From: Amycolatopsis sp. DSM 110486
GTDB taxonomy: Bacteria; Actinomycetota; Actinomycetes; Mycobacteriales; Pseudonocardiaceae
NCBI RefSeq assembly: GCF_019468465.1
Contig: NZ_CP080519.1
Coordinates: forward strand, 1,193,001-1,257,000
Reading direction: 5' to 3'
Length of the DNA stretch: 64,000 nt
Shown: one piece after another, positions 1-64,000 of the stretch
How the letters are laid out: the number at the start of each line of letters is the position of its first letter
Numbering within the stretch: position 1 is the first letter of the stretch
Position numbers and translations under genes: made by a program
The notes under the pieces: model-generated
What the model was told of the DNA's origin: nothing
The model's input: only the letters and a program-made list of their open reading frames with translations
Databases searched by the model: none

Positions 1-1
1 C

Positions 2-439
2 TGGTGCAAGATCGAGCGCGCGCTGGAGCTCGTCGGCACCCGGTCGGCGATGATCCTGCTGCGCGAGGCGTTCTACGGTGGCCGGCGCTTCGACGAGCTC
101 ACCCGGCGCACCGGCCTGAGCGACGCGGTCGCGGCGAAGCGGCTCAAGCAGCTCGTCGACGACGGCCTGCTGCGCCAGCAGCCCTACCGCGAGCCCGGAT
201 CGCGCACCCGCCACGAGTACGTGCTGACCGAGCAGGGCCGTTCGCTGTTCCCCGTGGTGGTCGCGATGATGAAGTGGGGCGGCACTTTGGCGGGTCCGAC
301 CGGCGGCGTCGAACTGGTGCACGCCGGCTGTGGTGAACCGCTCCTCGCCGCCGTGCGCTGCGCGGCGGGCCACGACGTCACCATGGAGGACACCGAGGCG
401 CAGATCTCCCGCGACGCCAAACGGGCGCGGCGGGCGTAG
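2..439 (+). CDS. HxlR-family transcriptional regulator (5' end outside window)
   Basis: Winged-helix DNA-binding regulator of the HxlR/DUF24 family. The frame is open from base 2, so the true start lies upstream. The visible part begins in the first conserved helix (WCKIERALELVG), continues through the recognition helix and wing (LKQLVDDGLL, HEYVLTEQG) and ends with a Cys-containing tail (CGEP, CAAGH). The tail resembles that of the second HxlR gene at 4197, so the two are probably paralogues. The family normally has about 110-170 residues, so only about 15-20 residues should be missing. Its target cannot be judged because its upstream region is not in the window. Confidence 0.85.
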   Translation, partial: WCKIERALELVGTRSAMILLREAFYGGRRFDELTRRTGLSDAVAAKRLKQLVDDGLLRQQPYREPGSRTRHEYVLTEQGRSLFPVVVAMMKWGGTLAGPTGGVELVHAGCGEPLLAAVRCAAGHDVTMEDTEAQISRDAKRARRA

Positions 440-480
440 CCTTCCCCGAGTGTCGAGTGTGGACGATTGCAGCGCGCTCA

Positions 481-1107
481 TCACACCACCCGCCGTCGCC
501 GGGCGCGGGAAGCCCGCAGGTTGGCGATGTTGCCGCAAACCGTGACGTCGTGCCAGACGCGGCTGTTGTTGCGTGACCGGTCGTAGAACGCGATCGGGCA
601 CGCCGAGCTACGGCAGGTCTTCAGGCGCCGCCACTCGTCCAGCCGGCCGGCGCGGTGGATCTCGAGCAGCACCGCGCCGCCGACGAGCTGCCACCCGCTC
701 CCAGTCGGTTCGAGGTCCAATCGGCCGTCGGTGGTGGTGCCCGCGGTGAGCGTCAGCCCGGACAACGCGGGCAGCACCGGCTCGTCCTCGGTCCGCACGA
801 GGGCCGCGAGTTGTTCCCGGAGCTGCCGAAGCTCGTCGACATCCGCGGTCCTGAGCTGAACCCGGCGTCGGCGATGTCCTTCGGCCTCAGCCCATTCCGC
901 CATCGCCGCGGCCGCCCACCGCTGCGCCGAGCCCACTGTGGACAGCAGATCGACGAACCCTTTCCGCGGGCTCGGCCGGGTGTTGAGCACGTCCTGGACG
1001 AGCGCGAGCCCGCTCGGCGCGGCGGCGATGCCGAACCGCTCGCCGGCCGGCCAAGCCGTGGCGACCCCTCGCCGCGCAGAAGGCTCCGGATCCACCGCGT
1101 AGGACAA
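481..1107 (-). CDS. CGNR zinc-finger (ABATE-domain) putative regulator
   Basis: About 208 residues. The N-terminal two thirds fit the ABATE stress-induced domain and the C-terminus is a CGNR zinc finger: C-x4-C near residues 164-169 (CRSSAC), a YDRSRNNSR linker, then WHDVTVCGN. In the family the residue after Trp is normally Cys; here it is His, so the site would be Cys3His, and the terminal Arg of CGNR is Ile. Such proteins are thought to be transcription factors. The preferred start is TTG at 1107, preceded by GAGGAG at 6 nt spacing. It lies 32 bp behind the NmrA gene and is probably the last gene of that operon. Confidence 0.75.
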   Translation of the reverse strand: MSYAVDPEPSARRGVATAWPAGERFGIAAAPSGLALVQDVLNTRPSPRKGFVDLLSTVGSAQRWAAAAMAEWAEAEGHRRRRVQLRTADVDELRQLREQLAALVRTEDEPVLPALSGLTLTAGTTTDGRLDLEPTGSGWQLVGGAVLLEIHRAGRLDEWRRLKTCRSSACPIAFYDRSRNNSRVWHDVTVCGNIANLRASRARRRRVV

Positions 1108-1139
1108 CGGACTCTCCTCGATCGGTCAGGCCGCCCGCG

Positions 1140-2078
1140 TCACGGTGCGGGGACGAAACGCGGTCCGCTGGTCGCGAAGTCGGCGCGGTTCTCGCGGACG
1201 AAGTCCGCCACCGAGAGCGGCGGGCGGCCGCCGATCTTCTCGACGACGTCGTTCGTGCCGGAGAACACGCCGTTGCGGTAGTCGATCGCGACGTTCGAGA
1301 GGTGCTGCACGAGGTGCGCGTCCGCGCCCTTCTTCAGCCCTGACGCGGAGAACTCTTCGACGCTGATCGGTTCGTAGTGCACCGGGTGACCGAGTTCCGT
1401 CGCGATGGCCTTGGCGATGTCGTGGTGGTTCAGCTCGACCGGACCGTGCAACGAGTACGCCGCGCGGTTGTGCGGCTCGGGCTGCAGGAGCAGGGCGGCG
1501 ATCACGCGCGACTGGTCGGCCGAGGCGATCGGAGCGTGCCGGCCCTCGCCGAACGGCAGGCGCAGGTAGCCCTCGCCGTCGCGCATCTCCCACCACAGCT
1601 TGAGCCACTCGGCGAAGAACGTCGGCCGGATGTGCGTGGTGAGCAGATCGGTCCGATCCAGCAGGCGCTCGCACAGCCAGTGCTGCCGGGCCGCGTTGCT
1701 GCCGGCCTCGCGACGGGCCGAGATCTGCGACATGTTGACCACCGAGCGCACCCCGGCCTCGGTCGCCGCCTGCGCGAAGATCACCGTCGACTCCACCAGG
1801 CCCGGCAGGATCGGGTGACAGAAGTACGCGCCGGTCACCCCCTGCAGAGCGGTGGTCATCCCGTCGAGGTCGTGCAGGTCGGCCACGACCACCTCCGCAC
1901 CGGCCTCCGCCAGCGCGCGGGAGCGGTCGTCCTCGCCGTGCACCATCGCGCGGACGCGGTGGCCGCCTTCGAGCAGCAGCTTGAGCGCGCCGCCCCCGGT
2001 CTTACCAGTCGCGCCGGTCACCAGGAACAGCCTGTCGTCGTGGGACACTGCAACACCTTTCGAAATGCCGGAGCTCAT
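1140..2078 (-). CDS. NmrA-like NAD(P)-binding reductase/epimerase
   Basis: 312-residue atypical short-chain dehydrogenase of the NmrA/isoflavone-reductase type. The Rossmann dinucleotide motif is near the start ([10 protein letters not shown]), followed by RAMVHG and VVVADLHD, typical of NAD(P)H-binding quinone reductase-like or sensor proteins. There is no canonical Tyr-x3-Lys. ATG at 2078 is chosen because it overlaps the TGA of the dehalogenase gene (ATGA, 2075-2078), implying coupled translation; a longer reading frame upstream lies inside the dehalogenase. Its substrate is unknown. Position suggests it acts on, or senses, products of the dehalogenase pathway (inference). Confidence 0.8.
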
Positions 2079-2956
2079 CGGGACAGACCGCGGACGAAGT
2101 GCGCGACCGCGGAGCCGATCAGGTCCGGGCTGTCCTCTTGCACGAAGTGGATGCCGGGCACCGTGAGCTCGGTCTGGTTGGGCCAAGTCCGGCAGAACTC
2201 CCGCTGGCGGGAGCTCAGGATCGCGCCAGGTTCGGCGTTCACGAACAGCTTGGGCACCTCCGAGGTCGACAGCCACCGGCCGTACTCCTCGACGATGGCC
2301 ACCACGTCGGCCGGCTCACCTTCGATGGGCAGCTGACGCGGCCAGCTCAGCGTGGGCCGGCGGCTCTCCCCCGGCGTGCGGTAAGGCGCGCGGTAGACCG
2401 CCATCTCCTCGTCGCTCAGGTCGCGCAGGACCGCGCCCGGCAGCACCTGCTCGACGAACGCGTTGCCGTCGAGGATCATCGCTTCCCCCTGGGGGGAACG
2501 GAAACCCTGGAACGTGGCGCGGAACGACTCCCGCCGGTCGGCCCACGTCATCGGGGCCACGATCGACTCCATGTACGCGATCCCGGCGACGCGGTCCTGG
2601 TGCCGGCACGCCCAGTCGAAGCCGAGCGCCGAACCCCAGTCGTGCAGCACGAATACGACGTCGTCGCCGAGGTCGAGGTGCTCCCACAGCGCGAACAGGT
2701 ACTGGCGTTGTTCGAAGTAGGAGTAGCGGTCCGGGCCCGACGGCTCCAGCCGGCCGGAGTCGCCCATGCCGACGAGGTCGCACGCGATCAGCCGGCCCTG
2801 GCCTTCCAGGTGCGGCATCACGTTGCGCCACAGGTAGGACGAGGTCGGGTTCCCGTGCTGGAACACGATGGCCGGGCCCTCGCCCTCGTCGAGGTACGCC
2901 ATGCGCACCCCGTTGACGTCGGCGAACTTCTTCTCGGCGTACGGCTTGGTGTTCAC
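2075..2956 (-). CDS. haloalkane dehalogenase (subfamily II-like)
   Basis: 293-residue alpha/beta hydrolase with the full haloalkane dehalogenase signature. The nucleophile is Asp106 in HDWGS. Halide-stabilising Asn36 (HGNP) and Trp107 are present. The catalytic acid is Glu130 (YMESI) and the base is His270 (GIHFVQED). This set (Asp, Asn, Trp, Glu, His) defines the DhaA/LinB branch, which hydrolyses carbon-halogen bonds to alcohol plus halide in the cytosol. The GTG start at 2956 follows GGAGGAGG and overlaps the previous stop (GTGA). It sits third in the HxlR-flanked operon. A related hydrolase such as an epoxide hydrolase is less likely given the Asn/Trp pair. Confidence 0.85.
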
Positions 2957-3720
2957 TCTCGCCCTCCTCCGAAGGACTGCGCTTCGCCGGCGAACTCGAC
3001 GGCGAGGTCGCTGAAGTCGACGATGATGGTCGGTTTCGACGCGGGCTTGCCGTCCACGACGGGGAGCACGTAGCGGTGCGTCGGGAACACCAGGCCGGAA
3101 ACCGGTTGGTGCGCCTCGGTGTGGTGCGTCGCGGGCAAGTTGCCCAGCACGTAGGGCGCGTAGTCGACACGGTGCTGCAGGCCGCGTTCGTCGTAGTAGA
3201 ACGTCTGCTGTGTGCTGTGCGTGGCGAGGTACGAGGGGAACGTGACGTGCAGCCGTCGCCAGTGGTGGCCCTCGGCGTGCCACGGTTCGAGCTCCTCGGT
3301 CAGCACGCCGGGCAGGGTCAGCAGGTACGGGTTGGTGAGGTAGTTCCACATGCCGTACCCCGCGAAATACAGGGCGTGCAACGCGTCCCACCGCATGCCC
3401 CGCGCCCGCGGCGGGAAGGACTCGCGCGGCGTGCGGCGTTCCTGGAGCACGACGCCGTGGGCGTCTTCGATCGTGACGCGCTTCGGCGTGTACACCCCGC
3501 GCAGCCCTGGGCCGGTGAAGTCGGTGAACACCGTGCGCTGCCGGTGCACGTCGACGGCCAGGCTGATCCCGGCGAACGTCTTCTCCTGGCCCAGGCCCGT
3601 CCACGTGGGGCCGACCATGTGCAGGTGCGCCCGGATCTTCCGGGCTCTGCTCCACCGCTCGCGGCCGCCGTGCGTTTCCAGCACCAGATCCAGCAATCCG
3701 GTGTGCTGACCCTCGTTCAC
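2953..3720 (-). CDS. conserved protein of unknown function, dehalogenase-linked
   Basis: 255 residues with no family I can name. The sequence is rich in Trp, Tyr and His, without signal peptide or membrane segments, and predicted to be mostly beta strand; it resembles lipoprotein-sorting-like or lipocalin-like folds only vaguely. Blocks that look conserved are [35 protein letters not shown] and [12 protein letters not shown]. It is preceded by the monooxygenase gene (34 bp) and overlaps the dehalogenase start by 4 nt, so it should be made together with both. No function is proposed. Confidence 0.7.
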
Positions 3721-3754
3721 CGATCCAGCCCTTCCGCCGGTCTTACGAGCAGAC

Positions 3755-4060
3755 TCAGACGGCGGCCTTGTCGCCTACCAGGTTGCCCTTCATCAGCCAC
3801 ACGGGACCCTCGGCGTAGGTGCTCGCCTCGGCGAAGAACGCGCCGAAGTACGGGCCCTGGGCGTGGGTGGTGAACGCGTCGACGTCGGCGTAGACCTCGT
3901 TGAGGTAGAAGACGTCCGGGTTCTCCTCGTCCGCGATGACCTCGAACCGGATCGAGCCGGGCTCGTTGGCCAGGGAGTCGACGCCGGTCTTGCGGGCCAC
4001 ACGCACGAAGTCGTCGCGGTGGTCCGGCTGCACGGTGAAGGAAACGAGGAACTGGTACAT
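3755..4060 (-). CDS. antibiotic-biosynthesis-monooxygenase-type protein (putative quinol monooxygenase)
   Basis: 101-residue dimeric alpha/beta-barrel (ABM, YgiN/LsrG type). Diagnostic blocks are FTVQPDHRDDFVRVA at the N-terminus, EPGSIRFEV, FYLNEVYADVDAF and HAQGPYFGAF. Members oxidise quinols or isomerise small metabolites without cofactors. It is the first gene of the five-gene minus-strand operon (3755-481) and lies directly opposite the HxlR gene at 4197. The operator pair at 4118-4179 lies between them. HxlR proteins often control quinone or electrophile-responsive genes, so a detoxification role fits (inference). Confidence 0.85.
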   Translation of the reverse strand: MYQFLVSFTVQPDHRDDFVRVARKTGVDSLANEPGSIRFEVIADEENPDVFYLNEVYADVDAFTTHAQGPYFGAFFAEASTYAEGPVWLMKGNLVGDKAAV

Positions 4061-4117
4061 CGCTGGTTCTCCTGGGAATCCGACAAGCGCTGACAGAGGC
4101 TGAGCAACAGAAGCAAT

Positions 4118-4140
4118 CGCAGTTCAGTCAATGAACTGCG
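4118..4140. promoter_or_regulatory. putative HxlR operator 1
   Basis: Perfect inverted repeat with 9-bp arms (CGCAGTTCA / TGAACTGCG) and a 5-bp spacer, in the divergent promoter region between the monooxygenase operon and the HxlR gene. Its spacing from operator 2 (AGTTCA to AGTTCA) is exactly 40 bp, nearly four helical turns. Confidence 0.7.
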
Positions 4141-4159
4141 GCCGACTGTAGCACAACTC

Positions 4160-4179
4160 CAGTTCAGTGAGCGAACCAG
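4160..4179. promoter_or_regulatory. putative HxlR operator 2 and -10 region
   Basis: An imperfect second copy of operator 1 (CAGTTCA-GTGAG-CGAACC), 40 bp downstream of it. It is followed by TAGACT at 4185-4190, exactly 6 nt before the ATG at 4197. That arrangement suggests a leaderless hxlR transcript whose promoter the protein itself would cover. Confidence 0.55.
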
Positions 4180-4196
4180 CGGAGTAGACTGCTCGC

Positions 4197-4724
4197 ATGT
4201 CCCTTCCCAGCACCTACGCGGACCGCAACTGCTCCCTGGCGCGAGCCCTGGAGATCGTCGGCGAGCGGTGGACCTTGCTCATCGTGCGTGACGCGTTCTA
4301 CGGCGTGCGCCGCTTCGGGGGCTTCGCCACCCAGCTCGGCATCCCGCGTGCCGTGCTGACGGCCCGGCTGAAGCTCCTCGTCCGCGAAGGCGTGCTCACG
4401 CGCGACGACAGCGCGGGCACCGTCGAGTACGTGCTCACCGACAAGGGCGTCGCGCTCTGGCCGATCGTCCGCTCGCTCATCAACTGGGGCGACGACTTCT
4501 ACTCGCCGGCCGGGGTGAAGCGCGCGCTGCGCCACGACGCGGACGGCGCGCTGCTCGACCACGAGGGCCGGTGCGAGAAGTGCGGCGAGCTCGTGGCGGC
4601 CGGCGACACCCGCATCGAGCCCGGCCCCGGCTTCAAGCCGACCGACGCCGAGCTCGACCCGGTGTCCACCGCGCTCAACGTCCCACGGCGGCTCCTCGAG
4701 CCGATCTCGGCGTCGCGCGGCTGA
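4197..4724 (+). CDS. HxlR-family transcriptional regulator
   Basis: 175-residue winged-helix regulator. The HxlR domain occupies about residues 10-105 (CSLARALEIVGERWTLLIVRD, then RLKLLVREGVL and EYVLTDKGVALWPIV). A C-terminal extension of about 60 residues carries CEKC, a possible metal or redox-sensing pair. ATG 4197 is followed by the conserved first helix; it has TAGACT 6 nt upstream and only a distant GGAG, so it may be leaderless. It is divergent from the monooxygenase-dehalogenase operon, with two inverted repeats in between. This gene is therefore the likely local regulator of that operon and of itself. Confidence 0.88.
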   Translation: MSLPSTYADRNCSLARALEIVGERWTLLIVRDAFYGVRRFGGFATQLGIPRAVLTARLKLLVREGVLTRDDSAGTVEYVLTDKGVALWPIVRSLINWGDDFYSPAGVKRALRHDADGALLDHEGRCEKCGELVAAGDTRIEPGPGFKPTDAELDPVSTALNVPRRLLEPISASRG

Positions 4725-4743
4725 CTACCGGTTGAAGGGCTGA

Positions 4744-5511
4744 CTACCAGTTGATGGGCACGGCCAGGAACGGCTTGTCCTCCGGCGCCACCTTGCGCGC
4801 CTCCAGCACCTGCTTCACGGGCGCACCGGCGGGGACGCGCAGCGGCGGTTCGGGCTGCTCGATCGTGTCGGCGACCGTCGCGGCCACCGCCTCCGGCGTC
4901 ACGACCTCACCGCGCAGGACCGGGAGTTCCTGGTACAGCGCCGAATAGGGGTCGTTGTCCTTCAGATGCACCTTGGCGCGTTCGCCGCCGCCCGAGGAGA
5001 CCGCGCCGGGCTGCACGAGGCTCACCCGGATGCCGAAGTGGCCGGTCTCGATGGCGAGCGTCTCGGCGAGCGCCTCCAGCGCCCACTTGGTCGCGCCGTA
5101 CGGGCCGATCATCGGCAGCACCATCCGGCCCTGGATGCTGGAGACGAACACCAGGCGCCCCGATCCCCGCTCGCGCATGGCCGGCAGCACGCCCTGCACC
5201 ACCCTCAACGCGCCGAGGGTGTTGAGCTCGAACAGCCGCGCGACCTCGTCGAGCGGCACGCTTTCCAGTGGTGCGCGAACACTTTCCCCGGCGTTGCTGA
5301 CCACGACATCGATCTCGCCGGCCTCGCGGATGGCCGCGTCGACGCTTTCCTGGTCGGTCACGTCGAGGCGCAGGCGCTGGTCGACAGGCAGGTCGGCGAG
5401 CGTCTCCGGACGGCGGGCGGTGGCGATCACACGGTGCCCGCGCCCGGCCAGCTCGATCGCGATGGCGCGGCCGATGCCCTTGGACGCACCGGTGATGAGG
5501 ACGGACGACAT
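4744..5511 (-). CDS. short-chain dehydrogenase/reductase
   Basis: 255-residue classical SDR. Cofactor motif TGASKGIG near residue 10, structural NAG (VSNAGE), catalytic Ser in VSSIQGR, and Tyr-x3-Lys in YGATK. It most likely reduces or oxidises a hydroxyl/keto group with NADP(H). ATG 5511 is used because AAGGAG lies 8 nt upstream and the Rossmann motif follows at once. It converges with the HxlR gene, with 19 bp between stops. The gene is last of a minus-strand set with the VOC protein and the flavin reductase remnant. The substrate cannot be read from sequence. Confidence 0.88.
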   Translation of the reverse strand: MSSVLITGASKGIGRAIAIELAGRGHRVIATARRPETLADLPVDQRLRLDVTDQESVDAAIREAGEIDVVVSNAGESVRAPLESVPLDEVARLFELNTLGALRVVQGVLPAMRERGSGRLVFVSSIQGRMVLPMIGPYGATKWALEALAETLAIETGHFGIRVSLVQPGAVSSGGGERAKVHLKDNDPYSALYQELPVLRGEVVTPEAVAATVADTIEQPEPPLRVPAGAPVKQVLEARKVAPEDKPFLAVPINW

Positions 5512-5598
5512 GGTGGTTCTCCTTGTCGGATAAGTGGGTTCTGGCTCGGTTGAGCCACAGTGGACACCAGCCGGAGTTGGGCTTCGGCGCAAGCACCG

Positions 5599-5934
5599 TC
5601 AGCCCGAAGGTGTGCCCCGTTCGATCAGCATCACGTAGTTCCCGTCCGGATCGGTCAGCTGGACGCGGCCGTCGCCGTCCGGCAACGCCCGTCCGCCGGC
5701 CGCGAGCGCTTGGGCCAGCGCGGCCGGGAGATCGTCGACCAGCACGGCGAACGCGGGCTGTGCCGGACGTTTCGGATCCGCCGGACCGCACAGGGAAAGC
5801 GCGACGTGGTCGGAGGACATCCCCGCCCACCGGTCGCCGTCGACCCCGCGCTCGACGCAGCCGAGCGCGGCGTAGAAGGCCCTCGAAGTGGCCACATCGG
5901 ACACCGGCAGGACGCAAAACCTGATCGAGTTCAC
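5599..5934 (-). CDS. VOC-family (glyoxalase/bleomycin-resistance fold) protein
   Basis: 111-residue single-domain vicinal-oxygen-chelate protein. The start is typical (IRFCVLPVSDVATSRAFYAALG) and the end is LTDPDGNYVMLIE, whose Glu is a usual metal ligand. Small VOC proteins act as isomerases, antibiotic-binding proteins or dioxygenase-like enzymes. GTG 5934 has GAGGAG upstream. It follows the flavin reductase stop by 14 bp, so the two were probably co-transcribed. No specific substrate can be assigned. Confidence 0.8.
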   Translation of the reverse strand: MNSIRFCVLPVSDVATSRAFYAALGCVERGVDGDRWAGMSSDHVALSLCGPADPKRPAQPAFAVLVDDLPAALAQALAAGGRALPDGDGRVQLTDPDGNYVMLIERGTPSG

Positions 5935-5948
5935 ACCGTCTCCTCGGC

Positions 5949-6386
5949 TCAGCTCGCCCGAGCGAGCGGCAGGGCGTGCAGGTCACCGTCGTGGAACACC
6001 AGCGGCCGCCGATCGAACGTCTCGACGGCTTCGACGCGGCCGACGGCGATCTCGTGGTCACCGCCCGCGTACACGCCGTCCATCGAGCAACTCAGCGCCG
6101 CCGCGATCCCGTCGAGCTCGGGCAGCCTGTCGCGCCAATGCCAGGCCAGGCCACCGAACTTGTCTCCGCCGGAGCGCGCGAACACCCTGGCGACGTCGTG
6201 CTGGTCGGCGGCCAGCATCTGCACCAGGAACCGGCCGGCGGAACGGATGTGCGGCCAGGTCGTGGACGACAGCCCGGCGCAGAACAACACCAGCGGCGGG
6301 TCGAGCGACAGCGACGTGAACGAGTTCACCGCGAGGCCGACGGGAGCGCCGTCCGGCCCGGCGGCGGCCGGTGGGCAAAGGCACGA
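5949..6386 (-). pseudogene. flavin reductase-like protein lacking its N-terminus
   Basis: The frame encodes the HpaC/FMN-binding split-barrel family from GPDGAPVGLAVNSFTSLSLD (from about 6359) through the RFLVQMLAADQ core to the C-terminal VGRVEAVE...RRPLVFHDG. About 20-25 residues that normally precede this, including the flavin-contact motif FATGVTVVT, are not in frame, and no ATG/GTG/TTG start with a ribosome site is available. One other frame reads ARVTWVT just upstream, which could be the displaced motif. A 14-bp palindrome (6387-6400) sits where the N-terminus should be. It is either a 5'-truncated or frameshifted gene, or a gene with an unrecognised start. Confidence 0.55.
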
Positions 6387-6400
6387 GTAACCCAGGTTAC
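6387..6400. promoter_or_regulatory. palindromic operator candidate
   Basis: GTAACC-CA-GGTTAC, a perfect 6-bp inverted repeat between the flavin reductase remnant and the divergent gene at 6494. Its core AACCCAGGT recurs in the inverted repeat at 22557-22565. Confidence 0.45.
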
Positions 6401-6493
6401 GCGGGCGGTTGACCGCGGTGGCGCGCCCGGAAGAAGGCGACGGGGACGCCGGAAAAACCGTGGTACAAACGCAAGTGGTGAAGGGAGCGAACC

Positions 6494-8221
6494 ATGGGTG
6501 ACGACCACCGGCTCGGCCAGCGCGCCCGCGGCTGGCTCCGGTTCCTGCACCGCAAGGCCACGACCCCGGACGATTGGTCCTCGAGTGGCAGGCCCGCGCC
6601 GTGGTGGGACGACAAGAGCACCCCGCCCGTGCTGAACTTCGCCCGCTTCGACCTCTCCGAGTCCAGCTACGCCGTCCCGATGATGGCCGACGTGACACCC
6701 GCGTGGCGCGAGGTGTACGTCGACATCATGGACGGGTTGCTCAGCCGCCACACCACGCACTGGGCGGCCATCGACTGGCTCACCCAGCTCGGGCACGACC
6801 CCGACCGCGCCCACTACCCGGAGGAGTTCATCAAGCTCTGGCTCCCCCGCCACCTCGCCGGCGAGTACGACATGCCCGGCTGGACGGCCAACGGCGTCGA
6901 ACCGTGGGGGCTGGCCCCCGATCCCGTCGGCGCCGAGGGGAACCTCTTTTTCAAGGGCTGGCTCAACCTGCTGCTCGGCTTCCACGGCTACGTCTCGCGC
7001 GACCGGAAGTGGAACGAGCCCTTCAGCGTCGCCGGCCTCGACGACACCACGTACTCCTGGACCCACGACGGCATCAACGCGCTGCTCACGCGCCAGTGGA
7101 CCGAACGGCCCGAGGGCCCGCACTGCGAGAACACCAAGGTCTGGCCGTATTGCCTCAGCGCGGCCGGCCTGGGCCTGCGGATGCACGACATCCTCACCGG
7201 CGGCGGTGACCACTGGGTCTACGGCAACTGGGTCGAGATCCTCCAGCAGCGTTACCTCGGCATGACCGCGAGCGGCACCGTCGAGTGGACGGCGCTCTAC
7301 TACGACCCGCTCGCCGACTACGTCCACCGCGCCGGCCCGACGTCCGGGCTGTCGATCGCGGTGTACATGCTGCCGCAGAACCCCGTGCTCGCCGAGGCGT
7401 TGTGCCGCACCGCCGTGGACAAGATCGGCTGGAGCGACCCGACGCGCCCCGTCCGAACGCTCCCGGACCCGCGGTTCCTGCTGCTGGGCATCGTGCTGGC
7501 GCGCGAGTTCGGCGACTATGTCACGTTCGCCAACCTCGACGCCTACGCGGAAGAGCACTTCCGCCCCGGCTTCTTCGGCTCCGCGGCCGACGACTTCGGC
7601 TGGGGCTTCGGCCTCGACGAGCCGTTCCCGCGCGGTCAGCTCAACGGACTGCTGATGATGGCCGAGATCGGCGGACCCGGTGCGTGGTCACGGGTGTTCA
7701 CCGAGCCGAACCTGGTGAAGTTCGACCAGCCCACGGTGTCCGAAGTGGACTTCCCCTCTCTCGGTATCGACATGGCGTACAACGACAGCGAGACCGGCAT
7801 CCTGCACATCGGCACCTATGCGGCCACGTCCTCACACCGCGGCCGCGCGACCACGTTCCGCGTCTCCCAGGTCGCCGACACGGCCACCTGCGTGCTGCGC
7901 TGCGACGGCGCGCCCTACGAACGCTGGCGCGCGCTCGACCGCCACACCATCGAGGTCGACCTCGTCATCGGCGACCACGAGCTCCAGGTCTTCCCTGTCC
8001 CACCGACTGCCACCACCATCCCGATCGGCACGGAACGAGGCCACGATGTCCACCCCCGGCTCCAGCTCGTCGAACCAGGCGCCAAATCGGCCAGCGTCCA
8101 CTCCGGACTGGCCGGCGGTCGCCGCCCGGCTGACCAAGGTGCTGCATCTCGCGGCGGCGCCGGTCGCCTTGACCTTCCGTTCGGCGGATCGATCCCCCGA
8201 CCGCCCTGCGCCTGCTGCTGA
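6494..8221 (+). CDS. linalool dehydratase-isomerase-like protein
   Basis: 575 codons. The central part resembles the linalool dehydratase/isomerase (Ldi) domain, an alpha6/alpha6 barrel. Features are FFKGWLNLLLGF at about residue 153, then Cys211 and Cys220 in CENTKVWPYC, with the same 9-residue spacing as the two active-site cysteines of the Castellaniella enzyme, and later LLLGIVLAREFGD and GQLNGLLMMAEIGGPG. Where that enzyme has a histidine in the GHLNL-type motif, this protein has Trp156. ATG 6494 has AGGGAG upstream. The last ~58 codons (after 8046) overlap the DUF169 gene and look non-conserved, so the stop may have been displaced. Substrate unknown; terpenoid hydration/dehydration is plausible. 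Confidence 0.65.
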   Translation: MGDDHRLGQRARGWLRFLHRKATTPDDWSSSGRPAPWWDDKSTPPVLNFARFDLSESSYAVPMMADVTPAWREVYVDIMDGLLSRHTTHWAAIDWLTQLGHDPDRAHYPEEFIKLWLPRHLAGEYDMPGWTANGVEPWGLAPDPVGAEGNLFFKGWLNLLLGFHGYVSRDRKWNEPFSVAGLDDTTYSWTHDGINALLTRQWTERPEGPHCENTKVWPYCLSAAGLGLRMHDILTGGGDHWVYGNWVEILQQRYLGMTASGTVEWTALYYDPLADYVHRAGPTSGLSIAVYMLPQNPVLAEALCRTAVDKIGWSDPTRPVRTLPDPRFLLLGIVLAREFGDYVTFANLDAYAEEHFRPGFFGSAADDFGWGFGLDEPFPRGQLNGLLMMAEIGGPGAWSRVFTEPNLVKFDQPTVSEVDFPSLGIDMAYNDSETGILHIGTYAATSSHRGRATTFRVSQVADTATCVLRCDGAPYERWRALDRHTIEVDLVIGDHELQVFPVPPTATTIPIGTERGHDVHPRLQLVEPGAKSASVHSGLAGGRRPADQGAASRGGAGRLDLPFGGSIPRPPCACC

Positions 8222-8828
8222 GTCCGGCCTCCCGATAGCGCCCGCCAACAAGCACGGCCGCACCGGCGCCGTGCCCGCCGGCTGCGTCTTCTGGGTCCAA
8301 GGCGCACACGCCCCGGTCACGACGTACGCCGCCGACCACGCCAACTGCAGCGTCGGCAGCCTCACCCACGGCTTCCGCACGCTGGACGAGGTCGCGGCCA
8401 ACGACGATGTGCAAGCGCTGCTCGAAGCCGGCTGGGTCGGCCACGACGACGTGGTGACGCTGCCCGTGGTCACCGAGCGCACCGAGTCGGTCCACTACGC
8501 CCCGCTCGGCTCGACGACCGAAACCCCGGACGTCGTGCTGATCCGCACCAACGCCCGCGGCCTGATGACGATCAAGGACGCCGTGCCGGATCTGCCGGTC
8601 GAGGGCAAGCCGCAGTGCCACATCGTCGCGATGGCCAAGCAGGGCCGGGTCGCCGCCAGTGTCGGCTGCGCGCTCAGCCGCGCCCGCACCGGAATCCGGG
8701 CCGACGAGGCGACGTGTGTGTTCCCCGGCTCACTGCTGCCCGAGCTGATCGATCAACTCGAGCACCACGCCTTGCTCGACGCGCGCATGGCCCAGTACGC
8801 GGGCGCCGACGCCCAGCGCTTCGCCTGA
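8046..8828 (+). CDS. DUF169 family protein
   Basis: 260 residues. Matches the DUF169 pattern: PVALTF near residue 40, GCVFWVQGA, ADHANCSVGSLTHG, then PQCHIVAMAKQGRVAASVGCALSR split by the conserved Cys, and LPELIDQLE at the end. The conserved cysteines suggest metal or cofactor binding, but the family's reaction is unknown. ATG 8046 lies within the 3' end of the upstream gene (176-nt overlap), preceded by CGAGG. Co-transcription with the Ldi-like gene suggests a shared pathway. Confidence 0.75.
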   Translation: MSTPGSSSSNQAPNRPASTPDWPAVAARLTKVLHLAAAPVALTFRSADRSPDRPAPAAESGLPIAPANKHGRTGAVPAGCVFWVQGAHAPVTTYAADHANCSVGSLTHGFRTLDEVAANDDVQALLEAGWVGHDDVVTLPVVTERTESVHYAPLGSTTETPDVVLIRTNARGLMTIKDAVPDLPVEGKPQCHIVAMAKQGRVAASVGCALSRARTGIRADEATCVFPGSLLPELIDQLEHHALLDARMAQYAGADAQRFA

Positions 8829-8840
8829 GACCGAGCGTGC

Positions 8841-9728
8841 TCAGGAAAGCCGGTCCAGCCACGCGATGACCAGCTCCGCCAGCACTTCGCTGTTGTCCTC
8901 GCTCATCAGCATGTGGCCGTTGCCCGTGTGCTCCGGATCGTCGAGGAAGCGGTAGGTGACGTCGGCGCCGTGCGCGGAGAGCCACTCGGCCGTCGCGCCG
9001 TCGGCCGCGCGCGGGTGATCCGTGTCGCGGTCGCCGGTGAGCACCAGCACGGGTTTGCCGTCGAAGCGGCCGGCCCCGCGCAGCTGGCTGCCGCGGACGT
9101 TCTGGCGCTGCGCCAGCAGCCCGGCGGGGATGGGGCCGAGCTGCCGGCTGTACGTCGCCACCGCGTCGGCCGGAAACCGTGTGCTGGCACCGATCATCTT
9201 CGCCCGGGCGAACGCGTCGTCCGGCCACCACAGGCCGCGCTTCGGGAGCCGCCACCGCAGGGCCAGGCCTTGGATCTCGACGTCGTCTTCGGTCTCGTCC
9301 AGCACGGTCGGCTCCGGCTGGATGTCGCCGGGCGGGCCGGGCGCGAGCGCGACCAGCGCGGCGATCCGGTCCCCGTGCGTGGCCGCCAGGCGAAACCCGA
9401 ACGGCCCCGACATCGAGTGCACGACGAGCACCACCGGCCCGTCCTGCGCCTCGAGCAACGCCCCGAGCGCCGCGCAGACGACCTCACCCGTGACCTCGTC
9501 CGGCGGCGGCGACGTACTGCGCCCGGTGCCGGGCCAGTCCGGCACGAGCACCCGGTAGCCGTGCTCGACGAAAGTGTGGGCCCAGCCCGGGCGACCGTCC
9601 GGAGTCGACAGATAACACGCACCGGTCACGCTGCCACCGTGTACGAGGACGACACTGCGAGCCGGGGCGTGGTCCGGCCGCAGCTCGTCGTAGTACAGCG
9701 GCGCCAGGAAACCGGTGCGGTGCCTCAC
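8841..9728 (-). CDS. alpha/beta hydrolase (esterase)
   Basis: 295 residues. Oxyanion block VVLVHGGSVTGACYLSTPDG, the sequence PDWPGTGRS typical of the family that hydrolyses activated esters, nucleophile Ser in VVHSMSG, an Asp in TGDRDTDHP and a C-terminal His in NGHMLM. GTG 9728 overlaps the stop of the preceding hydrolase (GTGA). It ends the ABC-transporter operon (15080 to 8841), which implies that the transporter's ligand or its product is an ester. The substrate is inferred from context only. Confidence 0.8.
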   Translation of the reverse strand: MRHRTGFLAPLYYDELRPDHAPARSVVLVHGGSVTGACYLSTPDGRPGWAHTFVEHGYRVLVPDWPGTGRSTSPPPDEVTGEVVCAALGALLEAQDGPVVLVVHSMSGPFGFRLAATHGDRIAALVALAPGPPGDIQPEPTVLDETEDDVEIQGLALRWRLPKRGLWWPDDAFARAKMIGASTRFPADAVATYSRQLGPIPAGLLAQRQNVRGSQLRGAGRFDGKPVLVLTGDRDTDHPRAADGATAEWLSAHGADVTYRFLDDPEHTGNGHMLMSEDNSEVLAELVIAWLDRLS

Positions 9729-10441
9729 GCGGTGGCCTCCAGCAACGCCTTCGCGAGCTCGACCGGGTGCGTGAGCATGGCCTCGTGGCTGCCGGGGCAC
9801 TCGACGATCCGCGGGTCGGCCAGGCGATGGGCGGACTGCTCGTAGGCCGTCTTCGGCACAGCCTGGTCCTGCTGGAGGAAGACGTAGCTGCTGGGGACAC
9901 CCGAGGTGAAGAACCGCGTCAGCCGGACAGGTTCCGTGAGCCAGCCCAGCGGGCTCGGCACGATCCGTGCCGCGACGCTCGCGGCCAGCGTCTCGTCGGC
10001 GTCCTGCATGAACGCCCCCAGGAACATCTCGGGCGGCAGGGTGACGGAGTTGTCGGTGCTCTGCCCGGCCAGCGCGGTGACCGCGCCGACGAGCTCGTCC
10101 GGCAGGAGGTCGTTGATGCACTCGCCGTCCGACAGCACCCACGCGTCGACGAAGACGGTGCGTTCCACGCGTTCGGGCTGCTGTTCCGCGACGAGCTGGA
10201 TCACCGGGCCGCCGCCGCTGTGGCCGACGAGGACGAACCGGTCGAAGCCGTGCCGCTCGATCCGATCGATCAAGTCGTCGACCATGGTGGTCAGCGTGAC
10301 GCCGGAGCGGTCGACGTCGCCGTCCTCCTGGCCGCGCAGAGTCGGGGCGAACACCTCGTGACCGGCGGCACTCAGCTGTTCGGCCACGCCGTCCCACGCC
10401 CAGCCGCCCTGCCACCCGCCGTGGACGAGCACGATCTTCAT
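9725..10441 (-). CDS. alpha/beta hydrolase (hydroxynitrile lyase/methylesterase-like)
   Basis: 238-residue hydrolase of the plant-esterase-like branch. IVLVHGGWQGGWAW forms the oxyanion region, Ser lies in VGHSGGG (about residue 83), Asp in DAWVLSDGE or a later loop, and His in PGSHEAMLTHP near the end. GAGGAG precedes ATG 10441 by 5 nt. It is 35 bp downstream of the LivF-type gene and overlaps the next hydrolase, so it belongs to the transporter operon. Members cleave small esters or acylated aromatic compounds. Confidence 0.82.
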   Translation of the reverse strand: MKIVLVHGGWQGGWAWDGVAEQLSAAGHEVFAPTLRGQEDGDVDRSGVTLTTMVDDLIDRIERHGFDRFVLVGHSGGGPVIQLVAEQQPERVERTVFVDAWVLSDGECINDLLPDELVGAVTALAGQSTDNSVTLPPEMFLGAFMQDADETLAASVAARIVPSPLGWLTEPVRLTRFFTSGVPSSYVFLQQDQAVPKTAYEQSAHRLADPRIVECPGSHEAMLTHPVELAKALLEATA

Positions 10442-10476
10442 GGGAACTCCTCGTTGAGCTTCTACTGTGGACAGTC

Positions 10477-11255
10477 TTAAGTGGTCTGCAGCGGTTCGCG
10501 CAACCCGGCGGGCAACGCGCGGGCGTGACCCACGGCGACGGCGTCGCGGGCGGTGCCGAGGTAATGGCGGCTCACGTCCTCGTCGGCGAGCAGGGCCGCC
10601 GCGGTGTCGGTGCGGGTGATGGTGCCGTTCTCCATCACCACGCCGTGGTCGGCGATGCCGAGCGCAGCAGCGGCGTTCTGCTCGGCGAGCAGGATCGTCA
10701 CGCCGTCGCGCGCGAGCTGTTGCAGCACGCCGAGGATCTCGGTGACCAGCAAGGGCGCGATGCCCAGCGACGGTTCGTCGAGCAGCAGCACCTTCGGCTC
10801 CCGCACGAGCGCCCGCGCGATGGCCAGCATCTGCTGCTGCCCGCCGGACAGCAGCCCGGACTGGCGGGTGGCGAACTCGCGCAGGATCGGGAACAGGCTG
10901 TAGACGCGCTCCAGGCGCTCGGTCGCCGCTGTGCCGCGCACTCCCGTGCCGTGCAACCCGACCTGCAGGTTCTCCGCGACGGTCAGGTCGCCGAAAAGCT
11001 GCCGCCCGGCCGGGACGAGGCACACGCCGCGGCGCGCCACCTCGTGCGCGGGGAGCCCGGCGACCGGTTCGCCGCCCAGCGTGACTTCCCCCGCGGACGG
11101 CCGGTGCAGCCCGGCGAGGCACTTGAGCAGCGTGGTCTTGCCCGCGCCGTTGGCGCCGATCATCGCGACCATGGTGCCGTCGGGGACCTCGCAGGAGACC
11201 TCGTGCAGCACGCGGGTGGAGCCGTAGCGGGCGTCGAGGCCGCGGACGGTGAGGT

Positions 11256-11259
<4 letters not shown>
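10477..11259 (-). CDS. ABC transporter ATP-binding protein, branched-chain amino acid type (LivF-like)
   Basis: 260-residue cytosolic ATPase. Walker A GANGAGKTT (about residues 37-45), Q-loop, signature LSGGQQQMLAIARAL, Walker B VLLLDEPSLGI and switch His. In this family the subunit closing with an AEQNAAAALGIADHGVV-like stretch is LivF. ATG 11259 overlaps the LivG-type stop (ATGA). With the other four components it completes a HAAT-type importer. Such transporters frequently carry aromatic acids in actinomycetes and proteobacteria, which fits the neighbouring oxygenase cluster. Confidence 0.92.
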
Positions 11260-12025
<766 letters not shown>

Positions 12026-12029
<4 letters not shown>

Positions 12030-13009
12030 CGCTGCACCGCTTTCTTGATCGCGCCCCAGATCCCGCGCGGCAGGTAGGTGATCACGACGATGAGCACGAC
12101 CCCGGCCACGAACGGCGACCAGGACGCGAAACTCTGCCCCACCTCCGGCAGCCCCTGGATCACGAGCGCGCCCAGCAGCGGCCCGACGATCGTGCGCGCG
12201 CCGCCGAGCGCGAGCATGATCACGATGCTCAGCGCCACCGTCACGCCGACCACTTCCGGCGAGATGAACCGCAGGTAGAACGCGTAGAGGCTGCCGCCAA
12301 GCGAGGCGTAGACGGCGGAGACCACGAACGCGCTGGTCTTGTAGCGGGCCGCGTTGATGCCGAGCATCGTCGCGGCCGCCGGGTCGGCGGCGATGGCCGA
12401 GAGCGCCCGCCCGGTCTGGGAACGCTGCAGGTTGCCGACGAACCACGCGCCGAGCCCGCACACCACGAGCAGCAGGTAGTAGTTGGCCTGGTCGCTGAAG
12501 ACGTCGAACGTGCCCAGGCGCAGGCTCGGCACGCCGACCAGGCCCGAGGGCCCGCCCGTGAACCCGGTGAGCCCGGACGCGAGCGACTCGGTGATCACGG
12601 CCAGCCCCAGCGTCGCCAGCGCGAGGTAGTAGCCGCGCAGCCGCAGGAACACGGTGCCCAGCCCGGCCGCGACCGCAGCGGAGACCACGGCCATCACGAT
12701 CATCGCCACCAGCGTCGGCCAGTGCCAGCGCAGCGTGAGCAGGCCCGCGCCGTAGCCGCCGATCGCCATGAACAGCGTCTGTCCCAACGAGACCTGGCCC
12801 GCGTAACCCATGAGCAGGTTGAGCCCGAGCACGATCAGGAAGAAGATCCCGGCGATCACGAGCAGGCCCAGCCAGCCCGGGACCAGCAACGGCAGCACGA
12901 GGGCGACGACCACCGCCACGGCCGCGACGACCAGCCGCTGCGGTGACCGACCGCGGCCGGCCTGCGGGCGGGCCGCGGTGGTGGGAGTGGTCTGTTCCTG
13001 CGTGGTCAT
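12026..13009 (-). CDS. ABC transporter permease (LivM-like)
   Basis: 327-residue integral membrane protein with a short polar N-terminal tail (rich in Thr, Gln and Arg), then roughly nine to ten hydrophobic helices. The family motif is NLLMGYAGQVSLGQTLFMAIG at residues ~65-85, and the EAA-like cytoplasmic loop reads AADPAAATMLGINAARYK. It ends with KKAVQR. Starts at ATG 13009, overlapping the LivH-type stop by ATGA. Forms the channel with the LivH-like subunit. Confidence 0.92.
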
Positions 13010-13896
13010 CGGCGCACCTCGCTCGTCTTGCCCAGCAGCCCGGTCGGTCGCACGAGCAGGAGCACGATGAGCACGGCCATCGCGATCACCTGCGCGAGGT
13101 CACCGCTGGTGTAGCGGCTGAAAAGTCCTTGCAGCAGACCGAGAACGAGGCCGCCGACGACGGCACCGGCCGTGCTGCCGAGGCCGCCCGCGACCGCCGC
13201 GATGAACCCGGCGACCGCGTACGGCGTCACCGTGGAGAACTGCAGGAACGTCGCCGGGATGACCGTGGTGCCGGCCAGCGCCGCCATCGCGCCGGCGAGG
13301 CTGAACGCGATCAGGCGGATGCGCCCGACGTTGATCCCTTGCAGCGCGGCGGCTTCCGGGTTGCTCGCCGTGGCGCGCATCGTCAGCCCGAGGCTCGTGC
13401 GCTGCACCAGGAACCAGAGGGCGGCCACCGTCACCACGAGCGCGCCGATGATCCACAGGTACTGCGACACGATGCGGACGCCGCCGATCGTGATCGCGGT
13501 GTCTCCGCTGAAGGGCTGCATCGTGTACGGCAGGTTGCCCCACACGAGCAGCAGCAGCCCGCCGATGGCCTGCAACAGCCCGACGGTGACCAGCAGCATC
13601 CGGTCCGGCGTCGCGCGGGCCGCGGCCGGCGCCATCACCAGCCGTTCCACCACCGCCATGAGCAACGCGAACAGTGGCACCACGATAACCACGGTGACCA
13701 GCGGTGGCACACCGAGCCACTGCTGGATCGACACGGCCAGCAGCGCCGCGAGCACCACGAACCCGCCCTGGGCGAGGTTGATGATGCGGCTGATCGAATA
13801 GACGAGCGAGACGCCCAGCGCGATCAGCGCGTACACGCCCCCGTCGGCGAGGCCGCCGACGATGACCTGGATCAGTCCGGACATGGCCGTGCTCAT
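13006..13896 (-). CDS. ABC transporter permease (LivH-like)
   Basis: 296-residue membrane protein with about eight helices. Characteristic blocks are LADGGVYALIALGVSLVYS, INLAQGGFVVLAA and the coupling loop ATASNPEAAALQGINVGRIR, where other LivH proteins have A-x-x-x-N-x-x-A-A. It ends with VLLLVRPTGLLGK. ATG 13896 overlaps the binding-protein stop (ATGA). Confidence 0.92.
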   Translation of the reverse strand: MSTAMSGLIQVIVGGLADGGVYALIALGVSLVYSISRIINLAQGGFVVLAALLAVSIQQWLGVPPLVTVVIVVPLFALLMAVVERLVMAPAAARATPDRMLLVTVGLLQAIGGLLLLVWGNLPYTMQPFSGDTAITIGGVRIVSQYLWIIGALVVTVAALWFLVQRTSLGLTMRATASNPEAAALQGINVGRIRLIAFSLAGAMAALAGTTVIPATFLQFSTVTPYAVAGFIAAVAGGLGSTAGAVVGGLVLGLLQGLFSRYTSGDLAQVIAMAVLIVLLLVRPTGLLGKTSEVRR

Positions 13897-15080
13897 CTCC
13901 CCACGAAGGTCAGCCGGCCACCGGTCGCGCGCACGATGCCGACGTCGTCGGCGCCGATCCCGCGGTGGTTGTCCCGGGCGAACGAATAAGTGCCGACGAC
14001 ACCTGAGACCCCGCGCAGGCTCTCCAGTGCGTCACGGGTTGCGGCGACGTTGCCGTGCGCCTTCTCCAGCGCCTGCGCGACGAGCAGCACCCCGTCGTAG
14101 GCGACGCCGGGGCCGAAGTCGGGGTCGGCACCGTAGCGGGCGCGGAACTCGTCGTGGTAGCCGCGTTCCAGCTGCTGCACCTGGGTGCTCGGGTTCTGCT
14201 GCTGCCACCAGAAGTCGCGCGTGGCCGGGATGAGCAACGTGTCCGGCGTGTAGTCGGCGATGCGGCGCAGGAACGCGTAGGTGAGGTTGCCGTCAGTGGT
14301 CGCGACCGGGAGCTTGAGTCCCATTTGGTCGATGCCCTTGAACGCGACACCCGCGGCCGCGCCGCTGCTCCACACCACCAGCGCCTGCGGCTGGCCCGAG
14401 GTGGTGGCTTGCAGCTGCGAGGTCACCGACACCGCGGTGGGGCTGTAGCTGGCCTGTCCCACCACGGAAACGCCCGTGTGCGCGGCGGCCGACTGGATCG
14501 CGTGCGCGCCGTCGAGACCGCTCGCGTCGGTGGTGTAGATGAGCCCGACGCGCGTGATGCCCTGGCTCTTCCAGTACGCCAGCAGCCGCTCGGCGAGCGT
14601 GTCGGTCGGCGCGCTGGCCGACCACTGGTACGAGCCCGGTTTCGGCTTCACACCGGGGGAAAGGCAGTAGTCGATCAGCTGCGCGCTGGACGCCAGCGGG
14701 ATCACGGCCTGGCACGGACCCGACAGCGACGGTCCGACGAGCGCGTCGACGCTGCCGAGCATCTTGCGCGTCTGCAGTACGGCCTGCGCGGGATTGCTCT
14801 GGTCGTCGGCGGTGCGCAGCCGCAGGGGCTTGCCGTTGACGCCGCCGCGCGCGTTGATCTGGTCCACCGCCAGCTGCGCGCCCTGCAGCTCGCCGACGCC
14901 GAGCTGGCTGCCGGTGCCGGTCTGGCTGGTGATGAGGCCCAGGGTGTAGGCGGAGTCGTCTGAAGCGGCTGAAGCGGAGCAGCCGGCCGTGGCGAGTGCG
15001 AGAGCCGCGAACACGAAGCCGAAGCGGCGCCGTGGTGGGGACGGTCTCGACGACGGGGAGAACTGAACAGCAACGGTCAT
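13893..15080 (-). CDS. ABC transporter substrate-binding lipoprotein, Leu/Ile/Val-binding type
   Basis: 395-residue extracytoplasmic receptor. An N-region with several Arg is followed by a hydrophobic stretch and a lipobox ending ATAGC (Cys34), predicting a lipoprotein. The mature part is a type I periplasmic fold (LGLITSQTGTGSQLG, GAQLAVDQINARGGVNGK, IYTTDASGLDGA, FGPGVAYDGVLLVAQAL). First gene of the transporter operon, divergent from the IclR gene. The ribosome site is weak. An aromatic acid ligand is inferred from the adjacent dioxygenase cluster. Confidence 0.9.
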   Translation of the reverse strand: MTVAVQFSPSSRPSPPRRRFGFVFAALALATAGCSASAASDDSAYTLGLITSQTGTGSQLGVGELQGAQLAVDQINARGGVNGKPLRLRTADDQSNPAQAVLQTRKMLGSVDALVGPSLSGPCQAVIPLASSAQLIDYCLSPGVKPKPGSYQWSASAPTDTLAERLLAYWKSQGITRVGLIYTTDASGLDGAHAIQSAAAHTGVSVVGQASYSPTAVSVTSQLQATTSGQPQALVVWSSGAAAGVAFKGIDQMGLKLPVATTDGNLTYAFLRRIADYTPDTLLIPATRDFWWQQQNPSTQVQQLERGYHDEFRARYGADPDFGPGVAYDGVLLVAQALEKAHGNVAATRDALESLRGVSGVVGTYSFARDNHRGIGADDVGIVRATGGRLTFVGR

Positions 15081-15112
15081 GGTTCACCAGTCTTCTGCGA
15101 TGAAGAAGTGCG

Positions 15113-15127
15113 CTCTGTCTAACAGAG
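15113..15127. promoter_or_regulatory. candidate IclR operator (transporter promoter)
   Basis: Inverted repeat CTCTGT-CTA-ACAGAG, 33 bp upstream of the binding-protein start. It has the same CTCTG-N6-AGAG form as the site at 21422-21436 in front of the oxygenase operon, suggesting one regulator for both. Confidence 0.5.
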
Positions 15128-15170
15128 GTTGAGAACCGGGTCAAGCCACAGGTTCGCCGTGCGTTCCCAG

Positions 15171-15182
15171 CGTTTCGAAACG
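15171..15182. promoter_or_regulatory. 12-bp perfect palindrome in divergent promoter
   Basis: CGTTTCGAAACG lies midway between the transporter operon and the IclR gene. Its position and symmetry suit an operator for the IclR protein or for another regulator. Confidence 0.45.
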
Positions 15183-15314
15183 GTTGCGGACCGCGTTTTC
15201 CGCTGCCCGCAAAGGTGAGTCGTTCTCGAGTTCTTGCCTGCCGGGCAAGCGTTCCCGGCGCGGACCGCCTGCGGCGCGGTGATCACCGCGCCCCGCCGGC
15301 TTCGCCGCTTGCCG

Positions 15315-15320
15315 TACGAT
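15315..15320 (+). promoter_or_regulatory. -10 box of a probably leaderless IclR transcript
   Basis: TACGAT, exactly 6 nt before the ATG at 15327, with no Shine-Dalgarno sequence. This places the transcription start at or next to the A of the start codon. Confidence 0.5.
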
Positions 15321-15326
15321 TCTGCT

Positions 15327-16121
15327 ATGAAGAAGCCCGCTCTCGACCCCGCCGGCGCGCACTCGCCCGCACCGCAGTACCCGATCGACTCGGTCGACAA
15401 GGCGCTTCGGATCCTCCTGCTGCTGGGGGATCGCCCCGAGCTGCGGATGACGGACGTCGCCGAGTACCTGGGTGTCGCCTCTTCCACCGCGCACCGCCTG
15501 CTGGCGATGCTGCAGTACCGCGGTTTCATCCGGCAGGACGCGCGAACGAAGACCTACCGGCCGGGCACCTCGCTCACGGCCGTCGCCTTCGCGATCCTGC
15601 AGCGGTTCGACGTGCGCGAGACGCTGCGCCCGTTCCTCGAGAAGCTCAACAACGAGTTCGCCGAGACCGTGCACCTCGCGATCCTCGACGGCACCACGGT
15701 GCGGTTCATCGAGGCCATCGAAAGCCCGCGCGCGGTCCGGGTCGCCTCGCGGCTGGGCCAGGCGATGCCCGCCAACTGCACCTCGACCGGCAAGGCGCTG
15801 CTCGCCGAGCTGTCCACCGAGGACCTGCACCGGATGTACCCGGACGAGCAGCTGGAGACTCTCACGCCCAACTCGATCGGCACGCGCAGCGAGCTGGAGC
15901 TGGAGATCGAGAGTGTGCGCCGGCGCGGCTATTCGACCAGCAGCGAGGAGAGCGAAGAGGGCGTGGCGTCGGTCGCCGTCGCCTTCCCCGCCGGGAACCT
16001 CCCCGCGCGGCTCGCGCTGAACGTCTCGCTGCCGGTCGGGCGGCTGTCGCGCGCCGAGGTCCGGCAGATCGGCGAACGTCTCAAGGAGACGGTCGCCGAA
16101 GCCACGCCGCTGTTGCATTAA
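15327..16121 (+). CDS. IclR-family transcriptional regulator
   Basis: 264 residues. N-terminal winged helix (SVDKALRILLLLGDRPELRMTDVAEYLG split across ~20-50, then SSTAHRLLAMLQYRGF), followed by the IclR effector domain (AMPANCTSTGKALLAEL at about 150). ATG 15327 is selected because the TACGAT box is 6 nt upstream and earlier codons look non-coding. IclR proteins commonly control aromatic catabolism, and the phthalate clusters of Rhodococcus and Arthrobacter carry such a regulator. Its stop overlaps that of the convergent decarboxylase (TTAA shared). Confidence 0.9.
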   Translation: MKKPALDPAGAHSPAPQYPIDSVDKALRILLLLGDRPELRMTDVAEYLGVASSTAHRLLAMLQYRGFIRQDARTKTYRPGTSLTAVAFAILQRFDVRETLRPFLEKLNNEFAETVHLAILDGTTVRFIEAIESPRAVRVASRLGQAMPANCTSTGKALLAELSTEDLHRMYPDEQLETLTPNSIGTRSELELEIESVRRRGYSTSSEESEEGVASVAVAFPAGNLPARLALNVSLPVGRLSRAEVRQIGERLKETVAEATPLLH

Positions 16122-16849
16122 CAGCTGGTGCGCTGGCCGAGCCGGGCGAGCTCGTGGCGCCAGGCCACGCCCTCGTTGAAGGCGGGCCCCAGGTCGGGCA
16201 GCTCCGCCAGGTCCTCGGGCGGCAGGTCGGCGAGCCGGCCGCCGGCACTCACCACGTCCAGCGCCATCCGTGCGAGCGTGTCCACAGACAACGCGCGCAG
16301 CACCGCTTCCTGCACCGAACCGCCGCTGCTCGTGAGGCCGTGCCCACGCAGCAGAACGACCGGCCGGCCGGCCATCGCGGAGACCATTTCCTTCGCCAGC
16401 GCGCGGTTGCGGACCAGGACCCCGCGCGGGTACACGGGCACGCCGCCGGCCGCGAGCTTGGCGCCGGGGATGTCGTAGGCGCCCACGATGGGCCGGATCG
16501 CCAGCCCCGCCAGGTCCGCCGCGACGACCGACGGCGGGTGCGCGTGCACCACGGCCTTCACCTCGGGATCGGCGCGCAGCACCTCGGTGTGCAGGGGCAG
16601 CTCGTTGGGGACCGACCAGCCGTCGAGCTCCCCGGACGCCGCGGCCGCGCCGTCGAGGTCGACCAGCCGGATGTCCTCGGGCGTGGTCCACGCCAGGCCC
16701 CGCTCCTGCTGCCCGCGGCAGCGGACGAGGAGGCGTTCGTCATCGATGCGCAGGGAAACATGGCCGAGGAACCCTTCCGCCAGCCCGCGGGCGGCGAGCA
16801 CGCGGCAGGCGTCGGAGACGAGCTGCCGTTCCTGCTGCAACTCGGTCAT
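16118..16849 (-). CDS. class II aldolase/adducin-domain decarboxylase (3,4-dihydroxyphthalate decarboxylase-like)
   Basis: 243 residues, class II aldolase fold. Metal ligands are seen as HTEVLRADPEVKAVVHAHPPSVV (His around 90-110) and RGHGLTSSG. The acidic residue and glycine loop lie in AEGFLGHVSLR. In phthalate pathways (PhtC/PadC/OphC) this family decarboxylates 3,4-dihydroxyphthalate to protocatechuate. That assignment rests on its position as the last gene behind reductase, ferredoxin, dihydrodiol dehydrogenase and oxygenase. A sugar-phosphate aldolase is the alternative. ATG 16849 overlaps the reductase stop. Confidence 0.75.
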   Translation of the reverse strand: MTELQQERQLVSDACRVLAARGLAEGFLGHVSLRIDDERLLVRCRGQQERGLAWTTPEDIRLVDLDGAAAASGELDGWSVPNELPLHTEVLRADPEVKAVVHAHPPSVVAADLAGLAIRPIVGAYDIPGAKLAAGGVPVYPRGVLVRNRALAKEMVSAMAGRPVVLLRGHGLTSSGGSVQEAVLRALSVDTLARMALDVVSAGGRLADLPPEDLAELPDLGPAFNEGVAWRHELARLGQRTSC

Positions 16850-18072
16850 GCCGCGCTCACCGGGGCGATCAGCTTGTCCAGCACGGAAAGTCCTTCCTCG
16901 TAGGGGGTTCCGGCGGTGATGAGCCGGCGCGCGGCGACGAGCAGCTTCGGCCAGTTCACCGTGACGGCCGCGGAAAGCCGGCCGGTTTCGTCGCGGTAGA
17001 GCGCGGCGAACCGCGGTGCATCGGTGGTGGGATCTCCGGCCAGCTCGAAGCCGGTCGCCCGGTTCGGCCGTCCCGCGATCTGGATCTTCCAGTCGTACTG
17101 GTCGCTCCACGCGTACTCGGTCGGCCGGTACTGCACCGGCTCCTCCGGGTGGACGACGTTGTGCGCCACGCACGCCGCCTGCTCGACCGCGTTGGTCCAG
17201 TGCTCGACGCGCACGTGCTCGCCGTGGCCGGCGTGGAACCAGCGGGCGACGTCGCCGACGCCGAAGATCTCCGGGTGCCCGGTGGCGCGGCAGAACTCGT
17301 CGCACACGAGGCCGTTGTCCAGCTCCAGCCCCGAATCGGCGAGCCATTCGACCGCCGGCACCGCGCCGATGCCGACGACTGCCGTGCCCGCGGGTAGCAC
17401 CGTCCCGTCGGTGAGCGTGATATCCAGCGCGCCCACCCGCCCGGACACCGCCCGGACGCCGATGCCGAAGCGCGTCTCGACGCCGTGGCGCCGGTGCACG
17501 TCGCCGACCAGCCGGCCCACCTCGTCGCCGAGCACGCGCGCGATCGGCGCCGGCAGCGGGTCGACGACGGTGACCTCGCGGCCGGCGGCGTGGGCGGTGG
17601 CCGCGACCTCGGCGCCGATGAACCCGCCGCCGACGACCACGAGCGGCCCCGGTTCGGCGAGCGCGGCCCGCAAGCCCGTGCCGTCGGTGAGGGTCCGGAG
17701 CACGTGCACCCCGGATTCGGCGGCCCACGGCGACGGCCGCGCGGTGGCGCCGGTGGCGATCACGAGGGTGTCGTAGCCGAGGTCGGTCCCCTCGGCCAGC
17801 TCGACCGTACGCGCGACCGGGTCGACGCCCGTCGCCGCGACGCCGAGCCGCAGCTCAATGCCGTCGGCGGCGGCTTCCTCCGCCGTGAGCAGCGCCAGCC
17901 GGTCGTGCTCCCACGCGCCGGCGAGGAACTGCTTGGACAGCGGCGGTTTGTCGTAGGGCAGATGCGGTTCGGCTCCGACGAGGACGATCCGGCCGTCGTG
18001 GCCCTGCGCCCGCAGCGCCTGCGCCGTGCGGACACCGCCCACCGACGCGCCGACGATCACGACCGTGCTCAT
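16846..18072 (-). CDS. FAD-dependent ferredoxin reductase
   Basis: 408 residues, rhodocoxin/putidaredoxin reductase type. FAD-binding GASVGGVRTAQALR at the start, PYDKPPLSKQFL near residue 40, NAD-binding GGGFIGAEVAATA near 150 and C-terminal FAD motif EIFGVGDVARW. It transfers electrons from NADH through FAD to the adjacent ferredoxin. ATG 18072 overlaps the ferredoxin stop (ATGA). Completes a three-component ring-hydroxylating oxygenase system. Confidence 0.92.
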   Translation of the reverse strand: MSTVVIVGASVGGVRTAQALRAQGHDGRIVLVGAEPHLPYDKPPLSKQFLAGAWEHDRLALLTAEEAAADGIELRLGVAATGVDPVARTVELAEGTDLGYDTLVIATGATARPSPWAAESGVHVLRTLTDGTGLRAALAEPGPLVVVGGGFIGAEVAATAHAAGREVTVVDPLPAPIARVLGDEVGRLVGDVHRRHGVETRFGIGVRAVSGRVGALDITLTDGTVLPAGTAVVGIGAVPAVEWLADSGLELDNGLVCDEFCRATGHPEIFGVGDVARWFHAGHGEHVRVEHWTNAVEQAACVAHNVVHPEEPVQYRPTEYAWSDQYDWKIQIAGRPNRATGFELAGDPTTDAPRFAALYRDETGRLSAAVTVNWPKLLVAARRLITAGTPYEEGLSVLDKLIAPVSAA

Positions 18073-18266
18073 CCGTCGACCACCCCCAGTGCCTTGACCG
18101 GGCAGCTGCGCGCGGCCGCTTCGACGCGGGCGCGGTCGGTCTCGGGGATGGTTTCGGTCAGCAGGACGACTTTGCCGTCGTCGTCGATGTCGTAGACGTC
18201 TTCGGCGGTGGTGAGGCAGTTGCCGTACCCCTGGCAGAGGTCGGTGTCGGCGGTGAGCTTGGCCAT
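18069..18266 (-). CDS. [3Fe-4S]-type ferredoxin
   Basis: 65 residues. Cysteine pattern C-x5-C (CQGYGNC, residues ~11-17) plus CPVKAL near the end. The absence of a fourth cysteine indicates a [3Fe-4S] cluster, as in ferredoxins of actinobacterial P450s and of phthalate dioxygenases. ATG 18266 is followed at once by the conserved AKLTAD start. It carries electrons from the reductase to the Rieske oxygenase. Confidence 0.9.
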   Translation of the reverse strand: MAKLTADTDLCQGYGNCLTTAEDVYDIDDDGKVVLLTETIPETDRARVEAAARSCPVKALGVVDG

Positions 18267-18285
18267 CGGTCTTTCCGTTTCGGGT

Positions 18286-19089
18286 TCAGGATCGCTTGCG
18301 GGGCGCGGAAACACCGATGCCGCCGTCGGGGTGGACGGCCTGACCGGTGATGCCGCGAGCGCGGTCGGAGGCGAGGAACACGTAGCTCCACGCGTGGTCC
18401 TCGCCGCTGAGCGCCACGTGCAGGGGCACGCGCGCGGCGAGCTCCTCGGCCCGCCGCGGCGCGTCGCCGAGGCTGCGCTCGGCGGTGCCGAGGCTGGGCA
18501 GGCCGCGCAGGTCGGTGCCCAGCGTCCCGCCGGGCGCGACGCCGTTCACGCGGATCTCCGGCGCGAGGTCGTGCGCGAGCGCGGTGACGAGCCCGCGCAC
18601 GGCAAACTTCGACGACAGGTACAGCACGCCGCCGCGCCCCGGGTAGTACGACGACGTCGACTCGGTCAGCAGCACCACGCCGTGACCCGAGCGCTTCAGC
18701 TCGGGCAGCGCAGCCTTCACCGAATGCAGGTGGCTCTTGACGTTGGTGCGGAACATCTCGTCGAACGCGTCGTCGAGCACGTCGGCGTCGAGGTCCTCGA
18801 TGCTGCGGTAGAAGTCGAAGACACCGACGCAGTTGACGAGCACGTCGAGGCCGCCGAACGCGGCGACGGCGGCGGCCACCGCGCTGTCGTTGGCCACTCG
18901 CGTGGTGGCGTCGCCGACCGTGACCGGCACATCCGGGACCTCGGCTTCGAGCGCGGCCGCCTTGGCCGCATCGCGTTCGAGCACGGCGACGCGGGCGCCT
19001 TCCGAGCGGAACGCGTCGACCACGGCCCGGCCGATGCCCGAACCGGCGCCGACGACGAGCGCGCGGCGGCCCTCCAGCCAGCCCGTCAC
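18286..19089 (-). CDS. cis-dihydrodiol dehydrogenase (SDR)
   Basis: 267-residue SDR close in style to BphB/PhtB-type dihydrodiol dehydrogenases. VTGWLEGRRALVVGAGSGIG at the N-terminus, structural NCVG instead of NAG, catalytic Ser in TESTSSYYPG, and Tyr-x3-Lys in YLSSK. C-terminal GQAVHPDGGIGV. It would oxidise the cis-dihydrodiol formed by the oxygenase to a catechol, reducing NAD+. GTG 19089 overlaps the preceding stop (GTGA). Confidence 0.87.
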   Translation of the reverse strand: MTGWLEGRRALVVGAGSGIGRAVVDAFRSEGARVAVLERDAAKAAALEAEVPDVPVTVGDATTRVANDSAVAAAVAAFGGLDVLVNCVGVFDFYRSIEDLDADVLDDAFDEMFRTNVKSHLHSVKAALPELKRSGHGVVLLTESTSSYYPGRGGVLYLSSKFAVRGLVTALAHDLAPEIRVNGVAPGGTLGTDLRGLPSLGTAERSLGDAPRRAEELAARVPLHVALSGEDHAWSYVFLASDRARGITGQAVHPDGGIGVSAPRKRS

Positions 19090-19412
19090 GAGTCCTCCCC
19101 CGGGTCGGTGGGTTCGGTGGCCACGAGCGGGCCGAACGGGTGGCCGATCATGGCGGAGAACGTCTCGGTGTTCTGCCAGGTCAGCGCCTCCAGCTCCAGC
19201 GGGCACAACGACACCCACTGGCCCGACTTCGGCGACTCGATCAGCAGCCGGGCACCGTTGCGCGTGTCGACGCGCCGCACCAGGATCTCGGCGAACTCGT
19301 TGCCGAGCCGGATGACCTCGCCCGTGGTGTGGGCGACCAGTTCGTCGTGTTCCGCGGCAGCCGCGGCCGCCGCGCGGGCGTCCTCGGCCTCGCCTTCCCA
19401 GGAGAGGTTCAC
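19086..19412 (-). CDS. small conserved protein of unknown function in the oxygenase operon
   Basis: 108 residues; no recognisable domain. An Ala/Glu-rich helical segment at about residues 8-30 precedes a mixed segment with GNEFAEILVRRV, IESPKSGQWVSLCPLELEAL and a C-terminal MIGHPFGPLV. It overlaps both neighbours by 4 nt (GTGA at each end), so it is translated with the oxygenase beta subunit and the dihydrodiol dehydrogenase, presumably in a fixed ratio. Possible roles as an assembly or stability factor are inference. Confidence 0.7.
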   Translation of the reverse strand: MNLSWEGEAEDARAAAAAAAEHDELVAHTTGEVIRLGNEFAEILVRRVDTRNGARLLIESPKSGQWVSLCPLELEALTWQNTETFSAMIGHPFGPLVATEPTDPGEDS

Positions 19413-19990
19413 AGGAAGATCGCCAGGTTCTGCATGCGGATCACCGAATCGTCGACGAGGATCGTGCGCCGCGCGAGCTGCCAGCCGTCGGGCGTGCTGC
19501 GCAGCAGATCCTCGCGCCCGGCGGAGACGATCGAGCCGGACAGCACGTCGCCGCGGCTGCGGAACAGCAGCGTCGCGGACTCCACGACGAGGTGGTTGTC
19601 GTCTTCGGTCGCGAAGGTGCGCACGTTGGACAGGTGGTGGCGCAGGCGCGAAGGCGGGTCCTCGGTCCAGGCGTGCTCGGTCATGAACCGCGCGACGCGC
19701 CGCGACAGCGAGTACTTGTCCTCGTCGAAGTGCGCCATCCCCGGCGCGGTGTCGAACCCGGCGCCCAGCGCGGTGGTGACGCGCACCGGCATCAGGTAGT
19801 GGATGTCCTCGGTGAGCGTGGTCAGCCACTGCTCGTAGTCCTGCGCGTCGAGCAGCCACGCTTCGTCGACCAGCCACTGGTGGGCCCGGAGGTGGCGGGC
19901 GTCGTCGAACGGCAGCGGCCGGCCGGTGCGCAGGATGCGGGACGCGTGCGCCCCGAGCGGCGAGCGGCTGGAGTGCGTCTCGGTGGTCAT
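19409..19990 (-). CDS. aromatic-ring-hydroxylating dioxygenase, beta subunit
   Basis: 193 residues of the SnoaL-like beta subunit family. HQWLVDEAWLLDAQDYEQWL near residue 40, DIHYLMPVRVT, then RFMTEHAWTEDPPSRLRHHLSNVR, and an acidic strand ending RRTILVDDSVIRMQNLAIFL. It is structural and stabilises the alpha3beta3 hexamer. ATG 19990 overlaps the alpha-subunit stop (ATGA). Confidence 0.93.
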   Translation of the reverse strand: MTTETHSSRSPLGAHASRILRTGRPLPFDDARHLRAHQWLVDEAWLLDAQDYEQWLTTLTEDIHYLMPVRVTTALGAGFDTAPGMAHFDEDKYSLSRRVARFMTEHAWTEDPPSRLRHHLSNVRTFATEDDNHLVVESATLLFRSRGDVLSGSIVSAGREDLLRSTPDGWQLARRTILVDDSVIRMQNLAIFL

Positions 19991-21378
19991 GCCTGCACCG
20001 CCTCGGCGGTCTCGGCCGGCGCGCCGACTTCCAGGGCGGTGGCCGATTTCGCCGGCTGTTCGAGGTAGTCGGCCCAGCGGTTGAGCAGCTCGCGCTGGTT
20101 GTACTCGCCGTAACCGGTGTGCGCGACGCCCGGGCCGTGGAACTGTTCCTGGGTGAGCGCGGGGACGACCTCGGTGTCGTCTTCGAGGATGCCCATGCGG
20201 CTGTTGAGCTTGAGGCGCCGCGCCATCGAGCCGGCGGCGGTGTTGGTGAGCGAGACCCAGTTCTCGACGTCGTCCTGCTCGAACATGCCGGTGGACCCGA
20301 AGCACATCAGATAAGCCTTGTAGGACAAGGCCTTGTACTCCTCGGGCGCCTCCGCGTCGACCGCGAACCAGGACAGCACCTCGGTCTCGTTCTCGCTGAT
20401 CGGCTGCCACTGGCGGACGGAGATGAACGGCAGCACGTCGTCGGAATCCGCGACGCGCGGCCAGTTGTGCACGAACGACAGGTTCGGGAACACCGAAGCG
20501 GCGGAGATCATGAAGCCGTCCTCGCCGATCACCTGCTGCTGGGCCTGCGAGAAGGTGGCCTTCATCCGGTCGACCATCTCCTGCGGGTAGCCGACGTAGC
20601 GCGTGCGCTCGTCGAACCCGCCCGGCGGCAGCTTGTAGGTGGTGCCGCCGCCGTTGCCGGCCCAGTAGGTGGCGCCGTCCTTGCGCTTCTCCGCCTTCGG
20701 CTCGCGGAACAGGCCGATCTCCACGACGGACGTGTGCGTCTGCGGCGTGTGGTACATGTCGCCGGCGAAGTTCTCGGCGCCGATCTTCCAGTTGGCCTTC
20801 ACGCGCCAGCGCTGCGGGCCGCGCAGCTCGATGCCGCTGGGGCTCTGCTTGGTGTAGAAGTCGAGGTAGAAGCGGAAATCGCCGAGGAAGTCCACCAGCG
20901 GCGGGGCTTCCGGGTCCAGCGAGACGAAGATCAGCCCGTTGTAGGTGTCGAGGTTCGGCGCCGGCAGCAGCCGCTGGCCCTTGCGCTTGAACCCGGCCTC
21001 GCCGCCGTAGGCCTCCTGGTGGAACGGCAGCCCGACGATCCGGCCGTCGTTGCGGTAGGACCAGCCGTGGTAAGGGCACCGGAAGTGCGAGGCGTTGCCC
21101 ATCTCCGCACGGCAGACCTGCATCCCGCGGTGCAGACACATGTTGAAGTGCGCCCGGATCTCGCCCTTCTCGTCGCGCGTGACGATGAACGAGTCGTCCA
21201 GCACGCGGCGCACCACGTAGTCGCCGGGCTTGGCGATCTCCGACTCGTGGGCCACGAACAGCCACGCCCGGCCGAAGACGCGCTCCCGCTCCAGCTCGAA
21301 GATCTCCCGGTCGTTGTAGATGTGCGCCGGGATCATCCCGCGCCGCACGTCGGACAGGGTGCCGGACTGATCCGTCAT
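19987..21378 (-). CDS. aromatic-ring-hydroxylating dioxygenase, alpha subunit (Rieske)
   Basis: 463 residues. The Rieske [2Fe-2S] ligands are Cys81, His83 (CLHRGM), Cys101 and His104 (CPYHGW). The mononuclear Fe site follows as N203-x3-D207-x2-H210-x4-H215 (ENFAGDMYHTPQTH). It inserts both atoms of O2 to give a cis-dihydrodiol. The neighbours ([3Fe-4S] ferredoxin, PhtB-like SDR, PhtC-like decarboxylase and IclR regulator) favour phthalate 3,4-dioxygenase; benzoate- or biphenyl-type substrates are alternatives. It is the first gene of its operon, with the operator region at 21406-21440. Confidence 0.9.
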   Translation of the reverse strand: MTDQSGTLSDVRRGMIPAHIYNDREIFELERERVFGRAWLFVAHESEIAKPGDYVVRRVLDDSFIVTRDEKGEIRAHFNMCLHRGMQVCRAEMGNASHFRCPYHGWSYRNDGRIVGLPFHQEAYGGEAGFKRKGQRLLPAPNLDTYNGLIFVSLDPEAPPLVDFLGDFRFYLDFYTKQSPSGIELRGPQRWRVKANWKIGAENFAGDMYHTPQTHTSVVEIGLFREPKAEKRKDGATYWAGNGGGTTYKLPPGGFDERTRYVGYPQEMVDRMKATFSQAQQQVIGEDGFMISAASVFPNLSFVHNWPRVADSDDVLPFISVRQWQPISENETEVLSWFAVDAEAPEEYKALSYKAYLMCFGSTGMFEQDDVENWVSLTNTAAGSMARRLKLNSRMGILEDDTEVVPALTQEQFHGPGVAHTGYGEYNQRELLNRWADYLEQPAKSATALEVGAPAETAEAVQA

Positions 21379-21405
21379 CGTCGACTCTCCTCAAACCAAA
21401 ACTCT

Positions 21406-21440
21406 GTAGAGCAGAACTAATCTCTGAACAGTAGAGCAGA
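21406..21440. promoter_or_regulatory. oxygenase promoter operator region
   Basis: Two exact copies of GTAGAGCAGA (21406-21415 and 21431-21440), 25 bp apart, flank CTCTGAACAGTAGAG (21422-21436). The latter has the same CTCTG-N6-AGAG form as the transporter promoter site at 15113. It is likely to bind the IclR protein (inference). Confidence 0.5.
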
Positions 21441-21501
21441 CGCAGAGATCGGGAGTCAATCGCCGGGGTGGGCCTCGAGGTGCGAGCCCGGACACGCCGA
21501 A

Positions 21502-21532
21502 GAGCGCCGCCGAAGACAGCTCGGCGGCGCTC
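21502..21532 (-). terminator. stem-loop terminator of the hydrolase gene
   Basis: Perfect 12-bp GC-rich stem (GAGCGCCGCCGA / TCGGCGGCGCTC) with a 7-nt loop, 18 nt beyond the stop at 21550. There is no clear T-run, as is common in actinomycetes. Confidence 0.65.
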
Positions 21533-21549
21533 ACGGTGAGGCTGGTCGG

Positions 21550-22416
21550 TTACTCGGGCTTGCGGTACCGGCGCGCGAAGAAGGCCAGGACGTCTTCCAC
21601 GAACCGCTGCGCGTGCTCGATGTTGGGCAGGTGGCCGCATTCGGCGTACACACGCAGCTCGGCGTCCGGGAGGCGCGCGGAGATCTCGTCCGCGTACCCG
21701 GGCTCGCGCAGGGGGTCCTCGGCGCCGGCGATCACCAGGGTCGGCACGCGGACGCGTTCGTAGGCGATCGGGTCCTTCTTGCCGAAGTTCTCGCCGCCGT
21801 GGTCCGGCGTCAGCGGCTTCGGCGGCCGCAGCCGCGCGGACGCAGCGCACTCCCACGCGCCGGGTTCGAGGCTCATCCGGTGGCGCCGGCGCACGTACTC
21901 GGGATCGTCGGCCCAGCGGCTGGAGTACATCGCCGTGCGCAGGATCTTCGCCATCCCGGCTTCGGTGAGGTCGTACTTCTGGATGGCGGCGCGGGCCTCG
22001 TTGAACGGGATGAACCCGCCACCGCTCGCCAGCACCGCCGCGGCGACCGGGAGCAGCGGGGTCTCGGTCGCGAGGTCTTCGGCCAGGTAGGTGCCGCCCA
22101 TCGAGTTCCCGACAAAGGCCGCGGACTCGATGCCCAGCACCCGGACGGTGGCGGCGATGTGCCGCACCCGCCGGCCCTTGGGGTCGGCGAAGTCGATCAC
22201 CTTGTCGGTTTTGCCGTAACCCAGCCAGTCGGGCGCGTACACGTGGTACCCGGCGTCGGCCAGGCCCGGGATGGTCTCCGTCCACGAGCCTTCGGCCGAC
22301 GACCCGTACTCCCCCGAGTGCAGCAGGACCACGGGCGGCCCGTCGACCGGTCCCGCCTCGAGGTAGTGGGTACGCATGCCGTCGACGGTGACGAATCGGC
22401 TCGAGAGCTCGGCCAC
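21550..22416 (-). CDS. alpha/beta hydrolase (monoalkyl-phthalate esterase or meta-cleavage hydrolase type)
   Basis: 288 residues with LLHSGEYG as the oxyanion block, nucleophile Ser in FVGNSMGG (about residue 118), Asp in AGAEDPLREP and His in ECGHLPNIEHAQRF. The GNSMGG elbow is typical of meta-cleavage product hydrolases. Mono-2-ethylhexyl-phthalate hydrolase of Gordonia is also related to that group, which fits the phthalate-like cluster just downstream. If the cluster instead ended in meta-cleavage, a dioxygenase would be expected, and none is present here. Probably transcribed separately from the oxygenase operon. Confidence 0.8.
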   Translation of the reverse strand: MAELSSRFVTVDGMRTHYLEAGPVDGPPVVLLHSGEYGSSAEGSWTETIPGLADAGYHVYAPDWLGYGKTDKVIDFADPKGRRVRHIAATVRVLGIESAAFVGNSMGGTYLAEDLATETPLLPVAAAVLASGGGFIPFNEARAAIQKYDLTEAGMAKILRTAMYSSRWADDPEYVRRRHRMSLEPGAWECAASARLRPPKPLTPDHGGENFGKKDPIAYERVRVPTLVIAGAEDPLREPGYADEISARLPDAELRVYAECGHLPNIEHAQRFVEDVLAFFARRYRKPE

Positions 22417-22519
22417 GGGTCCTCCTCTTCGGTGGGTCCCGACAATCGCGGTTCTGCCCCGTGCTCGTCAGCGACCTGGCTTCCGTCCGGGTGTAACTCG
22501 AGGCACACGCCCCCTTCTC

Positions 22520-22565
22520 GACCTGGGGTTCCCGACCTGGGTGCAGCCGCGACCCAACCCAGGTC
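22520..22565. promoter_or_regulatory. triple GACCTGGG operator region
   Basis: Three copies in the divergent promoter between hydrolase and reductase: direct GACCTGGGG (22520-22528) and GACCTGGGT (22534-22542), 14 bp apart, then the inverted ACCCAGGTC (22557-22565). The last two form a perfect 9-bp inverted repeat. Confidence 0.5.
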
Positions 22566-22651
22566 ACTGCGGTTTCGATCAAGCCGGTGAACCCTGGGCT
22601 GGCCGTGCTGAAATCCGCGCCCGTACGCGAGGGCGCTCTGAGGAGAAGCCC

Positions 22652-23665
22652 ATGTCGATGACACACACCCGGCGCTATGTCCTCGCCGCCCGGCCCGCCA
22701 CCACGACCGGGCCGCTCGAAGACGGGGTGCTGCGCTACGAGGACCACGCGCCCGTGCCCGCGTTGCGGGACGGCCAGGTGTCGGTGAAGGTCGGGTGGCT
22801 GTCGCTGGACGTCGCCACCCGCGGCTGGATGAACGACGTGCGCAACTACCTGCCACCCGCACCTCTGGGCGAGGCGATGCGTGCGCTGGGCGCCGGCGTC
22901 GTCACCGAGTCGCGGTACCCGGGCCTGGTAACCGGCGACCGCGTGTCCGGACTGCTGGGCTGGCAGGAGGACGCCGTGGTCGACGGCTCGACCCTGCGGA
23001 AGGTGCCCGACGGCGTGCCGCTGCAGGCCGCGCTGCACGTGCTCGGCATCTCCGGCCAGACGGCGTGGCTGGGCCTGCACGACATCGGCCGGCCTCGGGC
23101 CGGTGAAACGGTGGTCGTCACCGCCGCGGCCGGCGCAGTCGGTTCCATCGCGGTGCAGCTCGCCGTGGCCGCCGGCGCCCGCGTGATCGGCGTCGCGGGC
23201 ACGCCGGAGAAGTGCGATCTCGTGCGCGAACTGGGCGCCCTCGACTGCGTGAACTACCGCACGCAGGACGTCGAGGCCGCGATCACCGAGCTCGCCCCCG
23301 ACCGCGTGGACGTGGTGTTCGACAACGTCGGCGGCGCGATCCTCGACGCCCTGCTGCCCCACCTCGCGGTGAACGCCCGCGTCGTCCTGTGCGGCGCGGT
23401 GTCCCGCTACGACAAGGGCGGCCCCGTCCCGCTGCGGAACTGGTTCCACCTGCTGCCGAACCGCGTGCGCATGGAGGGCTTCATCTACATGGACCACGCC
23501 GCCCGCTTCGACGAAGTCGAGGCCGACCTCCTGCCCCGCGTCCGCGCCGGCGAGCTGCGCTGCCAGGAACACGTGATCGACGGCCTGAAGGCCGCACCCG
23601 ACGGCATTCAGGTCCTGCTGAACGGCAGCAACAACGGCAAGGTCCTCGTGAAACTGGGCGACTGA
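22652..23665 (+). CDS. NADP-dependent medium-chain oxidoreductase (MDR)
   Basis: 337 residues, leukotriene-B4 dehydrogenase/2-alkenal reductase branch of the MDR superfamily (no zinc cysteines). Blocks: DVATRGWMND, GAGVVTESRYPGLVTGD, the NADP motif VVTAAAGAVGSIAVQLA (about 145-161) and FDNVGGAILDALLPHL. The C-terminus ends KVLVKLGD. It reduces alpha,beta-unsaturated ketones or quinones with NADPH. AGGAG precedes ATG 22652 by 6 nt. Divergent from the hydrolase gene with shared operator repeats. Confidence 0.88.
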   Translation: MSMTHTRRYVLAARPATTTGPLEDGVLRYEDHAPVPALRDGQVSVKVGWLSLDVATRGWMNDVRNYLPPAPLGEAMRALGAGVVTESRYPGLVTGDRVSGLLGWQEDAVVDGSTLRKVPDGVPLQAALHVLGISGQTAWLGLHDIGRPRAGETVVVTAAAGAVGSIAVQLAVAAGARVIGVAGTPEKCDLVRELGALDCVNYRTQDVEAAITELAPDRVDVVFDNVGGAILDALLPHLAVNARVVLCGAVSRYDKGGPVPLRNWFHLLPNRVRMEGFIYMDHAARFDEVEADLLPRVRAGELRCQEHVIDGLKAAPDGIQVLLNGSNNGKVLVKLGD

Positions 23666-23688
23666 CCCATCCCCTCGAGTCGCCCGGC

Positions 23689-24402
23689 CTATTCGCCCGA
23701 GGTCGTCGAGGTGTCCAGCCCCGCGGCCACACCCTCGAGGACCTCGGGCCGCACGATCAACAGCCCGCCCTTCGGCAGCCGGCGCAGCACGCCGCGCTCG
23801 CGCAGGGACCGCAGCGAGCGCGCCACCACCTCGCGGACCGAGCCGACCGACTGGGCGAGCTCGTGCTGGTCGGCCATCACCACGAGGCCCTCCGGCTGCC
23901 GCACGGCCAGCTCCAGCAGGTGCCGGCTCACGCGTTGATCGATGGTACCGAAGACGTTGGCGCCCAGGGTGTCGATGACTTCGTAGCAGACGCGCGCCAT
24001 CTGGCGGGCCAGCGACCACGCGACGCGCGCGTCGGTCTGGCCGAAGCGGCGCAGGGTCTCGGGGTTGAGGAACGTGATGCGGCATTCGGTGATGGCGTAG
24101 CCCAGCCACGGCGAGCCGTTGGCGATCGCCGAGGTGAGGCCGAGGATCTGACCCGCGCCGGCGTAGCGCACGGTGGCCGTGCGGCCGTCGGGTCCACTGA
24201 GGACCACGCGGGTGAGTCCCGAGTGGATCAACGCGAGCGTGGGGCGGTTGTTCTCGCCGATGACGTTGCCGGCCGGGACGGTGACGACGAAGGCCTCCGC
24301 GAGCATCGCGTCGCGGACGTCCGCCGGCAGCTCGGCGAGGTGGCTGTGGCGCCACGCCTCCAGCGACCCGCCCAGTGCCCCGCCGCTGTGCACCGCGTGC
24401 AT
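23689..24402 (-). CDS. Crp/Fnr-family transcriptional regulator
   Basis: 237 residues: cyclic-nucleotide-binding-like beta roll (~45-135, with VPAGNVIGENN and RYAGAGQILGL), a long dimer helix, and a C-terminal winged helix with SVGSVREVVARSLRSLRERG. AGGAGG lies 8 nt before ATG 24402. The ligand pocket deviates from the cAMP-binding consensus, so an alternative signal is likely. It converges with the MDR gene, whose stop is 23 bp away. Its targets are not visible in this window. Confidence 0.88.
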   Translation of the reverse strand: MHAVHSGGALGGSLEAWRHSHLAELPADVRDAMLAEAFVVTVPAGNVIGENNRPTLALIHSGLTRVVLSGPDGRTATVRYAGAGQILGLTSAIANGSPWLGYAITECRITFLNPETLRRFGQTDARVAWSLARQMARVCYEVIDTLGANVFGTIDQRVSRHLLELAVRQPEGLVVMADQHELAQSVGSVREVVARSLRSLRERGVLRRLPKGGLLIVRPEVLEGVAAGLDTSTTSGE

Positions 24403-24491
24403 CCCGGTACCTCCTGGCCGGCCGGTCGGCTTCGAACCCACTCGACTTTACCTGCCGCCGCGACCACGGCAAACGCGGTCGCCGGCCCGCC

Positions 24492-24536
24492 TTGACAGCT
24501 AAGTTACGAAAGGTAAGCTACGTTTCGTAACTTAGC
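24492..24536 (+). promoter_or_regulatory. TetR-controlled promoter of the VOC-PLP-hydrolase operon
   Basis: A clear promoter (TTGACA at 24492-24497, 16-bp spacer, TAAGCT at 24514-24519) lies inside a perfect 14-bp inverted repeat (24498-24511 / 24523-24536; GCTAAGTTACGAAA and its complement, 11-bp spacer). The half-site TAAGTTACG matches the operator upstream of the tetR gene at 28212-28234. Binding would block RNA polymerase. Confidence 0.8.
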
Positions 24537-24571
24537 CGGGTTCGAGCCGGCGATCCGACAGGAAGAAGGCC

Positions 24572-25432
24572 ATGCGGAGTCATCTCAACGGCATCGACCA
24601 CTGCTGCGTGCTGGTCCGGGATTTCGACCGGGCGCGTGACACGTTCACCCGCCTGGGGTTCACCGTGTCCCACTTCGGCCGGCACGCCACCGAAATGGGC
24701 ACCGGCAACCACAACGTCCTGTTCGAACAGGACTACTTCGAGCTGCTCGGCGTGCGGGAACCCACCGAGTACAACGAGGACATCCGCGCCGCGCTGAGCG
24801 TGCGCGAGGGCATCGCGGCCGTCGCGCTGCGCACGGACGACACCGCGGCGGCGGCCGCCGAATGGCAGGCGACGGGCCTTGCCACGACGGAACCCCAGAC
24901 CGTGCGAAGGCCGGTCGAACTGCCCGACGGCACCGAGACCGAGGCGGTGTTCTCGATCGCACGGCTCACCGACGTCACCGGATACCTGCAGCTGTTCTCC
25001 AGCCAGATCCTGACGCCGGAGCACACGTGGATCTCCGAGCTGATGAAGCACCCCAACACGGCTTGGGGCATCGACCACGTCGCGATCGTCGCCGAGGACG
25101 CCGAGACGTCCGCCGCGAATGTTGCCCGCGTGTTCGAAACCGAACCCGAAGCGCACACGGCCGGGACCCTCGAGGTACCGACCGGCGGCAGCCCGATCGT
25201 CTACCTGAGTCCGGCGTCGTTCGAAGAGACCTACCCCGGTATCGACCTGCCGCCGACCGGCCTCACAGTGCTGGCGGTCAAGGTGTTCGACGAGAACACC
25301 GCGGCTGCGCACCTTCGCACATCCGGTGTTCCTTTCACGACAACCGAACGCGGTCTGGTGGTGGCACCCGAACACGCGAACGGGATCCTGCTGGTGCTCC
25401 GCGCCGCCACGCACTCCGGGGAGGACGCGTGA
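24572..25432 (+). CDS. VOC-family protein with two glyoxalase-like repeats
   Basis: 286 residues. Two vicinal-oxygen-chelate modules: the first begins NGIDHCCVLVRDFDRARDTF (~6-25), the second WGIDHVAIVAEDAETSAANV (~167-186). This two-module arrangement matches the glyoxalase-like (PF13468) group. The reaction is unknown. First gene of the TetR-controlled operon. Its TGA overlaps the GTG of the PLP enzyme (GTGA, 25429-25432). Confidence 0.8.
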   Translation: MRSHLNGIDHCCVLVRDFDRARDTFTRLGFTVSHFGRHATEMGTGNHNVLFEQDYFELLGVREPTEYNEDIRAALSVREGIAAVALRTDDTAAAAAEWQATGLATTEPQTVRRPVELPDGTETEAVFSIARLTDVTGYLQLFSSQILTPEHTWISELMKHPNTAWGIDHVAIVAEDAETSAANVARVFETEPEAHTAGTLEVPTGGSPIVYLSPASFEETYPGIDLPPTGLTVLAVKVFDENTAAAHLRTSGVPFTTTERGLVVAPEHANGILLVLRAATHSGEDA

Positions 25433-26709
25433 AGTCGTCGAACTACAAGCAGCGCACGGTCGGCGACCGCACGCTGCGTCCGGAAACGCTCATGATGGGG
25501 TTCGGATACTCACCCGCGTTGTCCGAAGGCGCACTCAAACCACCGGTTTTCCTCACCTCCACGTTCGTTTTCGAAACCGCGCAACAGGGCAAGGACCAGT
25601 TCGACCTCACGTCCGGCCGGCGCCAGGCCCGCGACGGCGAGCAGGCCGGCCTCGTCTACTCCCGCTTCAACAACCCGAACTTCGAGATCCTGGAAGACCG
25701 GGTCGCCGTCTGGGACGACGCCGAGCGCGGCGCCGTCTTCGCCTCGGGCATGGCGGCGATCGCCACCACGCTGCTCACGTTCTGCAAGCCCGGCGACGTC
25801 GTGTTGCACTCGCGCCCCCTCTACGGCGGCACGGAAACACTGATCCGCAACACGCTTTCCGCGTTCGGGATCGGTTCCGCGGGCTTCACCGACGGCACCG
25901 ATCCGGAACACGTCGAGGCCGCCGCCCACGCGGCAATGGAGCAGGGCACCGTGAGCGTGCTCTTCGCCGAAACACCCGCCAACCCGACAGGCGGACTGAT
26001 CGACCTCAAGGTGCTGTCCGACGTCGCCGACCTGGTCGGCACCCGGCAGGGCAAGCGGCCACTGGTGATCGTCGACAACACGTTGCTGGGCCCCATGTTC
26101 CAGCAACCTCTGCGCCACGGCGCCGATCTCGCCGTCTACTCGCTGACCAAATACGCCGGCGGCCACAGCGACCTCATCGCGGGCGGCGTCACCGGCAGCG
26201 CCGAACACGTCGGCCGGATCGTGCAGACCCGCAGCGCCCTCGGCACCCAGCTCGATCCGAACACGTGCTGGATGCTGCTGCGGTCATTGGAAACACTGCA
26301 GATCCGAGCTGAGCGAGCGGCCGCCAACGCGCGCCGCCTGGCCGAGTTCCTGCGTGACCACGACAAGATCACCCAGGTCGACTATCTCGGTTTCCTCACC
26401 GCCGACGACCCGCGCAAAGCCGTGTTCGACCGCCAGTCCACCTCGCCGGGATCCACGTTTTCCTTCTACGTCAAGGGCGGCGAGCCCGAGGCGTTCGCGT
26501 TCCTCGACCGCCTGCAGCTGTGCAAGCTGGCCGTGAGCCTGGGCGGCACCGAGACGCTGATCTGCCACCCCGCGTCCACGACGCATTCGGGCGTGCCGGC
26601 GCCACTGCGCGAGGAGATCGGGCTGACGGACTCGCTCGTGCGGATCTCGGTGGGCATCGAGAACGTCGACGACCTCATCGCCGACCTCACGCAAGCGCTG
26701 GACTTCTGA
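25429..26709 (+). CDS. cystathionine gamma-synthase/methionine gamma-lyase family PLP enzyme
   Basis: 426 residues of the Cys/Met-metabolism PLP family. YSRFNNPN near residue 77, ETPANPTGG at 181, the PLP-binding Lys241 in SLTKYAGGHSD, and the C-terminal RISVGIENVDDLIADL. An insertion around 50-75 (QQGKDQFDLTSGRRQ) distinguishes it from core biosynthetic enzymes. Context (VOC protein, hydrolase, TetR repressor) suggests catabolism of a sulfur amino acid or related compound rather than methionine biosynthesis. GTG start at 25429 after GGGGAGG. Confidence 0.87.
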   Translation: MKSSNYKQRTVGDRTLRPETLMMGFGYSPALSEGALKPPVFLTSTFVFETAQQGKDQFDLTSGRRQARDGEQAGLVYSRFNNPNFEILEDRVAVWDDAERGAVFASGMAAIATTLLTFCKPGDVVLHSRPLYGGTETLIRNTLSAFGIGSAGFTDGTDPEHVEAAAHAAMEQGTVSVLFAETPANPTGGLIDLKVLSDVADLVGTRQGKRPLVIVDNTLLGPMFQQPLRHGADLAVYSLTKYAGGHSDLIAGGVTGSAEHVGRIVQTRSALGTQLDPNTCWMLLRSLETLQIRAERAAANARRLAEFLRDHDKITQVDYLGFLTADDPRKAVFDRQSTSPGSTFSFYVKGGEPEAFAFLDRLQLCKLAVSLGGTETLICHPASTTHSGVPAPLREEIGLTDSLVRISVGIENVDDLIADLTQALDF

Positions 26710-27584
26710 TGCCGCGGGCCGCAGCCGAGGGCTGCGCGCTGGAGTACGACACCGTCGGCCCGGACTCCGGCGAACCGCTCGTAGTCGTCCAGGGCCTCGG
26801 CGACCAGCTGACCAAGTGGGACGACGGCTTCCCCCAGGCCCTGGCCGCGCGCGGGTTCTTCGTGATCCGCTTCGACAACCGGGACGCCGGCCTGTCCACC
26901 CACTTCCCCGACGCCGGCATCCCGGACCTGGGCGCGGTGTCGGCCGGGTCCGCGGAACTGCCCTACTGTCTCGAGGACATGGCCGCCGACGTCGTGGCGG
27001 TGCTGGACGCGGTGGGCGTGGACCGCGCGCACCTCGTCGGCGCCTCGATGGGCGGCATGATCGCACAGCTCGTCGCGGCCGACCATCCACATCGGACACG
27101 GTCGTTGACGTCCATCATGTCTTCCACGGGCAATCCCGCGTTGCCTCCCCCGACACCGGAAGCCATCACCGCACTCACCGCCCCGGCGCCCGACCCCTCG
27201 AACGAGGAGGTCTACCTGAACCACGTCGCGGCTGCAGCCCAAGCCTTGGGCAGCCCGGCCTACCCGTATGACGAAGCCGAACTCCGGGCCACGATACTGT
27301 CCACAGTGCACCGCGACCACGACCCGGCGGGCCTGCAACGCCAGCTCGCCGCCCTCCTGGCCAACGGCGACCGCCGCGCGAAGCTCCGGCGCATCACCGC
27401 GCCCACGCTGGTCATCCACGGCGCCGACGACCCCCTCATTCCTCCAGCCGCCGCCGAGGACACCGCGTCGACCATCCCGGGCGCCGAACTGCTCGTCATC
27501 CCCGGCATGGGCCACAACCTGCCCCGCGAGCTCTACGACCGCGTAGCCGACGCGATCGCCCGACTCGCCGCAACCCCAGCCTGA
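26709..27584 (+). CDS. alpha/beta hydrolase
   Basis: 291 residues. VVVQGLGDQLTKWD, FDNRDAGLSTHF (aclacinomycin-methylesterase-like), nucleophile Ser in VGASMGGMIAQL, Asp in IHGADDPLIPP and His in IPGMGHNLPR. Third gene of the TetR operon; its ATG shares one base with the preceding TGA (TGATG at 26707-26711), implying coupled translation. Hydrolyses an ester or related bond; the substrate is not deducible. Confidence 0.85.
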   Translation: MPRAAAEGCALEYDTVGPDSGEPLVVVQGLGDQLTKWDDGFPQALAARGFFVIRFDNRDAGLSTHFPDAGIPDLGAVSAGSAELPYCLEDMAADVVAVLDAVGVDRAHLVGASMGGMIAQLVAADHPHRTRSLTSIMSSTGNPALPPPTPEAITALTAPAPDPSNEEVYLNHVAAAAQALGSPAYPYDEAELRATILSTVHRDHDPAGLQRQLAALLANGDRRAKLRRITAPTLVIHGADDPLIPPAAAEDTASTIPGAELLVIPGMGHNLPRELYDRVADAIARLAATPA

Positions 27585-27586
27585 TC

Positions 27587-27619
27587 AGCCGCCCGCGCAC
27601 CTCACTCACGCGGGCGGCT
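27587..27619. terminator. bidirectional stem-loop terminator
   Basis: Perfect 11-bp stem AGCCGCCCGCG / CGCGGGCGGCT with an 11-nt loop between the convergent hydrolase (stop 27584) and tetR (stop at 27620). Confidence 0.75.
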
Positions 27620-28192
27620 TCAGCTGTCCCGCACCACAGCCAGGATGATGCGCCCCACCGCGTCGATCGCCTGCGGCCCCGGCAGCCGGCCCGCGATCGC
27701 TTCCCGCGACAGGGATTCCGCCGCGCCGATGACCCCGAGCATCACGGTCCGGTCCAGCTCGCCCGGCACAAACCGGTGCAGCGCTTCGAGATACAGATCC
27801 ACATATCGCTCACGCCCGGCGTGCAGCACTTCCTCCATGTCCGGACTGGTCGACAACGCCGCCGTGATCGCGCCGTACTCCTGTCCGATGTGCAGCACAC
27901 ACCCGACGTACGCCTCGGCCAGCAGCGCGGCCGCTTCCTCCGGCGTGCGCGCCTTCGTGTCGAACGCCACCCGCACCGCCTCGGACTGCTGCTCGTCGAC
28001 CCGCTGGTACAACGCCTTCACCAGCCCGGCGCGCGTCTCGAAGTGCCCGTAGACGATCGGCTTCGTCACGCCCGCCTGCTCGGCCACGCGCGCCAACGTC
28101 AGCGCGTCGGCCCCGTCCGCGCGCACCACCGCCGCGGCCGTGTCGAGCAGCTGGCCGTGCCGCTCGTCGTACGACATCCGCCGTCCGGCCAC
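27620..28192 (-). CDS. TetR-family repressor of the VOC-PLP-hydrolase operon
   Basis: 190 residues. N-terminal TetR helix-turn-helix (LDTAAAVVRADGADALTLARV, AEQAGVTKPIVYGHFETRAGLVKALY), then a helical ligand domain. GTG 28192 has GGAGG about 8 nt upstream; ATG 28177 is an alternative. Its promoter carries a 23-bp near-palindrome (28212-28234) whose half-site GTAAGTTACG is repeated in the promoter at 24498-24536. Autorepression and repression of the convergent operon are therefore strongly indicated. Confidence 0.9.
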   Translation of the reverse strand: MAGRRMSYDERHGQLLDTAAAVVRADGADALTLARVAEQAGVTKPIVYGHFETRAGLVKALYQRVDEQQSEAVRVAFDTKARTPEEAAALLAEAYVGCVLHIGQEYGAITAALSTSPDMEEVLHAGRERYVDLYLEALHRFVPGELDRTVMLGVIGAAESLSREAIAGRLPGPQAIDAVGRIILAVVRDS

Positions 28193-28211
28193 GAAACCCC
28201 TCCAGCCCGAA

Positions 28212-28234
28212 GTAAGTTACGAACCGTATCTTAC
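28212..28234. promoter_or_regulatory. TetR operator upstream of tetR
   Basis: A 23-bp near-palindrome: left arm GTAAGTTACG, right arm CGTATCTTAC, three central bases. Only one arm pair mismatches. Shares TAAGTTACGAA with the operator at 24498-24536. Confidence 0.75.
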
Positions 28235-28261
28235 GCCACCGGCGAGTGTGGTCCACTGTGG

Positions 28262-29062
28262 TCACCGCCGCACCGTGGCGAAGTGGCCGAGCAGCTGCTC
28301 GGCCACCCGCTCAGGCTGCTCCAGGGCGACCGAATGCCCGGCGGCCGCCACCACCACGTACTGCCCGCCGCTGGCCTCCGCGATGGTCCGGCCGGAGATC
28401 GGCTGCGGGTACGTCTCGTCCTCGCTGCCGGCGACGGCCAGCACCGGCGTCGCGCAGCCGGCCAGCTCCGCCTCGATGCCCGTGCGGTGGATCACGCCGT
28501 GCACACTCTCGGCGATCGCCGGCGGCAGCTGCGCCATGAACGTTCGCCACGGATCGCACAGCTGCGGGCGCGAGGTGAGGCTGGTCGCCCCGAACATGAC
28601 CCGCAGGAGGACGTCGATGATGACGCCGGGCCCGTGCGCCTCGACAACGCCGGAGAGCTGCTGGTACTCCTCCAGCCGGTTCTCCGCCTCCGCCGACGAT
28701 CCCAGCGCGGCCGCGGTGAGCAGGAGATCCGGCCGGCGCGCGGCGAGCCGGAGCGCGACGAACCCGCCCATCGAGTTGCCGACGAAATGGCACGGCCCCA
28801 GCCCCAGCGCCTCGATCAGCGCGGCGGCGTCGGCGGCGAGCGTGTCCATGTCCAGCCGGTCCCGCCGGTCCGGCGCGCTGCCGCCCTGGTTGCGGTGGTC
28901 GTAGGCGACAGTCCGGAACCCCTCGCCGGCCAGGATCTCCACCAGCGGCGCGAACATGGTGCGGTCGAAGAACAACGAGTGGCTCAACACGACCGCGGTC
29001 CCGGACTCGGGGCCGGCCGCGGTGTAGGCGAGGCTGGTCCCGTTGACGTCGATGGTCGGCAT
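28262..29062 (-). CDS. alpha/beta hydrolase (3-oxoadipate enol-lactonase-like)
   Basis: 266 residues. VVLSHSLFFDRTMF, YDHRNQGGS, nucleophile Ser in FVGNSMGGFVALRLAARRPD, Asp in AGSEDETYP and His in AAAGHSVALEQPERV. The overall pattern resembles PcaD-type enol-lactonases, which would fit downstream protocatechuate metabolism, but esterase alternatives are equally possible. GGGAG precedes ATG 29062. Transcribed away from the tetR operator on its 3' side, apparently as a single gene. Confidence 0.78.
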   Translation of the reverse strand: MPTIDVNGTSLAYTAAGPESGTAVVLSHSLFFDRTMFAPLVEILAGEGFRTVAYDHRNQGGSAPDRRDRLDMDTLAADAAALIEALGLGPCHFVGNSMGGFVALRLAARRPDLLLTAAALGSSAEAENRLEEYQQLSGVVEAHGPGVIIDVLLRVMFGATSLTSRPQLCDPWRTFMAQLPPAIAESVHGVIHRTGIEAELAGCATPVLAVAGSEDETYPQPISGRTIAEASGGQYVVVAAAGHSVALEQPERVAEQLLGHFATVRR

Positions 29063-29175
29063 GGCGCGGTCTCCCTGGCTGCGGTGGCGTGACTTCCCGA
29101 CGCTAGGAGCACTCCGTCAGCCCGGATCTCGCATTCGCGCACAACCACTCTCCGAACACGCAAACCCCGTCTGCC

Positions 29176-30078
29176 TCAGCCGGACTCGCGCGCCTCACCC
29201 GGCGTCATTCCGTAGCGCTGCTTGAACGCCACCCCGAAACTCGTCGCCGACCGAAAGCCACACGCGAACGCCACGCTGCCGACCGTGGCTCCAGGCGCCC
29301 GGCGCAGCACCTCCATCGCCCGCCCCAGCCGCGCCTCCCGGATCAACCGGCCGGGGCTCGTCCCCGCGCGCTCCAACGCCAGCTGCACCTGCCGCAACGA
29401 CCACCCCAGCGCGTGCGCGACCCCCGCCGGCGTGAGATCCGGGTCCGTCGCGTGCTCGGCCACGTACACCCGGACCGCGCCCTCCACCGCCGCCAACGAC
29501 CCGGTCCGGCCATCCGGCCGCACACACAACGGAACCAGCCCGGCGATCGACTCCGCCGCCCGGACGAACTCCACCCGGTCGAGCGTCGAACGCTGGGCGC
29601 TGAGCGTCCGCACCATCGTGCGCACCACCGCCCCCAGCCCCTGGCTGCAGTCGACCACCCCCGCGGCCCGGCCCGCGCCCAGATTCAGCACCCACCCCCG
29701 CGCCCGACCCGCGTGCCGCAGGACCAGCGGCCGGCTCTTCCCGGCGACCACGCCCTGCCCCGGCCGCAACCGGACGTCCGCCCCGTCCTGATCCACCACG
29801 AGCTCACCGGCCCCCGCGAGCACGAGCACCAGCCCGCTGTCGTCGTCGGCCCGGATATCCGCGCGCGTCCGCGAGTACTCCACAGCGTCGGACCAGAACT
29901 CGACCAGCTGCTGCTCCCCCGCGCGCTGTACGACCGTGCCCCCGCGGAACCCCGCCGGCTCGGCGAACCGCACGTGCAACGCACCGTGGTTGTCCCGCAC
30001 GTGCTCGACCCAGAACCCTGTCGGATCCTCCGGCGCGCCCGCGGCCGCGTCCGTCACCCGCACCTCGTACGACCCCAC
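29176..30078 (-). CDS. AraC-family transcriptional regulator
   Basis: About 300 residues. The N-terminal AraC-binding-like domain (FWVEHVRDNHGALHVRF, QQLVEFWSDAVEYSRTR) is followed by a C-terminal double HTH (GVAHALGWSLRQVQLALE; VAFACGFRSATSFGVAFKQRYGMTPGEAR split in two). The preferred start is GTG 30078, with GGAGG 10 nt upstream; GTG 30135 is possible but lacks a ribosome site. It lies next to genes preceded by the conserved 43-bp modules at 31098 and 32788, which contain direct repeats of the kind AraC proteins bind (inference). Confidence 0.85.
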   Translation of the reverse strand: MGSYEVRVTDAAAGAPEDPTGFWVEHVRDNHGALHVRFAEPAGFRGGTVVQRAGEQQLVEFWSDAVEYSRTRADIRADDDSGLVLVLAGAGELVVDQDGADVRLRPGQGVVAGKSRPLVLRHAGRARGWVLNLGAGRAAGVVDCSQGLGAVVRTMVRTLSAQRSTLDRVEFVRAAESIAGLVPLCVRPDGRTGSLAAVEGAVRVYVAEHATDPDLTPAGVAHALGWSLRQVQLALERAGTSPGRLIREARLGRAMEVLRRAPGATVGSVAFACGFRSATSFGVAFKQRYGMTPGEARESG

Positions 30079-30188
30079 GGCCCGCCCACCTCCGCCATTC
30101 CCGTCGACGCGCTGGGCCCATGCTAAGCCGATCACGTCGAGCCCGGCGGTGGTCGGGCTGGGCAAGACCACCGCCGGCGTTGCCGGGA

Positions 30189-31037
30189 TCAGCCCTGGGC
30201 GAAGACCGCCAGCGGGTCGGTGTGCCGCGGCCGCCAGCCCAGCTCGCGCTGTGCCTTGGCCGGCGTGAGCTGCTGGTCGAGCGCGAACGCGTCGGCGATC
30301 GGGCCCATCTCGGCCTGCGCCTGTTCCAGCGGGATCGACGTGGTCTTGCCGGCGAGGCCCGCGGCGTGAGCGCACGCCTCGGCGACCTGCTTGGCGGTCG
30401 GGTTGACGCCGCCGACGCCCACGTAGACCGAGCCGGCCGGCGCGGAGAGGGCGGCGACGTAGAGCGGGGCGAGATCGTCGATGTGCACGAGCGCCCAGTG
30501 GTTCGCGCCGTCGCCGATGTAGGGGATGGCGCCGTTCTTCTTGCCGGGCTGGACGATGAAGACGTCGATCAGGCGGTTGTCACCGCCGTAGAGCAGGCCG
30601 GGCTGCACGATGACGGGGCGCCCGCCGTGGGCCAGCACGGCGTCCTCCACCGGCTTGCGCCACGCGACCGCGGCGGGCGGGTTCCAGGGCGCGGTCTCGT
30701 CGGCGACGCCGTCGGTGTCGCCGTAGACCCAGGTGCCGCCGGTGTGCACGTAGGTGCCGGCGCCGACGCCGTCCTGCATCGCCGTGGCGGCGGCGAGGTC
30801 CTCGTCGCCCGATTCGGCCTGCGCCAGGTGGATCACGGCGTCGGCGCGGGCCGCGGAGTCCTTCAGCACGGCCAGATCGGTGAGACCCCCGCGGACCGCG
30901 ATGGCGCCGGCCGCGACCACGGTCGCCTCCGCGCGGTCGCTGCGAGCGAGCGCCTCCACGGCGTGCCCCTGCTTCACCAGCTCGCCGATCGTGGCCTGTC
31001 CGATGTAGCCGGATCCGCCGGTCAAGAAGACCCTCAT
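30189..31037 (-). CDS. NAD-dependent epimerase/dehydratase family protein
   Basis: 282-residue extended/atypical SDR. Rossmann motif MRVFLTGGSGYIGQATIGEL at the N-terminus, HLAQAES, HTGGTWVYGDTDG, and a C-terminal region QLTPAKAQRELGWRPRHTDPL characteristic of the 4-dihydrotrisporin/nucleoside-diphosphate-sugar epimerase-like group. There is no intact Tyr-x3-Lys (AWRKPVEDAV is closest), so catalytic competence is uncertain. ATG 31037 is preceded by AGGGAG. Its promoter contains the 43-bp module at 31098-31140. Confidence 0.83.
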   Translation of the reverse strand: MRVFLTGGSGYIGQATIGELVKQGHAVEALARSDRAEATVVAAGAIAVRGGLTDLAVLKDSAARADAVIHLAQAESGDEDLAAATAMQDGVGAGTYVHTGGTWVYGDTDGVADETAPWNPPAAVAWRKPVEDAVLAHGGRPVIVQPGLLYGGDNRLIDVFIVQPGKKNGAIPYIGDGANHWALVHIDDLAPLYVAALSAPAGSVYVGVGGVNPTAKQVAEACAHAAGLAGKTTSIPLEQAQAEMGPIADAFALDQQLTPAKAQRELGWRPRHTDPLAVFAQG

Positions 31038-31097
31038 GACAACTCCCTTTTGCTCACAATGGATACAGAACAACTGTGCGTCTAGGCCGAGGTGTAC

Positions 31098-31140
31098 GTC
31101 CAAGACCTCTTTCGGTCGCTGTGATACCTTCCGGATATCA
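31098..31140 (-). promoter_or_regulatory. conserved 43-bp regulatory module, copy 1
   Basis: Begins GTCCAAGACCT and contains CTGTGATACC 10-13 bp later. The same ordered blocks recur upstream of the hydrolase gene at 32737 (copy 2, 32788-32830). Within it, ACCT occurs twice, 22 bp apart, as in AraC-type direct repeats. Its last bases include the stop codon of the neighbouring hydrolase. Confidence 0.65.
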
Positions 31141-32049
31141 CCGCGCGGCGAGGTGCCGCACGAACCAGTCCCGCGCCGCCTGCGAAGCGACCTTGAAGCC
31201 CTCACCCGTGTACGCGTCGAAATGGCCGCCCGGCAGGAAAACGATGTCCTTCGGCTCGGCCGCGCCGGAATAGGCGACGGCCGCGAGGTTGCCGCCCGTC
31301 AGGCCGTCTTCGCTGCCGACGATCATCAGCAGCGGCGTCGGCGTCACCTCCGGCAGGTACTTCGCCGGCTCGTAGCAATAGAAGTTGTCGAGGCTGCGCA
31401 GCGTGACCTCGTTGGGCCAGCTGGGATCCAGCTCCGCACGCGCGCGGGTGAACCACTCGTGCGAGTCACGCGTCGGCAGCCCCACGAGCTGTCCGGGGTC
31501 GGTGCCGATGACCGGGATCGTCGCGGCGGCTTCCCCGCGAGCGCGGGCCCGGCGGTCGGCCGTGAACACGTCCGGTCCGACGACCTGGTTGTCGACCCGC
31601 GCGAGGTTCGCGTAGGTCGCGCGGCCGCTGACGAACGGCGCCTGCGTGACCACGGCCTTCACCCGCCGGTCCATCGCCGCGACGACATAGGCGTGCGCGC
31701 CCGAGAAACTGGTGCCCCACACCCCCACGCGGCCGGGGTCCACATCGGACCGGTTCTGCGCGTGGGTGATCGCGTGCCGGTAGTCGCCGACCTGCACCCA
31801 CGGGTCGATCTCGTGCCGGGGCTGTCCCGGCGCCGCCTCCGAATCGCCCCAGCCGCGGTTGTCGTACAGCAGCACCGACAGGCCGCCGGCGGCGAAGACC
31901 TCGGCGAACCGGTCGAGGTACATCCGCTTGGTCGAGCTCCAGCCGTGGGCCATCACCACACACGGCGCGGGCCCGGCGACCCCCTCGGCCTCGTAGAACC
32001 AGCCACGCAGCAACGCTCCTTCGGCATCGAACTCGATGTCGTGACGCAT
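31138..32049 (-). CDS. alpha/beta hydrolase (dienelactone hydrolase/Xaa-Pro peptidase-like)
   Basis: 303 residues. VVMAHGWSSTKRMYLDRFAE at the N-terminus, LYDNRGWGDSE, nucleophile Ser in GVWGTSFSGAHAYV, Asp in VGSEDGLTGG and His in PGGHFDAYTGEGF near the end. This GTSFSGG type is related to the hydrolase fragments at the window's right end. GAGGAGG precedes ATG 32049. It follows the esterase gene at 32096 by 46 bp, so the two may share a transcript. Confidence 0.83.
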   Translation of the reverse strand: MRHDIEFDAEGALLRGWFYEAEGVAGPAPCVVMAHGWSSTKRMYLDRFAEVFAAGGLSVLLYDNRGWGDSEAAPGQPRHEIDPWVQVGDYRHAITHAQNRSDVDPGRVGVWGTSFSGAHAYVVAAMDRRVKAVVTQAPFVSGRATYANLARVDNQVVGPDVFTADRRARARGEAAATIPVIGTDPGQLVGLPTRDSHEWFTRARAELDPSWPNEVTLRSLDNFYCYEPAKYLPEVTPTPLLMIVGSEDGLTGGNLAAVAYSGAAEPKDIVFLPGGHFDAYTGEGFKVASQAARDWFVRHLAAR

Positions 32050-32095
32050 GGGTGTGCCTCCTCGAACACTGGTGGTACAGGGAAATCCCTGATGT

Positions 32096-32737
32096 CTAAC
32101 GGATCTGCTTGCCGACGAAAGCCGCGACGTCCTCGATCTCCCGGCCCCGGACGTCATGGCCCAGACCGGGGTAGACGTGGCTCTCGACGGTGGCGTGCCG
32201 CGCCAGCCACCGGTCCGTCCGGGCGAGCACCGCAGCCGGGATGACACCGTCTTCCCTTCCCCGGCCCCAAAAGACGGGCGACCGCGTGGTGCTCAAGAGC
32301 TCGTCACCGGGTTGCTCGTCGCGCACGACGAAACCCGCCAGGTTCACGCCGTACGCGAAGCGCGCAGGCGCCTGCCGCATGAGCTGGTGGACCATGGCGC
32401 CACCCTGGGAGAAGCCGAGCAGCCCGATCGACGGCGCGTCGACCGTCTCCAGCCACGCCAGGACATCGAGCGTCGCCGCGTTGGCCACCCGCGGCTGAGG
32501 GTCGCCGATCGGGTTGCCCTGGCTGGGAAACCACGCGTACCCGCCGGCCTCCGGAATGCGCGCCCGCACCGACGCGACCACGACCTCCGCCGGCAGCAGC
32601 GGCGTGATCAGCCGGTGCAAGTGCGTCTCGTCGTAGCTCCAGCCGTGCAGCATCACCAGCAGCGGCCGCGACCCGCGCGCACTCTCCACTTCGGACCACA
32701 GCACCGCGGCGCGGTCCATCCCGGGTTCCCTGCTCAT
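32096..32737 (-). CDS. phospholipase/carboxylesterase-type alpha/beta hydrolase
   Basis: 213 residues, YpfH/acyl-protein-thioesterase-like. PLLVMLHGWSYDETHLHRL, AWFPSQGNP, nucleophile Ser in LLGFSQGGAMVHQL, and catalytic Asp and His in GREDGVIP and GLGHDVRG. ATG 32737 follows GGGAG. Preceded by copy 2 of the 43-bp module, so it is probably regulated together with the epimerase gene. Confidence 0.83.
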   Translation of the reverse strand: MSREPGMDRAAVLWSEVESARGSRPLLVMLHGWSYDETHLHRLITPLLPAEVVVASVRARIPEAGGYAWFPSQGNPIGDPQPRVANAATLDVLAWLETVDAPSIGLLGFSQGGAMVHQLMRQAPARFAYGVNLAGFVVRDEQPGDELLSTTRSPVFWGRGREDGVIPAAVLARTDRWLARHATVESHVYPGLGHDVRGREIEDVAAFVGKQIR

Positions 32738-32787
32738 CTCGCTCCCGTCGTCGATCACCTCGACTGTGCGCCGGGCACGTGAGCCGC

Positions 32788-32830
32788 GTCCAAGACCTGT
32801 TCCGCGCTCTGTGATACCCAACGGGTACCA
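32788..32830 (-). promoter_or_regulatory. conserved 43-bp regulatory module, copy 2
   Basis: Same length and ordered blocks as copy 1 (GTCCAAGACCT, CTGTGATACC, CGG-x-TA-x-CA). Lies about 50 bp upstream of the hydrolase start at 32737 and divergent from the TetR gene at 32882. Confidence 0.65.
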
Positions 32831-32881
32831 CCGCAGGTCCGTGGGCTTGAAAATCCCCCGCCGGCGACGAACACTGAGTGG

Positions 32882-33481
32882 GTGAACTCAGAATCGCCGC
32901 GCGCGGGCCGGCCGCTCGGCTTCGACCGCCACGAAGCCCTGAACAGCCTGATGACCCTGTTCTGGCACGTCGGCTTCGACGGCGTCACCCAGCAGCAGAT
33001 GGCCGCGGCGACGGGACTGTCCACGTCGAGCCTGTACAACTCGTTCGGCACGAAGATCGAGATCTACCGCGAAGCCGTCGACGAGTACCTCGTGCTCATG
33101 CAGGACGTCCTCGCACCACTGCAGCAGGGCGAGCGCGGCAGCGAAGACGTGCTCGAAGCGTTGTCCCGCCTGGAATCCGTGCTCGACGGCCCGAACGCGG
33201 GCTTCGGCTGCCTGGCCACCACGGCGATGTCCAAGCCGGTCGACGAGCACGTCGTCACCGCCACCCGGCGCTACCGCGAGCAGCTCCGCTCGGGGTTCCT
33301 GGCCGCCCTCGAACGCGGCCGCGAGCTGGGCGAGTCCACCGCCGACCCGGCCGTGCTCGCGGATCTGCTCACCGCCACCGTGCTCGGCACGCTCACCATC
33401 GCACGCGCCGACCCCGACGGCCGCGAGCTGGCCGCCCAGCTGAAGTCGGTGCGCGCGTTCGTGGAGAGCAGCCGCGCCTGA
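32882..33481 (+). CDS. TetR/AcrR-family regulator
   Basis: 199 residues. HTH: MTLFWHVGFDGVTQQQMAAATG and STSSLYNSFGTKIEIYREAV, typical of the subgroup with a C-terminal domain containing GCLATTAMSKP (Cys-containing hinge). GTG 32882 has no ribosome site; AACACT lies 6 nt before it, suggesting a leaderless transcript. Divergent from the hydrolase carrying module copy 2 and convergent with the decarboxylase gene (stops 3 bp apart). Confidence 0.87.
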   Translation: MNSESPRAGRPLGFDRHEALNSLMTLFWHVGFDGVTQQQMAAATGLSTSSLYNSFGTKIEIYREAVDEYLVLMQDVLAPLQQGERGSEDVLEALSRLESVLDGPNAGFGCLATTAMSKPVDEHVVTATRRYREQLRSGFLAALERGRELGESTADPAVLADLLTATVLGTLTIARADPDGRELAAQLKSVRAFVESSRA

Positions 33482-33484
33482 GCT

Positions 33485-34897
33485 TCAGACAGCCAGTCGC
33501 GCGTGCCGCAGCAGGGCTTCGACGGCCTGGTCCACGTCCGCCTCGTCGCTCGCCCAGTCCGAAACCGAGATGCGCATGAGCCGCTCGCCGCGGTAGGTCG
33601 TGCCGCTGAAGAACGCCTTGCCCTCGGCGCGAACCCCGGCCATGACGGCGTCGGCGAGCCGGCCGTGGTCGCCGTCGGGCGCGAGCCAGCGCACGAGGAC
33701 CTGGTTGGACACGACGTCGTTCACGATCTCGGCCTGACCACTCGCGCCGAGCTGGTCGGCGAAGCGGCGGGCCAGCCCGATGGTCCGCTCGACGAGTCCG
33801 GCGACGCCGTCGCGGCCGAGCGCCCGCAGCGTCGCGTAGACACCGACCCCGCGGGCCCGGCGGGAAAAGTCGGGCCCCCAGTCCATCGGGTCGCGACCGC
33901 CTTCACCCTGTTCGAGGTAGGCCGCCTGCACGCTCATCGCCGCCCGGTGCGCGGACGCGTTGGCGCAGATGGCGATTCCGCAGTCGTAGGAGACGTTGAG
34001 CAGCTTGTGCCCGTCGGTCGACCAGGAGTCGAGGCGGTCGAGGCCCGCGGTGCGCGCCGCCATGGCCGGCGCCGCGGCGGCCAGCAGCATCACGGCGCCG
34101 TCGACGTGGACCCACGTCGGGTTGCCGGCGGCACGGTGGGCCTCGGCGAGGTCGGCCACGGCGGCGAAGTCGTCGAAGCTGCCAGTGTTCACATTGCCGC
34201 ACTCGACGACGATCATCGTCGGCCCGTGCACGGAGGCCAGCACCTTTTCCAGTGCGTCGGGCCGCATGTTGTCCTCGTCGTCGCACTCCACGGTGACCAG
34301 CGCCCGCTCGCCGAGGCCGAGGAACCGCAACGCGCGCAGCACGGTCGAGTGCGCCCCGGACTTCACCACGACCGTGATCCGCGGCGCGCCGGCGAGACCG
34401 TCGGCCTCGACGTTCCACCCGACGTCGCGCAGCACCTGGTGTCGGGCCGCCGCGAGGCAGGTGAACGTGGCCATCTGCCCGCCGGTGACGAACCCGACCG
34501 AACTCTCGCCGGGCAACCCCAGCAGGTCGACCAGCCACTCGGCCGCGAGTTCCTCGGCCACGGAGACACCCGGCGTCGACGGGTAGAGCGAAGCGTTCTG
34601 ATCCCACGCCGTGAGCAGCAGGTCCGCGCCGAGCGCCGCCGGGTGCAGGCCGCCGACGACGTAACCGAAGTAGCGCCCGCTCGCCTGCGCGGCCACGTAG
34701 GGCTCGAGATCACGAGCGAGCTCGTCGACGACCCGCACCGCGTCGACCCCGCGCGCCGTCGGCGGGTGGTCGAGCGCCGCGCGGATCGTCGCGTGGTCCG
34801 CGGTCGGGAACACGGGCCGGTCCGGCAGCGAGCCGAGGTACCCCAGCGCGGCCGTGCTCGCCGCGTCGAGCACGGATTTCCAGTCTGACTCCTGCAC
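33485..34897 (-). CDS. group II PLP-dependent decarboxylase (aromatic-L-amino-acid/glutamate decarboxylase family)
   Basis: 470 residues. SGRYFGYVVGGLHPAALGAD near 73, GFVTGGQMATFTCLAAARH near 135, HVDGA (Asp binding the PLP nitrogen, normally HVDAA), and the PLP lysine Lys298 in STDGHKLLNV. Actinobacterial members decarboxylate amino acids or act as aldehyde synthases. GTG 34897 is chosen because AGGAGGA lies 3-9 nt upstream; a longer frame begins 8 codons earlier without a site. The palindrome at 34968 is in its promoter. Confidence 0.87.
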   Translation of the reverse strand: MQESDWKSVLDAASTAALGYLGSLPDRPVFPTADHATIRAALDHPPTARGVDAVRVVDELARDLEPYVAAQASGRYFGYVVGGLHPAALGADLLLTAWDQNASLYPSTPGVSVAEELAAEWLVDLLGLPGESSVGFVTGGQMATFTCLAAARHQVLRDVGWNVEADGLAGAPRITVVVKSGAHSTVLRALRFLGLGERALVTVECDDEDNMRPDALEKVLASVHGPTMIVVECGNVNTGSFDDFAAVADLAEAHRAAGNPTWVHVDGAVMLLAAAAPAMAARTAGLDRLDSWSTDGHKLLNVSYDCGIAICANASAHRAAMSVQAAYLEQGEGGRDPMDWGPDFSRRARGVGVYATLRALGRDGVAGLVERTIGLARRFADQLGASGQAEIVNDVVSNQVLVRWLAPDGDHGRLADAVMAGVRAEGKAFFSGTTYRGERLMRISVSDWASDEADVDQAVEALLRHARLAV

Positions 34898-34967
34898 GGT
34901 TCCTCCTGCGGTCGTCGGCACGTCGAGGACCGACGACGTCCACGCAGGACAGCCGGCACCACAATCT

Positions 34968-34981
34968 GAGTCGCCCGACTC
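34968..34981. promoter_or_regulatory. 14-bp palindrome upstream of the decarboxylase
   Basis: GAGTCG-CC-CGACTC, perfect 6-bp arms, 71 bp before the start at 34897. A plausible operator; the regulator is unknown. Confidence 0.4.
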
Positions 34982-35057
34982 GGATTGCGGTCATTCTGCG
35001 TTGGCGCACTCAGAACTGTCAAGGCCCCCGGGCAGCGCGCGGGCCGCCCGCACGGTT

Positions 35058-35771
35058 TCAGCCGCGCTCGGCCAGCGCCTTCAGCAGCGCTTCGGCTGCC
35101 TGCTCACCCGAGGCCGGGTTCTGGCCGGTGATCAGGTTGCCGTCGACCACCACGTACGGACCCCAAGCCGGGCCCGAGGAATACTCGGCGCCGGCGCCAC
35201 GCAGTCGCTCCTCCAGCAGCCACGGCGCGTTCTGCGCGAGGCCGACCTGCTGCTCCTCATCGTCGGTGAACGCGGTGAGCTTGCGGCCCTTGAACAGCCA
35301 GGCGCCCTCGGGGTCGCCGGCGGAGAAGAAGCTCGCCGGGCCGTGGCACAGCGACGCGACGACCTTGGACTCGTCCGGCAGCAGCGCGGCCAGCACGCGG
35401 GCGACGTCGGCGTTCACGGCCAGGTCCTGCATCGGGCCGTGGCCGCCGGGAATCAGCACCCCGTCGAACTCGGCCGGGTCCACGTCCTCGAGCCGCGCCG
35501 GCGACTGCAGCAGCTCGCAGTGGGCTTCGAGGTACGCGCGCATCTCTTCGGCGCGGGCCGGGTCGTCGCCGTTGACCTTCGGGCTGAGGCTCATCTCGTC
35601 GGCCGGGGCGGGGCGTCCGCCCGGCGTCGCGATGGTCAGCTCCACGCCCGCCGCGGACAGGATGCGGTGCGGCACCACGAACTCCTCGGCCCAGAACCCG
35701 GTCGGACGCTGAGTGCCGTCCTTCTGGCTCCACTTCGTGGCCGACGTGAGGATCACCAACAGCTTGGTCAT
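35058..35771 (-). CDS. DJ-1/PfpI-family type 1 glutamine amidotransferase-like protein
   Basis: 237 residues. Nucleophile-elbow Cys in VVASLCHGPASF (about residue 128) with adjacent His, GVLIPGGHGPMQDL, and the N-terminal LVILTSATKW. Length and TPGG motif match the Hsp31-like glyoxalase III/deglycase group. It would detoxify methylglyoxal or repair glycated molecules, or simply be annotated as a protease-like protein. ATG 35771 follows AAGGAG. Divergent from the CGNR gene at 35950. Confidence 0.87.
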   Translation of the reverse strand: MTKLLVILTSATKWSQKDGTQRPTGFWAEEFVVPHRILSAAGVELTIATPGGRPAPADEMSLSPKVNGDDPARAEEMRAYLEAHCELLQSPARLEDVDPAEFDGVLIPGGHGPMQDLAVNADVARVLAALLPDESKVVASLCHGPASFFSAGDPEGAWLFKGRKLTAFTDDEEQQVGLAQNAPWLLEERLRGAGAEYSSGPAWGPYVVVDGNLITGQNPASGEQAAEALLKALAERG

Positions 35772-35828
35772 GTCTTCGTTCTCCTTGGGGATTTCCCGCG
35801 CTCCGAAGTGAGCGGCAGGCTTGATCAC

Positions 35829-35852
35829 GTGTCATAGGCTAATCCTTGACAC
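35829..35852. promoter_or_regulatory. inverted repeat with embedded -35 box
   Basis: GTGTCA-N12-TGACAC in the divergent promoter between the DJ-1 and CGNR genes. The right arm forms TTGACA (35846-35851). A separate -10-like TACACT (35924-35929) lies closer to the CGNR start. Confidence 0.45.
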
Positions 35853-35949
35853 ATATCACTTGGCGATGATTTGAGCTTGCGTGTGACTTGCTTAACAACT
35901 TAGGTCATGACATCACCGTCGGCTACACTCGACGTCGGAGGTGGCGGCT

Positions 35950-36534
35950 GTGAAGGTGACGCTGGGTCCCGCGCGCGCCGGTGACGAGTGTTTGAGCTCG
36001 AACCTGCTGGTCGGGTACGTGAACACGCGCGTGCACGGCAAACAGGCCAAGGAGCAGCTGACCGACGGCGCCGCGGTCGCGAAGTGGTTCCAGGCCGTCG
36101 ACGCGGGTGACTCCGCCGACGCGACCGACGCCGACGCGGCCACCGCCCGCGAACTGCGCGACGCGTTGCTGGGCATCCTGCGCGCGCACGTCGGCTGCGA
36201 CGAGGGCGTGGCGATGGTGGCCGAATCCGAAGCCCACCTGCAGCGGGCCGCCCTGCGTTTCCCTGTGACCACGGTCGTCACGGCGGAGGGGTGCGAGCTG
36301 CACCCGACGGGCACCGGCGTCGACCGGTCGTTCTCGCACCTGCTCAGCGCGGTCGCCGACCTCGCCTCGCGGGGCGCTTGGCCGCGGGTGAAGGTGTGCA
36401 AGAACGACACGTGCTACACGGCGTTCTTCGACAAGACGCGCAACTCTTCTGCGCTGTACTGCAGCACGACGTGCAGCGGCCAGATGGCGACGCGCGCGTA
36501 CCGCGAGCGAAAAAAGGAGTGCGCCGCTCGGTGA
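35950..36534 (+). CDS. CGNR-type zinc-finger putative regulator
   Basis: 194 residues with an ABATE-like N-terminal domain (NLLVGYVNTRVHG) and a C-terminal zinc finger: C-x4-C in CKNDTC and C-x3-C in YCSTTC. The four zinc cysteines are intact but the name motif CGNR reads CSGQ. GTG 35950 has GGAGG 8 nt upstream. Unlike the CGNR protein at 481, it keeps Cys after the aromatic residue. Divergent from the DJ-1 gene, which is its likely target. Confidence 0.8.
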   Translation: MKVTLGPARAGDECLSSNLLVGYVNTRVHGKQAKEQLTDGAAVAKWFQAVDAGDSADATDADAATARELRDALLGILRAHVGCDEGVAMVAESEAHLQRAALRFPVTTVVTAEGCELHPTGTGVDRSFSHLLSAVADLASRGAWPRVKVCKNDTCYTAFFDKTRNSSALYCSTTCSGQMATRAYRERKKECAAR

Positions 36535-36574
36535 TCAGCGGAACACAGCCGTCCACTCAGGAGTTGAGCGTGGC

Positions 36575-37348
36575 ATGAGCCAACTCGTGGACCGCACGAT
36601 CACCGCCCTGCGCACCGAGCACGACACGCTCGCCGCCCTCGTCCGCACCCTCACCGACGAGCAGCTGGCCACCACCAGCGGCGCTGCCGAATGGACCGTC
36701 GCGCAAGCCCTGTCCCACCTCGGCAGTGGCGCGGAAATCGGCCGCGCGCCGATCGCCCGGGCCGCCGGCGAGACCGTGGAGGCCGAAGACAACCCGACAA
36801 TCTGGGCTCGCTGGGACGCGTCCGCGCCGCGCGCGCAGGCCGAAGGTTTCCTGGAGCACAACGCCCGGTGGCTCGAGACCGTCGAAGCCCTCACGCCCGA
36901 GCAGCGCTCGGCGCTGACCGTCGATCTCGGCTTCCTGCCCGAGCCGGTCTCGCTGCTGACCGCCCTGGGCATGCGCCTCAACGAGGTGGCCAACCACTCG
37001 TGGGACGTGCGCGTGGCCTTCGACCCCGACGCCGGTGTGGAAGCCGCCTCGGCCGAGGTGCTCGTCGACCTGCTGGCCGGCCCGGTCGGCTTCATGCTGA
37101 ACTTCCTCGCGAAGCCGGCCGAGCTCGGGAAGCCGGGGTCCGTCGCCATCCCGGGTGCCGGCCTGGTGATCGACGAAGCCGTCACGGTGGTGGACCACCT
37201 CGAGTCGCCTTCGGCCACGTTCAACGGCCCGGCCGAAGCGTTCATCCGTCTGGTCAGCGGCCGTTTGAAGCCTCCGTACGACAACGACGTGACCGTCGAC
37301 GGCGCCCTCTCGCTCGACGACCTGCGCCGGGTGTTCCCCGGCTTCTGA
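36575..37348 (+). CDS. maleylpyruvate isomerase N-terminal-domain protein (mycothiol-dependent type)
   Basis: 257 residues with the DinB-like MDMPI_N domain at residues ~8-150: EWTVAQALSHLGSGAEIG carries one metal His and NEVANHSWDVRVAFDPDA the H-x2-D pair of the metal site. The C-terminal domain is the family's usual extension. Such proteins are mycothiol-dependent isomerases or transferases, consistent with an actinomycete. It follows the CGNR gene by 40 bp and may be co-transcribed; a strong terminator follows. Confidence 0.83.
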   Translation: MSQLVDRTITALRTEHDTLAALVRTLTDEQLATTSGAAEWTVAQALSHLGSGAEIGRAPIARAAGETVEAEDNPTIWARWDASAPRAQAEGFLEHNARWLETVEALTPEQRSALTVDLGFLPEPVSLLTALGMRLNEVANHSWDVRVAFDPDAGVEAASAEVLVDLLAGPVGFMLNFLAKPAELGKPGSVAIPGAGLVIDEAVTVVDHLESPSATFNGPAEAFIRLVSGRLKPPYDNDVTVDGALSLDDLRRVFPGF

Positions 37349-37384
37349 CGCGGGGTGTTCCCCGACCTGGGACGGAATGGACAG

Positions 37385-37420
37385 CGGGCTGACCGGTTTC
37401 GCTCACGGTCAGCCCGTTTT
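37385..37420 (+). terminator. Rho-independent terminator
   Basis: Perfect 11-bp stem CGGGCTGACCG / CGGTCAGCCCG with a 10-nt loop followed by TTTT. Ends the transcript of the gene at 36575. Confidence 0.85.
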
Positions 37421-37624
37421 CTGTCATTCCGGCGATAACCTTCGCACGTGAGCGGTTCTGGGGTGTGCGGTGTGCCGCACGGGCTGTGCGAATTCGGACG
37501 GGCGCTGGTGCCGTTGCCCCACTTCATGATCGGTTGAGGACAGTGGCTGTCGACGAACCACCGACGATCCGCGTCCTGCGGTCACGGCGCCGAGGAGTGG
37601 TTCGACGCCTGAGCCCCGCCGCGA

Positions 37625-38839
37625 TCACGTCCGCTCGGCGACTCTTCGCACCCCGTGCACCGTCCTCGGGATCCACGTCCACAACGCCCCGGCCGCGGCG
37701 AAGCCGACCAGTCCACTGACGACGATCCCCAGCCCGAGCCCGGCCAGCGCGGTCACCCCCGCCAGCAGCAGCGGGCCGAGGCCGGAACCGACGTCGGCCA
37801 GCTCGTTCCAGATGCCGATGTGCGTCGGGCGGCCGACGGTCGGCGAGACGTCGGCGCCGAGCGTCATCACGATGCCCGAGCCCAGGCCGTTGCCGAAACC
37901 CATCACCATGGCCACGAGGGCAAGCAGAACCGGCCCGTGCGTCAACGGCATGAGGACGAAGGAAGCACCGAGCACGAACGTGCAAGGGACCGCGACCCAC
38001 CGGCGGCCACGGCGGTCCATCACCTTGCCCGCCGGGTAGAAGACCAGCGCGTCGATCGCGCCGGCGAAACCGTAGATCACCGAGCTGACCGTGGGCGACA
38101 GGCCGAGGTGGGCCGCCCACAGGGGAACGACGGTCTGGCGCGTCTGCCGGATCCCCGACAGCAGCAGGATGCCGACACCGAGCGTCGCGTACACCCGCCA
38201 CTTCTGCTTGACCATCCCCCACGTCGTGATCGCCGCCGCGGCCGCGCGGTGCTCGTCGGTCGTCTCCAGATCCGGCACCCGGTACACGACGATCCCGGCG
38301 GCGAGCACCGCGACGAGGCTCAGGTAGTACGCGCCGGCCTGCCCCCAGACCAGCATCGCCGCGGCCCCGGCGAACGGACCCAGGAACAGCCCCACGCGCA
38401 TCGTCCCGCCGAGCGTCGACAACGCCCGCGCCCGCATGTGCAGCGGCACCGCCTCGGTCAGGTACGACTGCCGCGCCAGGCCGTACACCGCGCTCGCGGC
38501 GCCGATCAGCAGCACGCCGGCGCCGTAGACCAGCAACGCGGACTGCCCCGAACCGATGTTGACCAGGCACAGCGCCAACCCGACGGCCGTGACCCCGGCC
38601 GCCACCAACATCGACTTCCGCTCACCGACCCGGGTCGCGAGGATGCCCGCCGGGATGTTCGTGATGAGCGAGCCGATCCCGAGCAACGCCCCGATCAACG
38701 CCGCCACCGACGTCGTGGCCCCGCGGTCGATCGCACTCAGCGCGACGACCGGCAACATCGAGCCCTCCGCCAGCCCGAACAACGCGGCGGGCCCGTACAC
38801 CGCGACCGCCACCGACCGCAGCCGGAACTCCTCAGCCAT
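37625..38839 (-). CDS. MFS transporter
   Basis: 404 residues with about 12 hydrophobic helices and a cytoplasmic central loop (TTDEHRAAAAAITTWGMVKQK). MFS signature sequences occur between helices 2-3 (RVGERKSM) and in the second half (GKVMDRRGRRWVAVP). The N-terminal half is typical of drug/metabolite exporters. There is no close regulator, and the upstream region is the decayed cupin area. Substrate unknown. Confidence 0.87.
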   Translation of the reverse strand: MAEEFRLRSVAVAVYGPAALFGLAEGSMLPVVALSAIDRGATTSVAALIGALLGIGSLITNIPAGILATRVGERKSMLVAAGVTAVGLALCLVNIGSGQSALLVYGAGVLLIGAASAVYGLARQSYLTEAVPLHMRARALSTLGGTMRVGLFLGPFAGAAAMLVWGQAGAYYLSLVAVLAAGIVVYRVPDLETTDEHRAAAAAITTWGMVKQKWRVYATLGVGILLLSGIRQTRQTVVPLWAAHLGLSPTVSSVIYGFAGAIDALVFYPAGKVMDRRGRRWVAVPCTFVLGASFVLMPLTHGPVLLALVAMVMGFGNGLGSGIVMTLGADVSPTVGRPTHIGIWNELADVGSGLGPLLLAGVTALAGLGLGIVVSGLVGFAAAGALWTWIPRTVHGVRRVAERT

Positions 38840-39093
38840 GCCCGGCCACCACCGCGATCACCAGGTCGCGGTCAGGACCGTCCGCTCTCCGAGCGCAGGA
38901 GTGCCACAGAGCGAGGCGACTTGGTATTTCGGCAGCGAGAAGTCCTGTGCTCACGGGCCGATCTTCGCAAGCCCGGCCCACTCACCGGCTCGCTCGTGGC
39001 GAGTCCCACACCAGTCGCCGACCGTCTGGAGTACAACTCCCGCTGCAGAACTACACAATTCTCCTTCAACGGACTTTCCGGGACCCCCTGCCC

Positions 39094-39285
39094 GCCACGC
39101 CGACGAGGACGAGTGGAGCTACGTCGTCCGCGGCCGGATCGGCGCGATCTCCAACGGCACCGAGATCTACGCCGACGGACGCCGAGTGGATCGTCAAACC
39201 CCGCGGCGAGTGCCACGCCTTCTGGAACGACACCGACGAGCCCGCCACCGCCGCGGTGATCGAACGCCACCAGCCCGTCTTCTGA
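39094..39285 (+). pseudogene. frameshifted cupin-domain remnant
   Basis: One frame reads HADEDEWSYVVRGRIGAISNG, a typical cupin start, and a second frame, one base later, continues EWIVKPRGECHAFWNDTDEPA and ends at TGA 39285. Together they cover a cupin barrel of about 65 residues, but the frame changes near 39172-39187 and nothing upstream encodes the missing N-terminus. A decayed gene; a sequencing error could explain the shift but not the missing start. Confidence 0.75.
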
Positions 39286-39294
39286 CAGGGCCGG

Positions 39295-40323
39295 TCAGAA
39301 CTTGTCGACGTCCACAATGGCCTTGGCGAACGGCTGCGGGGCTTCCTGCGGAACGTTGTGGCCGATCCCGGTGAAAGTGCGGTGCTCGTACTTGCCCGTG
39401 AACTTGTCGCGATAGGCCTTGCCGTCGGCCGCGGCGGCGTCGAAGTCGCTGCCGATCGTGATCGTCGGAACGCCGATCTTCGGCGAGGCCTGAAGTTTCT
39501 GTTCGTAGACGTCGTACTGCGGTTCACCCGGCGCGAGGCTTTGACGCCAGCGGTAGTTGTGCACGACGATGGCCACGTGGTCGGGGTTGTCGAACGACTG
39601 CGCCGTGCGGTCGTAGGTCGCGTCGTCGAAGTGCCACTTCGGAGAGACGTTCTGCCAGATCAGCTTGTTGAAGTCGTGCCGGTACTTCGCGTAGCCCAGC
39701 TCGCCGCGATCCGTGGCGAGGTAGTACTGGTACCACCAGCCGTATTCGGCCAGCGGGGCCAGCGGCTCTTTGTTGGCCGCCAGGTTGTTGATGCCGTAGC
39801 CGCTCACCGCGACCATCGCCTTGACGCGCTCCGGCCACAGCGCCGCGATGACGTCCGCGGTGCGCACACCCCAGTCGTAGCCGCCGAGGATCACCTTGTC
39901 GAGGTGCAGGGCGTCCATCATGGCCACGATGTCGAGTGCGACCGCCGCCTGCTGTCCATTGCGGACAGTTTCCTTGGACAGGAACGTCGTCGGACCGTAG
40001 CCGCGCAGGAACGGCGCGAAGACGTGGTAGCCGGCCGCGGCGAGCAGCGGGCCGACGTCGACGTAGCTGTGCGGGTCGTACGGCCAGCCGTGGAGCAGGA
40101 CCACCGGCTTGCCCGTGGCCGGGCCCCACTCGGCGTACCCGACGTCGAGCAGCCCGGCCTTGACCTGTTTGATCGGGCCGAGCGAGGTGTTCTTGCCGGA
40201 GCCCGCCCTGAGGTCGTCGCCGGGCGCGGCGACCGGCGCGCCCTGTCCGGTGGAACACGCGGCCAGCGACGCGGCCGCCGCTGTCGCGGCGAAGGCCTGG
40301 CCGAACTGCCTCCGGTTGATCAT
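39295..40323 (-). CDS. exported alpha/beta hydrolase with Asp nucleophile (epoxide hydrolase/dehalogenase-like lipoprotein)
   Basis: 342 residues. The twin-arginine signal peptide NRRQF is followed by an Ala-rich core and a lipobox ending SLAAC (Cys23), indicating Tat export as a lipoprotein. Hydrolase core: VVLLHGWPYDPHSY, a nucleophile elbow GGYDWGVR with Asp in place of Ser, and GIGHNVPQEAPQPF for the catalytic His. The Asp nucleophile implies epoxide hydrolase or dehalogenase chemistry, not ester cleavage. ATG 40323; a sole gene between the pseudogene and a GNAT gene. Confidence 0.8.
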   Translation of the reverse strand: MINRRQFGQAFAATAAAASLAACSTGQGAPVAAPGDDLRAGSGKNTSLGPIKQVKAGLLDVGYAEWGPATGKPVVLLHGWPYDPHSYVDVGPLLAAAGYHVFAPFLRGYGPTTFLSKETVRNGQQAAVALDIVAMMDALHLDKVILGGYDWGVRTADVIAALWPERVKAMVAVSGYGINNLAANKEPLAPLAEYGWWYQYYLATDRGELGYAKYRHDFNKLIWQNVSPKWHFDDATYDRTAQSFDNPDHVAIVVHNYRWRQSLAPGEPQYDVYEQKLQASPKIGVPTITIGSDFDAAAADGKAYRDKFTGKYEHRTFTGIGHNVPQEAPQPFAKAIVDVDKF

Positions 40324-40435
40324 CGGAACTCCTTGGTGGATCGCGCGTTTTCGTTGACTCCGCAAACCTATGTGGACAGTGATCTTCGGCGCGAGCGTCA
40401 GGTGACGCTGTCGGTGTACGTCACCTCTGAGGTCG

Positions 40436-40930
40436 TCATTTTTCGGGCGCGGCAAGGGTTCCGTGGACGGTGATCGTCTCCCCGTGCCGCACGAACCGGA
40501 TGTCCGGGAGCCGGCGCCGAAGCCAGTCGAGGACGAAGTAGTTGGCGCCGAGCACATCGCACCGCACCCGCGTCGAACCGCCGTCCGAGAGGGCGTTCGC
40601 CATCTCCCGCAGGAGTTTCCGGCCGATGCCCCGGAACTGGTAGTCCTCGGCGACGACGATGCCGATGTCCACACCGTCACCGTCGTGGTCGGTCGCCATC
40701 AGGTGCCCGACCACGGTCTCGCCGTCGAGAGCGAGGAGGACGACCTGGCCGGGCGCGACCGTGGTCAGCGTCGTGAGCAGACCCGGCGAGATGTGCCGGA
40801 TGCCGGAGAAGAACCGGTGGTACCGGCTGGCGAGCGACAGTCCGATGAGGAATCTTCCGACCGGCTCACCGTCGTCGGCACCGGGTCGGCGCACGACGAT
40901 CCGCGCCGCGAGGTCGGCTTCAGGCGCCAT
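40436..40930 (-). CDS. GNAT-family N-acetyltransferase
   Basis: 164 residues. Acetyl-CoA motif A: VDIGIVVAEDYQFRGIGRKLL (about 90-110), with strand beta4 and a C-terminal NYFVLDWLRRRL. In actinomycetes this type often acts on small amines or on acyl-CoA synthetases. It starts 6 bp after the fadD-type gene and closes that operon, so acetylation control of the synthetase is conceivable (inference). Confidence 0.83.
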   Translation of the reverse strand: MAPEADLAARIVVRRPGADDGEPVGRFLIGLSLASRYHRFFSGIRHISPGLLTTLTTVAPGQVVLLALDGETVVGHLMATDHDGDGVDIGIVVAEDYQFRGIGRKLLREMANALSDGGSTRVRCDVLGANYFVLDWLRRRLPDIRFVRHGETITVHGTLAAPEK

Positions 40931-40936
40931 GGAACC

Positions 40937-42556
40937 TCACAGCGTCGGCACCGGAAGCCCCAGCGCCTCGGCCGATTCCGCCCGCATCTCGACCTTGCGG
41001 ATCTTGCCGGTCACGGTCGTGGGGAACTGCTCCACCAGACGCACGTACCGCGGGATCTTGTAGTGCGCCAGCTTTCCTGTCGCGAAGGCGCGGATCGCGT
41101 CGGCGTCGAGCGGAGCCGCGCCGGCCCGCACCTTGATGCAGGCGCACAGCTCCTCGCCGAACCGCTCGTCGGGCACCCCGACCACCTGCACGTCCTCGAT
41201 GTCCGGATGCGTGTAGAGGAACTCCTCGATCTCCCGCGGGTACACGTTCTCCCCGCCCCGGATCACCATGTCCTTGATCCGGCCGACGATCAGCGCGTAA
41301 CCGTCCTCACGCATCACGGCGAGGTCGCCGGTGTGCATCCAGCCGTCGGCGTCGAGCGCGTCCGCCGTGCGCTCCGGGTCGTTCCAGTACCCGATCATCA
41401 CCGAATAGCCGCGCGTGCAGAACTCGCCCGGCGTCCCGCGTTCCACGGTCTCGCCGGTCTCCGGGTCGACGATCTTGATCTCGACGTGCGGGTGCACACG
41501 CCCGATCGTCGCGGTGCGCCGGTCGAGGTCGTCGTCGGCGAGCGTCTGGCAGGAGACCGGCGAGGTCTCCGTCATCCCGTACGCAATGGACACTTCTGCC
41601 AGGTGCATCTCGGTGACACAGCGCTTCATGACCTCGACGGGACACGGCGCGCCCGCCATGATCCCCGTGCGCAGCGTGCTCAGGTCGTACTCCGCGAACG
41701 CGGGCAGCGCCTGCATGCCGATGAACATCGTGGGCACGCCGTACACCGCGGTGCAGCGTTCGTCCTGAATGGACCGCAGCGTGGTCGCCGGGTCGAACGC
41801 CGGGCCCGGGATGACCATAGCGGCGCCGTGCGTGGTACAGCCGAGGTTGGCCATCACCATGCCGAAGCAGTGGTAGAAAGGCACCGGGATCGCCAGCCGG
41901 TCAACGTGGGTGAAGCCGATCGTCTCGGTGACGAAGAAGCCGTTGTTCAGGATGTTGCGGTGGCTCAGCGTGGCGCCCTTGGGAAAGCCCGTGGTGCCCG
42001 ACGTGTACTGGATGTTGATCGGGTCGTGCGGGCTGAGCGAGGCCAGGCGTCCGGCCAGGTCTTCCTCACCCGTCGCGCAGTCGAGCAGCTGCTGCCAGTC
42101 GTCGGTGTCGAGGTACACGACGGTACGCAGCGCGGTGCCGGCGCGGACTTCGTCGATCATGGCCCCGTAGTCGCTGGTCTTGAACGTGCTCGCCGAGATC
42201 AAGAGCGTGACGCCGGACTGTTCGAGCGCGTACGCCAGCTCGTGTGTGCGGTACGCCGGGTTGATGTTGACCAGGATCGCGCCGATCTTCGCGGTGGCGT
42301 ACTGCGTGATCGTCCACTCGGCACAGTTCGGTGCCCAGATGCCGACGCGGTCGCCCTTTTCGACCCCGACCGCCATCAACGCCCTGGCGAGCGCGTCGAC
42401 GTCCGCGTTGAGCTCGGCGTAGGTCCAGCGCCGTCCGGTCGCGAACTCGACGAGGCCCTCGCGGTCACCGTGCGCGGCGACGGTGCGTTCGAAGTTCGCG
42501 CCGATCGTCTCTTCGAGCAGGGCCGGGCTGTCCGCACCGCGGGCGTAGGAGAGCAT
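40937..42556 (-). CDS. fatty-acid--CoA ligase (AMP-binding, FadD-type)
   Basis: 539 residues of the ANL superfamily. P-loop YTSGTTGFPKGATLSH near residue 188, A5 motif YGMTETSPVS, hinge region DGYALIVGRIKDMVIRGGENV near 430, and the C-terminal catalytic Lys in TTVTGKIRKVEMR. It activates a carboxylate via acyl-AMP to acyl-CoA. Follows two acyl-CoA dehydrogenase genes (12 bp gap) within one operon. Medium- or long-chain substrates are likely. Confidence 0.9.
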   Translation of the reverse strand: MLSYARGADSPALLEETIGANFERTVAAHGDREGLVEFATGRRWTYAELNADVDALARALMAVGVEKGDRVGIWAPNCAEWTITQYATAKIGAILVNINPAYRTHELAYALEQSGVTLLISASTFKTSDYGAMIDEVRAGTALRTVVYLDTDDWQQLLDCATGEEDLAGRLASLSPHDPINIQYTSGTTGFPKGATLSHRNILNNGFFVTETIGFTHVDRLAIPVPFYHCFGMVMANLGCTTHGAAMVIPGPAFDPATTLRSIQDERCTAVYGVPTMFIGMQALPAFAEYDLSTLRTGIMAGAPCPVEVMKRCVTEMHLAEVSIAYGMTETSPVSCQTLADDDLDRRTATIGRVHPHVEIKIVDPETGETVERGTPGEFCTRGYSVMIGYWNDPERTADALDADGWMHTGDLAVMREDGYALIVGRIKDMVIRGGENVYPREIEEFLYTHPDIEDVQVVGVPDERFGEELCACIKVRAGAAPLDADAIRAFATGKLAHYKIPRYVRLVEQFPTTVTGKIRKVEMRAESAEALGLPVPTL

Positions 42557-42568
42557 GATCCACTCCGA

Positions 42569-43744
42569 TCACTTGAGTTCGGCGGACGACTTGCCGAGCA
42601 GCCGGCGCGCCACGATGAGCTGCTGGATCTGTTGCGTGCCTTCGAAGATGTCCATGATCTTCGCGTCGCGCGCCCACTTCTCCAGCAGTGAGTCCTCCGA
42701 ATAGCCGAGGCTGCCGGCGAGCGCGACGCAGCCCAGCGCGATGTCCGTGGCGCTGCGGCCGGCCTTCGCCTTGGCCATCGACGCGTGCATCGAGTTCGGC
42801 CGGGCGTTGTCCGCCAGCCACGCCGCTTCCAGGGTGAGCAGGTAGGCCGCCTCGTAGTCGGCCTCCAGGTCCAGGAACGTCGCGACGGCCGCGGGTTGCC
42901 GCGGGCCGGCACGGTCGTAGTCGACGGTCAGGCCGGCCTCGGCGAGCAGCGTGCGCGTCTCGTCCAGCGCGGCCCGGGCCACGCCGACGGCCATCGCCGC
43001 GACCAGCGGACGGGTGTTGTCGAACGTCTGCATCACCCCGGCGAAGCTGCGTTCGACGTCGATCTCCGGGTCGCCGAGCAGGTTTTCGCGCGGCACCCGC
43101 ACGTTGTCCAGGCGCAGGTGCGCGGTGTCGGAGGCGCGGATGCCGAGCTTGTGCTCCAGCCGCACGAGCTCGAACCCCGGCGTGCCCTTCTCCACCACGA
43201 ACGACTTGATCGCCGCCCGGCCCAGCTCGCGGTCGAGCGTCGCCCACACCACGACGACGTCGGCGCGCTCGCCGGAAGTGACGAAGATCTTCTCGCCGTT
43301 GAGCACGTAGTCGTCGCCGTCGAGCACGGCCGTGGTGCGGATGGCGGCCGAGTCCGAACCGGTGTCCGGCTCGGTGATGGCCATGGCCGCCCACTTGCCC
43401 GCGAACCGCTTCGCCTGCTCGCCCTTCGCGACCGAGGCGATGGCGGCGTTGCCGAGACCCAAGCGAGGCAGGGACAACAGCATTCCCGCGTCACCCCAGC
43501 ACATCTCCATGATGCCGAGCACGCTGGCGAGGTTGCGTCCATTGCGGACTTCCCCGGTTGTCACCTGCCCGCCACCCGCCGCGTTCAGGCCGTCGGCGAG
43601 GGGCGCCAGCGCGTCGAGCTCCGGCGGGCGCGTGTGTTCGGCCCGGTCGTTGCGGCGGGAACCCGGCCGGAGCAGCTTCTCCGCGGTGAGATGGGCTTGG
43701 TCGACCACTGTGGACAGTCGGGCCGGCACTTCGAGGTGGATCAC
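42569..43744 (-). CDS. acyl-CoA dehydrogenase (catalytically complete)
   Basis: 391 residues. FAD/acyl-CoA motifs MAITEPDTGSDSAAIRTTAV and RRLLGKSSAEL, a GSLGYSEDSLLEKWARDAKIM segment, and the C-terminal MDIFEGTQQIQ, whose Glu matches the usual catalytic base position. Its partner gene at 43768 lacks that Glu, so a heteromeric alpha2beta2 enzyme of the steroid/side-chain FadE type is plausible. GTG 43744 is preceded by AAGGAG. Confidence 0.87.
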   Translation of the reverse strand: MIHLEVPARLSTVVDQAHLTAEKLLRPGSRRNDRAEHTRPPELDALAPLADGLNAAGGGQVTTGEVRNGRNLASVLGIMEMCWGDAGMLLSLPRLGLGNAAIASVAKGEQAKRFAGKWAAMAITEPDTGSDSAAIRTTAVLDGDDYVLNGEKIFVTSGERADVVVVWATLDRELGRAAIKSFVVEKGTPGFELVRLEHKLGIRASDTAHLRLDNVRVPRENLLGDPEIDVERSFAGVMQTFDNTRPLVAAMAVGVARAALDETRTLLAEAGLTVDYDRAGPRQPAAVATFLDLEADYEAAYLLTLEAAWLADNARPNSMHASMAKAKAGRSATDIALGCVALAGSLGYSEDSLLEKWARDAKIMDIFEGTQQIQQLIVARRLLGKSSAELK

Positions 43745-43767
43745 TGGCTTGCTCCTTGCGTACCGGT

Positions 43768-44910
43768 TCAGACGAGCACGACACCGCTGGCGACGCCGAC
43801 CGCGCGCAGGTCGCGGTACCAGCGTTCGACGGGGTGTTCCTTGACGTAGCCGTGCCCGCCGAGCAGCTGCACTCCGTCGCTGCCGATGCGCATGCCCTTG
43901 GCCGCGCACAGCCGGCGGGCGAGCTCCGTCTCACGAGCGAACGGCTGGCCGGCGTCCGCGCGAGCGGCCGCGCGGTAGGTGGCCAGCCGCATGCCTTCGA
44001 GCTCGATGGCGACGTCGGCGACCTTGAACGCGACACCCTGGCGGTGGCTCACCGGCTCCCCGAAGGCGACGCGCTCGTTGAGGTACGGGATCACGTAGTC
44101 GAGCACGGCCTGCGCGGTGCCGACCGCGAGCCCGCACCAGGCCAGGCGCGACAGCCGCACGCACTCCGCGTAGGCGGCCGGGTCGGCGTCGCCCAGCAGG
44201 GCCGTTTCGGGCACGTGCACCGTCGCCAGATCCAGCCGACCCGTGCCGGCCGCGCGCAGGCCCATCGCGGGCTCGGGCTCGACGCTCATCCCCGGCGCAT
44301 TCGCCTCGACCACGAACAGCGCGGGGCCGTGGCCGTCCAGCTCGGCCGCGACCACGAACAACTCGGCCTGCGCGGCCCGCGGCACCAGCGACTTGGCGCC
44401 GTCGAGGACGAACCCGCCCGGCGTGCGGCGGGCCACCGTGCGCAGCTCGAACGGGTCGAACACGGCGCGCGGCTCGAGGATGGCGAGAGCCGCCGCCGGC
44501 ACGGTGTCGCCGACGAACGCGGGCAGGTACGCGGCCTGCGCCTCGCCACTCCCCCACAGGACGAGCGCCGTGCTGACCGCGGATGACGCGAGGCACGCCA
44601 CGGCCAGCCCCATGTCGCCGGCGGCCAGGGCCTCGGTGACCAAGGTCGCCGTGACCGCGGACCGCGCGGTGGCGACCCCGCCGAGCTCCTCGGGCACGCC
44701 CAGCAGGCTGAGGCCGAGCTCGGCGGACTTGGTGACCAGGTCGTCCGGCGCCGCGCACGCCGTGTCGGCCTCACCCGCCCGCGCGCGCAGGTGCTCGGCG
44801 GCGAACTCGGCCACGGTGTCTCGGATCAGCCGCTGGTCCTCGCTCGGGGTGAAGTCGAGCAGGTCGGGCGGGGTGTCGAGCCCGGGCCGGCGGGGTTCAC
44901 TGCTGGCCAT
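43768..44910 (-). CDS. acyl-CoA dehydrogenase-like subunit lacking the EGT motif
   Basis: 380 residues. N-terminal FTPSEDQRLIRDTVAEFAAEHL, GLSLLGVPEELGGVA, and C-terminal LGGHGYVKEHPVERWYRDLRA, which aligns with other dehydrogenases. It ends GVASGVVLV, where homologues continue with an (Y/F)EGT motif containing the catalytic Glu. AGGAG precedes ATG 44910. With its neighbour it may form a heteromeric dehydrogenase in which it supplies FAD or structural contacts only. Confidence 0.82.
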   Translation of the reverse strand: MASSEPRRPGLDTPPDLLDFTPSEDQRLIRDTVAEFAAEHLRARAGEADTACAAPDDLVTKSAELGLSLLGVPEELGGVATARSAVTATLVTEALAAGDMGLAVACLASSAVSTALVLWGSGEAQAAYLPAFVGDTVPAAALAILEPRAVFDPFELRTVARRTPGGFVLDGAKSLVPRAAQAELFVVAAELDGHGPALFVVEANAPGMSVEPEPAMGLRAAGTGRLDLATVHVPETALLGDADPAAYAECVRLSRLAWCGLAVGTAQAVLDYVIPYLNERVAFGEPVSHRQGVAFKVADVAIELEGMRLATYRAAARADAGQPFARETELARRLCAAKGMRIGSDGVQLLGGHGYVKEHPVERWYRDLRAVGVASGVVLV

Positions 44911-44988
44911 GACAAATCTCCTGACGTGCTGAAACGGGCTTGGGCCCGAGGGAAAGAGTGAGGTCGGGCTCCGGCAGCGCGGCGGTGC

Positions 44989-45627
44989 TCAGGCCTTCTT
45001 GGCGCGAGCCCCGGCGCGACGACGAGCGGGGGCGGGGGCCTGGCCGAGGCCCGCGATCAACGCGTCGAGCCCGAGGCGCCAGCGGCGGTCCACCGACTGC
45101 TTCGAGCCGCCCAGCCGGTGCGCGCTCTCGGCGGCCGCGATGCCCTGGACGTAGGCGAAGAACACGTGCGCGATGTCCGTCGGGTCCGCGGCGAACAGGC
45201 CCGCGTCGACGGCGGTGCGGATGTGGTGCACGAAGATCTTGCGCACCTTGACGCCGGCCCTGTCCTCGTCCTGCGTGGGGTCGAAGTCGGTGAACGGGCG
45301 CGAGAACATGATCTCGGCCAGCACCGGGTTCGCGACCACGAAGTGGCGGAAGGCCTCGGCGACGTGCCGTAGGGCGTCCAGCGGATCGTCGGTGGCCGGC
45401 AGCGCCGCCAGGTCGTCGCCCAGCAGGCGGAAGCCCTCGAAGAAGACCTCGCGGATGAGACCCGCCTTGTCGCCGAACACCTCGTAGATGGCCGGGACCG
45501 AGGCCTCGGCCCGGCGGGCGACCGTGCGCGTGGTCAGCCCCGCCACGCCCTCCTCGGCGAGCACCGCGAGCGCACTGGCCAGCCCGCGCTCGCGCAGCGC
45601 TTCGGTGCGTTGCTTCACCCGGGGCAC
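44989..45627 (-). CDS. TetR-family regulator of the acyl-CoA operon
   Basis: 212 residues. HTH sequence RGLASALAVLAEEGVAGLTTR with RAEASVPAIYEVFGDKAGLI, and a long basic Ala-rich tail (ARRRAGARAKKA). GTG 45627 lies 6 nt after TACGAT (45634-45639, minus strand), so the mRNA may be leaderless. First gene of the operon fadE-fadE-fadD-GNAT and likely its repressor. An inverted repeat at 45665-45680 lies just upstream. Confidence 0.87.
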   Translation of the reverse strand: MPRVKQRTEALRERGLASALAVLAEEGVAGLTTRTVARRAEASVPAIYEVFGDKAGLIREVFFEGFRLLGDDLAALPATDDPLDALRHVAEAFRHFVVANPVLAEIMFSRPFTDFDPTQDEDRAGVKVRKIFVHHIRTAVDAGLFAADPTDIAHVFFAYVQGIAAAESAHRLGGSKQSVDRRWRLGLDALIAGLGQAPAPARRRAGARAKKA

Positions 45628-45664
45628 AGCACGATCGTAACACTCTGCCTCCCTGGTGTGAACC

Positions 45665-45680
45665 GACGTTACGGAACGTC
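45665..45680. promoter_or_regulatory. inverted repeat upstream of tetR
   Basis: GACGTT-ACGG-AACGTC, 6-bp perfect arms, 38 bp upstream of the GTG start. A candidate autoregulatory operator. Confidence 0.5.
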
Positions 45681-45708
45681 GATACGGAACAACGTTACGC
45701 TTGCCGCC

Positions 45709-45762
45709 ACTATGCATCGGCCCGCGCCTCGCCGCTACCCTTGAATGGGGGTAACCGCGTTG
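45709..45762 (-). promoter_or_regulatory. shared activator element and -10 box, copy 1
   Basis: CATAGT (complement of 45709-45714) lies 18 nt downstream, on the minus strand, of a 30-bp element (45733-45762) containing TACCC, TTGAATGGGGG and TAACCGCG. The element is 29/30 identical to the one at 53334-53363, where a matching CATAGT lies 19 nt away. Such placement suits an activator bound next to the -35 site. Confidence 0.65.
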
Positions 45763-46068
45763 TCGGCCTCCGGCGCCTCTGCCACGATCGCGATCATTCC
45801 CCTTGTCTGCCAACGAAAAATGCCGAGGAGAGCGTTGTACGTCACCTGGACAGCTCGGTTAGCGAGCGCTAACATCGACCGTGTTAACGACCGCTAACAA
45901 CGGGTCGCGACGAGCAGGTGTGCGCCGGTCAGGCGCGGCTCGTGACCGAAGCGACGAGAGTGCCGCACACACGATCACCGCCCCGGGGAATCGCCGGGTT
46001 CAGCGGTCCGCCTCGGCCACCAGGTGACGCCGAACGAACAACTGTCCTTTGGACTCGAGGGAGTCATC
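45763..46068. other. intergenic region of about 306 bp, no gene seen
   Basis: No start with a ribosome site and no coding-like frame is seen. The right part contains the two GTTAGCG/CGCTAAC-type inverted repeats (45858-45898) and leads into the acyl-CoA dehydrogenase at 46069. Confidence 0.6.
45858..45898. promoter_or_regulatory. paired inverted-repeat operators
   Basis: GTTAGCG-AG-CGCTAAC (45858-45873, perfect 7-bp arms) and an imperfect copy GTTAACGACCGCTAAC (45883-45898), 25 bp centre to centre, upstream of the dehydrogenase at 46069. TetR regulators of acyl-CoA genes use similar sites. Confidence 0.6.
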
Positions 46069-47220
46069 GTGATCGACAACAGGCTCAGCGAGGAATACGA
46101 AGAACTGCGCAAGACGGTCGCCGCGTTCGCGCGCGACGAGGTCGCGCCGGTGATCGGCGAGTTCTACATGCGCGAAGAGTTCCCCTACGAGATCGTGGCC
46201 AAGATGGGCGAAATGGGCCTGTTCGGCCTGCCCTTCGACGAGGCGTACGGCGGCATGGGCGGCGATTACTTCGCGATGTGCCTGGCCGTGGAGGAACTGG
46301 CCCGCATCGACTCATCGGTCGCGGTCACGCTGGAAGCCGGCGTGTCCTTGGGCGCCATGCCGATCTACCGGTTCGGCACCGAGGAGCAGAAGCAGGAATG
46401 GCTGCCTCAGCTGTGCACCGGGCAGATGCTCGGCGCGTTCGGCCTCACCGAGCCGGGCGCCGGTTCCGACGCCGGCGGCGCGCGGACCACCGCCGTCCGC
46501 AAGGGTGATGACTGGGTGATCAACGGCTCGAAGGCCTACATCACCAACTCCGGCACGGACATCACCGGGGTGATCACCGTCGCCGCGGTGACCGGCACGG
46601 ACGACAAGGGCGCCAAGGAGATCTCGACGATCATGGTGCCGTCAGGCACGCCCGGGCTGAGCGTGTCCAAGCCCTACTCGAAGGTCGGCTGGGCCGCCTC
46701 CGACACGCATGAGCTCGGGTTCGACGACGTCCACGTGCCCGCCGCGAACCTGCTCGGCGACCTCGGCCGCGGCTACGCGCAGTTCCTCTCCATCCTCACC
46801 GAGGGCCGGGTCGCGGTGTCCGCGCTGGCCACGGGGCTCGCGCAGGGCTGCGTCGACGAGTGCGTGCGCTACGCCAACGAGCGCGAGACCTTCGGCCGGC
46901 CCATCGGCAAGTACCAGGCGATCCAGTTCAAGATCGCCGAGATGGAGGCCCGCACGCACACCGCGCGGCTGGCCTACTACGCGGCGGCCGCGAAGATGCT
47001 GCGCGGCGAGCCGTTCAAGCGCGAGGCCGCCATCTCGAAGCTCATCTCTTCCAACGCGGCGATGGACAACGCCCGCGACGCCACGCAGATCTTCGGCGGC
47101 ATGGGGTTCATCAACGAAGCCCCGGTCGCCCGGTACTACCGCGACGCCAAGATCCTCGAGGTCGGCGAAGGCACGAGCGAGGTGCAGAAGATGCTCATCG
47201 CCCGCGAGCTCGGGCTCTGA
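46069..47220 (+). CDS. acyl-CoA dehydrogenase (short/branched-chain type)
   Basis: 383 residues. AFGLTEPGAGSDAGGARTTA (FAD and acyl-CoA contacts), ITNSGTDI, QRETFGRP-like NERETFGRPIGKYQ, GGMGFINEAPVARYYRDAKI and the catalytic Glu of EVGEGTSEVQ. Closest in pattern to butyryl/isovaleryl-CoA dehydrogenases. GTG 46069 has GAGGGAG 5 nt upstream; a start at 46024 is less likely. Followed by a strong GC stem-loop. Confidence 0.9.
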   Translation: MIDNRLSEEYEELRKTVAAFARDEVAPVIGEFYMREEFPYEIVAKMGEMGLFGLPFDEAYGGMGGDYFAMCLAVEELARIDSSVAVTLEAGVSLGAMPIYRFGTEEQKQEWLPQLCTGQMLGAFGLTEPGAGSDAGGARTTAVRKGDDWVINGSKAYITNSGTDITGVITVAAVTGTDDKGAKEISTIMVPSGTPGLSVSKPYSKVGWAASDTHELGFDDVHVPAANLLGDLGRGYAQFLSILTEGRVAVSALATGLAQGCVDECVRYANERETFGRPIGKYQAIQFKIAEMEARTHTARLAYYAAAAKMLRGEPFKREAAISKLISSNAAMDNARDATQIFGGMGFINEAPVARYYRDAKILEVGEGTSEVQKMLIARELGL

Positions 47221-47238
47221 CGCTTTCGCTCGAATGGC

Positions 47239-47265
47239 GGGGCCCCGGGGTGCGCCCGGGGCCCC
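47239..47265 (+). terminator. GC-rich stem-loop terminator
   Basis: Perfect 11-bp stem GGGGCCCCGGG / CCCGGGGCCCC with a 5-nt loop, 19 nt after the dehydrogenase stop at 47220. There is no T-run. Confidence 0.6.
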
Positions 47266-47327
47266 GGCAAAGAAGGTATGACGACCAACAGTAGGTCATC
47301 CTAGTAAATCGGAGGTACGATCCCGCC

Positions 47328-47822
47328 ATGGAAGGCACTCGGACATACAGCTGGGTGGACCCCCAGGAGATGGCCAAACTCAGCCGCGAGATGGACGGGC
47401 TCGAGTTCAGCCGGCACCTGCTCGACGCCGGTGAGGCCGGGATCATGCCGATCGCCGCGACACTGGGCTTCCGGCTCGCCGAGATCGAGTCCGGCCACGC
47501 CGTGCTGGTGGGCGAGGTCGGCGAGCACCTCTACAACCCGATCGGCATCGTCCACGGCGGGGTCGCCGCGACGCTGCTCGACAGCGCCGCCGGTTACGCC
47601 GTGCAGACGACGGTGCCGGTCGGGAGCAGCTACACCACATTGGACCTTTCGGTGCACTACCTGCGGCCGCTCACCGCGGACATCGGCACGCTCCGCGCGA
47701 CCGGCAACGTGATCAACCGGGGCCGGCGGACCGCGCTGGCGCACGCCGAGATCCGCGACGCGAAGGGTCGGCTGCTCGCGCACGCGACGAGCTCGTGCAT
47801 GGTGTTCACCACCGACGCGTGA
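47328..47822 (+). CDS. PaaI-family thioesterase (hot-dog fold)
   Basis: 164 residues of the hot-dog fold. LGFRLAEIESGHAVL, GIVHGGVAATLLDSAAGYAV (the catalytic HGG-x2-A-x2-D region) and DLSVHYLRPL. It hydrolyses acyl- or aryl-CoA thioesters. TACGAT lies 6 nt before ATG 47328, suggesting leaderless transcription, though GGAGG also occurs further upstream. A second member is encoded at 62310. Confidence 0.88.
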   Translation: MEGTRTYSWVDPQEMAKLSREMDGLEFSRHLLDAGEAGIMPIAATLGFRLAEIESGHAVLVGEVGEHLYNPIGIVHGGVAATLLDSAAGYAVQTTVPVGSSYTTLDLSVHYLRPLTADIGTLRATGNVINRGRRTALAHAEIRDAKGRLLAHATSSCMVFTTDA

Positions 47823-47838
47823 CGGTGACGAGGCGGAC

Positions 47839-48711
47839 ATGAACGGACCCGACCTGCGCTCCCGTCGTCCACTGTGGTCCACCCCGCCGGCCACAGTGGA
47901 TGACGGGAGCGCGATCCGGCACATCATCGACGACCTGCTGCCCGAGCGGCTGGAGCGGCTGCGGAAGGTGACCGGCCTGCCGATCGCCCTCGGCGGCACC
48001 ACCCGCCACGGCGCCGGCGGCCTGCACCTGGTGCTCGACCGTCTGATGGGCAACTCCGGCGATGCGTTGCGGGGGCTCGTCGTGCAGCCCGGGAAAGGGC
48101 TCGGCGGGTGCGTGCTGCGCAGCCGGACCCCGTTCCGGGTCAACGACTACGCGTCCACGATGGCGATCACTCACGAGTACGACGTCGTGGTGCGTCAGGA
48201 GGGATTGACGTCGGTCTTCGCCGTGCCCGTGCTGGTCCGGGGTGAGGTGCGCGGGGTTCTGTACGGCGCGGTGCGGGAAGGCAACCCGATCGGCGACCGG
48301 ACTGTGCGCAGTGCCGTGGTGGTCGCCGAGCAGCTTCAGTCCGATGTGGAGGGACAGCTGCGGCGCGATCCCGGTCACGCGGCCGTCCGCTCGCGGGGTG
48401 CGCTCGCCGAGCTCGCCGAACTCATCCGCGACACGAGCGATCCGCAGCTGCGCGCGCGGCTGGAGCGGATCCAGGCGGACCTGACGAGTGAACCGGCGCG
48501 GGCCGAGATCGCGGCGTCTGCGTCGCTCGCGCCCCGGGAGATCGACGTGCTGCGGCTGGCGGAGGTGGGGGCCAGCAACCTGGAGATCGCCGCCCGGCTG
48601 GGGCTGAGCCTGGAGACCGTCAAGGCTTACCTCCGATCGGCGATGCGCAAGCTGGAAGTCCACAACAGAACGGCGGCCGCTCATCAAGCGCGGCTGAACG
48701 GTCTGTTGTGA
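47839..48711 (+). CDS. GAF-LuxR regulator (RamA-like)
   Basis: 290 residues. An N-terminal GAF-like domain (~35-170, with VNDYASTMAITHEYD and VFAVPVLVRGEVRGVLYG) and a C-terminal LuxR HTH (REIDVLRLAEVGASNLEIAARLG split over two helices, LETVKAYLRSAMRKLEV). This arrangement matches RamA of Corynebacterium, the regulator of acetate metabolism, which binds G/C runs such as GGGGGT. It is convergent with an acetate permease gene. The shared elements at 45733 and 53334 contain such runs, which suggests it could control both operons. Confidence 0.85.
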   Translation: MNGPDLRSRRPLWSTPPATVDDGSAIRHIIDDLLPERLERLRKVTGLPIALGGTTRHGAGGLHLVLDRLMGNSGDALRGLVVQPGKGLGGCVLRSRTPFRVNDYASTMAITHEYDVVVRQEGLTSVFAVPVLVRGEVRGVLYGAVREGNPIGDRTVRSAVVVAEQLQSDVEGQLRRDPGHAAVRSRGALAELAELIRDTSDPQLRARLERIQADLTSEPARAEIAASASLAPREIDVLRLAEVGASNLEIAARLGLSLETVKAYLRSAMRKLEVHNRTAAAHQARLNGLL

Positions 48712-48713
48712 GG

Positions 48714-48744
48714 GGACGGGGCCACGACTGCCGTGGCCCCGTCC
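48714..48744. terminator. bidirectional stem-loop terminator
   Basis: Perfect 13-bp stem GGACGGGGCCACG / CGTGGCCCCGTCC with a 5-nt loop between the convergent luxR and acetate-permease genes. Confidence 0.75.
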
Positions 48745-48751
48745 GGCTGCA

Positions 48752-49414
48752 CTAGCTGAGCTTGAAGACCGGCAGCACCTGCCGGCCGTAGGTCGCGGTC
48801 ATGATGTCGGCCGTGCCCCGGTAGAGCCCGAGGACGGCGAACACCACGGTGACGTACCCGGAAGCCTGCACGAAGCCCTTGCTTCCACTGTGGACACCGA
48901 TCATGAGGAGCACCAGTGCCGCCAGCAGCAGCACCAGCACGCTGACGAGCACCGCGTCCGTCCGCAGCGCCGAGACGAGGAAGACGAACGTGAGCACGGC
49001 GAACATCGCGAGGAACACCGTGAGCCCGCTCGACACCGCTGCGGTGGGATCGACGTTCGCCTTGGTCGCGGCTTCGACGACCTTCTCCTCGAACGTCGTC
49101 TGGATGAAGCCGTAGATGACCCAGAACGGCCCGAAGCTGCCGAACACCACGGCGCCGAACACGTTGCCGCGCACCACTTCGAGCACGGCGACGATGATCT
49201 GGATCGCGCCGCCGAAGAAGAAGGCCACCGGGATCACGAGGGCGGCACCGGCTGGATTGACGAAGTTTCCGTTGTAGAGGCCGAGCATGAGCGAGGTGGC
49301 GGAGAAGGCCAGGATCGCCCACGCGCCGGGGTCGGCGATCGGGACGGTCCGCTCGGCCGGTTGGTCGAAGGTCTGTTCGCGGATGAGAGAGTCGTGCTGA
49401 ACAACACTGGTCAT
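48752..49414 (-). CDS. acetate/succinate uptake transporter (GPR1/FUN34/YaaH family)
   Basis: 220 residues with six hydrophobic helices. The N-terminal family motif appears as NFVNPAGAAL (normally NPAPLGL), and helix 3 as FGSFGPFWVIYG. The family exports or imports acetate and related acids. It is the last gene of the acyl-CoA synthetase operon (53278 to 48752), whose order predicts use of small carboxylates. 54 bp follow the ribBA stop. Confidence 0.87.
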   Translation of the reverse strand: MTSVVQHDSLIREQTFDQPAERTVPIADPGAWAILAFSATSLMLGLYNGNFVNPAGAALVIPVAFFFGGAIQIIVAVLEVVRGNVFGAVVFGSFGPFWVIYGFIQTTFEEKVVEAATKANVDPTAAVSSGLTVFLAMFAVLTFVFLVSALRTDAVLVSVLVLLLAALVLLMIGVHSGSKGFVQASGYVTVVFAVLGLYRGTADIMTATYGRQVLPVFKLS

Positions 49415-49468
49415 ACGAGTTCTCCTTGGGGGGTTGGCGACCAGTAAAGGTCGTGCACGCCCGAGCGG

Positions 49469-50629
49469 CTACCCCCGGCCGGGGGTGACTTCGCCGTAGG
49501 GAACCCGTCCGGTGACACGCAATCCGTAGCCCTCCAGCCCGACGCGTTTGCCGGGGTTGTCGGAGAGCAGGCGCATGCTGCGGATGCCGAGATCACGCAG
49601 GATCTGGGCGCCGGTGCCGTAATCCCGTGCGTCCGCCGCTACGCCGAGCGAGACGGTGGCGTCCACAGTGTCCTGATCGGCGTCTTGCAGTTGGTAGGCC
49701 TGGAGTTTGTGCAGCAGCCCGATCCCGCGGCCCTCGTGGCCGCGGATGTAGAGCACGACGCCGCGGCCTTCGTCGGCCACGGCCTGCAGCGCGGCTTCGA
49801 GCTGGGGACCGCAGTCGCAGCGCAGCGAGCCGAAGACGTCACCGGTCAGGCATTCGGAGTGCACCCGCACGAGGATGTCCTCGCCATCGCCGATCTCGCC
49901 GTAGACGAACGCGATGTGCTCGATCCCGTCCAGCAGACTGTCATACCCCACCGCGCGGAACGTCCCGGCGGCCAGCGGGATCCGGGCCTCGGCGACCCGC
50001 TCCACCTGCTTCTCGGTCCGACGGCGGTAAGCGATCAGATCGGCGATCGTGATCACCCGAAGGTCATGATCCGCGGCGAAAACCTCAAGCTCGTCGCGGC
50101 GAGCCATGTCGCCCTCGTCCTTCTGCGACACGATCTCACACAGCACACCGGCCGGGTTCAGCCCCGCCATCCGGGCCAGGTCGACCGCGGCCTCGGTGTG
50201 ACCCGGGCGGCGCAGCACGCCACCCTCCTTCGCACGCAACGGCACCACATGCCCCGGGCGGCGGAAGTCCTTCGCCGACGCGGCCGGGTCAGCCAGCAAC
50301 CGCATCGTGTGCGCACGATCCGCCGCCGAAATGCCCGTCGTGATGCCCTCCGCCGCGTCCACCGTGACGCTGTACGCGGTCCCGCGCACATCCTGGTTCG
50401 TGTGATACATCGGCGGCAGATCCAGCCGATCCGCCTCGGCCTCCGTCAACGCGACACACACATAACCCGAGGTGTAGCGGACCATGAACGCCAGCAACTC
50501 CGGCGTCGCCTTCTCCGCCGCGAAGATCAGATCGCCCTCGTTCTCACGATCCTCATCATCGACCACCACCACGGCTTTGCCCGCCGCGATGTCCACAATG
50601 GCGGCTTCGATCCCCTCGCCGCCGGTCAC
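49469..50629 (-). CDS. ribBA: bifunctional 3,4-dihydroxy-2-butanone-4-phosphate synthase/GTP cyclohydrolase II
   Basis: 386 residues. N-terminal RibB domain: [20 protein letters not shown] (acidic catalytic cluster), [10 protein letters not shown] and [16 protein letters not shown]-terminal RibA domain: [20 protein letters not shown] with the three zinc cysteines, and [16 protein letters not shown]. It makes two riboflavin precursors from ribulose 5-phosphate and GTP. GTG 50629 overlaps the preceding stop (GTGA). Its place among acyl-CoA genes is unusual; perhaps an extra copy supplying FAD to many dehydrogenases. Confidence 0.93.
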
Positions 50630-51447
50630 CCCTTGGCCTGGCGCAGCAGACGGCGGAACCGGAACCGCGAGCCGCTCGTCGCCGCGGCGAGGTCACCGCC
50701 GGCCAGGTCGATCGCAGCCTGATCGAGTACGGACATCACGTGTGCGTAAAGCGACGACCCGAGGCTGATCCGCTTCACACCGGCTTGGTGGAGTTCGGAC
50801 ACCGTCAGAGTCTTGTCCGCCGGCGACACCACGACGTTGACCGGCTTGGGCGCCACCGCCTGCACGATTTTCTCCACCGACGCGAGGTCGGGCGGGAGCG
50901 GGGCGAACAGCACGTCGGCGCCGGCTTCCGCGAAGGCGCTGAGGCGGCGGATGGTGTCGTCGAGGTCGTTGATGCCCTGGATGAAGTTGTCGGCGCGGGC
51001 CGTGACGACGATCCGCTGCTGCGCCGCTGCGACGGCGTGGCGCACGCGGTCCACCGACTCGTCGAACGGCCGGATCGGGTTCTCGCCGGTGCCGGTCGTG
51101 TCCTCGACACCGATGCCCGCCAACCCGGCCTCGACCGCCGCCTCGACGGTGGCGGCCACGTCCTCGGCGGTCTCGCCGTAGCCGTCCTCGAAGTCGCCGT
51201 TGATCGGGAGGTCGGTGAGCCGCTTCAGGAGTTTCGCGTGGTCGAGATGTTCTTCTCGGCTCACGGCGTGGCGGCCGTCGAACCGGCCCAGCGTCGCGGC
51301 GAACGCGGCCGAGCTGGTGCCGATCGCCTCGAAACCGGCGTCGGCCATGAGCAGGGCGGAGAGGCCGTCCCAGGCGTTGGGCATGACGAGGCCTTCGGGG
51401 CGGGTGTGCAGTGAGAGGAAGTGTTCGTAGATCTCGGAGCCAGGCAT
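50626..51447 (-). CDS. isocitrate lyase/PEP mutase superfamily protein
   Basis: 273 residues. [14 protein letters not shown] near 20 (substrate phosphate or carboxylate contacts), [15 protein letters not shown] near 84 (Mg-binding Asp/Glu), [19 protein letters not shown] and [10 protein letters not shown]. The KKCGH signature of isocitrate and methylisocitrate lyases is missing, so it is better described as the oxaloacetate-hydrolase/PEP-mutase-like subgroup. Reaction unknown. ATG 51447; it follows the acyl-CoA synthetase by 34 bp and overlaps ribBA by 4 nt. Confidence 0.8.
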
Positions 51448-51481
51448 GGCGGCGGTCCTTCGGCAGTCGGGGTTCGGCGGT

Positions 51482-53278
51482 TCAGCGGGTCAGGTCGGGG
51501 AACTGGTCGTCGCGCCATTCGGTGCCGGCGTCCGCGCCGAGTTCGCGGGCTCGCAGCTCCACGCGGCGGATCTTGCCCGAGATCGTCTTGGGCAGGTCGG
51601 CGAACTCGAGGCGGCGCACGCGTTGGTACGGGGCGAGGTTCTCCCGCGCGTAGCGCAGGATGGACAGTGCCGTCTCCTTGGTGGGCTCGTGTCCGGGCGC
51701 CAGTCCGATGTAGGCCTTCGGCACCGCCAGACGGACGGGGTCCGCTGCGGGCACCACGGCCGCCTCGGCAACAGCGGGATGTTCGATGAGCACCGACTCG
51801 AGTTCGAACGGGCTGATCTTGTAGTCGCTGGCCTTGAAGACGTCGTCGGTGCGGCCGATGTAGGTGAGGTAGCCGTCTTCGTCTATCGAGGCGACGTCGC
51901 CGGTGTGGTAGTAGCCACCGGCCATGGCCTCGGCGGTGCGTTCGTCGTCGGCCAGGTAGCCGGTCATCAACGTCAGCGGAGGCTGTGCCAGGTCGAGGCA
52001 GATTTCGCCTTCCCCCGGTCCTGGGACGACGTTGCCGCTCGCGGGTTCGACCAGCACGACCGGGACACCCGGCAGCGGACGGCCCATGGAGCCCGGTTTG
52101 ACGTCGGATTCGGGGGTGTTGCCGACCTGTGCGGTGGTCTCGGTCTGGCCGAAGCCGTCGCGGATGGTGATGCCCCACGCCGCGCGGACGCGTTCGATCA
52201 CCTCGGGGTTGAGCGGTTCGCCGGCGCCGATCGCCTCGCGCAGGCCCGCCGGGCGGGCACCGAGGTCGGTGTTGATCAGCATGCGCCAAACGGTGGGCGG
52301 CGCACAGAACGTTGTCACTTTTCGCACACGCAGCTGGTTCAGGAGTGCGGCCGGGTCGAAGCGGCTGTAGTTGTAGACGAAGATCGTCGCCTCGGCGATC
52401 CACGGGGCGAAGAAGCAGGACCACGCGTGTTTCGCCCAGCCCGGCGACGAGATGTTGAGGTGGACGTCGCCCGGCCACAGGCCGAGCCAGTACATCGTGG
52501 CGAGGTGCCCGACCGGGTAGGAGACCTGGGTGTGCTCCACGAGCTTGGGCCGCGTCGTGGTGCCGGAGGTGAAGTACAGCAGCAGCGGGTCGCCGGGTGC
52601 GGTGCCGGGGTGTTCGACCGGGGTGTGCGGCAGGTCGGCGGCTTCGTGGAGATCGGCCCAGTGGCGGTTGGCACAGTGGAGATCGGCACAGTGGAGATCG
52701 GCGCAGTGGAAGTCGGCGTCGTGGAGATCGGCCCCATGGAGGTCGGCGCAGTTTTCCGCGGGGCCGACGCTGATCCGTGTGTAGTCGCCGGGAACGTCGA
52801 CGAACTTGGGCGTGTCGGCGGAGTTGCAGATCACGTGCCGCGGCTCGCCTCGGGTGATGCGGTCGGTGAGGTCGGCGGGTCCGAGCGCGGTCGTGGTCGG
52901 CATGATCACGCCGCCGAGCTTCATGATCGCGAGCATGGTTTCCCAGAGCTCGACCTGGTTGCCGAGCATCAGCAGCACGCGGTGTCCTTTGCGGACACCC
53001 CGGTTTCGCAGCCACGTCGCCAATCGGTCGGACGCGCGGGACAGCTCGCCGAACGTTCGCCGGGTCTCCGAGCCGTCTTCCTCGACGATGACGAGGGCCG
53101 GGCGGTCGTTGTCGGCGTTGTCGCGGGCGACGGCGTCGAACCAGTCGACGGCCCAGTTGAACCGCTCGCCGAGGTCGGGCCAGCGGAACTCCTCGACCGC
53201 GCGAACGTGCTTGCCGCGCAATGCCAGCAGCTGGTCGCGGCTCGCCTTGTAGGCCCGGTGTGCGTCGCTCGTGGTCAA
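51482..53278 (-). CDS. acyl-CoA synthetase (acetyl-CoA synthetase-like) with pentapeptide-repeat insertion
   Basis: 598 residues. ANL superfamily: P-loop YFTSGTTTRPKLVEH at about 235-249, GFGQTETTAQVG, GYYHTGDVASIDEDGYLTYIGR, and the C-terminal Lys in KTISGKIRRVEL. Usual length is about 560-570. The extra length lies at residues 178-212, seven tandem copies of AD(L/F)HX, just before the P-loop. ATG 53278 lies about 25 nt after a predicted transcription start. First gene of the operon with the lyase-like protein, ribBA and the acetate transporter. Confidence 0.88.
   Translation of the reverse strand: MTTSDAHRAYKASRDQLLALRGKHVRAVEEFRWPDLGERFNWAVDWFDAVARDNADNDRPALVIVEEDGSETRRTFGELSRASDRLATWLRNRGVRKGHRVLLMLGNQVELWETMLAIMKLGGVIMPTTTALGPADLTDRITRGEPRHVICNSADTPKFVDVPGDYTRISVGPAENCADLHGADLHDADFHCADLHCADLHCANRHWADLHEAADLPHTPVEHPGTAPGDPLLLYFTSGTTTRPKLVEHTQVSYPVGHLATMYWLGLWPGDVHLNISSPGWAKHAWSCFFAPWIAEATIFVYNYSRFDPAALLNQLRVRKVTTFCAPPTVWRMLINTDLGARPAGLREAIGAGEPLNPEVIERVRAAWGITIRDGFGQTETTAQVGNTPESDVKPGSMGRPLPGVPVVLVEPASGNVVPGPGEGEICLDLAQPPLTLMTGYLADDERTAEAMAGGYYHTGDVASIDEDGYLTYIGRTDDVFKASDYKISPFELESVLIEHPAVAEAAVVPAADPVRLAVPKAYIGLAPGHEPTKETALSILRYARENLAPYQRVRRLEFADLPKTISGKIRRVELRARELGADAGTEWRDDQFPDLTR
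52643..52747 (-). repeat. 15-bp minisatellite encoding seven AD(L/F)HX pentapeptides
   Basis: Seven in-frame 15-nt units inside the acyl-CoA synthetase gene, encoding ADLHG, ADLHD, ADFHC, ADLHC, ADLHC, ANRHW and ADLHE. The pattern resembles A(D/N)LXX pentapeptide repeats, which form beta helices. The last unit appears ancestral, because it is contiguous with normal sequence (ADLPH), and the others look like slippage duplications. Confidence 0.85.
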
Positions 53279-53308
53279 CAGCGATCCTTCCTTCGGCGTG
53301 ATAACGCG

Positions 53309-53363
53309 ACTATGCGTTTTCCGGCCGGTCTGTCGCTACCCTTGAACGGGGGTAACCGCGTTG
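53309..53363 (-). promoter_or_regulatory. shared activator element and -10 box, copy 2
   Basis: CATAGT (complement of 53309-53314) sits about 30 bp before the synthetase ATG. The 30-bp element (53334-53363) lies 19 nt upstream of it and differs from copy 1 at a single base. Within it TACCC and GGGTA are mirror-symmetric. Confidence 0.7.
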
Positions 53364-53450
53364 AAAGCCGGTTTTCCTTTTGCGACAATCAATCCCGTGC
53401 CACACGACGTTCGGATCTCCGCTCCCGCGCGCGTGCGCGCGCGACTCCCG

Positions 53451-53482
53451 TTCCACAGTGGACTTGTATTCCACAGTGGACT
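53451..53482 (+). repeat. tandem CCACAGTGG repeats in the divergent promoter
   Basis: Two exact TTCCACAGTGGACT copies (53451-53464 and 53469-53482), 18 bp apart, just before the MBL-fold gene. An 18-nt alternating CG/GC run (53426-53443) lies upstream and could adopt Z-DNA. Confidence 0.55.
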
Positions 53483-53506
53483 CTTGCGACTTCCGAAGGA
53501 GGACCC

Positions 53507-54496
53507 GTGCCCTTCGACACCGACCGCTTACCGTCGTGGCTGGTCTGGCAGCAGCGCCCGTTCCCCGACGCGAACCTGCTCCTGCTGCCCGGCCGGCAGC
53601 CGGCTCTGGTGGACAGCGGCTTCGTCGGGCACGCGGAAGAGACGGCCGAGTGGGTCCGCGCGCACACCGCGTCGCTCGACCTGGTCGTGAACACCCACTG
53701 GCACTGCGACCACGTCGGCGGCAACGCCCTGCTGCAGAAGAACGGCGCCGGCATCGCCGCCAGCGCCCGCGACGCACTCGCCGTCGCCCGCCGCGATCCC
53801 GGCTGCTGCCAGATGGAATACCTCGACCAGCCCGTCCCGCCCTACTCCGTCGACGAACTGCTCGACGACGGACAGGTTTTGTTACTCGGCGACACCGAAT
53901 GGGAGGTGATCCGAACCCCCGGTCACACCCCGGGCCACCTCGCCCTGTGGCAACCGGACGAACGCCTCCTCGCCGTCGGGGACGCGTTGTCGGACTACGA
54001 CGTCGGCTGGGTGAACCTCGCCCTCGACGGTCCGGATGCCACCACCACCGCGCTCAGTTCCGTACAACACCTGATCGATCTCGAACCCCGCGTGCTCCTT
54101 CCCGCGCACGGCCCCATCCCCGCCGACACGGGCGCCGCCCTCGCCAACGCCGCGCGCCGCGCCCGGCGCCTCGTCGACGACCCCGACGGCGCCGTCTGGT
54201 ACGGCGCCCGCCGCGTCTTCGCCTACGCCCTCATGATCCGCGACGGCATCCCCACCGACGCGGTCGAGCCCTACCTGCACGCCCGTGCCTGGCTCAAGGA
54301 CGCCGCCTGGCTGCTGCGCCGCTCCCCCGAGTCCCTCGCCACGGAACTCATCACCACCATGCTCCGCGCCGGCTCCATCCTTTCCCGCGACGGCAAACTC
54401 CACGCCGCCGCCGAACACACGCCCGTCCCGCCCTCGTCGCTACAGCAACCCCCACCGGCGACCTGGCCGGCCGTCGAAGCCGCCCGCCTGCCGTGA
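53507..54496 (+). CDS. MBL-fold metallo-hydrolase
   Basis: 329 residues. Metal motif H-x-H-x-D-H at His64, His66, Asp68, His69 (THWHCDH), then PGHTPGH and VLLPAHGP for further ligands. Members cleave thioesters, lactones or RNA. AAGGAGGA precedes GTG 53507. The C-terminal ~90 residues lack the hydroxyacylglutathione hydrolase signature, so the substrate is open. Divergent from the acyl-CoA synthetase, which suggests a thioesterase-like or lactonase role (inference). Confidence 0.85.
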   Translation: MPFDTDRLPSWLVWQQRPFPDANLLLLPGRQPALVDSGFVGHAEETAEWVRAHTASLDLVVNTHWHCDHVGGNALLQKNGAGIAASARDALAVARRDPGCCQMEYLDQPVPPYSVDELLDDGQVLLLGDTEWEVIRTPGHTPGHLALWQPDERLLAVGDALSDYDVGWVNLALDGPDATTTALSSVQHLIDLEPRVLLPAHGPIPADTGAALANAARRARRLVDDPDGAVWYGARRVFAYALMIRDGIPTDAVEPYLHARAWLKDAAWLLRRSPESLATELITTMLRAGSILSRDGKLHAAAEHTPVPPSSLQQPPPATWPAVEAARLP

Positions 54497-54557
54497 CTCG
54501 GTGTGCGAATCCGCACAAGCCGAACACCCGCTCCGACTCGCGGCGTCGGCGGTGCCA

Positions 54558-54756
54558 ACATCCCGGTCACCACAAAAGCCTCGCTTGGGAGTCGACCCTG
54601 AACCATCCCGACCAGCGCCGACAGGTTCCACAAAGCCTTCCGCGAAGCGCGCATCGGCCCACTCCAGGCGCCGCAGCCGCCGAAATCCTCGACGGCCGTC
54701 GAAGAGCCGCTCGGTCCTGACATCCCTTTCACCACAACGGAAATCTCGCTTGGGAG
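54558..54756 (+). repeat. imperfect direct repeat between hydrolase and MFS genes
   Basis: About 35 bp is repeated: copy 1 at 54558-54591 and copy 2 at 54720-54756. Both begin ACATCCC, continue through TCACCACAA and end TCGCTTGGGAG. Copy 2 supplies the ribosome-site region of the MFS gene. The space between looks like non-coding filler. No function known. Confidence 0.6.
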
Positions 54757-54762
54757 CTGAAC

Positions 54763-55989
54763 GTGCACGAGTCCACGCAGAGTCGGGTCGCCTGGGTGCG
54801 GGCGGCGGCCGCGTTGTTCGGCGTTGCGTGGGGGGCCAACCACTTCACGCCGCTGTTGCTGGTCTACCGGGGTGAGCTCGGGTTGCCGGGGTCGGCGGTG
54901 ACGAGCATTTTCGGCATTTACGCCGTGGGGCTGGTGCCGGCGTTGATCTTCAGCGGGCGGGCGGCGGACCGGTACGGGCGGCGCGCCGTGTTGCGGCCGG
55001 CGATGCTCGTCTCGGTGCTGGCCACGCTCGTGCTGATGCTCGGCCCGGTGTGGTGGCCGTCGCTGTACGTCGGGCGGTTTCTGGCCGGAGTCGCGTCCGG
55101 CGCGGCGTACAGCGCGGGCACCGCGTGGGTGACCGAGCTGTCCACGCCCGGCCGCGGGGCCCGGCGCTCGGCCGCCGCGTTGTCGCTGGGGTTCGGGATC
55201 GGGCCGTTGCTGGCGGGCGCGCTCGCGCAGTGGTTGCCGTGGCCGGTGGAGCTGCCGTATGTCGTGCACCTGGCGTTGATGGCCGGAGTGCTCGTGCTCG
55301 CGTGGCGGGTGCCGGAAACCGCGCCGGCGCTCGCTCGGGCCGAGCGTGCGCAGTGGCTGCCACGGCCGGCGGTGTCGCGTCACTTCCTGCTCGGCGTGGT
55401 GCCGTGGGCGCCGTGGGTGTTCGGGACGGTCGCGATCAGCATCGCGACGCTGCCCGCGTTGTTGCCCAGCCACACGGCGAGCGCGATCAGCACACCCGTC
55501 GCGTTCAGCGGGCTGGTCGGCGGGCTGACGCTGCCGCTCGGCGCGCTCGTCCAGCCGATCGCGCGCCGGCTCGCGCACGCCGGGCACCTGCACGCCCCCG
55601 TGGCCGGGCTGCTCGTCACCGCACTCGGCCTGGCCGGCACGGCACTCGTCGCGTGGCGCCCGGTCACCCCGCTGGTCCTCGTGACGGCCGTGGTCCTCGG
55701 CACCGGCTACGGCATCCTCATGGTCACCGGCCTGGACAAAGTGGAACGCATGGCCGAGCAGCACGAGTTCGCCGGGCTCGTCAGCATCTTCTACGCGCTG
55801 GCCTACCTCGGGTTCGCCGCGCCGTACCTGCTCGCCGCGCTCGCCGGCGGCGCCTCCTACGCGCTGTGGCTCGTGATCGCCGCACTGACCACCCTCGCCA
55901 CCATCCCCCTCATGATGCTCGGCGGCCAACCCCTGACCCTTCCCTCGGCAGATGGAGACCGACATGAACCAGCCGTACGCGAACCCTGA
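54763..55989 (+). CDS. MFS transporter
   Basis: 408 residues, about 12 hydrophobic helices. GRAADRYGRRAVLRPAML is the loop 2-3 signature, and AGTAWVTELSTPGRGARR follows helix 5. GGGAG precedes GTG 54763. Its 3' end overlaps the next gene by 26 nt, so it is probably co-transcribed with the acyl-CoA dehydrogenase, implying uptake or export of the dehydrogenase's acid substrate. Confidence 0.87.
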   Translation: MHESTQSRVAWVRAAAALFGVAWGANHFTPLLLVYRGELGLPGSAVTSIFGIYAVGLVPALIFSGRAADRYGRRAVLRPAMLVSVLATLVLMLGPVWWPSLYVGRFLAGVASGAAYSAGTAWVTELSTPGRGARRSAAALSLGFGIGPLLAGALAQWLPWPVELPYVVHLALMAGVLVLAWRVPETAPALARAERAQWLPRPAVSRHFLLGVVPWAPWVFGTVAISIATLPALLPSHTASAISTPVAFSGLVGGLTLPLGALVQPIARRLAHAGHLHAPVAGLLVTALGLAGTALVAWRPVTPLVLVTAVVLGTGYGILMVTGLDKVERMAEQHEFAGLVSIFYALAYLGFAAPYLLAALAGGASYALWLVIAALTTLATIPLMMLGGQPLTLPSADGDRHEPAVREP

Positions 55990-57136
55990 CTTCGAAGCCT
56001 TCCGCATGTCCGAAGAACACCAAGAACTGCGCGCAACCGTACGTTCCCTGTGCGAAAAACAAATCGCCCCCCACGCCGCGGACGTCGACGAGAACTCGCG
56101 CTTCCCCGAAGAAGCCCGCGCGGCGCTGACGGCGGCCGGGTTCCACGCGATCCACGTCCCCGAGCAGTACGGCGGCGAAGGCGCGGACGGCCTGGCCGAC
56201 TGCCTCGTGATCGAGGAGGTCGCCCGGGTGTGCGTCAGCTCGTCGCTGATCCCGGCGGTCAACAAGTTGGGCAGCATGCCCGTGCTGCTATCGGCGTCGG
56301 AGGACCTCAAGAAGCAAGTCCTGCCGACGTTGGCAAACGGACAGGCGTTGTTCGCCTACGGACTTTCCGAGCGAGAATCCGGCTCAGACGCTGTTGCGAT
56401 GAAAACAAGGGCCCGGCTCGACGGCGACCGCTGGGTCCTCAACGGCGCCAAAGCCTGGATCAGCAACTCCGGCGTGGCCACCTGGTACACCGTGTTCGCC
56501 GTGACCGACGCCGACCAGGGCGCGGCCGGCATCTCGGCCTTCGTGGTCCACGCCGACGACCCGGGCTTCGAGGTCGGCGCGAAGGAACGCAAGCTCGGCA
56601 TCAAGGGCTCCCCGACGTGCGAGCTCTACTTCACCGACTGCACCGTCCCGGCCGACCGGATCGTCGGTGAACCCGGCACGGGTTTCAAGACCGCGATGCG
56701 CACTTTCGATCACACCCGGCCCACCATCGGCGCCCAAGCGGTGGGGATCGCACAGGGCGCGCTCGATGCTTCACGCGCGTATGTCAAAGAACGCACACAG
56801 TTCGGCAAGACGATCGCCGAGTTCCAGGGTGTGCAGTTCATGCTCGCCGACATGGCCATGAAGATCGAGGCCGCCCGCAGCCTCGTGTACCTGGCCGCGG
56901 CGAAGGTCGAACGCGGTGAGCCCGACAAGACCTTCTTCGCCAGCAGCGCGAAATGTTTCGCGTCCGACGTGGCCATGCAGGTGACCACCGACGCCGTCCA
57001 GCTGTTCGGCGGCGCCGGCTACACCCGCGACTTCCCGGTGGAACGCATGATGCGCGACGCGAAGATCACGCAGATCTACGAGGGCACCAACCAGATCCAG
57101 CGAATGGTGATGGCGCGTGCGCTGCTCAAAGGTTGA
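55964..57136 (+). CDS. acyl-CoA dehydrogenase (butyryl-CoA type)
   Basis: 390 residues. YGLSERESGSDAVAMKTRA, WISNSGVATWYTVFAV, KERTQFGKTIAEFQGVQF, LFGGAGYTRDFPVERMMRD and the catalytic EGTNQIQR with Glu. A short-chain or broad-range member. ATG 55964 has GGAG 7 nt upstream; a start at 55952 is possible. Its stop overlaps the convergent MocR gene by 11 nt. Confidence 0.9.
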   Translation: MNQPYANPDFEAFRMSEEHQELRATVRSLCEKQIAPHAADVDENSRFPEEARAALTAAGFHAIHVPEQYGGEGADGLADCLVIEEVARVCVSSSLIPAVNKLGSMPVLLSASEDLKKQVLPTLANGQALFAYGLSERESGSDAVAMKTRARLDGDRWVLNGAKAWISNSGVATWYTVFAVTDADQGAAGISAFVVHADDPGFEVGAKERKLGIKGSPTCELYFTDCTVPADRIVGEPGTGFKTAMRTFDHTRPTIGAQAVGIAQGALDASRAYVKERTQFGKTIAEFQGVQFMLADMAMKIEAARSLVYLAAAKVERGEPDKTFFASSAKCFASDVAMQVTTDAVQLFGGAGYTRDFPVERMMRDAKITQIYEGTNQIQRMVMARALLKG

Positions 57137-58544
57137 CTTCCGCACACGCCGTTGCGAGACGGCGAACACCTTCGGTGATTTCCTGCGCACCCGAGGTGTC
57201 AGCGAACCCCAGCCGCAGGTGCGGAGCCGGGGCCTCGGCGGCGAAGTACCCACGGCCGGGCGACACCGCCACCCCGGCACGCAGAGCCGCGGAGGTGAGG
57301 GCGGTTTCGTCCGTCCCGGCGGGCAGGCGCAACCACAGGTAGTGACCACCCGTCGGCACCCTCGGCGGAGCAAGCGAAGGCAGCTCCCGCTGGAGCGCGC
57401 CCACCATTGCGTCACGGCGCTCCCGCAGCCCCGCCGCGAGCGAACGCAGGTGCCGCGGCCACGACAGCGCCGCCACGAGGTCCAAAGTGGCCTCCTGGAA
57501 CGGCCTCGGCACGAAGAAGCTGTCCACCACCTGGATGGCGCGCAGGCGTTCCAGCACCGGTCCCCGCGCGGCGAGCGCCGCGACCCGCAGGTTGGGCGAC
57601 GTGGCTTTCGTCAACGATCCCAAGTGGACCACCGAACCGTGGGGATCGTCCGCGACCAACGGAGCCGGCACCGGCCCACCGTGCCCGAGGTGGCGCGCCC
57701 AGTCGTCCTCGACCAGGAACGCACCGGCCGCGTGCACGATCTCCAGGAGCTCACGCCTCCGCTCCGGCGCGAGCACGGCCCCGGTCGGGTTCTGGAACAA
57801 CGGCTGGCAGTAGAACACCTTCGCCCCGGTCGCCGCGAGCACCTCCTGCAGGAGGTCGAGCCGCACCCCACCGTCGTCCACCGGAACGGGCACCGGGCGC
57901 ACCCCGGCCGCGCGGGCAGCGGCGAGCACCCCGGGATACGTCGGCGACTCGACCAGGACCGCGGATCCCGGCGGCGCGACTGCACGCAACGCGGTGCTCA
58001 GCGCCGCCTGGCCACCACCACTGATCAGTACCTCGGCCGGCGTGAGCCCCAGTTCCCGCGCGAACCACGCCCGCAACGCCGTCAGCCCGGCCAGCGGCGG
58101 CCGCTCCCACACTCCCGGCCGGCGTGCCGCGGAAGCCAACGCGGTGGCCATCGCGCGTTCCGGCTGCAGCGAAGCGTGCAGATAACCACCGTTGAACGCG
58201 ATCACGTCCGGCGGCGGCACAGCCAGGTTGGCGCTCAACCCGGACGCGTCGACCACCCGCTCGCCACCCTGGTCATCCGCCGTGAGCGCGATCTCCTGCC
58301 ACGACGTGTCGACGACCGGCTTCTCCCGGGCAACCGTCTCCGCGCGATACGCACCGGCCCCCGGCCGTGTCACCACCAGCCCGTCGGCCGCGAGTACGGC
58401 GAGCGCGCGCGACACCGTCACGGGACTGACCCCGAAGCGTTCGACCAGAGCCCGGCTCGACGGCAGTTTCTCACCCGGCGAGTAGTGATTGAGCTCATTT
58501 CGCAGCACATTGGCCACGTTTCGCGAACTGCTATCCTGGGACAT
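57126..58544 (-). CDS. MocR-type GntR/aminotransferase regulator
   Basis: 472 residues. N-terminal GntR winged helix (LNHYSPGEKLPSSRALVERFG, VSPVTVSRALAVLAADGLV), a linker, and a class I aminotransferase domain with the PLP lysine in LGSLTKATSPNLRV. Such proteins sense PLP or amino acids. ATG 58544 shares two bases with the divergent ATG 58543 (CATG, 58542-58545). It lies directly opposite the cysteine synthase-like gene, which is its probable target. Confidence 0.87.
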   Translation of the reverse strand: MSQDSSSRNVANVLRNELNHYSPGEKLPSSRALVERFGVSPVTVSRALAVLAADGLVVTRPGAGAYRAETVAREKPVVDTSWQEIALTADDQGGERVVDASGLSANLAVPPPDVIAFNGGYLHASLQPERAMATALASAARRPGVWERPPLAGLTALRAWFARELGLTPAEVLISGGGQAALSTALRAVAPPGSAVLVESPTYPGVLAAARAAGVRPVPVPVDDGGVRLDLLQEVLAATGAKVFYCQPLFQNPTGAVLAPERRRELLEIVHAAGAFLVEDDWARHLGHGGPVPAPLVADDPHGSVVHLGSLTKATSPNLRVAALAARGPVLERLRAIQVVDSFFVPRPFQEATLDLVAALSWPRHLRSLAAGLRERRDAMVGALQRELPSLAPPRVPTGGHYLWLRLPAGTDETALTSAALRAGVAVSPGRGYFAAEAPAPHLRLGFADTSGAQEITEGVRRLATACAEVNL

Positions 58545-59538
58545 GAAGGTGAATGATAGCGCTATCGCTCGCACGGGAGTAGCAGTCGGCGTCCTGCCCT
58601 CGGCGCTCGACGCGATCGGCAACACCCCGATGGTCCGGCTCGACCGCCTCACCGACGGCGTCGACGGGACCCTGCTGGCCAAGCTCGAGTACCTCAACCC
58701 CTGCGGGTCCAAAAAGGACCGTGTCGCGAAGCGGATCATCCAGGCCGCCGAGGAAACCGGGGCGCTGCAGCCCGGCCAGCCCGTGGTCGAGCTCACCAGC
58801 GGCAACACCGGTGCCGGCCTCGCCATCGCGTGCGCAGTGACCGGCCACCCGTTCGTCGCCGTGCTGTCGCGCGGGAGCTCGACCGAACGCGCGCGCATGA
58901 TCGCCGCGCTCGGCGCCGAGGTCGTGCTCGTCGACCAGGCCCCCGGTTCCGTGCCCGGCCGCGTTTCGGGCGCGGACCTGGCGCTGGTGGAAAAGCAAGC
59001 TCGGTTGATCACCCAGTCACGCGGAGCGTTCCGTTCCGATCAGTTCGAAAACCACCACAACGTCGAGGCCCACTACACCGGCACCGGCCCCGAGATCTGG
59101 GCACAGACCGGCGGCAGGCTCGACGCGTTCGCCGATTTCGTCGGCACCGGCGGCTGCCTGGCGGGCGTCACGCGGGCACTGAAGGAACGGGACCCGGCCA
59201 TCCGGTGCTTCGCTGTCGAACCCGAGGGCGCCGCGGTGCTCGCCGGACACGAGGTGTTCGAATCCCACCACCCCATCCAGGGCGGCGGCTTCGGCCGGGC
59301 CGACCTCACACATCTGCGTGACGTGCCCCTCGACGGCTACCTTCAGGTCACCGGCGACGAAGCCCGCCGGACCTCCCGCCTGCTCGCTACCCGCGAAGGC
59401 ATCTTCGCCGGTTTCTCCGCCGGTGCCAACGTCGCCGCGGCCCTCCACCTCCTGCGGCACGAGCTCGCCGGCGCCACGGTCGCCGTCGTGATCCCCGACT
59501 CGGGCCTGAAGTACCTGTCGACGGACCTGTGGGAGTAG
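58543..59538 (+). CDS. PLP-dependent cysteine synthase/cystathionine beta-synthase-like enzyme
   Basis: 331 residues. LDAIGNTPMVRLDRLTDG at the N-terminus, the PLP lysine in NPCGSKKDRVAKRI, phosphate loop TSGNTGAGLA, and GTGGCLAGVTRALK. The domain lacks a heme or CBS extension. Probably uses O-acetyl- or O-phosphoserine. ATG 58543 is 5 nt after TATCCT, so the transcript may be leaderless. Divergent from the MocR-type regulator. The sequence between 58543 and the conserved LDAIG is short but unusual, so a slightly later start cannot be excluded. Confidence 0.85.
   Translation: MKVNDSAIARTGVAVGVLPSALDAIGNTPMVRLDRLTDGVDGTLLAKLEYLNPCGSKKDRVAKRIIQAAEETGALQPGQPVVELTSGNTGAGLAIACAVTGHPFVAVLSRGSSTERARMIAALGAEVVLVDQAPGSVPGRVSGADLALVEKQARLITQSRGAFRSDQFENHHNVEAHYTGTGPEIWAQTGGRLDAFADFVGTGGCLAGVTRALKERDPAIRCFAVEPEGAAVLAGHEVFESHHPIQGGGFGRADLTHLRDVPLDGYLQVTGDEARRTSRLLATREGIFAGFSAGANVAAALHLLRHELAGATVAVVIPDSGLKYLSTDLWE
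58555..58566. promoter_or_regulatory. 12-bp palindrome at the MocR/cysteine synthase start region
   Basis: GATAGCGCTATC, a perfect palindrome 12 nt into the plus-strand gene and near the MocR -10 (TATCAT). A likely MocR-binding site, although such proteins often bind direct repeats. Confidence 0.5.
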
Positions 59539-59546
59539 CCGTGCCC

Positions 59547-60335
59547 TCATCGCCGTCCGGCGAACCGCGCCGGGCTCACGCCCAGCATGCGCTTGAAGTG
59601 CCGGGTCAGGTGCGACTGGTCGTAGAAGCCGACCTCGGGGGCGACCGCCGCGGCCGGCACACCGGCCAGCAGCAGCCGCCGCGCCAGCTCCACGCGACGG
59701 CCGGTGAGGTACAGGTGCGGCGGCAGCGAAAACCGCCGGGAGAACGCGCGGACCAGGTGCGTCGGGTCCGCGTGCAGCAGGCGCGCCGCCTCGTCGAGGG
59801 GCAGCCCGGCGACCACCCGCGAGTCCAGCAGGTCGCGCAGGTCGTCGGCCAGCCCGCGGTCGGGCTCACGGCGGACCACGTCGTGGCGCAGGTGTGTGCC
59901 GAGACGTTCGAAAATGAACGCGAGCCGGCTCTGCGCCTCGAACTCGTCGCCCGGCGCGGCGAGCGTGTCGTGCAGCCGGCTGATCCGGTTCGCCAGCTTC
60001 GGATCCCGCAGGTTCGGCTGGTCGGTGGCCGGGCCGATCAGCCGCGCGTCGAGTGCGTCCTCGGGCAGGTAGAGCACGCGCTTGCGGAACCCGCGCGGCG
60101 CTGCGGTGCGGCCGTTGTGCGGCACGTGCGGCGGCAGGAGCACGACCTGCGAACGCAGGGTGCCGTGCTCGTGACGGTCCAGGTCGTACTGGAGCACGCC
60201 GTCATCGAGGATCAGCAACGTCCACACGGTGTGCGTGTGCACGGGGTAGGCGTGCTGCACGAAGTGCGCGTGGAACACCTCGCTGATGCCGGGAACGCCG
60301 GGGCTCCAAGCGGTGATCTCGGATTCGCCTGCCAT
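59547..60335 (-). CDS. AraC-family regulator with cupin sensor domain
   Basis: 262 residues. The N-terminal cupin (HAHFVQHAYPVHTHTVWTLL, LLPPHVPHNGR) and C-terminal AraC HTH (AARLLHADPTHLVRAF, GFYDQSHLTRHFKRMLGVSPARF). Typical of regulators of the divergent EamA-type exporter. ATG 60335 is preceded by TACGTT with 6 nt between, so leaderless transcription is possible. Positioned opposite the exporter gene at 60428. Confidence 0.87.
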   Translation of the reverse strand: MAGESEITAWSPGVPGISEVFHAHFVQHAYPVHTHTVWTLLILDDGVLQYDLDRHEHGTLRSQVVLLPPHVPHNGRTAAPRGFRKRVLYLPEDALDARLIGPATDQPNLRDPKLANRISRLHDTLAAPGDEFEAQSRLAFIFERLGTHLRHDVVRREPDRGLADDLRDLLDSRVVAGLPLDEAARLLHADPTHLVRAFSRRFSLPPHLYLTGRRVELARRLLLAGVPAAAVAPEVGFYDQSHLTRHFKRMLGVSPARFAGRR

Positions 60336-60427
60336 GCAAGGAACGTACAAGAAATCCGCGCGCGGGGCGGCGAGGATCGGTGTGATCCCCAGCCTTTCCC
60401 GTACCCGCAACGAAGTGGACCGAACTC

Positions 60428-61381
60428 ATGCCCGAACAACGCGACGGTGGCGTCGCTCCGTATTCGTACCTGCTCATCACGATGGTGTTGTTCGGGGCGG
60501 CTTTCACCAGCTCGAAGGTCGTGGTGGGTGAGCTGCCGCACGAGGTCGCCGCGTGCCTGCGCTTCGGGGCGGGCGCGGTGATCCTCGTGGGGTTGTTGTG
60601 CGTGCGGCCGGGTTCGGCGCGCTTTTCGTGGCGTGACCTCGCCCGAGCCGGGCTGGTCGGGCTCGTCGGGGTGTTCGCGTACAACTTCTTTTTCTTCTGG
60701 GGGCTTTCCCTCGCCCCCGCGATCGACGGCACCATCATCGTGCCCGTGCTCAGTCCCGTGCTGACCACGCTGTACTTCCTCGTGACCCGCAAAGAATCGG
60801 CGTCCGGTGCGCGCATCGCCGGGCTGGTGCTGGGGATAGCGGGTTCGGTCGTGTTCTTCGTCGGTGTCGGTGGGGGTGGCACGGGGTTCAGCGGAACCCG
60901 CCTCGCCGGCGACTTCGTCTACCTGGCGGGCGCGGCGTGCTGGGCGGCCTACAGCATCGCGTCGAAGAAGGTGCTGAGCGGGATGGAACCGTTGCGGGCC
61001 ACGACGTATGCCACGGGTGTGGGTGCGCTGGCGTTGGTGCTTGTCGCAATTCCCTCATTTTCTGGTACTGAGTGGACATCGGTCTCCACGCTCACCTGGG
61101 GGAACCTCGTGTTCCTCGCGGTCGGCCCGACAGCGATCGCGTACCTGTTCTACTACCGGGGGTTGCGGGCTGTCAGTCCCGTGACCGCGACGATCACCAT
61201 GTTCGCGGTGCCGGTGTTCGGCACGGTGACTTCCGTGGTGTTCCTGGGTGAGTCGTTCACCACCGTGCAGGTCGCCGGTGCGGTGATCACCGTCGTCGGG
61301 GCACTGCTCGCCGTCACCCAGGGAAAGATCTTCACCTCCTCTGAACGAAAAACCTCCGAACGAAAGAAGGTGCAACGGTGA
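60428..61381 (+). CDS. EamA/DMT-superfamily transporter
   Basis: 317 residues, ten hydrophobic helices in two EamA repeats (~10-140 and ~155-295), each beginning LFGAAFTSSKVVV or FVYLAGAACWAAYSIASKK. A Ser/Lys-rich C-terminal tail. Exports amino acids or metabolites. Divergent from the AraC-type regulator. Its TGA overlaps the next start (GTGA), so the patatin gene is co-expressed. Confidence 0.88.
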   Translation: MPEQRDGGVAPYSYLLITMVLFGAAFTSSKVVVGELPHEVAACLRFGAGAVILVGLLCVRPGSARFSWRDLARAGLVGLVGVFAYNFFFFWGLSLAPAIDGTIIVPVLSPVLTTLYFLVTRKESASGARIAGLVLGIAGSVVFFVGVGGGGTGFSGTRLAGDFVYLAGAACWAAYSIASKKVLSGMEPLRATTYATGVGALALVLVAIPSFSGTEWTSVSTLTWGNLVFLAVGPTAIAYLFYYRGLRAVSPVTATITMFAVPVFGTVTSVVFLGESFTTVQVAGAVITVVGALLAVTQGKIFTSSERKTSERKKVQR

Positions 61382-62313
61382 CCGACGCCGTCGTGGAGTT
61401 GCTGAGAGAACGCAGGCGCAGCGGGAGCACTCCCGGAAACCGCGATGACGGCGCTCGCTTGGTGTTGCTGATCGAGGGCGGGAGCTCGCGAGGTGCGTAT
61501 TCGAGCGGCATGACGATCGCCATCGAACAGCTCGGGTTGCTGCCGATGTTCGACGCGGTCTACGGCAGCTCGGCGGGCGCGCTCAACGGTGCGTGGCTGC
61601 TGTGCGGACGCGCTGAAAGCACCCAGCACGCGTGGTGGGACCCGATGATCATGGGCCGGACCATCGACCCCAAGCGCATCCTGAGCCGGCGGCCGGTGGT
61701 GGACACGGAGTTCCTCGTCCACACCCTCTACACCGAGATCGTGCCGATGGGGTTCCGGGAGATCCTCGACAACCCCGTCGAGTTCCACCCCACCGCCACC
61801 GACGCGATGACCGGCGAGTCCGCGGACCTGCACGAGCACCTCCACGATCAGGCCGGCTTGCAGGCCGCGCTGCGTGCGTCGACGGCCATGCCCCTGCTCG
61901 CGGGCGAACCGATCGTGATCGGCGGACGACATTTCGTGGACGCCGGGGTGAGCGAATCCGTTCCCGTGCGAACAGCACTTGCGCAGAAAGCAACACACCT
62001 CGTCGCGTTTCGCACGCGACGGTCGGACGAGGGCGCGGGGACGGCACCGTCCCGCGGTGAGCGGCTCGTCGCGTCACGCTGGTTCGCCCGCCACGCACCG
62101 GGAGCGCTCGAGACGTGGCTGGACCGCGCAGCGCTCAGAGCCGAAGAGGAACGACTGCTGGCTTCGCATCCCGCGACGCTGCAAGTCCGCCCGCCTGTCG
62201 GCAGCGCCCGCATCGGCCGCACCGAGCGCCGCCCGCACCTGATGCGCGCCGCGGTGGACACTGGACTCCAAGCGGCGCTGAACGAACTCTCCGCGGTGAA
62301 GGAAACACCATGA
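61378..62313 (+). CDS. patatin-like phospholipase
   Basis: 311 residues. Oxyanion glycine motif EGGSSRGAYSSG, nucleophile Ser in YGSSAG (about 62) and the catalytic Asp in FVDAGVSESVP (about 186). It cleaves phospholipid or other lipid ester bonds, typically at the membrane or as a toxin-like enzyme. GTG 61378 overlaps the exporter stop and its own stop overlaps the thioesterase ATG (ATGA). Confidence 0.87.
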   Translation: MTDAVVELLRERRRSGSTPGNRDDGARLVLLIEGGSSRGAYSSGMTIAIEQLGLLPMFDAVYGSSAGALNGAWLLCGRAESTQHAWWDPMIMGRTIDPKRILSRRPVVDTEFLVHTLYTEIVPMGFREILDNPVEFHPTATDAMTGESADLHEHLHDQAGLQAALRASTAMPLLAGEPIVIGGRHFVDAGVSESVPVRTALAQKATHLVAFRTRRSDEGAGTAPSRGERLVASRWFARHAPGALETWLDRAALRAEEERLLASHPATLQVRPPVGSARIGRTERRPHLMRAAVDTGLQAALNELSAVKETP

Positions 62314-62822
62314 CCAACACCACCGATGCCGAGCGCGTGCGCGTCGTGTCCTGGGCCGACCACCTCGCATTCGCCACCGCGGCCGCCGAGCTCAGCGGGC
62401 TGGAGTTCCTTCGCGCCATGGCCCGCGGCGACCTCCCCTCCGCGCCGATGATGGACCTCGTCGGCCTCCGCCTGATCTCGGCGTCACCCGGCGAGACCGT
62501 CTTCCGCCTCACCCCGGGCGAATACCACTACAACCCGATGTGGACCGTCCACGGCGGCCTCTACGCCACGATGCTCGACTCGGCGGCCGCGTGCGCCGTG
62601 CACACGACCCTCCCCGTCGGCAGCGGGTTCAGCACCCTGGACCTCTCCGTCCGCTTCCTCAAGGCCGTCCGCATCGACACGGGCCCCATCACGGCCACCG
62701 GTCGCGTCCTGCACTCGGGACCCCAGGTCGTGCTGGCCGACGCACGCCTGGAGGACACCTCCGGCACGCTCCTGGCCACGGCGACGGCGAACTGCTTCGT
62801 GTCCCGAGCGTCCGGTACGTAA
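62310..62822 (+). CDS. PaaI-family thioesterase
   Basis: 170 residues, hot-dog fold: MWTVHGGLYATMLDSAAACAV contains the HGG catalytic loop, followed by FSTLDLSVRFLKAV. Closely similar in pattern to the thioesterase at 47328. It starts at ATG 62310, overlapping the patatin stop, and likely removes CoA from an acyl or aryl thioester. Confidence 0.87.
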   Translation: MTNTTDAERVRVVSWADHLAFATAAAELSGLEFLRAMARGDLPSAPMMDLVGLRLISASPGETVFRLTPGEYHYNPMWTVHGGLYATMLDSAAACAVHTTLPVGSGFSTLDLSVRFLKAVRIDTGPITATGRVLHSGPQVVLADARLEDTSGTLLATATANCFVSRASGT

Positions 62823-62878
62823 CGAAGGAGACGAATGCCGCGATCGATTGATCATCCCGCGGATCCGAGGAGCAGCCT

Positions 62879-63157
62879 GTGTCACCACGCGCCATCGTCG
62901 CGTTCGTCAGCGTCGCGGCCATCGTCATCGGGGTGTTCCTCTCGTTGCGCGGCCTCATCGGGGGCCCCGACTTCGTGACCCCGGCCGGCGCGGCGTGTGA
63001 CCCCGCGTTCGCGTGGCAGGACGACTCACTCGGCGACTGCTTCGCCGTGGAGCGGCACAGCCCGGCGTTCGCCCTCGTCCTCGCGCACATCGGGCTCCTC
63101 GGGCTGATCTACGCGCGCCTGCTCATGACCCGGAAGAGGAAGCTCAGCGTGCGGTGA
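62879..63157 (+). CDS. small membrane protein of unknown function
   Basis: 92 residues. Hydrophobic segments near 5-24 (IVAFVSVAAIVIGVFLSL) and 66-83 (FALVLAHIGLLGLIYARLL) with a Cys-containing loop in between (C40 and C54), and a basic tail RKRKLSVR. GAGGAG precedes GTG 62879. No family recognised. Confidence 0.7.
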   Translation: MSPRAIVAFVSVAAIVIGVFLSLRGLIGGPDFVTPAGAACDPAFAWQDDSLGDCFAVERHSPAFALVLAHIGLLGLIYARLLMTRKRKLSVR

Positions 63158-63235
63158 CGCGGCCCAGGAAGGCGACCTCCGCGGCGACCGTGTCCGCGAA
63201 GCTCGCGCCGCCCTCGTAGACGTCGTAGTCGGTAG
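63144..63235 (-). pseudogene. alpha/beta hydrolase C-terminal tail
   Basis: Reads TDYDVYEGGASFADTV then AAEVAFLGRVTAR and a stop, which matches the HFDVYxG end of the hydrolase whose body lies on the plus strand at 63370-63548. It is fused out of frame behind an aldehyde dehydrogenase N-terminus. Confidence 0.6.
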
Positions 63236-63360
63236 GCGTTCGTTTTCCCCCACGCGTGTTGGTTTTCTTTCGCGGCGAGGTAGGCGCGGTCGATGTCCGT
63301 GGAGTCGGCGACGGTGAACTCCGCGACCGCGGAGCCGTCGTGCGGGTTCGAGTCGCGCAG
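63233..63360 (-). pseudogene. aldehyde dehydrogenase N-terminal fragment (inverted)
   Basis: Reads NPHDGSAVAEFTVADST followed by DIDRAYLAAKENQHAWGKTN, a typical aldehyde dehydrogenase N-terminal segment. Its continuation (RRTVFEQAIRYVEDH) is on the other strand at 63549, so the gene is split by an inversion. Confidence 0.65.
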
Positions 63361-63369
63361 CTGTTTGCC

Positions 63370-63548
63370 GCTGCTACCCGCTCGCCCGCAAGCTTGGCCT
63401 GGCGCCGCCCGGTCCGGCGCGCGGCGATGGTGGCGGTGCCGTTGCTGCTGGTGGTTCTCGAACACGACTCGATGGCGCCGATCGGCCCGGCTCTGCGCCT
63501 CGCGGCCACCGCGCCGTCGGCAGAGCTGCACTGGGTTCCGGCGGCCAC
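63370..63548 (+). pseudogene. alpha/beta hydrolase C-terminal body fragment
   Basis: Reads RRPVRRAAMVAVPLLLVV, LEHDSMAPIGPALRLAATAP and SAELHWVPAATGG, i.e. the Asp-loop and late strands of an alpha/beta hydrolase of the GTSFSGG type, without stop or tail. The tail is at 63144 on the minus strand. Confidence 0.6.
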
Positions 63549-63700
63549 CGGCGGACGGTGTTCGAGCAGGCGATCCGGTACGTCGAGGACCACGGGGGCG
63601 AGATCACCGAGGTGATCATCGACGAACTCGGCGGCACCCGCCTGAAGGCCGCGTTCGAGACCGGCCTGGTCGGCGCGATCAAGGCCGGCGGCCTCGCCGC
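63549..63700 (+). pseudogene. aldehyde dehydrogenase middle fragment
   Basis: Reads RRTVFEQAIRYVEDHGGEIT, then EVIIDELGGTRLKAAFE and TGLVGAIKAGGLA, which is standard aldehyde dehydrogenase sequence about 55-105 residues from the N-terminus. It runs directly into hydrolase sequence at about 63700. Confidence 0.65.
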
Positions 63701-63706
63701 GTTCGA

Positions 63707-63736
63707 GACCCGGTTCCGGCGCGCCGGAACCGGGTC
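63707..63736. repeat. perfect 30-bp palindrome
   Basis: Arms of 15 bp (left arm GACCCGGTTCCGGCG) with no spacer, at the exact junction of aldehyde dehydrogenase and hydrolase sequence. Cruciform-forming; a probable recombination or fold-back point. Confidence 0.75.
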
Positions 63737-63787
63737 GCGAGTGTCGTGTTCGACTACCGCGGCTTCGGCGGCTCCGAGGAGCAGACG

Positions 63788-63850
63788 CGCGACACCCACC
63801 GGTTCGCGGTAGACGCGGTTCTCCTTGTCCTCGATCGGCGAGGGCAGGAC
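63788..63850 (-). pseudogene. aldehyde dehydrogenase fragment (inverted)
   Basis: Minus-strand reading VLPSPIEDKENRVYREPVGV, the conserved aldehyde dehydrogenase block that normally follows the FExGLV region by about 20-30 residues. It interrupts the hydrolase fragment. Confidence 0.6.
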
Positions 63851-64000
63851 GCGACGAAGTGGTTTCCTTGCCGCGCCAGCGCGAGGACTACCGCACGGTC
63901 GTCGGCTTGGCGGCGGCCCAGCCGACGCTCGACGCGAGCCGGATCGTCGTGTGGGGCACGTCTTTCGCGGGGCTGCAGGTGGTGGATCTCGCCGTCACGG

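Follow-up and report, generated by a model that had tools for sequence, protein, structure and literature searches.

A predicted operator dyad of a RamA-like GAF-LuxR regulator at acyl-CoA gene promoters of Amycolatopsis

Introduction

Class II activators of the LuxR/NarL type bind a lux box near -42.5, and CrbR is also a LuxR-type regulator. Negative autoregulation of RamA was reportedly described by Cramer and Eikmanns in 2007, as the title of that paper has it, and DfdR is said, again by a paper's title, to sense dibenzofuran and other aromatics. RamA is a known carbon-metabolism regulator of an industrial bacterium and has been called a global regulator, with a motif given as A/T/C-GGGG-N and A/T/C-CCCC-N, and in the available part of the source its site is described only as short runs of G or C (PMC4847777). 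In proteobacteria, acs, the gene encoding acetyl-CoA synthetase, is activated by CrbR of a two-component system (PMC5715377, available part), while DfdR of Rhodococcus is a GAF-like LuxR regulator (PMC6099782, available part).

Here, a stretch of 64,000 nt from the soil actinomycete Amycolatopsis sp. DSM 110486 (the window) is analysed for two 30-base elements that flank a gene for a RamA-like GAF-LuxR protein. With a probability of roughly 0.87, these elements are operators of the protein encoded between them, which would activate acyl-CoA genes in the class II manner. A search of the literature, mostly open-access and in part as excerpts, found no report of the dyad described below or of the pairing of a RamA-like regulator with an acyl-CoA synthetase.

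The locus and its three dyads

A preliminary description of the window had placed the elements at 45733-45762 and 53334-53363, differing at one base and each lying 18-19 nt upstream of a CATAGT hexamer on the minus strand. Direct sequence comparison bears this out, with 29 of 30 bases identical and offsets of 18 and 19 nt, respectively (Table 1). The gene assignments hold as well. The genes behind the first element encode TetR, two acyl-CoA dehydrogenases and FadD, and those behind the second encode an acyl-CoA synthetase, a PEP-mutase/methylisocitrate-lyase-like protein, RibBA and an acetate transporter; the RamA-like gene said to lie between the elements is confirmed as a GAF-LuxR gene. What is added here is that each element encloses an 18-bp inverted repeat (dyad), that the window holds a third dyad, and that the dyad recurs beside relatives of the regulator.

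The consensus of the dyad is YACCCCC-N4-GGGGGTR, searched as TACCCCC-N4-GGGGGTA. All three dyads of the window carry the ACCCCC arm; the other arm is GGGGGT in dyad 3 alone, whereas dyads 1 and 2 both have AAGGGT there. Dyad 3 is nearer to the consensus than the other two and is one of two places with one mismatch to the search form in the genome, which holds no exact match. It overlaps the stop codon of ribBA, and conservation is uninformative for it because the acetate transporter was found in only 1 of 60 genus genomes. Dyad 1 is kept in A. pretoriensis together with its -10 (as CACAGT), leader and neighbourhood. A role for dyad 1 in driving the plus-strand fadE operon was rejected, as NA[TC]NNT is absent at 21-22 nt on that side and first occurs at 29. 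Neither in the window nor in two close relatives does the regulator gene have a dyad at its start.

Table 1. Genes, predicted operator dyads and -10-like hexamers of the locus (positions in the window).
Feature	Positions	Strand	Remarks
FadD-like acyl-CoA ligase	40937..42556	-	tetR-fadE-fadE-fadD genes
Acyl-CoA dehydrogenase	42569..43726	-	tetR-fadE-fadE-fadD genes
Acyl-CoA dehydrogenase	43768..44910	-	tetR-fadE-fadE-fadD genes
TetR-family regulator	44989..45627	-	First gene behind dyad 1; Pfam TetR_N and TetR_C_33
-10-like hexamer CATAGT	45709..45714	-	21 nt beyond dyad 1
Operator dyad 1 (predicted), TACCCCCATTCAAGGGTA on minus strand	45736..45753	-	2 mismatches to TACCCCC-N4-GGGGGTA; inside 45733-45762; upstream of tetR-fadE-fadE-fadD
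Acyl-CoA dehydrogenase	46024..47220	+	Probably opens a fadE-thioesterase-regulator operon, judged from spacing
4HBT thioesterase	47328..47822	+	Immediately upstream of regulator gene
RamA-like GAF-LuxR regulator, proposed binder	47839..48711	+	Pfam GerE and GAF; NCBIfam RamA 143.8 bits
Acetate uptake transporter (Gpr1/Fun34/YaaH)	48752..49414	-	Behind dyad 3
Weak -10 candidate TTTACT	49443..49448	-	21 nt beyond dyad 3; no fit to NANNNT
RibBA	49469..50629	-	Acyl-CoA synthetase side
Operator dyad 3 (predicted), CACCCCCGGCCGGGGGTA	49470..49487	-	1 mismatch to TACCCCC-N4-GGGGGTA; upstream of acetate transporter; overlaps ribBA end
PEP-mutase/methylisocitrate-lyase-like protein	50626..51447	-	Acyl-CoA synthetase side
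Acyl/acetyl-CoA synthetase (AMP-binding)	51482..53278	-	First gene behind dyad 2
-10-like hexamer CATAGT	53309..53314	-	22 nt beyond dyad 2
Operator dyad 2 (predicted), TACCCCCGTTCAAGGGTA	53337..53354	-	2 mismatches to TACCCCC-N4-GGGGGTA; inside 53334-53363; upstream of acyl-CoA synthetase gene

Recurrence of the dyad at RamA-like genes

The start regions of RamA-like genes were scanned from -300 to +150. With one mismatch allowed, the pattern derived from the window, TACCC-N8-GGGTA, is present in 17 of the 40 loci of the genus, where 0.32 would be expected, and in 15 of the 33 hold-out loci, where 0.10 would be. TACCCCC-N4-GGGGGTA was shaped after the genus loci had been viewed, so the 33 hold-out loci are its fair test; with two mismatches allowed it is present in 19/40 genus loci (0.20 dyads expected) and in 21/33 hold-out loci, which hold 22 dyads where 0.05 are expected. 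When all 74 loci are pooled, 41 dyads are found in 40 loci (0.32 expected). The dyad performs well only with a 4-nt gap, which gives 41 of 74 loci, while gaps of 0-3 and 5-11 give 0 to 6 and reversed controls give 0. Its half-site is the best of 400 sampled half-sites of like make-up, the next reaching 18 and the median being 0, and a matrix built from 19 genus sites places a start site above 99% of background in 23 of the 33 hold-out loci.

Of 75 loci, 53 have the dyad at the start of the regulator gene. Four of the 75 are without a dyad near the gene; three of these are of Corynebacterium type, two of which were scored and exceed the RamA cut-off. A sufficiently close relative was found in only 35 of 248 genomes of the order. 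When named genomes were scanned for the regulator, 12 loci came up, 10 of which were dropped as C-terminal matches only; the two full relatives are those of A. pretoriensis and Gordonia. Across Mycobacteriales, the dyad accompanies RamA-like GAF-LuxR genes far above chance.

Promoter spacing and target genes

Among 40 non-redundant relatives, counted without the window's own sites, 36 have a hexamer of the form NANNNT (looser than NA[TC]NNT and applied last) at 21-22 nt past the dyad on the target side, where shuffled sequences give at most 9. NA[TC]NNT, a form picked after the sequences had been viewed, is found at this distance in 29/43 with the window's own included and in 27/40 without them; the stricter TANNNT is found there in 6/40, not above its shuffle maximum of 7. 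This target-side spacing centres the dyad near -42.5. In the window, with starts predicted from the hexamers, the fixed distance to the -10 and the centre near -42.5 expected of class II sites are seen for dyads 1 and 2 and not for dyad 3.

Of 68 loci, 44 have a target-side gene that matches the synthetase of the window, 12 one that matches FadD and 3 one that matches acyl-CoA dehydrogenase; matches to an acyl-CoA synthetase or FadD together account for 56 of the 68. The dyad occurs in none of 19 sampled synthetase paralogs unlinked to such a regulator. The sequence itself shows the dyads, where they lie and that they go with this family of proteins and with genes for acyl-CoA synthetases. Among Corynebacterium-type genomes, 22 of 23 aceA upstream regions were counted (L262, at a contig end, was left out); 7 reach control p < 0.05, where about 1.1 would be expected, and 15 do not, which may lend the dyad reading weak support.

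The same geometry bears on the sign of regulation. It is conceivable, though unlikely, that the RamA-like protein binds the dyad mainly as a repressor at these operons and is released by an acyl-CoA ligand, given that the dyad lies over the -35, where binding could also keep polymerase out, and that for RamA of C. glutamicum both activation and repression are described, among them a lowering of bca expression (PMC4847777, available part). However, a repressor site has no need of constant spacing, and a fixed distance to a -10-like hexamer, kept on the target side only and with the centre near -42.5, suits an activator better.

The RamA-like protein and its paralogs

The window protein has a GAF domain and, at its C-terminal end, a GerE helix-turn-helix, the architecture of the RamA-like GAF-LuxR superfamily. 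Its single match to the RamA model (NCBIfam NF041673, equivalog) spans residues 31-289 and scores 143.8 bits, below the cut-off of 500, while the two Corynebacterium-type RamA proteins that were scored reach 509.9 and 518.4 bits, both over it; the window protein is RamA-like and not RamA. The recognition helix T-V-K-x-Y is present as TVKAYLR. Across 75 sequence rows, Corynebacterium-type included, T and Y are found in 75/75, V in 73/75 and K in 74/75, and in our reading this helix may mark the RamA-like GAF-LuxR family.

Two further RamA-like genes of the same genome (1687602 and 7029586) are each adjoined by a related dyad. Another regulator, such as one of these paralogs or TetR, could be the main binder of the window dyads. 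This is improbable, since next to each paralog is a dyad of its own that differs in its centre, in front of a FadD-like gene and an acyl-CoA dehydrogenase gene, and three dyads flank the window's regulator gene within 8 kb; the tetR gene for its part has a separate palindrome in its leader.

The dyad elsewhere in the genome and genus

The preliminary description had called for a genome-wide search for the element. With up to 3 mismatches, a 27-base core is found only as the two window copies in the whole 10.98 Mb genome, and the backwards control gives 0. Exact TACCC-N8-GGGTA occurs at 3 places genome-wide, two of them in the window. At ≤2 mismatches, the dyad occurs at 14 places, 3 of which fall within 8 kb in the window (two of these three set the threshold), and at ≤3 mismatches it is not enriched genome-wide (190 sites, 204 in the backwards control), which speaks against a wide regulon. 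Ten off-window places were inspected, comprising 8 of the 11 at ≤2 mismatches (5855794, 6138644 and 6428081 were left out), the third exact TACCC-N8-GGGTA and the 3-mismatch site of one paralog. Since 6 of the 10 fall within called open frames, most of them are probably due to chance. The bare 10-base dyad is present somewhere in 49 of 60 genus genomes, often in unrelated places, and is by itself too weak as a marker.

The likeness of the 30-base pair reaches beyond the 18-bp dyad into flanks and centre, exceeding what the family motif demands, but it is very improbable that the pair stems from a promoter duplicated of late, or from a repeat scattered without regard to transcription (the latter named beforehand as a refuting outcome), and that its likeness is uninformative on regulation. 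The genome has only two copies, both in the same promoter position, and diverged dyads occupy that position in other genera; duplication may account for the extra likeness and not for the conservation.

Proposed mechanism and significance

It had been proposed at the outset that the product of the RamA-like gene binds the element, and the comparative evidence supports this prediction because the dyad lies at the starts of RamA-like genes, holds a fixed promoter position, mostly neighbours acyl-CoA synthetase genes and is absent from the 19 sampled unlinked paralogs. Binding, regulatory sign and effector are inferred from such sequence patterns. YACCCCC-N4-GGGGGTR would be the inverted repeat read by a dimer of the C-terminal LuxR-type helix-turn-helix. 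With CATAGT as the -10 of the tetR-fadE and acyl-CoA synthetase operons, the dyad would reach from about -51 to -34 in both, centred at -42.5 or -43.5, and take up the place where a -35 usually lies. From there, the protein would touch RNA polymerase and act as a class II activator. The GAF domain would probably sense an acetate- or acyl-CoA-related metabolite and so trigger activation, and dyad 3 may serve the acetate transporter likewise. In most relatives examined, the dyad also lies near the regulator's start codon, and binding there could repress the regulator.

A broader scheme, to which we give even odds, is that the RamA-like GAF-LuxR proteins of Mycobacteriales are a widespread and largely unstudied family. 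Each regulator would have one acyl-CoA synthetase gene, or a related acyl-CoA gene, as its partner, and one dyad would link the two, serving to activate the synthetase from -42.5 and to repress the regulator; Corynebacterium RamA would be the branch that turned global and whose sites loosened to short G/C runs. The pattern suggests how a local pathway switch could turn into a global regulator. A dyad of fixed spacing across many genera amounts to a testable code for the RamA-like family, one that predicts targets, mostly acyl-CoA synthetases, for many unnamed regulators.

Comparison with known systems

By description only, the window protein can be likened to DfdR, which also combines a GAF-like domain and a LuxR-type helix-turn-helix in an actinobacterium, and to CrbR, which shares the activation of acetyl-CoA synthetase with the role proposed here but differs in being part of a two-component system and in belonging to other phyla. 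As with LuxR/NarL-type class II activators, the window-type dyad is centred near -42.5 on the target promoter; unlike them, the protein has a GAF sensor and no autoinducer or receiver domain, and the half-site is YACCCCC.

The preliminary description had likened the TACCC and GGGGGT stretches of the elements to the runs bound by RamA of Corynebacterium, and the ACCCC half-site agrees with the published motif in the available part of the source (PMC4847777). All three window dyads carry such a run of four G or C next to A/T/C, in the ACCCCC arm. Further likenesses to C. glutamicum RamA are the GAF domain with a LuxR-type helix-turn-helix, C/G runs flanked by A/T/C, and acetate and acyl metabolism. 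The recognition helix, TVKSYLR in Corynebacterium-type rows, is similar to TVKAYLR of the window protein, and a minority of Corynebacterium-type genomes have dyad-like sites upstream of aceA. In contrast to the RamA motif, which is a short run as far as the available text describes it, the window has an 18-bp inverted repeat that keeps a fixed place in the promoter, and its predicted regulon is small and local.

Rare Inverted Repeat at Two Fatty-Acid Promoters

Two 30-base elements that differ at a single base precede the tetR-fadE-fadE-fadD genes and the acyl-CoA synthetase gene, at the positions assigned to them in the preliminary description and with CATAGT 18 or 19 nt beyond each on the minus strand, as was also noted there. 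Their 27-base core, searched genome-wide at up to 3 mismatches, occurs in these two copies only (backwards control, 0); thus, the element is not a dispersed repeat. The core contains an imperfect 18-bp inverted repeat, which reads TACCCCC-N4-AAGGGTA on the minus strand and has 2 mismatches to TACCCCC-N4-GGGGGTA. At up to 2 mismatches the latter pattern is found at 14 places in the genome, 3 of them in an 8-kb stretch that includes the GAF-LuxR gene lying between the elements. At 3 mismatches it is not enriched across the whole genome (190 vs. 204 for the backwards control), and the regulon of the window's RamA-like protein is therefore expected to be small and local.

Dyads, palindromes and related features of the window
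Feature	Coordinates	Strand	Sequence	Remark
Element 1	45733-45762			
Element 2	53334-53363			
Dyad 1	45736-45753	minus		before tetR-fadE-fadE-fadD
Dyad 2	53337-53354	minus		before acyl-CoA synthetase gene
Dyad 3	49470-49487		CACCCCCGGCCGGGGGTA	1 mismatch to TACCCCC-N4-GGGGGTA; 55 nt upstream of acetate transporter start, overlaps ribBA end
RamA-like regulator gene	47839-48711	plus		
Acyl-CoA synthetase gene	51482-53278	minus		
Acetate transporter gene	48752-49414			
Palindrome	45664-45681		CGACGTTACGGAACGTCG	between -10 and tetR start
Two palindromes	45858-45902		GTTAGCGAGCGCTAAC and GTTAACGACCGCTAAC	upstream of plus-strand acyl-CoA dehydrogenase
Tandem repeats	52646-52752			in synthetase gene

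Dyads at the Starts of RamA-Like Genes

The protein encoded between the elements combines a GAF domain with a LuxR-type HTH. Against the RamA model it scores 143.8 bits, under the cut-off of 500. Relatives were sampled within the genus (40 of 59 matches, one more later, 17 left out; 41 loci with the window's own gene) and within the order, where they occur in 35 of 248 genomes and all 32 new matches were taken; one Gordonia locus was added. Within -300 to +150 of the estimated gene start, 41 dyads with up to 2 mismatches to TACCCCC-N4-GGGGGTA are present in 40 of 74 loci, against 0.32 expected from the remaining sequence of the same loci, though the loci are related and the counts are not independent events. 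Since this pattern was shaped on genus loci, the test was split. The window-derived TACCC-N8-GGGTA, at 1 mismatch, is found in 17/40 genus loci (0.32 expected) and 15 of the 33 others (0.10 expected), and the 33 hold-out loci carry 22 dyads of the fuller pattern in 21 loci (0.05 expected).

Controls were run on 74 loci, with the window left out and L243, another locus, included. Gaps other than 4 nt retained 0 to 6 loci. Of 399 alternative half-sites with similar composition, the best reached 18 (median 0); reversed controls of the pattern gave 0/74. With training restricted to 19 genus sites, a matrix places a gene-start site in 23 of the 33 hold-out loci. The matrix from all loci, which is partly circular, finds a gene-start site above 99% of background in 53/75 loci and, at scores >9, a site behind the gene in 15 more. 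That leaves 7 loci. In three of them, the window, A. pretoriensis (G056) and a further relative's locus (G036), the dyads stand 1.6 to 5.5 kb from the regulator gene start. The other four have no dyad: one from Pseudonocardiaceae and three of Corynebacterium type, a label inferred for the 2-3 Mb genomes with the RamA score among its grounds; two of these three were scanned with the RamA model, and both pass its cut-off. Site-bearing genes are spread over most branches of a tree of 75 proteins.

Promoter Spacing

Spacing was measured outward from the dyad on the side opposite the regulator; where the site lies behind the regulator gene, it was measured in the forward direction. On the target side, NA[TC]NNT follows the dyad by 21 or 22 nt in 29 of 43 non-redundant sequences, and the best offset pair in 1000 shuffles never exceeded 7. 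Without the window's own sites the count is 27/40 (shuffle maximum 8), rising to 36/40 for the looser NANNNT (maximum 9); the stricter TANNNT, at 6/40, stays within the shuffle range (maximum 7). Towards the regulator, the highest NA[TC]NNT count is 5/53, which is chance level. If the hexamer is a -10 occupying -12 to -7, the dyad would be centred at -42.5 or -43.5, where class II activators bind. This spacing holds for dyads 1 and 2, and dyad 3 has TTTACT alone, a weak -10 candidate.

Target Genes

The target-side genes of the 68 loci with a site were compared with those of the window (E up to 1e-8). The window's synthetase is matched in 44 loci, in 22 of them with at least 55% identity; a further 12 have a match to the window's FadD and 3 to its acyl-CoA dehydrogenase. 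The other 9 have no match; in one no frame was called, and three have a transporter-like start by eye. The window's clade comprises 11 proteins. Within this clade, regulator and synthetase are divergent in 8 loci, with a dyad between them in 7, and in L069, where the two are in tandem, the dyad precedes the synthetase. None of 19 sampled unlinked synthetase paralogs, taken from 19 genus genomes, has a site (best score, 6.0). The window has one dyad at the synthetase operon and one on the fadE side. Two more RamA-like genes in the same genome (L074, genome 1687602; L088, genome 7029586) show the same arrangement logic, each with a related dyad variant, one before a FadD-like gene and the other before an acyl-CoA dehydrogenase gene.

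Neighboring Features

In the A. pretoriensis tetR promoter, the dyad is retained as TACCCCCGTTCAAGGGTA, together with a -10 (CACAGT) and a long leader piece. The leader around the tetR-proximal palindrome is largely conserved there, and this palindrome is perhaps the TetR protein's own operator. The pair upstream of the acyl-CoA dehydrogenase gene are perhaps operators of another repressor; their pattern, at up to 1 mismatch, occurs at 7 genome places (control, 0), with a second cluster at 2041648-2044239. The synthetase gene also contains about seven tandem repeats of 15 bp, translating to a pentapeptide-like stretch (Pfam Pentapeptide). The acetate transporter gene may be a recent arrival, as it was found (E up to 1e-30) in this genome only among 60 of the genus.

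Proposed Mechanism and Relation to RamA

Sequence comparison establishes the dyads and how rare they are, as well as their association with the regulator family, their spacing and their target genes. In the mechanism proposed here, the RamA-like protein would sense a ligand, bind the dyads and activate the target genes, and in relatives with a dyad close to the regulator start codon it may also repress its own gene. Autoregulation is not supported by the window's sequence, because the regulator's own start lacks a dyad and the gene is seemingly read together with fadE and a thioesterase gene.

This kind of regulator is already known, and the RamA lead of the preliminary description was correct. 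Searches of open-access papers yielded no description of the dyad, its spacing or its pairing with acyl-CoA synthetases. In PMC4847777 the motif bound by RamA is written A/T/C-GGGG-N and A/T/C-CCCC-N, and the aceA-aceB gap serves there as a known RamA target. With the dyad matrix, 7 of 22 usable Corynebacterium-type aceA upstream regions reach p < 0.05 (about 1.1 expected), including CACCCCAAAGCGGGGGTG near -417, and 15 do not. The recognition helix is similar in the window's protein and in its Corynebacterium-type relatives. These likenesses hint at a site type common to RamA and RamA-like proteins, which would be looser in Corynebacterium.
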